Positions 1 to 36,676 of a DNA stretch of 36,676 bases are shown piece by piece; the stretch's first letter is position 1; the number at the start of each line of letters is the position of its first letter. This DNA comes from a virus, in the IMG/VR virus record IMGVR_UViG_3300006793_000106, positions 1 to 36,676 of that record; one strand, 5' to 3'. The notes under the pieces are model-generated. The model was not told where the DNA came from, ran no database searches, and saw nothing but the letters and a program-made list of their open reading frames with translations. Made by a program: the position numbers and the translations under genes.

Positions 1-1
1 T

Positions 2-442
2 CTCGTGAATTTTGTCTGTCTCTTTCTGTGTCAAAACTGCGGTTTCGTGTACTCTTTTAGCTAGTTTAGTAATATCATAGTAATACAGAGGTATATCAAT
101 TGCGCCCCCTTGTAACCAGTTTGAAAATCTTTCGTGTAACATTGGGTGCCTTAACTTGTTATTTTTATAGTTAAATTCCTTGTCAAATCTCTCTAACATT
201 GTTATTAGTTTTTCTCTGTTAGTATCGCCAAAACTATCGTCTAGCATTTTAAAGATTTCAACAGCAATATTTTCTCTGTATTTCTTTGTATTTGTGTTTA
301 ATAAATTTGTTGTTCTCATTTTGTTTATTTTTTTATGAGGTTTTACGAGCATTATTGCTCTAAATACTTGCCTAATATTCTGCGTTTTTACTCTGTAAAA
401 TTTCGAGCTTGTTCGCTTGTTGTCTATTAGTTTTGCATTCAT
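2..442 (-). CDS. Leftward hypothetical protein, 3' end outside window
   Basis: An open frame of 147 codons runs leftward from an ATG at 442 to the window edge without a stop, so the C-terminus is missing. The product is basic and hydrophilic, with no signal peptide or membrane segment. A stretch around residues 84-112 (FDKEFNYKN, then RHPMLHERFSNWLQGG) resembles a short motif I associate with unassigned Bacteroidota phage proteins; I cannot name a function. A second start, Met42 at 319, follows an A-rich leader typical of Bacteroidota translation starts and may be the true one. The first 41 residues would then be untranslated leader. It is the only gene of the leftward arm visible and diverges from the rightward late genes across about 490 non-coding bases. 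Confidence 0.75.
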   Translation of the reverse strand, partial: MNAKLIDNKRTSSKFYRVKTQNIRQVFRAIMLVKPHKKINKMRTTNLLNTNTKKYRENIAVEIFKMLDDSFGDTNREKLITMLERFDKEFNYKNNKLRHPMLHERFSNWLQGGAIDIPLYYYDITKLAKRVHETAVLTQKETDKIHE

Positions 443-499
443 AGTTTAAATATAATCTATTTACACGAGATAAACACTATAAAAACAGCGTTTTTTTTA

Positions 500-511
500 G
501 TCGTTAACGAC
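500..511. repeat. 12-base perfect palindrome
   Basis: GTCGTTAACGAC is its own reverse complement. It lies about 60 bases upstream of the leftward gene start, directly after a run of eight T. A dimeric repressor site is a reasonable guess; no protein can be assigned to it. Confidence 0.5.
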
Positions 512-908
512 CAATTAATTATATTGTGTGTAATTGTTTAGTAATCAATTAGTTAGGTTGTCGCTGTTCTGGTAGTTTTATTAGCGTTTGTTTTAGTGTG
601 TGGAGCTGTTACCTTTTATCTGTCCTTAAGCAGTATAAAAGTTTAATTTTGTCTAGTAATTACAAGAATAAAAGACCTTCCCCCATAACAACAGAGGTAA
701 TTCAGGTTAAACGATAAACAAACAGCGTTAAACAGAAGAACATCAACAAAGGTTATCCCCTCGAGTAGTACCCTATTTTAAAAAGCTAAAAAAATCTAAA
801 TAAAAACAGAAAAAACAACCCCCCACCCAGAGAAAAAAAAGTCATTTTCTTTTCCCAATCGCAACCGTGTCGGGGGTGGGCACCTACAATCTCAACTTAT
901 CTCATAAA

Positions 909-928
909 TTTTTGTATCTTTACAAAAA
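909..928 (+). promoter_or_regulatory. Promoter -7 box inside an inverted repeat
   Basis: Perfect eight-base arms TTTTTGTA (909-916) and TACAAAAA (921-928) flank TCTT. The central TATCTTTA (915-922) matches seven of the eight positions counted in the Bacteroidota -7 element TAnnTTTG. The ATG of the next gene lies nine bases beyond. The overlap of box and dyad suggests a promoter covered by an operator. No clear -33 TTTG is visible. Confidence 0.55.
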
Positions 929-936
929 AATATGTT

Positions 937-1170
937 ATGGCAAAGTATAATCAGAAACCGAAACAACCAAGTACAAATAACTACGTAGATGGGTTGATGA
1001 TACGAGACGGAAGACTTATCAATCTGCGTCCTCCAGGGGTATCAGGAATAGAGCAAGCTTCTATGTATAGAAAAGAAATGAAAAAGCAATATAAGATTGA
1101 CACGATTGCTGATGGCATTGAAAGAGCGAAGATGAGAATGGATGGAGATAGAAATATATACGAGTGGTAA
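937..1170 (+). CDS. Small hypothetical protein
   Basis: A 77-residue basic protein with no recognised domain, signal peptide or membrane segment. The first 17 residues are polar and rich in Lys, Gln and Asn. The middle (about 18-42) reads like a short folded region (MIRDGRLINLRPPGVSGIEQ), and the C-terminal third is charged and probably helical. The start at 937 is chosen because a promoter-like box with an inverted repeat ends nine bases upstream; the out-of-frame ATG at 932 leads nowhere. A hairpin followed by a T-run lies 28 bases after the stop, so it is probably a monocistronic unit. It is the first rightward gene after the divergent region, a position often taken by regulators or early host-takeover proteins, but nothing in the sequence decides this. 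Confidence 0.7.
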   Translation: MAKYNQKPKQPSTNNYVDGLMIRDGRLINLRPPGVSGIEQASMYRKEMKKQYKIDTIADGIERAKMRMDGDRNIYEW

Positions 1171-1197
1171 AGAATTAGTTTGTTTGTTTGTTTGTTG

Positions 1198-1232
1198 AAA
1201 AAAGGGGATAGCATCAGTTATTCCTTTTTTTT
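1198..1232 (+). terminator. Intrinsic terminator
   Basis: AAAAAAGG (1198-1205) pairs with CCTTTTTT (1223-1230), extended inward by two G-T pairs, and is followed by more T. The A-run on the left side means it could also stop leftward transcription. Just upstream (1179-1194) are four TTTG units in tandem. Confidence 0.6.
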
Positions 1233-1332
1233 ATGTCGATTAATTAATAATTATGTTATCTTTATGCCGATATTATGTCGATTTTAAAAACGTAACTATT
1301 TGATTTTTAATACTTATGTCGATTATGTCGAT
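1233..1332. repeat. Five ATGYCGAT repeats upstream of the SET gene
   Basis: ATGTCGAT occurs at 1233-1240, 1275-1282, 1316-1323 and 1325-1332, with the variant ATGCCGAT at 1264-1271. Start-to-start distances are 31, 11, 41 and 9 bases, close to whole numbers of DNA turns. All are in the same orientation and none is inside a gene. This looks like an array of binding sites for one protein facing one side of the helix: an operator, an activator array or replication iterons. The sequence does not say which. Confidence 0.7.
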
Positions 1333-1407
1333 TTTTCCTCCAAACTGTAGTGAAAAAAAATTTTATAAAAGACGTATATAATATATATATAATAGAGAAA
1401 GTAAAAT

Positions 1408-1794
1408 ATGACATACAATAAAATAGAATTTTTAGAAATGTTAGCAGACTTAGGCTTGACCGAACAAGAGCTTGCGGACATATCCGAGAGTGGAGAAGTA
1501 GTCAAGTTTAAAACCTTAACGGTAAAGAGAAAGAAATCCAAGATACACGGCTACGGAATGTTTGCTCAAGTTGATTTGGAACAAGGGGACATTATAGGAT
1601 TAGCCTCCGTCAATGCAATACATAAAACTTATCTAGGTAGGTATACCAATCACTCACATAATCCTAACATTGATTTTTTATATTTACAGAATTATGATTT
1701 AATAGGCGTGGCCAAGCAACCTATTAAAAAAGGAGAAGAACTGTTAGTAGATTATAGAAATCATATTTTAACCCCACAGTTTTATAAAATATAA
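1408..1794 (+). CDS. SET-domain protein-lysine methyltransferase
   Basis: A 128-residue protein made almost entirely of one SET domain, the fold that transfers methyl groups from S-adenosylmethionine to lysine side chains of proteins. After a helical, acidic N-terminus (1-30) come the family motifs: the AdoMet-binding stretch KSKIHGYGMFA (43-53, with G48-Y49-G50), the pseudoknot motif RYTNHSHNPN (78-87, N81 and H82), and GEELLVDY (109-116) ending in the conserved Tyr116. The cysteines of a post-SET zinc cluster are absent. The size is close to the 119-residue vSET of chlorovirus PBCV-1. The gene lies 36 bases upstream of groEL on the same strand and downstream of the five ATGYCGAT repeats; an AT-rich leader precedes it without a clear TAnnTTTG box. 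The target is unknown: chaperonin, virion proteins and host nucleoid or ribosomal proteins are all possible. Confidence 0.9.
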   Translation: MTYNKIEFLEMLADLGLTEQELADISESGEVVKFKTLTVKRKKSKIHGYGMFAQVDLEQGDIIGLASVNAIHKTYLGRYTNHSHNPNIDFLYLQNYDLIGVAKQPIKKGEELLVDYRNHILTPQFYKI

Positions 1795-1799
1795 TATTG

Positions 1800-1807
1800 T
1801 ATATTTG
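1800..1807 (+). promoter_or_regulatory. Promoter -7 box for groEL
   Basis: TATATTTG is a full match to TAnnTTTG and sits 24 bases before the groEL ATG, right after the SET stop codon. No good -33 TTTG is seen. It would let the chaperonin pair be expressed apart from the SET gene. Confidence 0.5.
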
Positions 1808-1830
1808 CTTTAAATTAAATTAAATCAAAT

Positions 1831-3459
1831 ATGAATCCACCTGTTGGAGGTTACTCCCCTAAAGACCTGAGATTTGGAGAGTCAGGCAGAAACTCATTAA
1901 TAAACGGAATTACTAAAATTGCCAACGCAGTTAAAAGCACATTAGGGCCACGCGGCCATACCGTGTTAATCGAATCTCCTAATCATACTAAAGGAATTAC
2001 AATTACTAAAGACGGGGTAACTGTCGCTAAGTCTATTGACTTAATTCATCCTGTAGAAAATTTAGCAGTGCGTATGATGAAAGAAGCAGCTTCTAATACT
2101 GCAACTTCCGCAGGAGACGGAACAACTACTGCAATTGTTTTAACTGAAGCTTTAGTAAAAGCTGGTAATGATTTAATAAAGGATACTCATAATAGAACAG
2201 AGATATTAAGATGTATCACTAAGTCATTACCCGATATAATTAAAAATCTAAAGACTGCTTCCAAGCCAATAACTAAACGAAGATTAAAAGATGTAGCTAT
2301 AATATCAGCTAATGGAGATAAAGACATTGGAACTATAATAGCTAAGACATATAATGAGGTAGGTAAAAATGGAATAGTTACAGTAGAGCGTTCAAAAAGT
2401 AGTTCTACTTATAATGAGACTACACAGGGAATTAAAATAGAAAGAGGATTTAATTCGGATTTATTTATTAATGACCAAAAGAAAGATGAGTGCATAATGG
2501 AAGATGTACATATATTAGTATCGGATGCTCCCGTAGAAAATATATTAAATATTGAGAATATATTAAAACCTATTATTACCGAAAACAAAAGATTGCTTTT
2601 AATTTGCCCTACAAGTGATAATGTATTAAATACATTAGCTGCTAACGTAATGAAAAAGAAACTTAATGTATGTAATATTAATCCTCCACAGTTTGGATAC
2701 AAGCAACACGAGTTAATGCAAGACATAGCTATCTCGGTTAATGCAAAATATTTTTCAGAAAAAACTGGAGATGATTTAAGTTTAATGAACTTTAATGACT
2801 TGGGTCACGCTGCCAAGGTGATAGTTGGTAGAGACTCTACAGTCATTATTAAAGACCCTGAGGTTACAGATGCTGATGTAGAGGAAAGAGTTAAACAACT
2901 CTGGGATGCTCATAAACTTGCATCCACTAAACAAGATAAAGAGTTTATCCTATCTCGAATCGCATCTTTAACTGGGGGTATAGGCGTAATATATGTAGGA
3001 GGTCAGACCGATATAGAACAAAAAGAATTATATGATAGAGTAGATGATGCAGTATGTGCTGTTCGGTCAGCTTTAACCGAAGGGATATTACCTGGAGCTG
3101 GTACCGCTTTGTATAATATTGGAAAGCTATTTACCCGAAGAGCAGAACTCACTACCGAAAATTCCGAAAAAATTGCTGACGCAATTTTAGGAACAGCATT
3201 ACAATCTCCCTTAAAACAAATCCTTGCAAATGCTGGATTAGAAGATAAAGAAGTATATAAAGATATTGACAACCCTAGACACGGCTATGATGTGAAGAAC
3301 GAAACCTATGGAGACTTATTAGAGCTAGGAGTCATAGACCCTTTGAAAGTTACCAAGCACGCTTTACAAAATGCAGTATCGGTAGCTACAACTATATTAA
3401 GTACTAATGCTATTATTACAATGGCCAGAACATACGAAACAGATGAAGCCTCTAAATAA
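1831..3459 (+). CDS. groEL: Phage-encoded GroEL-type chaperonin (Hsp60, group I)
   Basis: A 542-residue group I chaperonin; E. coli GroEL has 548. It would form ring complexes that enclose and fold proteins using ATP. Equatorial ATP-site motifs are intact: TLGPRG (37-42), ITKDGVTVA (58-66, D61 matching E. coli D52), GDGTTTA (95-101, D96 matching D87), RVDDAVCAVRSAL (matching D398) and GVIDPLKVT near the C-terminus (matching D495). The apical domain is present (GIKIERGFNSDLFIN onward), but one of the aromatic substrate-binding residues of E. coli (Y203) is Leu here. The C-terminus ends in a polar tail (TMARTYETDEASK) and has no Gly-Gly-Met repeat. The N-terminus is about nine residues longer than the bacterial one (NPPVGGYSPK). 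The 3' end overlaps the co-chaperonin gene by 17 bases. Its divergence from bacterial GroEL argues for a long-standing phage gene, not recent capture. It probably folds virion proteins such as the MCP. Confidence 0.97.
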   Translation: MNPPVGGYSPKDLRFGESGRNSLINGITKIANAVKSTLGPRGHTVLIESPNHTKGITITKDGVTVAKSIDLIHPVENLAVRMMKEAASNTATSAGDGTTTAIVLTEALVKAGNDLIKDTHNRTEILRCITKSLPDIIKNLKTASKPITKRRLKDVAIISANGDKDIGTIIAKTYNEVGKNGIVTVERSKSSSTYNETTQGIKIERGFNSDLFINDQKKDECIMEDVHILVSDAPVENILNIENILKPIITENKRLLLICPTSDNVLNTLAANVMKKKLNVCNINPPQFGYKQHELMQDIAISVNAKYFSEKTGDDLSLMNFNDLGHAAKVIVGRDSTVIIKDPEVTDADVEERVKQLWDAHKLASTKQDKEFILSRIASLTGGIGVIYVGGQTDIEQKELYDRVDDAVCAVRSALTEGILPGAGTALYNIGKLFTRRAELTTENSEKIADAILGTALQSPLKQILANAGLEDKEVYKDIDNPRHGYDVKNETYGDLLELGVIDPLKVTKHALQNAVSVATTILSTNAIITMARTYETDEASK

Positions 3460-3700
3460 ATATATTGCTATTGATATTATAGACGAAGAGATTACTACCG
3501 AGTCAGGATTAATATTATCTGATAAAGACGCTGATGCTCTTAGGTATAAAAAAGCTAGAGTAGTTGCTCCTGGAACAGAAGTGAATACTTTAAAAAAAGA
3601 TGATGTAATTTATTTTGATAGTAGGTCAGGCTATACTTTATTAATAGACAACTCTCCTTTAACTGTAATTAGTGAGAGAGACGTTGTTGTTGTTTTATAG
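3443..3700 (+). CDS. groES: GroES-type co-chaperonin without roof hairpin
   Basis: An 85-residue co-chaperonin, the lid of the chaperonin cage. The frame is open from 3407, but the start is set at the ATG at 3443 because the protein then begins MKPLNKYIAI, matching the GroES opening (RPLHDRVIV). The mobile loop is ITTESGLILSD with LIL (23-25) in place of the GroES IVL tripeptide that binds GroEL. The barrel continues with ARVVAPG (38-44), LKKDDVIYF (50-58) and ends SERDVVVVL, like GroES SESDILAIV. Between APG and LKKDD about nine residues are missing relative to E. coli GroES; these form the roof beta-hairpin, which T4 gp31 also lacks. Gene order is groEL-groES, the reverse of the usual bacterial operon. 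The 3' end overlaps the convergent winged-helix gene by 32 bases. Confidence 0.88.
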   Translation: MKPLNKYIAIDIIDEEITTESGLILSDKDADALRYKKARVVAPGTEVNTLKKDDVIYFDSRSGYTLLIDNSPLTVISERDVVVVL

Positions 3701-4097
3701 CTTTATTCATTTCTTTAATAAAATTTTTATAAACCTTATCCGTATAAGAAACATTTCTATGAAATATAGGATTATGTTCTGATGAAGGTATCTCATCTCC
3801 GTTTAATTTTTTATATATAGAATTTACTACCCTCTTACCTTTATAAGACAATTCATATAAAGCTTTGTTTTTTCCTACGCGTTTTCTAAATACCTCAATC
3901 CACCCATCCCGTAACAGCCTGTCAAAGCGAGTTACATTCCAGCTTAAAAGTTTATCAAATTCTTTAAACTTATCTTTACTAAAGTAATCTTCGGAATATA
4001 AAAACAGAAGCATATCTAAATCTCCAGTGTTGAGCTTATACTTCATTTTAATGTAGTAGCGTATCACTCGCCAGTATTTTAAATAATTAAATTGCAT
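3669..4097 (-). CDS. Winged-helix protein, possible transcription regulator
   Basis: A 142-residue basic protein and the only leftward gene inside the late region. Residues about 25-90 fit a MarR/PadR-like winged helix: a helical start (LDMLLFLYSEDYFS), a recognition-helix region (WNVTRFDRLLRDGWIEVFRK), then a beta-wing and the typical YELSYKGKRVVNSIY. The C-terminal 45 residues (NPIFHR, YTDKVYKNFIKEMNKAIKQQ) read like a motif I associate with marine Bacteroidota phage proteins. It converges on and overlaps groES by 32 bases. It is divergent from the small gene at 4135 across 37 bases that hold an inverted repeat, the layout of an autoregulated repressor with its operator. No ligand site can be seen. 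The DNA-binding role is inferred from the fold pattern, so a virion role cannot be excluded. Confidence 0.8.
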   Translation of the reverse strand: MQFNYLKYWRVIRYYIKMKYKLNTGDLDMLLFLYSEDYFSKDKFKEFDKLLSWNVTRFDRLLRDGWIEVFRKRVGKNKALYELSYKGKRVVNSIYKKLNGDEIPSSEHNPIFHRNVSYTDKVYKNFIKEMNKAIKQQQRLSH

Positions 4098-4106
4098 TTT
4101 ATTAAA

Positions 4107-4130
4107 TTTGTATCTTTGTAAAAATACAAA
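4107..4130 (+). promoter_or_regulatory. Promoter overlapping an inverted-repeat operator
   Basis: TATCTTTG (4111-4118) is a full TAnnTTTG match with TTG at 4092-4094, 16 bases upstream, as a -33 element. Arms TTTGTAT (4107-4113) and ATACAAA (4124-4130) form a perfect dyad across the box. It fills the 37-base gap between the divergent winged-helix gene and the gene at 4135, so the winged-helix protein is the obvious candidate to bind it. Confidence 0.65.
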
Positions 4131-4134
4131 AATT

Positions 4135-4284
4135 ATGGCAGATACAGATTATAATTATTTAGAGGAATATAAAAAAAAGGCGGCAAAAAATAAAAAGAAG
4201 ACAAAAGCTCGGAAACCAAGAAAGATATGGGGATTAAAAGGACTAGCTTCTTTTGCCTCTAAATATAAACCAAAGACAAAATAG
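4135..4284 (+). CDS. Tiny Lys-rich protein (49 residues)
   Basis: ATG at 4135, stop at 4282-4284. The protein is very basic: an acidic start (MADTDYNYLEEYKKK), a Lys/Arg-rich middle (residues 13-30) and a short hydrophobic patch (IWGLKGLASFASKYK). It starts four bases after the promoter/operator dyad, so it heads a rightward unit. No domain is recognised. The charge would suit nucleic-acid binding or an internal head protein. Codon use and placement look genuine, but the length leaves some doubt. Confidence 0.65.
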   Translation: MADTDYNYLEEYKKKAAKNKKKTKARKPRKIWGLKGLASFASKYKPKTK

Positions 4285-4313
4285 ACCCTAAAATGAGACA
4301 AGGAAAATATTAG

Positions 4314-4321
4314 TATCTTTG
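4314..4321 (+). promoter_or_regulatory. Promoter -7 box
   Basis: TATCTTTG lies 22 bases before the ATG at 4344, in the gap between two small genes. No -33 TTG is visible at the expected distance. Confidence 0.5.
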
Positions 4322-4343
4322 TCAGATAATAAATATATAAATT

Positions 4344-4508
4344 ATGGCAAAAGATAAAAATTTTATTCAAAAAGTATTCTCCAGCGCAAAGCGTAGAGGA
4401 ACCCTCGGAGATTGCACAGGAAAAAAGTTTGGAAGTAAGTCTTGCCCTAAAGGTTCTAAGAAATATAATTTTGCAAAAACAATGCGAAAAATAAATAAGA
4501 AAAAATAA
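4344..4508 (+). CDS. Tiny basic protein with two cysteines (54 residues)
   Basis: ATG at 4344, stop at 4506-4508. After a short helical start (MAKDKNFIQKVF) the protein reads KRRGTLGDCTGKKFGSKSCPKG (split: KRRGTLGDC, TGKKFGSKSC, PKG) and ends in a Lys-rich tail. C24 and C34 are ten residues apart. The pattern GTxGDCxGxKFG followed by CPxG and a basic AKTxRK tail is one I associate with small unassigned Bacteroidota phage proteins. Function unknown; a structural or DNA-associated role is likely given the charge and the neighbours. Confidence 0.72.
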   Translation: MAKDKNFIQKVFSSAKRRGTLGDCTGKKFGSKSCPKGSKKYNFAKTMRKINKKK

Positions 4509-4533
4509 ATAATTAATAATTAAAATAAATATT

Positions 4534-4740
4534 ATGGCAAAAAAGCAAGGATATAACGCTAGACTAGATGAGTCATTAGGCGGACGACACAGAGGTCATC
4601 ACTCTCAATCTTTAAAAGATAGAAGAGATGAATCTAAAGCAATGTCTAAAAAAGACTATGGACACGCTTACGGAGCAGACCACGGAATGGAGTACAGAAA
4701 AGATGTACACGAGCATTTAGGAAAAATGATTAGAAAATAA
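4534..4740 (+). CDS. Small conserved phage protein, hydrophilic (68 residues)
   Basis: A 68-residue hydrophilic protein rich in His, Lys, Arg and Asp. The opening (YNARLDESLGGRHRG) and the following SLKDRRDESKAM resemble a motif I recall from small marine phage proteins without assigned function. It has no hydrophobic core, so it is probably extended or disordered, perhaps a packaged or assembly-linked peptide. It lies 25 bases after its upstream neighbour and one base before the next gene, inside a run of five tiny genes. Confidence 0.75.
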   Translation: MAKKQGYNARLDESLGGRHRGHHSQSLKDRRDESKAMSKKDYGHAYGADHGMEYRKDVHEHLGKMIRK

Positions 4741-4741
4741 G

Positions 4742-4939
4742 ATGGGAAAACTATTAGTAAAATTAGGCTTAAAATTACAGCAGCTTTGGTGTAAATTTAA
4801 GTGCTGTTGGAATTGGGTAGTTTCAAAACTTTTATTTAATGTAACTAACTGTCCTTATAAAATGTGTGAATGTAAAGAAGATAAACCTTTTGATATGGGC
4901 GAAAACGCTGCGAATCCACAAAATATGGGCGGTATATAA
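4742..4939 (+). CDS. Small cysteine-rich protein (65 residues)
   Basis: The N-terminal half is an amphipathic, Trp- and Cys-containing segment (LWCKFKCCWNWVVSKLLF) and the C-terminal half has CPYKMCECK followed by a polar tail. Six cysteines in 65 residues are unusual for this genome. The arrangement could bind a metal or form disulfides, and the amphipathic part could touch a membrane. The start is one base after the previous stop, suggesting translational coupling. Function unknown. Confidence 0.68.
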   Translation: MGKLLVKLGLKLQQLWCKFKCCWNWVVSKLLFNVTNCPYKMCECKEDKPFDMGENAANPQNMGGI

Positions 4940-4947
4940 ATAATTAA

Positions 4948-5127
4948 ATGAAATTAGACCGAACGAGAATGCCAAGCAGAGGATTGGGAGACTCAATAGA
5001 AAAAATAACAAAAGCTACTGGAATAAAAAAAGCAGTAGAGAAAGTAAGTAAAGCAACAGGAAATGATTGTGGGTGTGGGGAAAGACGCGACACTCTTAAC
5101 AGGATGTTTCCATATAAAAACAATTAA
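4948..5127 (+). CDS. Small GLGD/DCGC-motif phage protein (59 residues)
   Basis: ATG at 4948, stop at 5125-5127. It contains GLGDSIEKITKATGIKKAV (12-30), a helical VEKVSKATG, then NDCGCGERRDTLNRMFPYKN. The combination of GLGDxxxKITKATGI with a terminal CGCxxRxxxLNxxFP resembles a short family I recall from Bacteroidota phages. The two-cysteine motif may hold metal or a disulfide. It directly precedes a virion-type protein, three bases away, and belongs to the same transcription unit. Its function is not known to me. Confidence 0.78.
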   Translation: MKLDRTRMPSRGLGDSIEKITKATGIKKAVEKVSKATGNDCGCGERRDTLNRMFPYKNN

Positions 5128-5130
5128 AAT

Positions 5131-5643
5131 ATGTATTCAAAAATTCAAGTAAATACTGCTAGCGCACTTGCTGTTATTCCCAGTGATACAGTTAATATTC
5201 CTGAACCTGCATCTCAAGTAGTGACGGGTACAGCTGATTTTTCTGTAGCAGGAACCTTAACAGATGTAGGAACCACTTTTACATCGGATGGAATTAATGT
5301 TGGTGCAATAGTATATAATACCACAGCAAATAAAGCATATTATGTAGCTTCAGTAGATAGTGATACAGCAATATCACTAAGCCCTTCATCAGCAGGGGGA
5401 GCAGCAGATGTTTATGTAATATATAATGAGTCTACTTTAGGAGCATTATTATGGGTAGGAAGTAATGAAGGCACTATGGATGTAGCAAAATCATTTGTAA
5501 ATGTAAATGTTAAAACGGTAAATAATAGTGAAGTAGTTTTCACTAATGCTCCAGTAGGAGAGTATTTGCCAGTTCAAGTTACAATGCTAAAAGATACGAC
5601 CACTTCATCAGCTGCTAAAAATAACTGTTTAGCACTAAGTTAG
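5131..5643 (+). CDS. Small beta-rich virion protein
   Basis: A 170-residue protein rich in Ser, Thr, Val and Ala with no Lys/Arg clusters, typical of an exposed virion beta-protein. The C-terminal 60 residues (GALLWVGSNEG, VKTVNNSEVVFTNAPVGEYLPVQV, ending DTTTSSAAKNNCLALS) follow a layout common in small phage decoration or spike-base proteins: a glycine turn, then a beta pair, then a Thr/Ala tail with a terminal ALS. Residues about 35-105 form an inserted beta domain (DFSVAGTLTDVGTTF, YYVASVDSDTAISL). It follows the tiny genes by three bases and precedes the membrane protein at 5648. Assignment to head or tail is not possible from the sequence. Confidence 0.75.
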   Translation: MYSKIQVNTASALAVIPSDTVNIPEPASQVVTGTADFSVAGTLTDVGTTFTSDGINVGAIVYNTTANKAYYVASVDSDTAISLSPSSAGGAADVYVIYNESTLGALLWVGSNEGTMDVAKSFVNVNVKTVNNSEVVFTNAPVGEYLPVQVTMLKDTTTSSAAKNNCLALS

Positions 5644-5647
5644 AAAG

Positions 5648-5932
5648 ATGGCACAGCAAATAGGAGAAGATACAAAAGTCACCCTTGACCTTAAAACTAT
5701 CGGTATGATAGTTGGCTTTACAATCTCCTTATGTAGTATGTATTTTATATTACAAGCTGATATTGCTAAGGCTATGGAAATGCCCAAACCCGAAGTAACT
5801 AAAACAGAATTTACTTATAAAGACCAAATAATTCGTGACGCTATTATGACAACTCAAGAAGATGTTAAAGAAATGAAATCAACTCTTGAAAAATTAGAAG
5901 AACGTATATTTGAATTAACCAAAGAAAGATGA
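5648..5932 (+). CDS. Single-span membrane protein with coiled coil, possible inner spanin
   Basis: A 94-residue protein with a short cytoplasmic N-terminus, one membrane segment (about 18-36, IGMIVGFTISLCSMYFIL), a Pro-rich linker (MEMPKPEVTK) and a long charged helix (about 55-94) with heptad spacing of Ile and Leu. This N-in, coil-out plan is that of inner spanins such as lambda Rz, which with an outer-membrane lipoprotein fuse the two membranes at lysis. A lipoprotein candidate and the endolysin and holin follow within 4 kb. It overlaps the next gene by four bases (ATGA). A virion membrane role is an alternative, since this gene sits among structural genes. Confidence 0.6.
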   Translation: MAQQIGEDTKVTLDLKTIGMIVGFTISLCSMYFILQADIAKAMEMPKPEVTKTEFTYKDQIIRDAIMTTQEDVKEMKSTLEKLEERIFELTKER

Positions 5933-6267
5933 AGTTATGGATAGCGATATTACTATTAATACCTACGCTAACATTCTCACAGTCTTATAAAGATGGATTA
6001 GTTGTCATTCAATATTCAGCTGATTTCGTTAAGACTCACGAAGTAGATATAGGTGAGCTCAAAGAAGTTGAGTTAATGCGATTATATCTTACTCAACACC
6101 CCAAAATTTTTGAAAAAGAAAATATAAAATATTTACCCACTGTGGTACTGTACCATAATGGGAAAACCATTGTACGTATTGAATCGGATATTTCTTTAAA
6201 ATTACCAGACAATACGTTAACCGAAATACAGTCACATATTAACAAAATAGTAAAACAAAAATTTTAG
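5929..6267 (+). CDS. Secreted thioredoxin-fold protein lacking CxxC
   Basis: A 112-residue protein with a clear signal peptide (MKLWIAILLLIPTLTFS, cleavage near residue 18). The mature part follows the thioredoxin order: a strand LVVIQYSADF (24-33) where thioredoxins have the WCGPC active site, a helix, a strand, then the cis-proline loop KYLPTVVLYHNGK (67-79, P70) and a C-terminal helix. Both active-site cysteines are missing (YSADF), and there is no cysteine anywhere in the protein, so it cannot do disulfide exchange. It is more likely a binding or folding module in the periplasm. It overlaps both neighbours' ends closely and precedes the barrel-like protein, which is also exported. Confidence 0.7.
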   Translation: MKLWIAILLLIPTLTFSQSYKDGLVVIQYSADFVKTHEVDIGELKEVELMRLYLTQHPKIFEKENIKYLPTVVLYHNGKTIVRIESDISLKLPDNTLTEIQSHINKIVKQKF

Positions 6268-7539
6268 ATGAATAGAAAAGAAAAAACTCAAGAACTGACT
6301 AATAAATTTATATTTATTATTGTAGTTGTAATTTTTGCTCTGTTTTGCGTAGCAGCACAAGGGCAAGTAGTACAAGAAAAAAATTTAATAGATGGATTTG
6401 AGAAAACCAAAAAGAAAAGTAAATTTTTTAAAAATATATATGAAGATATTTTAAAATATGGAACCATCTACATTGCAGGAAATGTAAATAATCCTTATCA
6501 AAAACAATCCATTGATTATGTAGTTAGAACTAATCCTAGTGGAAGTTTATATGATGTGCCTGTTGTAGAAGATGCAACTGAATATCACGAGTTTGATTAT
6601 AGATATGGATTAGGAATAAGACGTATTGCTAGATTTGATTATGAAAATAAAGAAAAAGCTTATTATGATGGAACAGAAAATAATGTAGCACTATCTTCTC
6701 CTACAGCAGCTTTTGATGGATGGGAATATTTATTCCATTGGGAGAAAGAAAGAGAAAGAGGCGAGGTATTTACCAACCATAGATATTTTCTTAGGCATAC
6801 GGGTAAGTATCACATTGCTAAAATAGAATCACGCGCAGAAGGTAATGTAGGTTTTGAGTATAATTCAGCCGAAGTTAGAGCTAGGCTTCCGATAGGGAAA
6901 AAGTTTTCAATATCTGCTGGAGCCATCCTAAGAACACATCAGCAAGCTTTTGGATATAATCCAGTTGAAATATGGCTAAATGAAACTAATGAAAACGGAC
7001 AAGCTTTAAATCCTTGGTACACTTTAGGATTTGAATATGGTTATGACGATATATATTATACACAACAAGATGCATTAGGAAATAATATATCTGATTGGTA
7101 TTGGGTAGACCCTGAAGGGAATATAGTAGCCAATACAGATTTAGAGTTTAGAGAAACAGTCTTTGCTGATTTAATGAATCAGTATAATAGAGAACAATGG
7201 GCGTTATTAGATGCATTTGCTGAAGTGGCACCTATTGTGGGGGCTGATTATTATGTTTACCGTGACAAATTTTGGCTACACAGTTATGTTAATTACATCT
7301 TACCCTATCATAAGTATATTAAAGGAGATGAAGCTTTTAGTTATTTAAACAGAAATAATTGGGGGTTAGGAGGTTTAGCTCAAGATTCTTCACTAGAACA
7401 ATGGGACGACTATCAAGCAGGAATTGTTATGGGATGGAACATTAGTTCAAAACTTGGTATATTTGTAGAAGGAGAATACACGAAGTTTTGGGATACCGAA
7501 ATTTTTAAATCAACAATAGGATTAAATATTGAATTATGA
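6268..7539 (+). CDS. Exported beta-strand-rich protein, possible outer-membrane barrel
   Basis: A 423-residue protein with an N-terminal hydrophobic segment (14-29) and a likely cleavage after AAQGQ, so it is exported. The rest alternates polar and aromatic residues in strand-like stretches (FDYRYGLGIRRIARFDYENK, VRARLPIGKKFSISAGAIL, YTLGFEYGYDDIYY) and ends LGIFVEGEYTKFW with a final strand closing on Leu, as outer-membrane barrels do. Several Trp/Tyr girdle-like clusters occur. It is directly followed (four-base overlap) by small genes of the lysis block. A phage-made surface protein could block adsorption of competing phages or modify the envelope before lysis. A virion component is the main alternative; no family name can be given. 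Confidence 0.62.
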   Translation: MNRKEKTQELTNKFIFIIVVVIFALFCVAAQGQVVQEKNLIDGFEKTKKKSKFFKNIYEDILKYGTIYIAGNVNNPYQKQSIDYVVRTNPSGSLYDVPVVEDATEYHEFDYRYGLGIRRIARFDYENKEKAYYDGTENNVALSSPTAAFDGWEYLFHWEKERERGEVFTNHRYFLRHTGKYHIAKIESRAEGNVGFEYNSAEVRARLPIGKKFSISAGAILRTHQQAFGYNPVEIWLNETNENGQALNPWYTLGFEYGYDDIYYTQQDALGNNISDWYWVDPEGNIVANTDLEFRETVFADLMNQYNREQWALLDAFAEVAPIVGADYYVYRDKFWLHSYVNYILPYHKYIKGDEAFSYLNRNNWGLGGLAQDSSLEQWDDYQAGIVMGWNISSKLGIFVEGEYTKFWDTEIFKSTIGLNIEL

Positions 7540-7769
7540 GCATATTAGGAAAAGGTAAAAAAGGGCGTAAACAAAGAAAGTTAGACGCTATAGAAAGAAA
7601 GGAAGAAAAGATTGCAGCTTTAGAGGAAACTTTAGAAACCCCTAGCAAGACTACAGGACAGGGATGGAATCCTGTTAAAGACTATAGCCCTAGTGTTATA
7701 AAGGCATCTATAAAGAGAAAACAGACAGCTATTAATAGAAAGAAAAAAAAATTAGGTATTAAAGTATGA
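7536..7769 (+). CDS. Small basic coiled-coil protein
   Basis: A 77-residue protein, about one third Lys or Arg. Residues 7-34 (KKGRKQRKLDAIERKEEKIAALEETL) and 55-73 are charged helices separated by a Pro/Gly segment (KTTGQGWNPVKDYSPS). There is no membrane span. It overlaps the previous gene and the endolysin by four bases each, so all three are translationally coupled. It may be a virion or lysis accessory; no family is recognised. Confidence 0.7.
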   Translation: MSILGKGKKGRKQRKLDAIERKEEKIAALEETLETPSKTTGQGWNPVKDYSPSVIKASIKRKQTAINRKKKKLGIKV

Positions 7770-8224
7770 GGATAAGTAATCACATTACGTACGCAGAAGC
7801 TATTCATTCAAATACAGCTAAAAGAAAAGGGATTGACAACACGCCAAATCCTACACAAGTAGAGGCAATGAAATTGCTAGCCGAAGAAATATTTGAACCT
7901 TTAAGAGAATGGGTAGGAGGGCCAATTAAAGTAAATTCGTTTTTTAGGTCTGTTGCTCTTAATGAGGCAATTAGAGGCGTAGCCTCCTCCCAGCATTGTA
8001 AAGGTCAAGCAATTGACCTCGATGATGTTTATGGTAGAAAATCCAATGCCGAAATGTTTCATTGGATTAAAGAAAATCTTTGTTTCGACCAGCTTATATG
8101 GGAGTTCGGAACGGATATGAACCCTAATTGGATTCACGTTTCTTTCGTCTCAAAAGAAGAGAATAGAAATAGATGTTTAAAGGCTTATAAAGAGCACGGA
8201 AAAACAAAATATAAAGTAATATAA
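7766..8224 (+). CDS. Endolysin, peptidase M15 (D-Ala-D-Ala or L-Ala-D-Glu peptidase type)
   Basis: A 152-residue cell-wall peptidase that would cut peptide cross-links or stems of peptidoglycan at lysis. The zinc-site signature SxHxxGxAxD is complete as SSQHCKGQAIDLD (H77, D84), with the third ligand H124 in WIHVSF and the catalytic Glu113 in LIWEFG. An N-terminal SRxxN-type helix region and the conserved FFRS (59-62) fit peptidase M15A. There is no signal peptide, so release needs the holin found two genes downstream. Its stop codon overlaps the start of the lipoprotein gene (TAATG). Its last codons (KTKYKVI) are repeated exactly just before the holin. Confidence 0.93.
   Translation: MRISNHITYAEAIHSNTAKRKGIDNTPNPTQVEAMKLLAEEIFEPLREWVGGPIKVNSFFRSVALNEAIRGVASSQHCKGQAIDLDDVYGRKSNAEMFHWIKENLCFDQLIWEFGTDMNPNWIHVSFVSKEENRNRCLKAYKEHGKTKYKVI
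8200..8222 (+). repeat. Junction repeat, copy 1 (endolysin 3' end)
   Basis: A 23-base sequence coding for the end of the endolysin (KTKYKVI). It recurs exactly at 8677-8699, on the far side of the lipoprotein gene. Confidence 0.85.
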
Positions 8225-8676
8225 TGACAGAGAACCAAAACAATAAAGGTAGGGGAGTATCAGGTTTAATATTAACATTAATAGTATTACTAGGTTTTTT
8301 ATCTAGTTGTACATCTTTAAGACCAGCACCATCGAATACTATAAAAGTCTTAGCTGTAACAGCTGAAGGCGATACTATACAACTTGATGTTAATTCATTA
8401 AGACCGAGAGTGTATCAAAATATATACCACACCTATCCTTATTATCATAATTACTGGAGGCCATCTCCTTATTATGATTGGGGTTGGAATAATTATTATT
8501 ATACTAGACCTAGTGGAACTAGACCTACTAATGTAACTATTCCTAATGTAACTATACCAACTAAACCCTCAGGAACATATAATAAACCTGCTAATACTGG
8601 AACAGGCCCATCGTTATCACCAAGTTTAAGTACACCAACAACTTCAGGGGTAACTAATCCTAAAAAAAATAATTAA
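8224..8676 (+). CDS. Proline-rich lipoprotein, candidate outer spanin
   Basis: A 150-residue protein with a hydrophobic segment (14-26) and a lipobox FLSSC with Cys29, so it is a lipoprotein. The mature part has a short beta region (IKVLAVTAEGDTIQLDV), a Tyr/Trp/His-rich stretch (about 63-92) and a Pro/Thr/Ser-rich tail. Placed between endolysin and holin, it fits an outer spanin, and the membrane/coil protein at 5648 would be its partner. Spanin lipoproteins such as lambda Rz1 are shorter and also Pro-rich. The aromatic stretch is unusual. The whole gene lies between two copies of a 23-base sequence from the endolysin end, which marks it as a probable later insertion. Confidence 0.72.
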   Translation: MTENQNNKGRGVSGLILTLIVLLGFLSSCTSLRPAPSNTIKVLAVTAEGDTIQLDVNSLRPRVYQNIYHTYPYYHNYWRPSPYYDWGWNNYYYTRPSGTRPTNVTIPNVTIPTKPSGTYNKPANTGTGPSLSPSLSTPTTSGVTNPKKNN

Positions 8677-8699
8677 AAAAACAAAATATAAAGTAATAT
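8677..8699 (+). repeat. Junction repeat, copy 2 (before holin)
   Basis: Identical over 23 bases to the endolysin end. Read in the matching frame it spells KTKYKVI and then TGA, and this stop overlaps the holin ATG as ATGA. It looks like the former endolysin-holin junction. Confidence 0.85.
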
Positions 8700-9147
8700 G
8701 AGCAAAAAAAAATTCAAAGACACCACCGTGGGACAGCTCTTATTAGGGGTGGCATCTACGGTTAATCCAGTATTAGGAAAAGTATTAGAAGGAGTAACAT
8801 CTCCTAAAGATGCTTTAACTGCAATAACTAAAGCAGATATTCCTGCAGATGATAAAATTAAACTTCAAGAACTCTTGTATAAAGCTCAAGAAGTAGAGAT
8901 GCAAGAAGTATCTAAAAGATGGACTGCAGATATGACCAGCGATAATAAACTATCGAAATCAGTACGCCCATTAACTCTTATATTTCTTTTTGTGTCGACT
9001 GTAGTGCTTATCTTTATTGACTCAGGATTTATTAACTTTGCAGTTGATGATGAGTGGAAGGAACTTTTAAAAATGCTTTTAATTACAATTACCGCAGCAT
9101 ATTTTGGTGGGCGTAGTTATGAAAAAGGTAAATCAATAATAAAATAA
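8698..9147 (+). CDS. Holin, GTA_holin_3TM-like
   Basis: A 149-residue membrane protein. The amphipathic first part (9-30, VGQLLLGVASTVNPVLGKVL) and helical linker lead to EVSKRWTADMTSDNKLSKSVRPL (split: EVSKRWTADM, TSDNKLSKSVRPL), the signature that precedes the membrane spans in the 3TM holin family. Spans are about 92-108 and 122-137, with a basic C-terminus. Such holins open the inner membrane so that the signal-less endolysin can reach the wall. Endolysin and lipoprotein lie directly upstream. The sequence does not separate holin from a closely related membrane-associated structural role, but the context favours lysis. Confidence 0.82.
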   Translation: MSKKKFKDTTVGQLLLGVASTVNPVLGKVLEGVTSPKDALTAITKADIPADDKIKLQELLYKAQEVEMQEVSKRWTADMTSDNKLSKSVRPLTLIFLFVSTVVLIFIDSGFINFAVDDEWKELLKMLLITITAAYFGGRSYEKGKSIIK

Positions 9148-9148
9148 A
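9129..9148 (+). repeat. Junction repeat, copy 1 (holin 3' end)
   Basis: A 20-base sequence covering the codons KSIIK and the stop of the holin. It is found again at 10597-10616 as the end of the next gene. The sequence is A/T-rich, so chance similarity is less unlikely than for a mixed sequence. Confidence 0.7.
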
Positions 9149-10615
9149 ATGGCAATTATACCCATAGGACAACAATTTCACACGCTAAGTTCAACAGTTA
9201 ATACGGTTGAGCGCGGCTCTGCTCAACTCAACTCTCAGCGACAGACATTTACAATGCAAGACATTGCTAATACAGTTCTTCCGTGGCCTTATCAATATGA
9301 TGCAGATTTAAATACCTTACTTCTAGGAGTAAATCCAGGAACAACTGGCGCGGATAACACAGCTTTAGGTGTTGGAGCGGGCGATGCCTTAACAGACGGT
9401 AATAGAAATACATTATTAGGATATCAAGCTGGATATAACTTAAAAGGTGGTGATAATAATATAGCTATTGGATATAGAGCTTTATATACAGAAGACTATC
9501 ACGGTGGCAATATTGCTATTGGAGCTTATGCTTTAGAGATGCAAAATCAAAGCAGTGTTAACGCGTACAATATAGCAATAGGTCACCAAGCTGGTGAAAC
9601 TCTAACCCAGGGTATTAGCAATATATTAATAGGGTTTCAAGCTGGAGAGGATATGACTACAGAAAGTGGTAATATAGCCATAGGTTGGAGTGCATTAGCT
9701 TTTTCAGCTGGCTCCAACACTGGACATAATACAGCGGTTGGATATTCAGCTCTACACGCTTTTGTTGGGTCAAATGGCGCACAGGGATTAAACGTGGCTG
9801 TTGGTAATCAAGCTGGATTAAAAGTGACAACAGGTGAGAAAAATACAATCCTAGGTTCGTTTATATATGGGACACCTGGGTCGTATGATGATTTTACTGC
9901 AGATAAAAATGTACTTATAGGATATAATGCAGGTGAACATATTACAGATGGTGGTAATAATGTTATAATAGGTGCTGAAGCAGGTGATAGCTTAACATCA
10001 GGCCAAGACAGTACAATAATAGGTCAAGCAGCAGGAGATGCACTTACTACACAAGACAACAATACATTAGTAGGAATGGGGGCAGGTTTTGTATTAACTG
10101 GAGAATCTAATACTTTTATAGGAAGAAGAGCAGGATATAACGCTACTACTGGAGATTCTAATATATGTATTGGGACTGTTGACCTTTCTACTGCTACTGT
10201 AAGTGATGAAGTTAATTTAGGGACATCTGCTGTAGTAGCAAGATTCCAAGGGGCAGCTACTGGATGGTCATTTGTATCGGACGCTAGGGATAAAAAAGAA
10301 ATTAAAGATTTAGAATTAGGGGTTGATTTTGTAAATAAATTAAAACCAAGAAATTTTAAATGGGACTTAAGAAATAGTGATGTAGATAAAGGGAAAGAAG
10401 CATCAGGATTTGTAGCCCAAGAAATACAAGAAGTATTAGATGAAACAAATACCAATTATACTGGAATTGTAGATACTAATGACTCAAATCAATATACAGT
10501 AGCACAAACGAATATAATACCTATACTAGTAAAAGCAGTTCAAGAACTTTCTGCTAAAGTAGAAGTATTAGAAAATAAAACTTGTGAATGTTGCAATAAA
10601 TCAATAATAAAATAA
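9149..10615 (+). CDS. Fibre with YadA-like beta-roll and S74 chaperone domain
   Basis: A 488-residue trimeric fibre. The N-terminal 68 residues probably attach it to the virion. Residues about 70-355 are some 16 imperfect repeats of 17-20 residues of the form NTxIGxxAGxxLTxG, like the left-handed beta-roll of YadA-type adhesin heads. From S377 a peptidase S74 domain begins (SDARDKKEI, then KLKPRNFKW and ASGFVAQEIQEVL). In this family the Ser and the Lys five residues on (S377, K382) form the self-cleaving dyad, and the domain acts as an intramolecular chaperone that is removed after trimer folding. A coiled coil (VKAVQELSAKVEVLENK) and a CECC-containing tail close the protein. Start is two bases after the holin stop. 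The last five codons repeat those of the holin. Confidence 0.88.
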   Translation: MAIIPIGQQFHTLSSTVNTVERGSAQLNSQRQTFTMQDIANTVLPWPYQYDADLNTLLLGVNPGTTGADNTALGVGAGDALTDGNRNTLLGYQAGYNLKGGDNNIAIGYRALYTEDYHGGNIAIGAYALEMQNQSSVNAYNIAIGHQAGETLTQGISNILIGFQAGEDMTTESGNIAIGWSALAFSAGSNTGHNTAVGYSALHAFVGSNGAQGLNVAVGNQAGLKVTTGEKNTILGSFIYGTPGSYDDFTADKNVLIGYNAGEHITDGGNNVIIGAEAGDSLTSGQDSTIIGQAAGDALTTQDNNTLVGMGAGFVLTGESNTFIGRRAGYNATTGDSNICIGTVDLSTATVSDEVNLGTSAVVARFQGAATGWSFVSDARDKKEIKDLELGVDFVNKLKPRNFKWDLRNSDVDKGKEASGFVAQEIQEVLDETNTNYTGIVDTNDSNQYTVAQTNIIPILVKAVQELSAKVEVLENKTCECCNKSIIK

Positions 10616-10616
10616 A
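10597..10616 (+). repeat. Junction repeat, copy 2 (fibre 3' end)
   Basis: Exact 20-base copy of the holin end, again in frame as KSIIK and stop, and leading straight into the ATG of the next fibre gene. Confidence 0.7.
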
Positions 10617-11338
10617 TGGCAAAAATAAGTACATATCCTATAGCCACCCCAGTGGTAGATGCAGATAAATGGATTGGAACTGATGCGTCTAATTACGACC
10701 AGACCAAAAACTTTACAGCTAAAGATGTAGCTATTTATTTAAATGATTATAATAAGATACAAGCTGATTCATTAAGATATGTATATCAAAACTGGACTAC
10801 TGGAGATGCAAGAAAAAGTGGAAGCATTTCTTTTGCTACTTCAGGCGTTGGAGATAATGTAGCTTTTAGTTCTGTTACAGGGTTTATGCTTAGTAAGTAT
10901 ACTAAAGCAGTGGTAGATGTAAGTACTTTTTATTCTGTTCCCCTTGTAGGCTCGCAAGTCATCATTACTCAATGTGATAATGTTTCACAATTTGGGATTT
11001 ATGGATGGGATTCAGCTGTACAAGATGGAGTAGAAACTAATTTTTGGGACATAGGATTAACTTATGTAACAGGAAATGGTACCTTAGACAATACTGTAGA
11101 TTATTTTATATCTTTGCTAACATATAATACAGGGGCTACTACCGACAAAAATTACACAGAAACTTTTGGAGCACCCTTGTTAGTCTGGACTGTAAATCAC
11201 AATCTAAACAAGAAACCTGCAGTTAGTTGTTTAGATACATCAGGGACAGAAATATTTGGAGAGGTGGATTATGTAACAAACAACCAAGTAACAATAACAT
11301 ATTTAACAGCAACTGGTGGAACAGTGACCTGTAATTAA
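10616..11338 (+). CDS. Small tail-fibre protein
   Basis: A 240-residue fibre protein. The first 40 residues (MAKISTYPIATPVVDADKWIGT, split MAKISTYPIATP, VVDADKWIGT, then QTKNFTAKDVAIYL) resemble the start of the protein at 18500 (MAKISNLTSYP, DDYVLITD, QTKNASIEQLQAFF) and are probably a shared attachment module. The C-terminal 45 residues (LVWTVNHNLNKKPAVSCLD, then NNQVTITYL) match the end of the next protein (WTVTHSLGTKNVVVQC, TSVVTITC) and make a small beta-domain seen at fibre tips. The middle is a beta-rich unknown. Host binding is likely; the ligand is unknown. Confidence 0.75.
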   Translation: MAKISTYPIATPVVDADKWIGTDASNYDQTKNFTAKDVAIYLNDYNKIQADSLRYVYQNWTTGDARKSGSISFATSGVGDNVAFSSVTGFMLSKYTKAVVDVSTFYSVPLVGSQVIITQCDNVSQFGIYGWDSAVQDGVETNFWDIGLTYVTGNGTLDNTVDYFISLLTYNTGATTDKNYTETFGAPLLVWTVNHNLNKKPAVSCLDTSGTEIFGEVDYVTNNQVTITYLTATGGTVTCN

Positions 11339-11356
11339 TAAAAAAAAGAAGAAGAT

Positions 11357-13339
11357 ATGGCAATACAATTTTTAAATGCATTAAATGTACAGGGAAATGT
11401 TGATTTAAATGCAAATCAATTAGTTCAAGTAAGAATAGAGAATTTAGGCACAAATCCTGCTGCTACAGCAGGAAGAATGTACTATAATTCTGGTGATGGT
11501 TCAATGAGGTATTATGATGGAGTTAATACTAGTTGGATTAGTTTAGATGGAACAGGAGATGTAGATTCTATTGCAGTAGCCAATGGTGGAAGTTCTTCAG
11601 GAACTGCCTTGAGCGTAAATTCATCTACAGGAGCAGTAACTATTAGCTCTCTAGCGTATGCAGGTACTACCAATGTAGGTCACGTGCCTACAGGAGGTAC
11701 AGCTACAACATTCTTACGTGGAGATGGAACTTGGGTTACTCCAACTGATTCAACACCAGTAGATTCAGTAGACGAAACAACACCAGGTACTTCTTCAGGA
11801 ACACCTATAGTTGTAAATCCAACTACAGGTACTGTTTTAGTACAATCAATGGCTTATGCAGGAACGACTAATATTGGTCACGTACCTACTGGAGGTTCCG
11901 CATCTACTTTTTTAAGAGGAGATGGAACCTGGCAAACACCTTCTGGCTCGTATACAGACTGGAATCTAGCTGGAGATAGTGGGACGCCTCAGGATATTAC
12001 CGATGGAAATACAGCTACATTTACTGGAGGTACGGGAATTTCTACTGAAGCAGGAACCTCAACAGATGAATTAACAATAACAAATACAGGTGTAACATCT
12101 AATGTAGCGGGAACAGGAATAAGTGTGAGTGGAGCTACAGGCGCGGTTACTATTACCAATTCAGGTGTAACATCTATAGTAGCAGGAACAGGAATAAGTA
12201 TTAGTGGTTCGACAGGAGCTGTTACTATAACAAATTCTCAAACTGAAACTGATACAACTTATACATTACCAGTTGCCGCAGGAGCAGCAAATACTGCAAT
12301 TATAAACTTAACAGCGGGTGGTTCTGGTTCAGGAGTAGCTGATTCAGTTACTTTTTCTGGAACAAGCAGTGAGATAGCTATAACAGAGTCGACAGGAAAT
12401 AATGGAACAATAACAATAGGTTTACCTGATGATGTTACAATAGCAGGTGAGTTAACAGTTTCTGGAACTGGTCAATCAAGTTTTGGCGGTCAAGTAACAG
12501 TACCTACAACACCAAGTGCTTCTACCGATGCAGCTTCAAAGGCCTATGTAGATAGTTCTACAACAGGAGCTTTAATATTCCAAGGAGGTTACGATGCTTC
12601 TGGTGACCCTAACAGCTCGGCTGAAAAAGGATGGACTTATGTGGTAACTGTAGCTGGAAGTGGTTCAGGTGGAACCTTCTGGTCAGTACCATTAGAAATT
12701 GGAGATTTAATTATTTCTAATCAAGACAATCCAGTAGATGAAGATGATTGGACAGAAGTAAACAAAAATGTTACTTTAGCCACAACTACCACAGTCGGTG
12801 TAGCATCTTTTAGTTCTGATAACTTTGCAGTAAGTGGAGCAGGTGCAGTAACTGTAACTAATGTAGATTTAGGAAGCGAAACAACTGGTAATTATACAGC
12901 TACGGTAGCTGAATCTTCTTCGGGTGCAGAATTAGGAATTAATGTTTCTGGAGCTACGGGAGAAGGACAAGCAGCAGTAGTAGGATTAGATATTGTGGGA
13001 CGAACGTCATTAGGTGCAGCACCGCAAGGAGCAGACACATTACTGATTTATGATTCTAGTGCATTAACTAATAAAAAAGTTTCAGTTACTAATTTAACAG
13101 CAGCAACTGCAGCTGTTACATCTTTTACAGATTTATATCCTCAAGGAGGAGCCGCATCAAGTTGGACTGTAACCCATAGTTTGGGAACGAAAAATGTTGT
13201 TGTTCAGTGTTACCGAACCAGTGATGATGCAACAGTTATAACCGATGTTGTAAGAACATCAACCTCTGTTGTGACAATTACTTGTGGTGCTTCTCAAGCA
13301 GAAGATACTATTCAAGTAATGGTTATTAAGGCAGGGTAA
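11357..13339 (+). CDS. Tail fibre with collagen-free beta repeats
   Basis: A 660-residue Gly/Ser/Thr-rich fibre. It begins MAIQFLNALNVQGN, like the next gene (MAIQFLNSQNIAGG), which suggests a shared virion anchor. Two copies of a 30-residue unit (AYAGTTNVGHVPTGG with FLRGDGTW, about residues 96-128 and 162-194) and two copies of GVTSxVAGTGISxSG (about 245-295) show internal duplication. A segment near the C-terminus (QGADTLLIYDSSALTNKKVS) has a counterpart in the 1439-residue fibre. The protein ends in the WTVTHSLGTKNVVV beta-domain and has no S74 chaperone. It could form a shaft on which a separate tip protein sits. Confidence 0.8.
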   Translation: MAIQFLNALNVQGNVDLNANQLVQVRIENLGTNPAATAGRMYYNSGDGSMRYYDGVNTSWISLDGTGDVDSIAVANGGSSSGTALSVNSSTGAVTISSLAYAGTTNVGHVPTGGTATTFLRGDGTWVTPTDSTPVDSVDETTPGTSSGTPIVVNPTTGTVLVQSMAYAGTTNIGHVPTGGSASTFLRGDGTWQTPSGSYTDWNLAGDSGTPQDITDGNTATFTGGTGISTEAGTSTDELTITNTGVTSNVAGTGISVSGATGAVTITNSGVTSIVAGTGISISGSTGAVTITNSQTETDTTYTLPVAAGAANTAIINLTAGGSGSGVADSVTFSGTSSEIAITESTGNNGTITIGLPDDVTIAGELTVSGTGQSSFGGQVTVPTTPSASTDAASKAYVDSSTTGALIFQGGYDASGDPNSSAEKGWTYVVTVAGSGSGGTFWSVPLEIGDLIISNQDNPVDEDDWTEVNKNVTLATTTTVGVASFSSDNFAVSGAGAVTVTNVDLGSETTGNYTATVAESSSGAELGINVSGATGEGQAAVVGLDIVGRTSLGAAPQGADTLLIYDSSALTNKKVSVTNLTAATAAVTSFTDLYPQGGAASSWTVTHSLGTKNVVVQCYRTSDDATVITDVVRTSTSVVTITCGASQAEDTIQVMVIKAG

Positions 13340-13353
13340 TAAATTTTAATTAA

Positions 13354-16300
13354 ATGGCTATACAATTCCTCAATTCCCAAAACATTGCTGGAGGTATTAC
13401 CACGTCAGCTTCTTCAGATATGGCGGGGTTAAATATGACCGCTGATATTGCAATGAGTACTAATAATATTACCTTAGCAGATTCTGCACAAATACAGTTA
13501 GGAAATCTTTCTGGGGGTGATATGAAATTGTATTATGTTTCTGGAATTGGAGGTTATGTTCTAAACAAAACCGATGATTTAAGAATAATAAATCAATCTG
13601 ATAATGGAGATATTATTTTTGAAACAGATAACGGTTCAGGAAGTACTGCTGTATATTTCTTTTTAGACGGAGGTCAATCTGAAACTGATGATTTAATTAC
13701 AAATTGGCCTGATAATTCAAAAGCAACTTTTGGTACATCAAGAGATTTAAAAATCTTTCACGATGCAGGTAATAGTTATATTAATGAAGAAGGTACTGGT
13801 AATCTATATATACAAGCTGATAGTCAAATTAGATTAGGTAGTATAACAGGTACCGAGAAATATGCAAGATTTAATTTAAATGGAAAAGTAGAACTCTTTT
13901 ACGATAATGTAGCTAAATTCGAGACAACTTCTGGAGGAGTAGAGGTAACAGGAACACAAACTATAAGTACTATTTCTGAAGTTGGGTCTGATACTGATAA
14001 ATTCTTAATGTCAGATTCTGGTGAGGTTAAATATGTTACGGGAGCTAATCTTGCGTCTTATATAGGAGCCACGACAGGTGGGCCTTACTTACCACTTTCT
14101 GGTGGTGAATTAACAGGTAATCTTACAATGCAGAACAATGTCGAACTACGCTGGGATGACTCTTCTGGTACAGCAAGAACTATATTAGAATTAACATCGG
14201 CAGATGATTTATATGTGGGCGGTAGTTTTGCTGGCTCAATGATTTTTGTAGGTGGTGGCTCTTACACTGAAAGATTGAGAATTAACGATTCTGGTAATAC
14301 TGTTGTTACAGGCTCTGTATCAATCTCAGGAGATGGCTCAAATGCTGCAACCTTTACAGAAACAGGTGCAGGTCTTTTAACAATAGCAACGGTTGATGAT
14401 TTAGTATTAGACTCGGGAAGTGATATAACTCTAGATGCAGGAGGAAATGATATAAGATTGTTTTCAGCGGGTACTGAATATGGTAAATTTAAAAGTGATA
14501 GCAGTAATCTTTCATTATACTCATCAATACAAGATAAAGATATATTATTTAAAGGTAATGATGGTGGTTCTACTATAACAGCTTTAACCTTAGATATGTC
14601 AAATGGTGGTTCAGCAACCTTTAGAGATGATATAGATTATGGTGGTAAAATTACACAAACAGGAACAGGCACGAACACTTTTGCAGGAGATGTAACAATA
14701 GGTTCAACAGGAGCAGGTAGTGATAAAATATTAAACATTCTTACAGGTGGTTCAGAGAGTACCATTAAACTAATGGAAGCAGGAACTGTATATGGTTTTT
14801 CACAAGTATATAGTGGTGCTAATAATCAATTTTATATAAAAAGACATAACAATAGTGCTTCTGGTAGTGCAGTTATTACATTAAATAGAGATGATGATGC
14901 TGCAACTTTTGCAGGAATTATAAGTGCTCCAAGTTATTTAAGGCTAACTAATGCAATTAATCAATCTACTTTACCAGATGTACCAGATGAACACGTGATA
15001 ACGCTTAATGTCCCTACAACTACTAATTATTATGGGGGAGGTATAAACTGGAGCGAAGGTTCAAATACAGCCGCAAGTATAGGTGTTTATGATGCAGGTT
15101 CTGGAGGTGCTTTAGGAATGTATTTAGCAACTGGTAATAATACAACTTTAACAAAAGCTTTAACAATAGACACTTCACAAAATGCAACTTTTGCAGGGAA
15201 TGTAGATATTGATTCAATTCCTTCAGTTGGCTCAGATACTGATAAATTCTTAATGTCTAACGGTGGTTTGGTATCATTTGCAACAGGTGCAGAGGTATTA
15301 TCCTATATAGGGGCAGGTACAGGTAGTGGGAATGTGTCAAACACAGGAACACCTGCTAATAATCAAATAGCTATATGGACTGATGCTACTACAATTGAAG
15401 GGGATAGTGATTTAACTTTTGATGGAACTGATTTAACTTTAGGTTCAGGTAAAATAAATATGCCTAACAATAAAGCTGTTAGTTGGGCAAATTCGAGCGT
15501 AAGAGGTGAAAGTAATATACTTAAGTTAACTGCTACTACTACAATACAAAATCAACAAAACACTCAAATATATTTTGATGGTGGTGATGCCCCTGTAAGT
15601 TTAGACATACATAATGCAGGGAGTGCTACTGGGGATGATGCTAAAATAACATTTGAAACCCAAGGTGCAATGGATTATGCCATTGGTATTGATAAAAGTG
15701 ATAGTAATAAATTTAAAATCAGTAGAAGCTCATCTTTTGGAACAAATGATGTTTTCTCATTATCATCTGGTTCAGCAGTTATTGCAGATGCCTTAACATT
15801 ATCTACTATAGACGCCATTGGTAGCGATACAGATAAATTCCTTATGTCTGATTCAGGTATAGTTAAGTATGTTACAGGAGCTAATCTTGCGTCTTATATA
15901 GGAGCCACGACAGGTGGGCCTTACTTAGCACTTTCTGGTGGTACTATGACAGGAGATGTTACCTACAATGATGATGTTAAAATTAAGATGGGTACAGGGG
16001 GTGGAAATTCTGATATATATCACAATGGAACAGATATGTTGATTAGACAACATACTGCTGCTGGGGATATGAATTTTGCTGCTGATAGCACTGGTTCTGG
16101 CGGAAGCTCTACTACATATTTTGCTTTAGATGGTGGTACAGTATTAACAAGATTTTATAAAGGAGTTAATTTCAATGATGATGTAAAACTTACTTTTGGA
16201 GATATAACAACTCCTGGAGATTTAGAGATATATCACGATGAAGATAATAGTTATATAAGAGATATTGGCACAGGAAATTTATACATAGATGCTGCTAATA

Positions 16301-17673
16301 ATCTACAACTACGAAGTGAAACTGATGCTGCGTTGATGGCATCTTTTTCTGTTGGAGGTGGTTCTATTCTGTATCACGCAGGTTCAAATAAACTGGAGAC
16401 AACTGCGGCAGGGATTACAACAACAATTATAACTGCAACAGGTGGAACTTCAACAGAATGGAATACAGCATACACAGATAGATTTAAATGGAATGGGCAG
16501 TCCACAGGATTACTTGCAGCTGATGGAAGAACATCTTTGGGTGGAACTACAGTTGGTCAAGCGTTTTTTACGCTTACTAATCCTAGTGCGGTTACTTTTC
16601 CACGAATGAATGCTGACAACTCAGTTAGCTCATTAAGTGCTTCAGATTTTAGAACAGCGATTGGTGCAGGTACTTCTTCAACTGCAGGTACTGTAACCTC
16701 GGTTGCATTTACTGAAAGCACAGGAAATAAAGCAGGTATTACATTAGGAGGAAGTTCAAGTTGGACTACAAGCGGAACATTAGATATAGGACTTGATATT
16801 AGTGGTCAAACCGCATTAGGAGCAACACCTGCGGGTGGAGATTACTTATTACTTTATGACGCAAGTGGGTTATCCAATAAAAAAGTAAGTGTAACTAATT
16901 TAGTTGCCGCTGCTCCTCAAGGGGATGTTACAGCTTCTTCAACAACTACTTTTACAAATAAAAGTGGTAATATATCACAATGGACAAATGATTCGGGATA
17001 TACTACTAATTCAGGAACGGTAACAGGTTCAGCTACGTCAGGTCAACTTGCTTATTGGACAGGCACTTCAGCTATTAGTGGGGAGTCAGGACTAACATAC
17101 AACACTACAGATAATAAATTAGTTTTTGAGGGTGATTATTCAATGTATGACAACGGTGGTACATTTGAAATAAATGCTGATGGCTCAGATATTATTACTA
17201 AAATAAAGTGTTTTGGTGCAGATGGTTCTATGTCATTTGATGAAGGTGTAATATATACAAGTTGTGGATTTTATGTACCTTCAGGTTCAGGACTCTCTGT
17301 AGGGACAACATCTACTACAAGTAATACTATTAGATGTACAGGAAATATTATAGCCTATTATTCCGATGAAAGACTAAAAGACTTTGAAGGAACTATTCCT
17401 AATGCATTAGACAAGGTATGTCAACTTAATGGATATTATTATAAACAAAACAAAAAAGCTGCCGAGTTAGGATTTGATAATGAAGAAAGACAAGTAGGGG
17501 TTAGTGCGCAAGAGGTAGAAAAGATTATGCCTGAGGTGATTGAGATTGCGCCTATTTCTTATGATACTGATGACGAATATTTAACAGTTGATTATGGGAA
17601 ACTTGTTCCTCTATTAATTGAATCTATTAAAGAATTAAAAAACGAAATAGAAGTTTTAAAAAATAAAAAATAA
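13354..17673 (+). CDS. Long tail fibre with S74 chaperone domain
   Basis: A 1439-residue fibre and the largest of the host-recognition group. It has the MAIQFLN start shared with its upstream neighbour. The body is built from recurring modules: GTGNLYI units preceded by IxHDxxNSYI (about 130-150 and 950-985), SDTDKFLMSDSGxVKYVTGA units (three copies) and PLSGGxxTG stretches, as in many marine phage fibres. A 51-base segment is identical between two modules at the DNA level. The C-terminus is a peptidase S74 domain: SDERLKDFEG with the Ser-Lys dyad S1337 and K1342, VGVSAQEVEKIMPEV, and a terminal coiled coil. It would be cut off after trimerisation. The stop overlaps the next start. Confidence 0.87.
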   Translation: MAIQFLNSQNIAGGITTSASSDMAGLNMTADIAMSTNNITLADSAQIQLGNLSGGDMKLYYVSGIGGYVLNKTDDLRIINQSDNGDIIFETDNGSGSTAVYFFLDGGQSETDDLITNWPDNSKATFGTSRDLKIFHDAGNSYINEEGTGNLYIQADSQIRLGSITGTEKYARFNLNGKVELFYDNVAKFETTSGGVEVTGTQTISTISEVGSDTDKFLMSDSGEVKYVTGANLASYIGATTGGPYLPLSGGELTGNLTMQNNVELRWDDSSGTARTILELTSADDLYVGGSFAGSMIFVGGGSYTERLRINDSGNTVVTGSVSISGDGSNAATFTETGAGLLTIATVDDLVLDSGSDITLDAGGNDIRLFSAGTEYGKFKSDSSNLSLYSSIQDKDILFKGNDGGSTITALTLDMSNGGSATFRDDIDYGGKITQTGTGTNTFAGDVTIGSTGAGSDKILNILTGGSESTIKLMEAGTVYGFSQVYSGANNQFYIKRHNNSASGSAVITLNRDDDAATFAGIISAPSYLRLTNAINQSTLPDVPDEHVITLNVPTTTNYYGGGINWSEGSNTAASIGVYDAGSGGALGMYLATGNNTTLTKALTIDTSQNATFAGNVDIDSIPSVGSDTDKFLMSNGGLVSFATGAEVLSYIGAGTGSGNVSNTGTPANNQIAIWTDATTIEGDSDLTFDGTDLTLGSGKINMPNNKAVSWANSSVRGESNILKLTATTTIQNQQNTQIYFDGGDAPVSLDIHNAGSATGDDAKITFETQGAMDYAIGIDKSDSNKFKISRSSSFGTNDVFSLSSGSAVIADALTLSTIDAIGSDTDKFLMSDSGIVKYVTGANLASYIGATTGGPYLALSGGTMTGDVTYNDDVKIKMGTGGGNSDIYHNGTDMLIRQHTAAGDMNFAADSTGSGGSSTTYFALDGGTVLTRFYKGVNFNDDVKLTFGDITTPGDLEIYHDEDNSYIRDIGTGNLYIDAANNLQLRSETDAALMASFSVGGGSILYHAGSNKLETTAAGITTTIITATGGTSTEWNTAYTDRFKWNGQSTGLLAADGRTSLGGTTVGQAFFTLTNPSAVTFPRMNADNSVSSLSASDFRTAIGAGTSSTAGTVTSVAFTESTGNKAGITLGGSSSWTTSGTLDIGLDISGQTALGATPAGGDYLLLYDASGLSNKKVSVTNLVAAAPQGDVTASSTTTFTNKSGNISQWTNDSGYTTNSGTVTGSATSGQLAYWTGTSAISGESGLTYNTTDNKLVFEGDYSMYDNGGTFEINADGSDIITKIKCFGADGSMSFDEGVIYTSCGFYVPSGSGLSVGTTSTTSNTIRCTGNIIAYYSDERLKDFEGTIPNALDKVCQLNGYYYKQNKKAAELGFDNEERQVGVSAQEVEKIMPEVIEIAPISYDTDDEYLTVDYGKLVPLLIESIKELKNEIEVLKNKK
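14041..14091 (+). repeat. 51-base direct repeat, copy 1
   Basis: Codes for GANLASYIGATTGGPYL within the long fibre and is identical base for base to 15877-15927, although the flanks have diverged. Confidence 0.9.
15877..15927 (+). repeat. 51-base direct repeat, copy 2
   Basis: Exact copy of 14041-14091, 1836 bases downstream and in the same frame. Recombination between the copies would remove 612 codons and keep the frame. Confidence 0.9.
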
Positions 17674-18146
17674 TGGCTATACCAGCTTCAGGAGCGTTAG
17701 ATTTTTTAAATATGGCACGCGAATGTGCGTATGGGACGTGGGGTTCAGGAAGCATAACTGGAGCTATATCTATTAGAGATTTAGTGGCGGGGGGAAATAC
17801 CTATGGTTCAGGACAATCTTACCCAGCAATTAACACAGCTAGTTCCTCTTACCCACCCAACACAACTCCTGTAGAAACTAATTCATTTTATAGTTATGAC
17901 AAAGATGCTGTCTCATTAACTTCTTTTAGTAGTAGTGTGGGGACTACTTCTTCAAAAGCAGTATGTGGTCAATCTATCGGTTCAACTTATTACCACGATG
18001 GCAGTGGTACTGCCCCAGTAGCTGGTGATAATGTTTATTCAGATGCAGCGGGAACTACTTCTCTTAGTGATGGATATTATAAAACTACTGCGCTTGGCGG
18101 AATTAGAGTTATCTCTGGCGCAGTGAATAACACTTTCCTTTGTTAA
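17673..18146 (+). CDS. Small fibre-associated virion protein
   Basis: A 157-residue Ser/Thr/Gly-rich protein without charged clusters. The start MAIPASGALDFLNMA resembles the MAxPxSGxL opening of many small phage tail proteins. The C-terminal GDNVYSDAAGTTSLSDGYYKT and the final cysteine are a turn-rich motif recurring in phage fibre proteins; a similar ending (SAGTTAIQLSDES and terminal C) closes the 1895-residue tail protein in this window. Its start overlaps the stop of the long fibre. It may cap or connect the fibre. Transcription restarts just downstream at 18179. Confidence 0.72.
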   Translation: MAIPASGALDFLNMARECAYGTWGSGSITGAISIRDLVAGGNTYGSGQSYPAINTASSSYPPNTTPVETNSFYSYDKDAVSLTSFSSSVGTTSSKAVCGQSIGSTYYHDGSGTAPVAGDNVYSDAAGTTSLSDGYYKTTALGGIRVISGAVNNTFLC

Positions 18147-18178
18147 AAAACCTTATAAGAACTTAATGAAAAAATACT

Positions 18179-18186
18179 TATCTTTG
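18179..18186 (+). promoter_or_regulatory. Promoter -7 box
   Basis: TATCTTTG lies in the 70-base gap before the gene at 18217. No terminator hairpin is seen in the gap and no -33 TTTG at the right distance, so the unit is probably also read through from upstream. Confidence 0.55.
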
Positions 18187-18216
18187 TACAATTAATAACA
18201 ATTAAATATAATTAAA

Positions 18217-18498
18217 ATGGCAGAACAAAAAAATACCCAACAAGTAACAACTGAAGAATTAGGACATTTACAAACTCTTAATCAAAATTTTAATGCAGTT
18301 AAAATAGCAATTGCTAACGCAGCTGTAGAACAAAAAAATCAAATAGATAAATTAGCTGATATACAGGCAGAGTTTGCAGAACTAGAAAAAGATTTAACAA
18401 AAACCTATGGGGAAAATGCCCGAATAAACTTACAGACAGGAGAGGTTTCTCATCCTGAAGAAGAAAATGTGGTAGAAGCTCTAGAAAAAGTAAAGTAA
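18217..18498 (+). CDS. Small coiled-coil phage protein
   Basis: A 93-residue, mostly helical protein. Residues 12-68 show heptad spacing of Leu, Ile and Ala (ELGHLQTLNQNFNAVKIAI, LADIQAEFAELEKDL). The end KTYGENARINLQTGEVSHP matches a closing motif (YGxxxInLxTGEI) that I associate with a widespread phage helical protein of unknown role. It starts the unit that leads to TerL and sits one base before the next fibre-like gene, so an assembly function is more likely than a metabolic one. Confidence 0.78.
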   Translation: MAEQKNTQQVTTEELGHLQTLNQNFNAVKIAIANAAVEQKNQIDKLADIQAEFAELEKDLTKTYGENARINLQTGEVSHPEEENVVEALEKVK

Positions 18499-18499
18499 T

Positions 18500-19039
18500 A
18501 TGGCAAAAATAAGTAACCTAACATCGTATCCTTTAATCACTAATCTTGATAAAGATGATTATGTGCTTATAACCGACAAAGAAAATGCATTGCAAACTAA
18601 AAATGCTTCTATTGAGCAATTGCAAGCTTTCTTCGGTATTAATACGAATACAGCGAAAGTTACAATAGCATCAGCCTCACTTTTAACATTAGCCGACACA
18701 GCAGTAGATTTAGTTGCTGCACCTGGGGTTTCCAAAGTAATTGATGTGATAAGTATTATGTTTTATTTAGACGCTGGTACAACTGTGTATGATTTCGGTA
18801 CAGGAGCATTACCTATAAAAATAGGAAGTGAGCAATTAGGAAGTGTTTCAAATAGCAGTACCACTATAAACTCTGCTACAGATGCGGTTTTTAAACCCGA
18901 AACACCTAATAGTGTTACTGAGGTTATAGCTCAAAATAGCGCACTTACCTTAGAGGCTGTTGCAAACCCAACACAAGGAAATGGGGTTTTATATGCAAAT
19001 GTACTTTATAGAGTTCTCAGTGTAGGTTCATCATTCTAA
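18500..19039 (+). CDS. Short fibre-like virion protein
   Basis: A 179-residue protein with two parts. The first 48 residues (MAKISNLTSYPLITNLDKDD, ending NASIEQLQAFFGI) resemble the start of the protein at 10616 and are a probable attachment module. Residues 50-179 are a beta-rich domain (VTIASASLLTLADTAVDLV, then APGVSKVIDVISIMF and NSALTLEAVANPTQGNGVLY) of a kind I associate with phage fibre tips and head fibres. The position before the packaging genes could point to a head fibre, in contrast to the tail fibres upstream. Confidence 0.75.
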   Translation: MAKISNLTSYPLITNLDKDDYVLITDKENALQTKNASIEQLQAFFGINTNTAKVTIASASLLTLADTAVDLVAAPGVSKVIDVISIMFYLDAGTTVYDFGTGALPIKIGSEQLGSVSNSSTTINSATDAVFKPETPNSVTEVIAQNSALTLEAVANPTQGNGVLYANVLYRVLSVGSSF

Positions 19040-19043
19040 TGAA

Positions 19044-19268
19044 ATGGAAATAAGAAAATTATCAGTAGGGCCTGATTATAAATCAGGTGCTATGCATTAT
19101 TTAGTAGGGCAAGACGTTTTAAATAATAATTATAAAATTCATTTAATTAAATGGGATGAACGGACGCAATTCTACTTTATTTATATAATTCAAGATAATA
19201 AAATAGTTTTATGGAAATCTTTTTCGGCCACTATGCCTGTTTCTATAGAATATAATATTCACTTTTAA
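19044..19268 (+). CDS. Small hypothetical phage protein before packaging genes
   Basis: A 74-residue protein with strands rich in Ile and aromatic residues (YKIHLIKWDERTQFYFIYII, LWKSFSATMPVSIEYNIHF) around a GAMHYLVGQDVL segment. I recall similar short proteins next to the following gene type in Bacteroidota phages, without known function. Its stop overlaps the next ATG (TAATG), so the two are probably co-translated and may act together. Confidence 0.75.
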   Translation: MEIRKLSVGPDYKSGAMHYLVGQDVLNNNYKIHLIKWDERTQFYFIYIIQDNKIVLWKSFSATMPVSIEYNIHF

Positions 19269-19831
19269 TGCAAGCCTTATTTGATTTTATTGTTAGACCT
19301 AAAGACAATAAAAGGTATAACAATACAAAAAATATTTCGGATGTAGAGATTATTACAAGCACATCTAAAGAAGACCATAAGTTTTCTAATCGTGAAGCTA
19401 TTGTAATAAATACTCCGCGCGGATATAAAGGTAAAATAAAAAAAGGTGATACCTTATTAGTTCATCATAATGTATTTAAGTTTTATTATGATATGAAAGG
19501 ACGAGAAAGGAGTGGTAGGAGTTTTTTAAAAGACAATGTGTTTTTTGTAGACCCTGAGCAGTTTTTTTTATATAAACAAAATGGAAAGTGGCACTCACAC
19601 CATAAGTATTGTTTTGTAAAACCAATTCGCACTGAAGAGTCTATAATATATAAAAACACTCCGTATGAGCCGTTAGTAGGAATAATGAAATATGTTAATG
19701 AGGAACTAAAAAATTTTGGCGTAAAGGTGGGAGATAAAGTCAGCTATATGCCAGATACTGAGTATGAGTTTATTGTGGACGGAGAAAAGCTTTATAGAAT
19801 TATGTCTCAAAGCATTACAGCGTTAGTGTAA
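19268..19831 (+). CDS. Beta-barrel protein with weak GroES-like pattern
   Basis: A 187-residue, probably beta-rich protein. The order LFDFIVRPKDNKRY (4-17), REAIVINTPRGYKGKIKKGD, then TLLVHHNVFKFYYDMKGR and, near the end, VGDKVSYMPDTEYEFIVDGEKLYRI, echoes GroES-type barrels (VLVKP, a VxxVG strand, VKxGDxVxF, a strand with IDGE). The typical mobile loop is not evident. It resembles proteins found upstream of terminase genes in other Bacteroidota phages, whose role I do not know. If the fold is right, the phage would hold two co-chaperonin-like proteins; this is an inference that needs a structure prediction. It overlaps the following small gene at TAATG. Confidence 0.72.
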   Translation: MQALFDFIVRPKDNKRYNNTKNISDVEIITSTSKEDHKFSNREAIVINTPRGYKGKIKKGDTLLVHHNVFKFYYDMKGRERSGRSFLKDNVFFVDPEQFFLYKQNGKWHSHHKYCFVKPIRTEESIIYKNTPYEPLVGIMKYVNEELKNFGVKVGDKVSYMPDTEYEFIVDGEKLYRIMSQSITALV

Positions 19832-19965
19832 TGCGAAGAAAAAAACATAAAAAGAGAAAAGAATTTCAAGGCGAAGTAAAGCGTAAAATTAAATATAATC
19901 GAAATAAAAATGGATTCCAAAAACATAAAATTGAAGATTATCGCAGCGGGGGAGAAAGCAGTTAA
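19831..19965 (+). CDS. Possible tiny basic protein (44 residues)
   Basis: ATG overlapping the previous stop (TAATG at 19829-19833) opens a 44-codon frame ending at 19965. The product is extremely basic at the N-terminus (MRRKKHKKRK). It overlaps the next gene, in another frame, by 56 bases. The coupled start favours a real gene, the overlap and short length argue against. It could be no more than leader for the next gene. Confidence 0.45.
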   Translation: MRRKKHKKRKEFQGEVKRKIKYNRNKNGFQKHKIEDYRSGGESS

Positions 19966-20191
19966 AGAGTTAATTAAAGTAGCTCAAGAAAATATAATTA
20001 AACACGACCCTGAAGATGACTTATCAGCAGACAGATTAAAAAACGCAGCAGCAACAAAAAAACTAGCAGTATTTGATGCATTTGAAATTCTGAATAGAAT
20101 TGAAAGTGAAAAAGAAAACATTGAATTAGCAGAAAAAGGATTTGTAAAAACTGATACTAAACAAGGGTTTGCCGAAAGAAAGTCAAAATAA
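19910..20191 (+). CDS. Small helical protein, candidate terminase small subunit
   Basis: A 93-residue helical protein placed directly before terL, whose start overlaps its end by 23 bases. Residues 8-30 (KIIAAGEKAVKELIKVAQEN) and 38-75 (LSADRLKNAAATKKLAVFDAFEILNRIE, split LSADRLKNAAATKK and LAVFDAFEILNRIE) are helices with a well-conserved look, matching a short family I recall in front of Bacteroidota phage terminases. A small-terminase role is suggested by position and size only; no helix-turn-helix is evident. Confidence 0.75.
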   Translation: MDSKNIKLKIIAAGEKAVKELIKVAQENIIKHDPEDDLSADRLKNAAATKKLAVFDAFEILNRIESEKENIELAEKGFVKTDTKQGFAERKSK

Positions 20192-22415
20192 ATTATATAC
20201 TGTATTAACAAATATAGTACCTAAAAATGTTCTAAGCAAAAAAAATAAAGCTAGGAGCTGGCTTTATGGATATAATGAAAAGTACGACATTATTATTATT
20301 TCTAAGACGGGGCAAATTGGAGAAATTATTAGCATAAGTGGTTTAGATATTGCACTTCCTTTGTATTCTTCAAATGGTCGTAAACGACCAAAAAACAAAT
20401 CAGAGCAATTTTGGGTAAGACAAGATTACCCTAAACCTTTAGCAAAACTTCCTAGTATATTTTTTTGGAACGAGATGCCCACTTCTTTTAAAAATTTATG
20501 GATTGATTATATTGAAGAAGAATTTGAACGCAGAGAAAAAGGGCACTGGTTTTGGAATAATGGAGAACCTACCTATATAACAGGGTCTCATTATATGTAT
20601 TTGCAATGGACTAAAATTGATGTTGGATATCCTGATTTTAGAGAAGCTAATAGATTATTTTATATTTATTGGGAAGCGTGTAAAGCTGATAAACGAAGTT
20701 TTGGAATTTGTTATTTAAAAATTAGGCGTTCTGGATTTTCTTTTATGGGGTCAGAAGAGTGTGCAAATATTGCAACTATTTCTAAAGATTCTCGTATAGG
20801 TATTTTATCTAAAACAGGAGCTGATGCTAAAAAAATGTTTACCGATAAAGTAGTTCCTATTACTAATAATTACCCTTTCTTTTTTAAACCTATTCAAGAT
20901 GGGATGGATAAACCTAAAACTGAATTAGCGTTTAGAGTTCCAGCTTCTAAGATTACTAAAAAAAATATGCACCTCCAAGATGAGTTTGAAATGGATGGAC
21001 TAGACACTACAATTGACTGGAAAAATACTGATGACAATTCTTATGATGGAGAAAAATTATTATTATTAGTACACGATGAAAGTGGAAAATGGATTAAACC
21101 TAATGATATTTTAAATAACTGGAGAGTAACCAAAACCTGTTTAAGATTGGGAAGTAAAATAATTGGAAAATGTATGATGGGCTCCACTTCAAATGCTTTA
21201 AGTAAAGGAGGAAGTAGTTTTAAAAAATTATATGAAGACTCTGATATTACAAATAGAAATGCAAATGGTCAAACAAAAAGTGGCTTATATAGTTTGTTTA
21301 TACCAATGGAATGGAATATGGAAGGTTTTATAGATAAATATGGGATGCCAGTTTTAGAAAAAGTTACAGAACCAGTGTTAGGGATTGATAATGAATACAT
21401 TAAGATAAGTTCGGTTGATTATTGGCAAAACGAAGTCGACTCTATGAAGTTAGACTCCAATGCTTTAAATGAATTTTATAGACAATTTCCCCGTACTGAA
21501 GCTCACGCGTTTAGAGATGAAAGCAATCAGTCTTTATTTAATTTAACTAAAATCTATCAACAGATAGATTATAATGACTCATTGATTACCGAGCAGCATA
21601 TTTCTGTAGGAAATTTTAGATGGAAAGACGGTGTTAAAGATACGGAAGTAATTTTTACTCCTAACCTGAAAGGGAGATTTTATTTAACGTGGATTCCTGA
21701 ATATGGATTACGTAACAGAATTTTATCTAAGAATGGAGTTAAATATCCTGCTAACGAACATATTGGGTCTTTTGGGTGTGACTCTTATGATATTTCAGGA
21801 ACAGTAGGAGGTAAAGGGTCAAATGGAGCATTACACGGAATGACTAAATTCAATATGGATAAAGCTCCAAGCAACTCTTTCTTTTTAGAATACGTAGCTC
21901 GACCTCAGACAGCAGAAATATTTTTTGAAGATGTATTAATGGCGTGTGTATTTTATGGGATGCCATTGCTTTGTGAAAACAATAAGCCGCGTTTATTATA
22001 TCATTTTAAAAACAGAGGATATAGAGGATTTAGTTTAAATCGTCCAGACAAAACATACAACAAATTATCTAAAACCGAAAAAGAATTAGGGGGCATACCT
22101 AATTCAAGCGAAGATGTAAAGCAATCTCACGCAGCTGCAATTGAGTCTCATATTGAAAAATATGTAGGATTAGATTTACAAGGCTCGTTTAGAAGTGCAG
22201 ATGAAATGGGAGATATGCTTTTTAACAGGACATTAGAAGATTGGGCAAAATTTGATATTAATAATAGAACTAAATATGATGCTTCTATTAGTTCGGGATT
22301 AGCTATAATGGCTAACCAAAAACATCTTTACACCCCTGTTAAAAAACAATCAAAAATAAGCATTAACTTTGCAAGATATGCGAATAAAGGAATATACAGT
22401 GAATTATTACAATAA
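20169..22415 (+). CDS. terL: Terminase large subunit (TerL), TTG start
   Basis: A 748-residue packaging motor that pumps DNA into the head and cuts the concatemer. The region YITGSHYMYLQWTKIDVGYPDFR (split: YITGSHYMYLQWT, KIDVGYPDFR; 136-158) is typical of the crAss-like and related TerL group. The ATPase has a deviant Walker A, KIRRSGFSF (184-192), Walker B LLLLVHDE (297-304) and a coupling motif GSTSN (338-342). The nuclease part begins near IGSFGCDSYD (D538 a likely metal ligand) and includes YVARPQTAEIFFED. No ATG exists before about codon 103, which is inside conserved sequence, so the TTG at 20169 is the best start, overlapping the upstream gene by 23 bases. The portal gene follows immediately. 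Confidence 0.92.
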   Translation: MPKESQNKLYTVLTNIVPKNVLSKKNKARSWLYGYNEKYDIIIISKTGQIGEIISISGLDIALPLYSSNGRKRPKNKSEQFWVRQDYPKPLAKLPSIFFWNEMPTSFKNLWIDYIEEEFERREKGHWFWNNGEPTYITGSHYMYLQWTKIDVGYPDFREANRLFYIYWEACKADKRSFGICYLKIRRSGFSFMGSEECANIATISKDSRIGILSKTGADAKKMFTDKVVPITNNYPFFFKPIQDGMDKPKTELAFRVPASKITKKNMHLQDEFEMDGLDTTIDWKNTDDNSYDGEKLLLLVHDESGKWIKPNDILNNWRVTKTCLRLGSKIIGKCMMGSTSNALSKGGSSFKKLYEDSDITNRNANGQTKSGLYSLFIPMEWNMEGFIDKYGMPVLEKVTEPVLGIDNEYIKISSVDYWQNEVDSMKLDSNALNEFYRQFPRTEAHAFRDESNQSLFNLTKIYQQIDYNDSLITEQHISVGNFRWKDGVKDTEVIFTPNLKGRFYLTWIPEYGLRNRILSKNGVKYPANEHIGSFGCDSYDISGTVGGKGSNGALHGMTKFNMDKAPSNSFFLEYVARPQTAEIFFEDVLMACVFYGMPLLCENNKPRLLYHFKNRGYRGFSLNRPDKTYNKLSKTEKELGGIPNSSEDVKQSHAAAIESHIEKYVGLDLQGSFRSADEMGDMLFNRTLEDWAKFDINNRTKYDASISSGLAIMANQKHLYTPVKKQSKISINFARYANKGIYSELLQ

Positions 22416-24851
22416 ATGAAAAATATTAATATAAATATATCTGACACTAGTTTTCCAAGTCAATTTGTTTCCGATTCAGAAAAAGCAACTGACGAGTATG
22501 GATTAATGATAGGACAGGCTATTCAATATGAGTGGTTTAGAAAAGATTCAAGTTCGTGTAGATATTATAGTCGATGGCGTGACTTTAACAGATTAAGGTT
22601 GTATGCGAGAGGAGAGCAGCCGATAGCCAAATATAAAAATGAGTTAGCAGTTGATGGAGATTTATCTTATCTAAATTTAGATTGGAGTATTGTTCCTATA
22701 ATTCCGAAGTTTGTGGATTTAGTGGTAAATGGAATGAGTGACCGCTTGTTTAAAGTAAATGCCTATGCTCAAGATGCAATATCTCAAGCTAAAAGAAGTA
22801 AATATCAGGATATGATAGAAGCTCAAATGGTCTCGAAAGAATTATTAACTGTAATTCAAGAAGGGACAGGAGCTAATCCGTTTACTATGTCGCCTCAAGA
22901 TTTACCTAATTCAGATGAAGAGCTTTCATTATATATGCAGCTTAATTATAAACCTGCAATTGAAATTGCCGAAGAAGAAGGAATTGATACTTTATTCTCT
23001 ATGAGCCACTATGATGATATTCGTAGGCGGTTAGATTATGATTTAACAGTGTTGGGATTAGCTTGCGCAAAACACGAATTCTTACCTGGAGCAGGAGTAG
23101 AAATAAAATATGTTGACCCTGCAAATTTAATTCATAGTTATACAGAAGACCCACAATATAAAGATTGTTTTTATTGGGGTGAAATTAAAACGGTAGCTAT
23201 AACGGAATTAATGAAAATTGACCAGTCTTTAACCAAAGAAGATTTAGAAGAAATAAGTCAGTACAGCCAAATGTGGTATGATTATTTTAATGTAGCTCAG
23301 TATTATGAAAATGATATATTTTATAGAGACACGTGTACGTTAATGTATTTTAACTACAAGACTACTAAAAAATATGTTTACAAAAAGAAAGTAAATGAAA
23401 ATGGAGCTACACGAATAATAGAAAAAGATGATTCATTTAATCCTCCAGAAGAAATGATGGAAGAAAACAATTTTACTAAAATCACTAAAACTATTGACGT
23501 ATGGTATGAAGGTATTATGGTAATGGGAACTAACATAATGTTAAAATGGGAGTTAATGGAAAATATGGTAAGACCAAAATCCGCATCTCAATCTGCTTTA
23601 CCAAGTTATGTAGCTACATCCCCCCGTATGTATAAAGGGGCAATTGAATCATTAACTAAACGTATGATTCCTTTTGCAGACTTGATTCAATTAACTCATT
23701 TAAAACTACAACAAGTAATATCTAGAACTGTACCTGATGGGGTGTATATAGATGCAGATGGATTAAATGAAGTAGATTTAGGAACAGGTAACGCTTATAA
23801 TCCAGAAGATGCCTTAAGACTTTATTTCCAAACAGGTAGTGTGGTGGGTAGAAGTTATACTCAAGAAGGAGATTATAATCAAGGTAAAATTCCAATTCAA
23901 CAATTAACCTCTAATTCAGGAGCTAGTAAAACTCAAATGTTAATTACGAATATGAATAATTATATAAATATGATTCGTCAAGTAACAGGGTTAAGTGAAG
24001 CAAAAGACGGGAATAAACCAGATTCTAATGCTTTGGTAGGGATTCAAAAAATAGCTGCATTAAATTCCAATACAGCAACGCGCCATATTTTAGATGGCTC
24101 ATTATATATGTATAGAACTTTAGCTGAAGGTTTATCTTATAGAATGGCTGATATATTAGAATATGCAGAGTTTAAAGATGAATTTGCTAACCAAATAGGA
24201 AAATACAATGTTTCTATCTTACAAGAAATGAATGATTTATATATTTATGATTTTGGTATATTTATTGAAATTACTCCAGATGCGGAAGAAAAAGCCCAGC
24301 TTGAAGCTAATATTCAAATGGCGTTACAAAAAGGAGATATTAATTTAGAAGATGCAATTGATATAAGAGAAATTCATAATCTTAAACTTGCTAATCAGTT
24401 ACTTAAAATGAAACGTAAAGCTAAAGAAGAAGCTGATAGGCAATTTGAAATGCAAAAACAACAGCAGCAAGGGCAGATACAAATGCAATCTCAACAGATG
24501 GCTACACAAACTTCTATGCAAAAAATACAAGCAGAAAGTCAAGCTAAGATACAATTAGAACAAGCTAAGATAGCTTTTGAAATTGAAAGATTAAATGCCG
24601 AAGCTCAACTTAAAGGAACTCTTATGGATAAGGAGTTTGGATATAATCAACAGCTCCGAGATATAAGTGAAAGAGGATTAAAAGATAGAGAGCTACAAAG
24701 AGAAAAATCTAAAGCTGATAGAATTAGTCAAGCTAATACTGAACAATCTAGACTTATAAATCAGAGAAGGAACAACTTACCTCCTCAAAAATTTGAGTCT
24801 AATGAAGATAGTTTAGATGGATTTGACTTAGCAGAATTTGAACCTAGATAG
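22416..24851 (+). CDS. Portal protein
   Basis: An 811-residue portal, the dodecameric ring at one head vertex through which DNA passes. RLYARGEQPIAKYKN (61-75) and SYLNLDWSIVPIIPKFVD (84-101) followed by VVNGMSDRLF are the N-terminal signature of the large portals of crAss-like and related Bacteroidota phages. The middle carries the clip and stem region. Residues about 670-770 are a long Gln-rich coiled coil (EMQKQQQQGQIQMQSQQMA), probably the barrel inside the head. It begins right after the terL stop, the usual order terL-portal. Confidence 0.88.
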   Translation: MKNININISDTSFPSQFVSDSEKATDEYGLMIGQAIQYEWFRKDSSSCRYYSRWRDFNRLRLYARGEQPIAKYKNELAVDGDLSYLNLDWSIVPIIPKFVDLVVNGMSDRLFKVNAYAQDAISQAKRSKYQDMIEAQMVSKELLTVIQEGTGANPFTMSPQDLPNSDEELSLYMQLNYKPAIEIAEEEGIDTLFSMSHYDDIRRRLDYDLTVLGLACAKHEFLPGAGVEIKYVDPANLIHSYTEDPQYKDCFYWGEIKTVAITELMKIDQSLTKEDLEEISQYSQMWYDYFNVAQYYENDIFYRDTCTLMYFNYKTTKKYVYKKKVNENGATRIIEKDDSFNPPEEMMEENNFTKITKTIDVWYEGIMVMGTNIMLKWELMENMVRPKSASQSALPSYVATSPRMYKGAIESLTKRMIPFADLIQLTHLKLQQVISRTVPDGVYIDADGLNEVDLGTGNAYNPEDALRLYFQTGSVVGRSYTQEGDYNQGKIPIQQLTSNSGASKTQMLITNMNNYINMIRQVTGLSEAKDGNKPDSNALVGIQKIAALNSNTATRHILDGSLYMYRTLAEGLSYRMADILEYAEFKDEFANQIGKYNVSILQEMNDLYIYDFGIFIEITPDAEEKAQLEANIQMALQKGDINLEDAIDIREIHNLKLANQLLKMKRKAKEEADRQFEMQKQQQQGQIQMQSQQMATQTSMQKIQAESQAKIQLEQAKIAFEIERLNAEAQLKGTLMDKEFGYNQQLRDISERGLKDRELQREKSKADRISQANTEQSRLINQRRNNLPPQKFESNEDSLDGFDLAEFEPR

Positions 24852-24878
24852 ACCTAAAATAAACAATAATTAAATTAT

Positions 24879-24886
24879 TAACTTTG
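24879..24886 (+). promoter_or_regulatory. Promoter -7 box before scaffold and MCP
   Basis: TAACTTTG, a TAnnTTTG match, lies 16 bases before the ATG at 24903 in the only gap between portal and scaffold. With the terminator at 27502 it would define a two-gene unit for scaffold and MCP. Confidence 0.5.
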
Positions 24887-24902
24887 TAAAAATTAAAATC
24901 AA

Positions 24903-26012
24903 ATGGAATTAAAATTAAAAGAAGTGTCTGCAGAACAAAAATCTGTAGCACAAGTAGAAGAAAAACTACTAAAAGAAAACGAAGCACAAAATAATGAACA
25001 ACCAGTTCAAGAACAAGTAAATGAGGTTTCCACTACTAGTGAAGAAGTAAAAGGAGACGCAGCACCAGAAGCTCCAGTTGAGCTACAAGAAAAAGATGTT
25101 CTTGAATATATAAGAAATAGATACGACAAGCCAATTGAATCATTTGATGATTTAATGGCTAAGCGAGAAGAGAAGGAAGAACTTCCTGAAGATGTCGCAG
25201 CGTATTTTAAATATAAAAAGGATACAGGAAGAGGAATTGATGATTACGTAAAACTGAATCGCGATTTTGATGAAATGAATCCTGAAGTTTTGTTAGCTGA
25301 ATATTTTTTAGCAAGTGAAGAAGCTATTGATGAAGAAGATGTAGAAGCCTTAATGGATGATTACACTTTTGATACAGATATAGACGATGAATCAACTATA
25401 AAAAAGAAAAAGCTAGCAAAGAAAAGAAAAATTGTCAAAGCTAAAAAGTTTTTTAATGAACAGAAAGATAAGTACCGACAACCACTTGAGTCAAGACAGG
25501 ATGTTGTATCTGAAGAAACTAAAAAGCAATTAGAAGAGTATAGGCAATATGTTGATGATGCTAAGACGCAGACGGAACAGCAACAACGAAAGTATGACTG
25601 GTTTGCGAAAAAGACAGATGAGGTGTTTTCCAATGAATTCAAAGGTTTTGAGTTTAAGATAGGTGAAAATAGCGTAACGTATAATCCTGGTGAAACATCA
25701 GAATTAAAAAAATCTCAAGGAAATATTATGAACTTTGTTCAAAAATATTTAGATAAAGATGGTTTAATTGAAGATGCACAAGGATATCATAAAGCGTTAT
25801 CATTAGCGATGAATCCTGAAAAGTTTGCCCAGTTCTTTTATGAACAAGGGAAAGCTGAAGCAATTGAAACGGACGCTCGTAAGACTAAAAATATTAAGAT
25901 GAACTTACGCAGTACCCCAGAAGTTGTTTCAAAAGGAGGAATAAAAATGAGAACTCTTAATCCAGATTCTGGAAACAGATTACAGATTAAAAGTTTGCGA
26001 ATAAAAAAATAA
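24903..26012 (+). CDS. Probable head scaffolding protein
   Basis: A 369-residue, highly charged protein located just before the MCP, the usual place of the scaffold that guides capsid assembly and is then lost. The first 65 residues are disordered (Gln, Glu, Ala, Pro), followed by an acidic region (about 115-165, FDEMNPEVLLAEYFL, then IDEEDVEALMDDY), a Lys-rich helix (KKKKLAKKRKIVKAKKFF) and a coiled coil to about 240. The C-terminus is basic (KSLRIKK), as expected for a part that binds the capsid protein. There is no sequence hallmark of a protease. Assignment rests on composition and position. Confidence 0.72.
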   Translation: MELKLKEVSAEQKSVAQVEEKLLKENEAQNNEQPVQEQVNEVSTTSEEVKGDAAPEAPVELQEKDVLEYIRNRYDKPIESFDDLMAKREEKEELPEDVAAYFKYKKDTGRGIDDYVKLNRDFDEMNPEVLLAEYFLASEEAIDEEDVEALMDDYTFDTDIDDESTIKKKKLAKKRKIVKAKKFFNEQKDKYRQPLESRQDVVSEETKKQLEEYRQYVDDAKTQTEQQQRKYDWFAKKTDEVFSNEFKGFEFKIGENSVTYNPGETSELKKSQGNIMNFVQKYLDKDGLIEDAQGYHKALSLAMNPEKFAQFFYEQGKAEAIETDARKTKNIKMNLRSTPEVVSKGGIKMRTLNPDSGNRLQIKSLRIKK

Positions 26013-26037
26013 TAATAAATAAAAAAAATTTGAAATT

Positions 26038-27483
26038 ATGGCAGGAAGTATTGAAACAGGTGGCTTGTTAAATTATCAGTTGCAGCCTAGTGCGCAGCAG
26101 ATTACAACAGCTACCAATTACATTAGCAGCTTTGATTTCTTGAGTACTTATCTACCCGATACTTATGAAAAGGAATTTGAGCGTTACGGAAACAGAACAG
26201 TATCTTCATTCTTAAGAATGGTAGGTGCTGAAATGCCTTCTAACTCGGATAAAATTATCTGGGCAGAGCAAGGTAGATTACACACTAAATATACAGGGGT
26301 AACTTCAGCTCAAGCAGCAGCTCAAGATACAGCTACTTGGACAGTTCCAGCAGCGCAAATAGACCCAGCTACACAGCCACAAACTGGAGCAGCAGGAGGA
26401 ATTGCGATAAGAATTGGTCAAACAGTTATGATATCTGATGAAACAGCAGGTTCTACATTAAGCAATAAAGCAATTGTTACAGGCGTTAATTATGCTAACA
26501 GAACATTTGATGTAGCTTATTACGAAGCTGGAGGTCAAACTATGGCAGCAGCCGTGGCTTGTTCAGTGTTTGTATATGGTTCTGAATTTGCAAAAGGACA
26601 AGCATCTATGGCTGAAACTTTAATTTCTGATGACTCTATCTTTAACAACTCTCCAATTATCTTAAAAGATACTTATAGAGTAAATGGTTCAGATATGGCT
26701 CAAATCGGATGGATTGAAGTAAGCGGAGAAGATGGTGCAAATGGATACCTATGGTATTTAAAATCAGAACACGATACAAGATTACGTTTTGACGACTACC
26801 TAGAAACAGCAATGGTGGAAGCAGTTCCAGCAGAAGCAGCTTCAGGGGCGATTGCAGCAGCAGCACCCGTGGGTAACAAAGGTACTGAAGGTATCTTCCA
26901 CGTAGTTGGAACAAGAGGAAATGTATGGTCTGGAGGTAATCCAGTTGCATTAAGTGAATTTGACTTAATTATCGAAAGATTAGATAAGCAAGGTTCTATT
27001 GAAGAAAATGTAATTTTCTTAAACAGAGCTTTTGGATTTGATGTTGACGATATGTTGGCTTCACAAAACTCTTATGGTGGTGGAGGTTCATCTTACGGAT
27101 TATTTGATAATGACGAAGAGATGGCTTTAAATTTAGGATTCAGAGGATTTAGAAGAGGTTACGACTTCTATAAGTCAGACTGGAAATATCTAAATGACCC
27201 TACAATGAGAGGTGGACTTGTTGGTGGAGCTATTAATGGCTTAATGGTACCAGCAGGTTCAACTACTGTATATGACCAAATTTTAGGTAAAAATGCTAAG
27301 AGACCATTTTTACACGTTAGATATAGAGCTTCAGAAACTGAAGATAGAAGATATAAAACGTGGATAACTGGTGGAGCAGGAGGAGCTGCAACAAGCGGTG
27401 ATGACGTAATGAACGTCAACTTCTTATCTGAAAGATGTGTATGTACTTTAGGTGCAAATAACTTCTTCTTATTCAAATCATAA
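26038..27483 (+). CDS. Major capsid protein
   Basis: A 481-residue protein in the place and with the makeup of an HK97-fold major capsid protein: low charge, rich in Gly and Ala. Recognisable stretches are an N-terminal arm (GGLLNYQLQPSAQQITT), the helix DTYEKEFERYGNRTVSSFL, a long beta-rich insertion (about 95-185), GNVWSGGNPVALSEFDLIIE in the axial region, and YKSDWKYLNDPTMRGG, which I associate with MCPs of Bacteroidota podoviruses. It follows the scaffold and is followed by a strong terminator, consistent with very high expression. It is the likely main client of the phage chaperonin pair. Confidence 0.85.
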   Translation: MAGSIETGGLLNYQLQPSAQQITTATNYISSFDFLSTYLPDTYEKEFERYGNRTVSSFLRMVGAEMPSNSDKIIWAEQGRLHTKYTGVTSAQAAAQDTATWTVPAAQIDPATQPQTGAAGGIAIRIGQTVMISDETAGSTLSNKAIVTGVNYANRTFDVAYYEAGGQTMAAAVACSVFVYGSEFAKGQASMAETLISDDSIFNNSPIILKDTYRVNGSDMAQIGWIEVSGEDGANGYLWYLKSEHDTRLRFDDYLETAMVEAVPAEAASGAIAAAAPVGNKGTEGIFHVVGTRGNVWSGGNPVALSEFDLIIERLDKQGSIEENVIFLNRAFGFDVDDMLASQNSYGGGGSSYGLFDNDEEMALNLGFRGFRRGYDFYKSDWKYLNDPTMRGGLVGGAINGLMVPAGSTTVYDQILGKNAKRPFLHVRYRASETEDRRYKTWITGGAGGAATSGDDVMNVNFLSERCVCTLGANNFFLFKS

Positions 27484-27501
27484 GAAGAGTAAATAACTAA
27501 G

Positions 27502-27531
27502 GGGAGGAGTTAATCCTCCTCCCTTTTTTTT
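27502..27531 (+). terminator. Strong intrinsic terminator after MCP
   Basis: GGGAGGAG (27502-27509) pairs perfectly with CTCCTCCC (27516-27523) around a six-base loop, followed by eight T. It is the most GC-rich hairpin in the window and lies 18 bases after the MCP stop. Confidence 0.92.
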
Positions 27532-27553
27532 AATCTAATTAAATTTAAATAAA

Positions 27554-28288
27554 ATGAAAAAGAAAATATTAAAAAACGAGACGTATGTCTTAACAAACGG
27601 AAAATCTCCGTTAGCTTTTATGTTAGCGACTCATCATAATAAAAGAAATACACTACTGTATTGGGATGAGGAACAACAAATCAATAGAGAACTTTGTTAC
27701 GCTAAAAATCAAAAATCAATTTTTGTAGACGAACAAGATGGGAATAAAGTTTTGGAGCCCATAATTTTTGAAGATGGTATGTTAAATGTACCAGCTACAA
27801 ACCCTATGCTTCAACAATTTTTAGAATTTCATCCTGGTTACGATAAGGTATTTCGTAAAGTAAATACAGAAAGAGATGCAGGCGTAGAGGTGGACATATT
27901 AAGTGCTCAAGTAGATGCATTAGTAGAAGCTCGCTCTTTATCAATTCCTCAAATGGAAAATGTAGGAAGAGTGCTATTCAGTAGAGATGTATCAAAAATT
28001 TCTACAGCGGAATTAAAAAGAGATATTTTAGTGTTTGCTAAAAATGAACCTGAAGTGTTTTTAAGTATTCTGAATGACCCATTAATGAAGTTGCAAGCTA
28101 AAGTTCAATCATTTTTTGATGAGGGTAAGTTAATGATGAAGAAACAAAATGTTCACTTTAACACTAAGACTAATAAGAAAAGAATGATGACTGTACCTTT
28201 TGGTGAAGATAAAAATGCTATTGTAGCACAATATTTTAAAACTGATGAAGGAGTTACTACTTTAAAAATGCTAGAAAAATTAAAGTAA
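27554..28288 (+). CDS. Hypothetical head-associated protein
   Basis: A 244-residue soluble protein between MCP and the next small gene. The N-terminal third is beta-rich (KSPLAFMLATHHNKRNTLLY, then RELCYAKNQKSIFVDE). The middle (about 110-185) is helical and includes KRDILVFAKNEPEVFLSILND, split KRDILVFAKN and EPEVFLSILND. The end has NKKRMMTVPFGEDKNAIVAQ. This last part looks like a conserved block in proteins placed after the MCP of related phages; I cannot assign a function. There is no clear promoter in the 22 bases after the MCP terminator, so read-through is likely to drive it. Confidence 0.78.
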   Translation: MKKKILKNETYVLTNGKSPLAFMLATHHNKRNTLLYWDEEQQINRELCYAKNQKSIFVDEQDGNKVLEPIIFEDGMLNVPATNPMLQQFLEFHPGYDKVFRKVNTERDAGVEVDILSAQVDALVEARSLSIPQMENVGRVLFSRDVSKISTAELKRDILVFAKNEPEVFLSILNDPLMKLQAKVQSFFDEGKLMMKKQNVHFNTKTNKKRMMTVPFGEDKNAIVAQYFKTDEGVTTLKMLEKLK

Positions 28289-28318
28289 ATATTCGGGTGC
28301 AGGCACATATTTTATAAG

Positions 28319-28351
28319 AAAGAGAGAGCTCATAGCACTCTCTTTTTTTTT
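28319..28351 (+). terminator. Intrinsic terminator fused to a promoter
   Basis: AAAGAGAG (28319-28326) pairs with CTCTCTTT (28338-28345), with a further inner GC pair step (GC 28328-28329 with GC 28335-28336) across one A-A mismatch, then nine T. The T-run leads straight into the -7 box at 28355. Confidence 0.82.
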
Positions 28352-28354
28352 GCT

Positions 28355-28362
28355 TATCTTTG
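28355..28362 (+). promoter_or_regulatory. Promoter -7 box after terminator
   Basis: TATCTTTG directly follows the terminator T-run. The 22 bases 28341-28362 (TC, nine T, then GCTTATCTTTG) are identical to 28755-28776. Expected transcription start is close to 28369. Confidence 0.68.
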
Positions 28363-28370
28363 CTAATAGT

Positions 28371-28396
28371 AACTACCTATGAGAGGTAGTTTTTTT
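28371..28396 (+). terminator. Leader hairpin with T-run (attenuator or 5' stabiliser)
   Basis: AACTACC (28371-28377) pairs with GGTAGTT (28385-28391) around a seven-base loop, followed by T to 28396. It sits within a few bases of the expected transcription start of the box at 28355, so it would form at the very 5' end of the new RNA, ahead of the gene at 28420. Confidence 0.6.
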
Positions 28397-28419
28397 ACTA
28401 ATTTAAAAATATAGAAAAA

Positions 28420-28707
28420 ATGGCAAAGTATTTAGAAATTACAACAGGAGCAGGAAAGGAATTGGTTCCTGTGGGAGATGGTTTATATGTGGAAAGAACA
28501 AGTGCTACAGCAATGAGAATTTACAGTGTTAATGCTTGGGGACACCACTTTGGACTAGTAACAGCAGGCTCTACGTTTGCAATGGTTACAGCTATGAATG
28601 AGGCATTAACTGCTGCTGCTCAAACGAGTTGGCAAAATGCAGTTGTTCCAGTAGTATTACCAGCTGGCGAAACAGTTACAAGTATTGCAGTTACAGTGTT
28701 TAGTTAA
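28420..28707 (+). CDS. Small virion protein, candidate capsid decoration
   Basis: A 95-residue, nearly uncharged protein rich in Ala, Val and Thr (GKELVPVGDGLYVERTSATA, then AMRIYSVNAWGHHFGLV and VVPVVLPAGETVTSIAVTVFS). The beta-rich, compact pattern suits a capsid decoration or small head protein. It has its own promoter and is bounded on both sides by terminators, the mark of a gene set at its own, probably high, level. No family is recognised. Confidence 0.72.
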   Translation: MAKYLEITTGAGKELVPVGDGLYVERTSATAMRIYSVNAWGHHFGLVTAGSTFAMVTAMNEALTAAAQTSWQNAVVPVVLPAGETVTSIAVTVFS

Positions 28708-28730
28708 ACACCTATTACACTAACTAATTA

Positions 28731-28765
28731 AGAGGTTGCTAAAAAAAAGTAACCTCTTTTTTTTT
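28731..28765 (+). terminator. Intrinsic terminator, second terminator-promoter module
   Basis: AGAGGTTGCT (28731-28740) pairs with AGTAACCTCT (28748-28757) over ten pairs including one G-T, with an A-rich loop, followed by T to 28765. It merges into the promoter box at 28769. Confidence 0.9.
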
Positions 28766-28768
28766 GCT

Positions 28769-28776
28769 TATCTTTG
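28769..28776 (+). promoter_or_regulatory. Promoter -7 box for connector and tail genes
   Basis: TATCTTTG follows the terminator T-run exactly as at 28355; the ATG of the next gene is 15 bases beyond, so the leader is very short. Confidence 0.68.
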
Positions 28777-28791
28777 TAGAAAGATTTTATA

Positions 28792-29523
28792 ATGATTAAT
28801 TCAGTAAGAAATACAGTATTAGCAATATTAAATAAGAATAACTACGGATATATACCTCCTAATGATTTTAACTTATATGCTAAACAGGCTCAACTTGATT
28901 TATTTGAGGATTTGTTTTATGAGTATAATTATCAAATAGTAAAAGAAAATGTTAGACAATCAGGAAGTGGATATGCAGATATCGCTAAAGGAATTGTAGA
29001 GGTTATAGATTTATTTTCTACTACTGCTGCTCTTACACAAAGTGCTCCTCAAGTAGGAACAAATCAATATACAATGCCTGCAGATTATTATTTAATAAAT
29101 AAAGTTTTATGTTATGATACTGCAGGGACTACTTATACAGGAGAAGCTGAAAGAGTAAGTCATAGTAAAATTACAATGTTAACTAATTCTAATCTAACTG
29201 CTCCTACCACAACTTATCCTGCATATACAACAGAAGCCTCAGTGCTAACGGTATATCCCTCTACTATTACTGGTGCGAATCAAATGCAAGTTCAATACAT
29301 AAGATACCCTGCCGACCCAGTATGGACATATTTATCTATAACTGGTGGTGCTCCAGTTTTTGACAGCAGTTCAACTTCTTATCAAGATTTTGAATTATCA
29401 GCTGATTATGAAACTGATTTAGTAGTAAAGATTTTACAATATGCAGGTGTATCAATTAGGGAAGCAGCTGTAGTGCAGTATGCAAATCAAGCGGAAATTA
29501 ACGAAAATACATCAGAACAATAA
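28792..29523 (+). CDS. Head-tail connector (ring) protein
   Basis: A 243-residue protein after the capsid genes. It opens with helices (SVRNTVLAILNKNNYGYIPP, FNLYAKQAQLDLFEDLFYEYN split FNLYAKQAQLD and LFEDLFYEYN), has a beta-rich middle (YTMPADYYLINKVLCYD) and MQVQYIRYPADPVWTYL near residue 170, and ends in helices (YQDFELSADYETDLVVKILQ). This layout and several motifs fit the adaptor proteins that stack under the portal in podovirus-like Bacteroidota phages. The stop overlaps the next ATG (TAATG). The exact ring position is not determinable. Confidence 0.75.
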   Translation: MINSVRNTVLAILNKNNYGYIPPNDFNLYAKQAQLDLFEDLFYEYNYQIVKENVRQSGSGYADIAKGIVEVIDLFSTTAALTQSAPQVGTNQYTMPADYYLINKVLCYDTAGTTYTGEAERVSHSKITMLTNSNLTAPTTTYPAYTTEASVLTVYPSTITGANQMQVQYIRYPADPVWTYLSITGGAPVFDSSSTSYQDFELSADYETDLVVKILQYAGVSIREAAVVQYANQAEINENTSEQ

Positions 29524-30446
29524 TGGCTTATTTAAACGATTATCAATATTACACAAATTCAGGAACTGCTCCAACGGATGCAAATTGGGGCTCCTATCAG
29601 TATGTGAGTTTAGCAGATATAGTTAATAATTTTTTATTGATGTATTATGGCAATCACTCTTTAGTTAATAATGAAGAAAGATATAAAATACTTTTTCACG
29701 CCAAACGAGCAATTCAAGAATTAAATTATGATGCTTTTAAAGAAATAAAAGCTTTAGAATTAAATGTAGGAGCACAGTTAAGATTTATTTTACCTCAAGA
29801 TTATGTAAATTGGGTTAGAATATCTTTATTTAAAGATGGTGTATTGAGACCATTAACTGAAAACATTCAAATTAACACTTCATCTGCGTACTTACAAGAT
29901 AATGATTCAAATATATTATTTGACGAAAACGGAAATGTGTTAAGACCAGAATTTTCTACTCTAGATTTTGACCGTATAAAAGGAACGGATAAAACTATGT
30001 ATTTAAACCAAGGTGCGGCATTTGATGGATTATACGGGTGGAATTATAATGGATACTGGTACTTTGATTTACCTGTAGCAAATCACTATGGATTAAACAC
30101 CGAGACTGCAAATGCGAATCCGACTTTTAATATAGATAAAAAAAATGGAGTAATAACATTTAGTTCTAATATTAAAGAGGAATTATGTATAGTAGAATAT
30201 ATTTCCGATGGAATGGAGGGTGGAGTAGATAGTGAGGTAACTGTTAATAAGCTTTTTGAAGACTATGTTTATGCGTATATACAATATGCGATTTTAAATA
30301 GTAAACAAGGGGTGCAAGAATATATAGTTGCACGTGCTAGAAAAAATAAATCGTCTTTATTAAGAAATGCTAAAATAAGAATGAGTAATATTCATCCTGG
30401 CAGATTATTAATGAATATGAGAGGTAAAGATAAGTGGATTAAATAA
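29523..30446 (+). CDS. Tail-tube/adaptor protein (gp11-like in position)
   Basis: A 307-residue protein coupled to its neighbour by TAATG. Residues 26-75 (YVSLADIVNNFLLMYYGNHS, then YKILFHAKRAIQELNYDAF) and LPQDYVNWVRISLF near residue 95 form a conserved block in phage connector proteins. The centre is beta-rich and aromatic (GLYGWNYNGYWYFDLP). The C-terminal helix LLRNAKIRMSNIHPGRLL is basic. By order it corresponds to the tail tubular or ring protein that follows the portal adaptor in podoviruses; similarity to T7 gp11 itself is not claimed. Confidence 0.75.
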   Translation: MAYLNDYQYYTNSGTAPTDANWGSYQYVSLADIVNNFLLMYYGNHSLVNNEERYKILFHAKRAIQELNYDAFKEIKALELNVGAQLRFILPQDYVNWVRISLFKDGVLRPLTENIQINTSSAYLQDNDSNILFDENGNVLRPEFSTLDFDRIKGTDKTMYLNQGAAFDGLYGWNYNGYWYFDLPVANHYGLNTETANANPTFNIDKKNGVITFSSNIKEELCIVEYISDGMEGGVDSEVTVNKLFEDYVYAYIQYAILNSKQGVQEYIVARARKNKSSLLRNAKIRMSNIHPGRLLMNMRGKDKWIK

Positions 30447-30447
30447 A

Positions 30448-33400
30448 ATGGCTAAAACAACACGAAATTTTATTGTCGGTAGAATGAATAAGTCTGTAGA
30501 CGAAAGGCTTATTCCTAACGGAGAGTATATCCACGCAGAAAACGTGCGCTTAGGTTCGACAGAAAATTCTGAAATTGGTTCGGTTGAAAATTCTAAAGGC
30601 AATAAGCTGTTAGTTACTCCTTACTATCCTACGGGTTCCAATGACACCCACTCCTTTAAATGTTTAGGTAGTTATGCGGATAGTGCTAATGAAACTATTT
30701 ATTGGTTTGTTCACGCAGATAATGTATCGGTAGGTGCTACTCAGAAATTAGATATGATATTATCTTATGATGTGGTTACTCAATTTCTCACATATCACGT
30801 GGTAAGTATTGACGATGGAGGAGGGGAAAACACCACGTTAGATTTTAGTGATACATATTTAATTAATGGAATTAATAAAGTAGATAATCTATTATTTTTT
30901 ACAGACAATAGAAATCCCCCTAGATTTATAGATATAAATAAAAACTACCAGGAGCCTAACGGTAATATTGACCAATTTTCAGCCGAAGACTTGCTTGTTA
31001 TAAAACGCCCACCCAATACTGCTCCTACCCTAGCTTTAATACGAACAGCAGCTACTGAAACATATTTAGATGAAAGATTTGTGTGTTTTGCTTACAGATA
31101 TAAATACGCTAACAATGAATATTCAGCTACTTCACAATGGACTCAACCTGCATTTACCCCTAAGACTTTTAATTTAAGTTTAGAAAGCTCTTTAAATGAA
31201 GGAATGGTAAATCAATACAATGCAGTAAATATCACTTATAATACAGGAAGCTCTTTGGTTACAGAAATACAGGTGTTGTTTAAAGAAGCGGATAATAACA
31301 TTATAAAAGTTATTGAGTCTTTTAATAAAGAAGAGTTAGGATTAGGAGATAATAATAATGAAACTATTATGTTTGATAATAGTAAAATCTTTACCCTTTT
31401 AGCAGACTCAGAAATTTTAAGATTATATGATAATGTTCCCTTATTAGCCAAGTCTCAAACCTTAATGGGCAATAGAATGATGTATGGAAATTATTATGAA
31501 GGATATGATTTGGTTGATTCTAGTGATAATCCTATTGATTTTAATTATACCACGTCATTAGTGGCAACTCCAGTTAATGAGAATATCTTAATAGCCACTA
31601 AAATAGCACAAGTTTTTCAGGTGGACTGCACTTCAGGCTCGGCTGTTCTCGAGAGTATAGATGATGCGGCTTTTTCATTATATTTAACTGATGATGGATT
31701 AGCAACAGGAACACCATTAGAATTAAAAGCAGGCGCAATGTTAGATATAGATATGCAGTTTGAACACGCAGAATTTGGAGGAGATATTTCTGGAGCGTTT
31801 ACACCCCCTACTGATACCACTCCAACCACGGATTTAGTAATAAGTTTTTTATTACCTAGAGATTATGCTAATGCTTATGATTTAGCTACCAGTGAGGAAT
31901 TTAGAACTTATATGGGCTCCCCTCTAACTATTAAAGAAGTAAACGAATGTTTGGACGGGGTTAGTGTTTCAGACCAGTTTAATTGTGCTCTTCCTAATAA
32001 TCTAGGAGGAGCTTCAGGAGGTACTTTAACTAAATGCTGGAGCGCGGTGTTGGATACTGGTTGCACAGGAGGCACAGTACCTCAATCCACCGCCCACGCG
32101 GTGTTGAATGTACAGCCAGGGGTTTTTGGTTTATCCGATATACGCATAGGGTTAATGGCAATGGCCTATGTAGATACGTGTGTATATGATGGGGAAGCTA
32201 CTGCTACTCAAGTAGTATGGGAATTTTATAAATTTACACAAATCCAACCTACTTTTAAAGCCTTAGCTAACCCTGCAAGTCTTCATAGTAATAGAAACTA
32301 TGAAACGGCTATTATATATATGGATGAGTATAAGCGAAGCTCTACTCCTCTGGTCAGTTCTAATAATACTGTAGCTGTGCCGTGTGCTAATGCGGATAGT
32401 AAAAACCAAATTAAAGTAGAAATACCTGCCACAATGCATCCTCCTAAATGGGCAAAAACTTATAAGTTTGCCGTTCAACCTGACCGAAGTGGTTATAATG
32501 TTATATATACTAATCTGTTTTTTAAAGACCCAAAAACCACAAGAGTATGGTGTTTATTAGAGGGCGAAAACTCACAAAAAATAGAAAAGGGAGATAGATT
32601 AATAGTTAAAAGAGATAGTAATGGTGTAATGTCTCGATGTGTCTACACTACTGTTTTAGAAAAAGAAGTTCAAATCGAAGATTTTATTGACATAGATATT
32701 GAGGGCACAACTGAAAAAGAACATATTCCCGCTGGAGCTTATATGGCTGTTACCCCTGATAATTGGGCAGCCACTGTATCTATAGACGGATTATTTAGTC
32801 CTGGTAACATTAGAACAGGGAATTTTTGCTATATAGGCTCAACAGGCTACCAAATGATGAATTGCTCCACAGTGAACACGCTATCCCCTAAAACTTATTA
32901 TGAGTTTTCTTGGCCGACAGGAGAGGCTACCCCTACTAATGCTAATCCAGAATTTAGAGATGTAACAGTTCCGCAAGGAAGTGTAATAAACTGGTATATG
33001 GAATTTAAAAGAAAAGGGCCAGCTGATGGAGATAATGCTTGTGAACAAGTAATTTATGAGTTAGATTTAGAAGGGTTAGTATCACAAAATAATTACGCAA
33101 ATGTATATGAGTGGTTTGTAGGGGATAATATACAATCATTATTAGATGATGGAGTGTGGACGGTAGGAGACCAAGGAAGTGATGGTACATTAAATTTTGT
33201 TGAAGGTATACGATATCAAACTTCATCAAGTGATAGCCTGTGTGTCTTATTAGATGCTTGCGATATTTACGACACACCAGCTGATTCAGTTAAAAACTTT
33301 TATCTGAAGTTTTTCAGAATTAATAATGCCGCACAAGATGATAATACGAGTAATCTGTTAGGGCTATTTGTGCAAGGTGGTAAGGCGTGCGGGGGTAATT

Positions 33401-36135
33401 CCAATAGGAAAAGTTGTATTACTATGCGTGTAAGTATATTTAGAAGCGAAAGAACATTAGTTTTTGAATCAGAACCTACAGATGCGGCTCCTGGAGTATA
33501 CTTTGAAGGCAACCAAACATTTGATATAAATAATAATTTCCACGAGTCAGGCACTGCAACTGGAGACCAAAATCAAACAGCAACTCAACCAGCTATTATT
33601 ACCTTAGATACCTCTAATTGCTATTCGTATGGGAATGGAGTGGAAAGTTATCAAATAAGGGATTCTATCGAAGGAAAATCTATGAATCTCGGAAACCGAG
33701 CCTATGGAGCGAGTGAGCAAATCTATAAAAGAGCGCATCGATTTGCAGATATAACTTATAGTGGCATCTATAATGACGAGTCCAATATTAATAAATTAAA
33801 CGAATTTAATTTAGGGTTAATTAATTTTAAAGCTTTAGAAGATTCTTATGGTGGAATTGAAGTTCTTTCAGGCAGAAAAACCGATGTATTATGTCTCCAA
33901 GAAGATAAAATATCTTATGTATTAGCTGGTAAAAACTTACTATCAGATGCTAGCGGGGGTAGTGCTCTTACCTCAGTACCAGAAGTATTAGGCACACAAA
34001 TATCTAGAATAGAAAAATATGGTATTAGTAATAATCCTGAAAGTTTTACAGAATGGGGGGCAGATAAATTTTTTACTGATGCTAAACGAGGAGCTATTAT
34101 ACAGCTTAAAGGAGCAAGTGCAGACAGCGAACAATTAGGGGTAATATCTGAAGTAGGGATGAGAGGATATTTTAGGGATTTATTTAATGATTCATTTCAA
34201 ATGCAAAAAATAGGAGGGTTTGACCCGTATATGAATGAATATGTTTTAAGTATAAATCACACTCTTTTACCTACGGAGGTTAAATGCTATTCTTGCGGGG
34301 TCTCTCTAAATTTTGAAGTAGAAGCAGGAACACCACAAGTTTTTTGTTATACCCTTACCGCGGTAGCTGGAAATGCAATATTGAATTATTATGCAGGAGC
34401 TACTCAAGGAGGAACAACTACATTTGTAGCCTCTTGGACAGATAGTGCAGGAAATACAGCTACTGCATCAAGTGGTGCGGTTACTGCCGATGGATTTATT
34501 ACAGTTATTCGTGACATACCAACTATCACTAAGGTTACTATTACCGTTACCCAGTCGGCAGGTATAGCAGCTTGGACAATTAATCAAGCCTGTCCTACTA
34601 CAGCTGACCTTACCGTAATCCAAGTGTGTTTAACTAATCCTGATGAGGCTTCTGCATCAAGTTATAATCAATTTTACTGGAACACTTTTGCTGACCCACA
34701 ACCTGCCGTTCCGTATTATACTAATCCAACCTATACCTCTACTACCACCTCTAATTTTATAGATTTTGCTGAAGGAGAGGAGGCTCCTACCGTCTCTCAA
34801 TATATGAGTGCTACGGCTACCCTCGGATTATCGGGCTTTCCTCCTAGCAATTCTTATGTAACAATACAATCAAATCAATTAGCTCCTGCTAACTTTACTT
34901 TTGATGCCACAAACGATAAATTTTATTGGCTAGAAAGTAACACTTTATATCAAAATAACTCTACTGATATTACGAATTTATTAGCGGCAGCAACCGTTAC
35001 AAATACAGAAGAGGTAACTGCAGGTGTTTTATATAGAGGACAATTTGCTAGAACTACAAACACAACTTATTTATATTTAATATGGGATTATCGAAGTGTA
35101 GTGGCTACTAACTTGAGTTATCAAGTAGGAACAGCTGACTTAGATGCTGATACTTTTGCTGCGTGTTGTTTAAATACTCCAACTGCATATTACTTAAATG
35201 GAAGCACCTTATCAACTGCTAGTGTAGTATATGATAATAGTACTCAAACCACCCCTGCAACAGACGGATATTATAGTGATGGTGAGGTTGTGAGACTACA
35301 AAAACTAAGCACACTTCAACCTGCAACAGCGTGTGCGTGTGGAGTACCTTGTGGAACTACATCTTATACTTTTAAAACTCAATTTACTTCGGTATTTAAA
35401 GCTACCCATTATTTTAGTGCAACTACTGGGGCAGTGGTAATAACCTGGGTTGTTAAAGATATGCCAAAAGGTGTGATGGTAACTTATAATGGAGTGGTTT
35501 ATAATAAATGGGTTTCTAGTGTATCGGGAGATGTAAGTCCTGATGATTTAGATACACCAGTTTACTTAGGTAAAACTAGTTCTGGAACACCGCCAAGTGC
35601 AGGAAATTATCAAGTGGCTGAATTAAATTCAACTACTGGAACTTTTCTTCCTATTCCTGCTACCACTCAATATGTGGCAGTAACTGCAGGTGAAATTAAG
35701 ACTCAAGGATTGGGGGTAGCGACTTGTACTTTAGTTTTTCCTAAAACAAGTGCAACGATAAATTGGGTGGATATAGAATTTTATAATCTATTAAGCAGTA
35801 CTGATTATCCAGATAATATTTATACGGTGGCTTGCCCAGTTAGTTTAACTCCTAAGGCAGCTACTGCCTTAACTTATGCTACCAATGTTCTAGCTTGTGC
35901 AGCTTCGACCTCTATAAATATATACCATAATTCAGGAACTACTTTTGCTGTAAATGACCAAATATTTGCAAATGCTAATGGTGACCTTGCGGTAAATACA
36001 GACGCAACATCTCCAGGATATGGTAATAGATTATATAGTGCGGGCGGATGGGTTAAAATTGCAGCTGATTCAGCTGGAACGACAGCAATACAATTAAGTG
36101 ATGAAAGTATAATAACAGCAATATATACGTGTTAA
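30448..36135 (+). CDS. Giant tail nozzle/stabilisation-type protein
   Basis: A 1895-residue protein, the largest in the window. The start (TTRNFIVGRMNKSVDERLIP, then NGEYIHAENVRLGSTENSEI and SVENSKGN) is a signature I associate with the long tail or stabilisation proteins of marine and Bacteroidota phages. Residues about 1,000-1,260 carry blocks such as KFFTDAKRGAIIQLKGAS and FQMQKIGGFDPYMNEYVLSI, which suggest beta-propeller blades. The C-terminal 600 residues are Thr/Ala/Gly-rich and fibre-like, with cysteine groups at C1280/C1283 and C1629/C1631/C1635. The protein ends DSAGTTAIQLSDESIITAIYTC, split DSAGTTAIQLSDES and IITAIYTC, like a fibre tip. No Sec signal is present. It starts one base after the previous stop. 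The N-terminal part probably builds the tail nozzle, while the C-terminal part may reach out to the host. Confidence 0.82.
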   Translation: MAKTTRNFIVGRMNKSVDERLIPNGEYIHAENVRLGSTENSEIGSVENSKGNKLLVTPYYPTGSNDTHSFKCLGSYADSANETIYWFVHADNVSVGATQKLDMILSYDVVTQFLTYHVVSIDDGGGENTTLDFSDTYLINGINKVDNLLFFTDNRNPPRFIDINKNYQEPNGNIDQFSAEDLLVIKRPPNTAPTLALIRTAATETYLDERFVCFAYRYKYANNEYSATSQWTQPAFTPKTFNLSLESSLNEGMVNQYNAVNITYNTGSSLVTEIQVLFKEADNNIIKVIESFNKEELGLGDNNNETIMFDNSKIFTLLADSEILRLYDNVPLLAKSQTLMGNRMMYGNYYEGYDLVDSSDNPIDFNYTTSLVATPVNENILIATKIAQVFQVDCTSGSAVLESIDDAAFSLYLTDDGLATGTPLELKAGAMLDIDMQFEHAEFGGDISGAFTPPTDTTPTTDLVISFLLPRDYANAYDLATSEEFRTYMGSPLTIKEVNECLDGVSVSDQFNCALPNNLGGASGGTLTKCWSAVLDTGCTGGTVPQSTAHAVLNVQPGVFGLSDIRIGLMAMAYVDTCVYDGEATATQVVWEFYKFTQIQPTFKALANPASLHSNRNYETAIIYMDEYKRSSTPLVSSNNTVAVPCANADSKNQIKVEIPATMHPPKWAKTYKFAVQPDRSGYNVIYTNLFFKDPKTTRVWCLLEGENSQKIEKGDRLIVKRDSNGVMSRCVYTTVLEKEVQIEDFIDIDIEGTTEKEHIPAGAYMAVTPDNWAATVSIDGLFSPGNIRTGNFCYIGSTGYQMMNCSTVNTLSPKTYYEFSWPTGEATPTNANPEFRDVTVPQGSVINWYMEFKRKGPADGDNACEQVIYELDLEGLVSQNNYANVYEWFVGDNIQSLLDDGVWTVGDQGSDGTLNFVEGIRYQTSSSDSLCVLLDACDIYDTPADSVKNFYLKFFRINNAAQDDNTSNLLGLFVQGGKACGGNSNRKSCITMRVSIFRSERTLVFESEPTDAAPGVYFEGNQTFDINNNFHESGTATGDQNQTATQPAIITLDTSNCYSYGNGVESYQIRDSIEGKSMNLGNRAYGASEQIYKRAHRFADITYSGIYNDESNINKLNEFNLGLINFKALEDSYGGIEVLSGRKTDVLCLQEDKISYVLAGKNLLSDASGGSALTSVPEVLGTQISRIEKYGISNNPESFTEWGADKFFTDAKRGAIIQLKGASADSEQLGVISEVGMRGYFRDLFNDSFQMQKIGGFDPYMNEYVLSINHTLLPTEVKCYSCGVSLNFEVEAGTPQVFCYTLTAVAGNAILNYYAGATQGGTTTFVASWTDSAGNTATASSGAVTADGFITVIRDIPTITKVTITVTQSAGIAAWTINQACPTTADLTVIQVCLTNPDEASASSYNQFYWNTFADPQPAVPYYTNPTYTSTTTSNFIDFAEGEEAPTVSQYMSATATLGLSGFPPSNSYVTIQSNQLAPANFTFDATNDKFYWLESNTLYQNNSTDITNLLAAATVTNTEEVTAGVLYRGQFARTTNTTYLYLIWDYRSVVATNLSYQVGTADLDADTFAACCLNTPTAYYLNGSTLSTASVVYDNSTQTTPATDGYYSDGEVVRLQKLSTLQPATACACGVPCGTTSYTFKTQFTSVFKATHYFSATTGAVVITWVVKDMPKGVMVTYNGVVYNKWVSSVSGDVSPDDLDTPVYLGKTSSGTPPSAGNYQVAELNSTTGTFLPIPATTQYVAVTAGEIKTQGLGVATCTLVFPKTSATINWVDIEFYNLLSSTDYPDNIYTVACPVSLTPKAATALTYATNVLACAASTSINIYHNSGTTFAVNDQIFANANGDLAVNTDATSPGYGNRLYSAGGWVKIAADSAGTTAIQLSDESIITAIYTC

Positions 36136-36153
36136 ATAATTAAAAAAAAAGAA

Positions 36154-36676
36154 ATGGCGTTTAATGACCAAACAATAACATATAGTGAATCAGTTCAAGG
36201 GTTTCCATCTTTTTACTCGTATATTCCCGAGCAAGTAGTGGGAATGAATGGGTTTTTATATTCATTTAAAAATGGTAAATTATATCAACATAATGATAGT
36301 ACAGTTCAGAGAAATGAATATTATGGTGTTCGTTATGATTCAGAAATAAGAAGTGTATTTAATGAATCTCCATTAGAAAATAAAATATTTAAAACTATAG
36401 GTATTCAATCTGATGATAGTTGGTCGTGTACTTTAACTTCAGACATACAAACAACAGGTACTATAGATGGGAATAGTGTTACAGGTGCAAACTTTTTTGA
36501 AAAGAAAGAAGGAGAGTGGTTTGCTTATTTAAGAAATAATGATGCTAATCCTATTAGTGGAGAATTTCCTTTACGTTCAGTTCAGGGAATTGCCCAAGAT
36601 GATGAAACTGCACGAGCAGGACAAGGAACAGCAACTTGTAGTTTAACTTTTGCAGCAGCAGTTGAGTTAGGTTCAA
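36154..36676 (+). CDS. Tail structural protein, 3' end outside window
   Basis: An open frame from the ATG at 36154 runs to the window end (174 full codons, no stop). The stretch SVQGFPSFYSYIPEQVVGMN (14-33), followed by FLYSFKNGKLYQHN and YYGVRYDSEIRSVFNESPL, matches a conserved block (PSFxSxxPExxxxMN, FKxGxLxxHN, YGxxYxSxIxxVFN) I associate with tail proteins following the long nozzle protein. An A-rich leader precedes it. It is coupled in order with the 1895-residue gene. The full length and C-terminal domains cannot be seen. Confidence 0.82.
   Translation, partial: MAFNDQTITYSESVQGFPSFYSYIPEQVVGMNGFLYSFKNGKLYQHNDSTVQRNEYYGVRYDSEIRSVFNESPLENKIFKTIGIQSDDSWSCTLTSDIQTTGTIDGNSVTGANFFEKKEGEWFAYLRNNDANPISGEFPLRSVQGIAQDDETARAGQGTATCSLTFAAAVELGS

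Follow-up and report, generated by a model that had tools for sequence, protein, structure and literature searches.

Protein lysine methylation by SET-domain enzymes has mostly been studied on eukaryotic chromatin. The classical viral SET protein is vSET of PBCV-1, a virion-packaged enzyme whose target is H3K27 of the host's histones (PMC7019647). groEL was reported earlier in phi38:1-related marine Bacteroidetes phages (PMC5332604), and the core proteins listed for the Calle/phi38:1 family include Cpn10 (PMC8776804). The DNA analysed here, referred to as the window, spans the 36,676 b of an IMG/VR virus record and carries chaperonin genes together with a single SET gene. Its terminase large subunit (TerL) is 72.7% identical to that of Manatee Spring podovirus MW202828 and about 48.5–49% identical to those of the Flavobacterium phages 'elemo', and Cellulophaga phages match too; the window phage is a marine, podovirus-like bacteriophage of the Cellulophaga phi38:1/Flavobacterium elemo kind, a group that infects bacteria. 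The features of the window considered below are the following.

937–1170 (+), conserved small protein of 77 aa, no family; in relatives it marks where the chaperonin cassette ends on the left
1232–1332 (+), leader with four TATGTCGAT repeats (at 1232, 1274, 1315 and 1324), upstream of SET
1408–1794 (+), predicted SET-domain protein lysine methyltransferase, 128 aa (PF00856, phrog_34170, AlphaFold)
1796–1807 (+), promoter-like element of groEL, ATTGTATATTTG region (alignment A3 and motif scan; presumed activity)
1831–3459 (+), GroEL, group I chaperonin, 542 aa (PF00118, 205 bits; phrog_5725, 439 bits)
3443–3700 (+), GroES, 85 aa (PF00166, Cpn10, 39.3 bits against a cut-off of 21.1; phrog_3188)
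3672–4097 (−), putative winged-helix-type transcription regulator, convergent with groES
4135–5124 (+), five tiny basic proteins, pI 8.8–10.6, two of them 28–31% lysine; candidate substrates
19268–19831 (+), GroES2, second co-chaperonin, 187 aa (phrog_13932, co-chaperonin GroES, 86.6 bits)
20169–22415 (+), terminase large subunit, terL (phrog_6681, 570 bits), the reference for the GroES2-SET-terL arrangement

A preliminary description of this DNA had placed an intact SET gene directly ahead of an intact groEL–groES pair, and this was borne out. The SET ORF contains the motifs GYGMF (residues 48–52), NHSHNPN (81–87) and GEELLVDY (109–116), lies 36 nt before groEL on the same strand, and is followed by groEL and groES, all three in (+) orientation. 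By Pfam each of the three genes scores above the curated cut-off, and PHROGs concurs for groEL and groES. Beyond that description, the window holds the second co-chaperonin gene, SET is separated from groEL by the promoter-like TTGTATATTTG element of groEL itself, and the SET gene is absent from close relatives of the window phage.

The SET protein consists of an N-terminal helical preamble (about residues 1–30) and a minimal SET domain. In profile searches it scored 41.5 bits with PF00856 (cut-off 22.4) and 64.8 bits with phrog_34170, and 22.9 bits with NF043024 (LegAS4/RomA), far under the curated cut-off of 550 bits. Its AlphaFold model, built with 28 homologues, reached a pLDDT of 88.7 and had vSET (3kma) as its top PDB match (E 4.8e-7, TM 0.65 by target length, 24% identity), followed by MLL1, EZH2, SETD8, ASH1L and LegAS4; there were 276 PDB matches at E ≤ 0.001, and those listed are SET proteins or complexes containing one. 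In the alignment of the 28 homologues, which spans identities down to 34%, S44, G48, G50, F52, G64, T74, G77, R78, Y79, N81, H82, N87, F90, E111, Y116 and H119 are invariant, and these include all the AdoMet-pocket and catalytic-Tyr columns (G48, G50, R78, Y79, N81, H82, N87, E111 and Y116). Values of dN/dS were 0.026/0.229 between the window and its relative L003, and 0.058/0.381 and 0.056/0.241 within another clade, giving ratios of about 0.12–0.23; judged by these substitution rates, the gene is under purifying selection. As 28 homologues align, the fold matches vSET and dN lies far below dS in the window–L003 comparison, the SET observation is not a matter of chance. The invariant motifs together with the low dN suggest that the product is a working enzyme under selection, apparently a minimal protein lysine methyltransferase, as far as sequence and model allow.

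In GroEL, the PF00118 (Cpn60_TCP1) match covers residues 30–531 and the PHROGs chaperonin groEL match has an E-value of 3.9e-131, while the score with the equivalog TIGR02348 (440.9 bits) does not reach the cut-off of 582.1; by these profiles the window GroEL is of a diverged, phage type. The start of groES overlaps the 3' end of groEL by 17 nt. A motif scan located TATATTTG at 1800–1807, corresponding to the Bacteroidetes −7 type TAnnTTTG, and alignment A3 placed the promoter-like element directly before groEL also in relatives without SET. Relatives without SET likewise keep the TATGTCGAT leader ahead of groEL, and it may have a regulatory role. The four repeats could be an operator for the winged-helix-type regulator encoded beside groES, which matches phrog_17028 (unknown function, 54.6 bits) and phrog_12817 (transcriptional regulator, 27.2 bits). 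In other relatives SET sits between groES and the gene for this regulator.

The window phage thus has groEL and two different co-chaperonin genes. The GroES2 model (pLDDT 81.3) found its best PDB match, over 210 columns, in 7ekq chain R, a 194-residue chain of the Chlamydomonas ClpP complex which spans the whole length of GroES2 and which we take to be a tandem Cpn20-type co-chaperonin; many single Cpn10 chains, T4 gp31 among them, came next. With Pfam Cpn10 it scored 15.5 bits, under the cut-off of 21.1, and the predicted fold is a tandem double-Cpn10. The counterpart of GroES2 is annotated as cpn10 in elemo and Calle phages, and a GroES2 match was present in 46 of 46 larger records, many of which had been chosen via GroES2 or its neighbours.

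The placement of SET was followed by homologue searches and gene maps in phages with homologous terL, portal and major capsid protein (MCP) genes, using the best 80 of 343 tblastn-confirmed loci of the SET family; most of the records compared are fragments. Six placements were distinguished. The commonest home of SET (placement A) is beside GroES2 just upstream of terL, either with SET first and GroES2 second (L120–L128) or with GroES2 first and SET following it, in some cases after an intervening 2OG-Fe(II)-like enzyme (L129–L161, L181); ORF overlaps of 1–14 nt are frequent here. In placement B, SET lies on the opposite strand in the interval between groES and the winged-helix-type (wHTH) gene (L037/L097, L051/L088, L090, L092, L094–L101, L119), in placement C between groEL and groES (L102), and in placement D upstream of groEL (the window and L086). 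Two placements fall outside the chaperonin slots: E, next to an amidase gene and some 3.8 kb away from GroES2 (L103), and F, in a 67-kb phage where SET occupies a replication-type region and groEL and GroES2 lie elsewhere (L087/G002). In the window GroES2 has no adjoining SET; in related phages GroES2 is the commonest neighbour of SET.

Conservation of the order SET-groEL-groES in related phages, which the preliminary description had led one to expect, was not found. This order was seen only in the phage of the window and a 94%-identical relative (L003/L086), and a conserved operon was rejected since a single lineage showed it and since the promoter-like element of groEL is retained between SET and groEL. 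SET was not present in the eight nearest groEL relatives (L006–L013, 78–80% GroEL identity), in which the g937–groEL gap measures 288–305 nt as against 664 nt with SET. Among the 80 groEL loci closest to that of the window, the window's phage was one of only a few with SET near groEL, and seven of 50 mostly groEL-selected records had any SET at all, the other 43 having none. The alignment shows SET as a gene-sized insertion between the conserved TATGTCGAT leader and the promoter-like element of groEL; gap lengths and alignment A3 were used here, as the exact empty-site junctions are ambiguous by pairwise alignment in this AT-rich DNA.

The same intervals accommodate other genes. Both the g937–groEL and the groEL–groES intervals hold many unrelated ones, such as HNH-like genes and genes for small membrane proteins. 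The groEL–groES interval is an insertion hotspot, with an HNH-endonuclease-like gene in L047, L049, L050, L055, L059, L066 and L069 (weak Pfam matches, checked in L047). Genes for 2OG-Fe(II)-like enzymes, for a halogenase and for an amidase occur in the slot between GroES2 and w19910. No ORF-sized cargo other than SET was found in the groES–wHTH slot in about 80 loci. Proteins resembling 2OG-Fe(II) oxygenases (PF13640/DUF6445, mostly under cut-off) are encoded right after GroES2 in many relatives, for example at L139:4262–4726, L186:4561–5124 and L211:4561–5136 and in L225, and 11 of 13 PF13640 matches in the 46 records lie just after GroES2. At L259:1065–2120 there is a tryptophan-halogenase gene (PF04820, 134.7 bits) one gene off GroES2, plus a 2OG-like gene, and at L014:2954–4130 a 2OG-Fe(II) oxygenase (50.6 bits) and then a sulfotransferase (67.5 bits) directly follow groEL.

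In the SET tree every placement forms its own clade or sub-clade, with supports of 94/92 for D with F, 100/99 for B with C nested, and 90/66 for A1 with A2. A portal tree, obtained by a quick method, required at least 11 changes of SET placement or presence, and the SET sequences of the window and of L087/G002 are sisters, whereas the portals of these phages lie apart. Vertical descent of SET with the phage was rejected because the two trees disagree; the mismatch and the number of changes indicate that SET has been gained, lost, moved and exchanged between phages. SET thus behaves, as far as these comparisons reach, as patchy single-gene cargo preferring sites beside chaperonin or co-chaperonin genes. 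A bacterial source was also considered and rejected, the sole genome-contig match lying on a phage-like contig in a metagenome bin (L119).

The background for this preference was taken from the accessory genes of 11 near-complete genomes, of which 13 of 275 (4.7%) lie in five chaperonin slots. Counted conservatively, the independent SET placements amount to five events (A, B/C, D, E and F); three of the five are in chaperonin slots, and given this background P is about 0.001 (0.004 at the upper 95% bound of the background), with the slots partly defined after data had been seen (fixed after GroES2 was found) and the event counts approximate. When D, the placement of the window which prompted the test, is left out, two of four remain (P 0.013; 0.034 at the upper bound). 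A link between SET and the chaperonins beyond the accessory-gene background is therefore probable, and not proven, because the slots take other cargo too. Of the coupled modification-and-folding module proposed in the preliminary description, the statistical association of SET with chaperonin and co-chaperonin genes stands, whereas a fixed SET-groEL linkage does not.

The preliminary description had named the chaperonin, the MCP and a host nucleoid protein as candidate substrates. The search for a substrate compared lysine positions between phages with and without SET. No lysine convincingly tracked the presence of SET in GroEL, GroES, GroES2, w19910 or TerL, nor in the portal protein, g24903, MCP or g27554; one weak column was seen in TerL (position 260, 0.68 with SET against 0.22 without), a position at which the window has N. 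The cluster of tiny basic proteins is directly downstream of the groEL cassette in both SET-carrying and SET-less relatives, so the lysine-rich proteins are not specific to SET. A matching basic cluster is found at L103:6036–9097, with SET near its end. Some of the tiny basic proteins match domains that occur within large phage proteins: phrog_220 (minor head protein and DNA pilot) and DUF6321.

The explanation we tentatively favour, possible though short of probable, is that SET acts late and methylates lysines of proteins that serve phage morphogenesis, these being either clients of the chaperonin or the small, lysine-rich products of the genes just downstream. We infer its activity, timing, substrate and benefit alike: late in infection the enzyme would use AdoMet to methylate lysines on phage proteins, those passing through the chaperonin-assisted assembly pathway. 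Candidate substrates are virion proteins that GroEL would fold together with GroES/GroES2 and, alternatively, the tiny lysine-rich proteins encoded beside the chaperonin cassette. Counted for a virion role are the cupin-SET homologues which lie in virion gene modules before terL in PH1, P26218 and MW202744; in addition, a SET copy of cyanophage P-RSM6 lies directly ahead of genes for a gp25-like protein and a baseplate wedge, neighbours that point to virion work. Against methylation of morphogenesis proteins, SET is dispensable in most of the phage group, no lysine tracks it, the SET of L087/G002 is far from groEL and GroES2, and unrelated cargo occupies the slots. The last of these observations would also fit adjacency without function, the cassette and the GroES2–terL junction being hotspots and SET one cargo among many. 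The gene-sized insertions, the many unrelated genes in the groEL–groES and g937–groEL intervals and the oxygenase-like, halogenase and amidase genes of the GroES2–w19910 slot are all in keeping with this, but the accessory genes of the 11 genomes enter the slots far less often (13/275) than SET (at least 3/5), and the groES–wHTH slot held SET as its sole ORF-sized cargo, so that we regard mere adjacency as rather improbable.

SET might instead methylate the chaperonin components themselves, GroEL, GroES or GroES2, tuning client folding or separating the phage from the host chaperonin. Most placements have it adjoining one of their genes, at GroES2 the ORFs overlap, and phage GroEL has ten near-invariant lysines; yet none of the lysines in the three proteins follows SET presence, the chaperonins occur without SET in most phages of the group, and L087/G002 keeps SET apart from its groEL and GroES2, which makes this reading unlikely. 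A host substrate (a nucleoid, ribosomal or transcription protein), with SET as a takeover or counter-defence gene riding the cargo slots, is unlikely as well. In its favour, gain and loss of SET are patchy, vSET, the nearest solved structure, acts on a host histone (PMC7019647), and the L087 SET is near replication genes, but SET recurs with late morphogenesis genes and not with early genes, and the cupin-SET fusions belong to virion modules. A wider reading, which we consider quite doubtful, would see a chaperonin-coupled protein-modification system, in which interchangeable residue-modifying enzymes encoded beside chaperonin genes would act on the chaperonin or on virion clients during assembly; equally doubtful is its proposed set of enzymes beside groEL, groES and GroES2, which would comprise SET, 2OG-Fe(II)-like oxygenases and occasionally a flavin halogenase or a sulfotransferase.

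A phage SET family tied statistically to chaperonins and virion genes would offer a tractable case for the roles of SET proteins in bacterial viruses. It would bear on the reason for complete chaperonin systems in some phages and on their possible joint action with covalent modification of virion proteins, and the recurrent placement of SET hints at chemical modification of proteins by phages during particle assembly. The preliminary description had put forward the combination of SET and chaperonin in a phage as one not known to be described; phage SET genes as such are already present in database annotations, while for their association with chaperonins no relevant paper was found in the open-access literature searched.

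Compared with known systems, vSET (PBCV-1 A612L, PDB 3kma/1n3j) is likewise viral, has a minimal SET domain of similar size and is the top fold match, but PBCV-1 infects a eukaryotic alga and its enzyme targets histone H3, whereas the window SET belongs to a phage of bacteria and, unlike vSET, has an N-terminal helical preamble. LegAS4/RomA of Legionella (PDB 5czy/8swi) is a prokaryote-associated SET domain with a matching fold, but a secreted effector that targets eukaryotic hosts. The phi38:1/Calle and elemo phages share with the window a group I GroEL plus the family-core Cpn10 (PMC8776804), and a homology search gave no SET homologue from these isolates. The cupin-SET fusions of Pseudoalteromonas phage PH1, Rhodoferax phage P26218 and Caudoviricetes MW202744 (phrog_34170) contain a homologous SET (28–35% identity) with the same N-terminal preamble, near terL in virion modules of podovirus-like phages, and differ in an extra N-terminal cupin-like domain; GroEL was not found in the fusion-type records searched, mostly fragments. 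Cupin-SET loci lie in the virion module before terL at L105:4521–5396, L106:5632–6390, L107:5554–6393 and L108:5548–6420, and the carriers are phages of several marine and freshwater bacteria in which the product is annotated as hypothetical or tail-fiber-like. The standalone SET proteins at GroES2/terL in IMG/VR marine phage contigs (L120–L161, L181) are 34–43% identical to the window SET, and terL, portal and MCP assign their phages to the same group, but they are encoded beside the predicted double-domain co-chaperonin and not beside groEL, some of them separated from it by a 2OG-Fe(II)-like enzyme.
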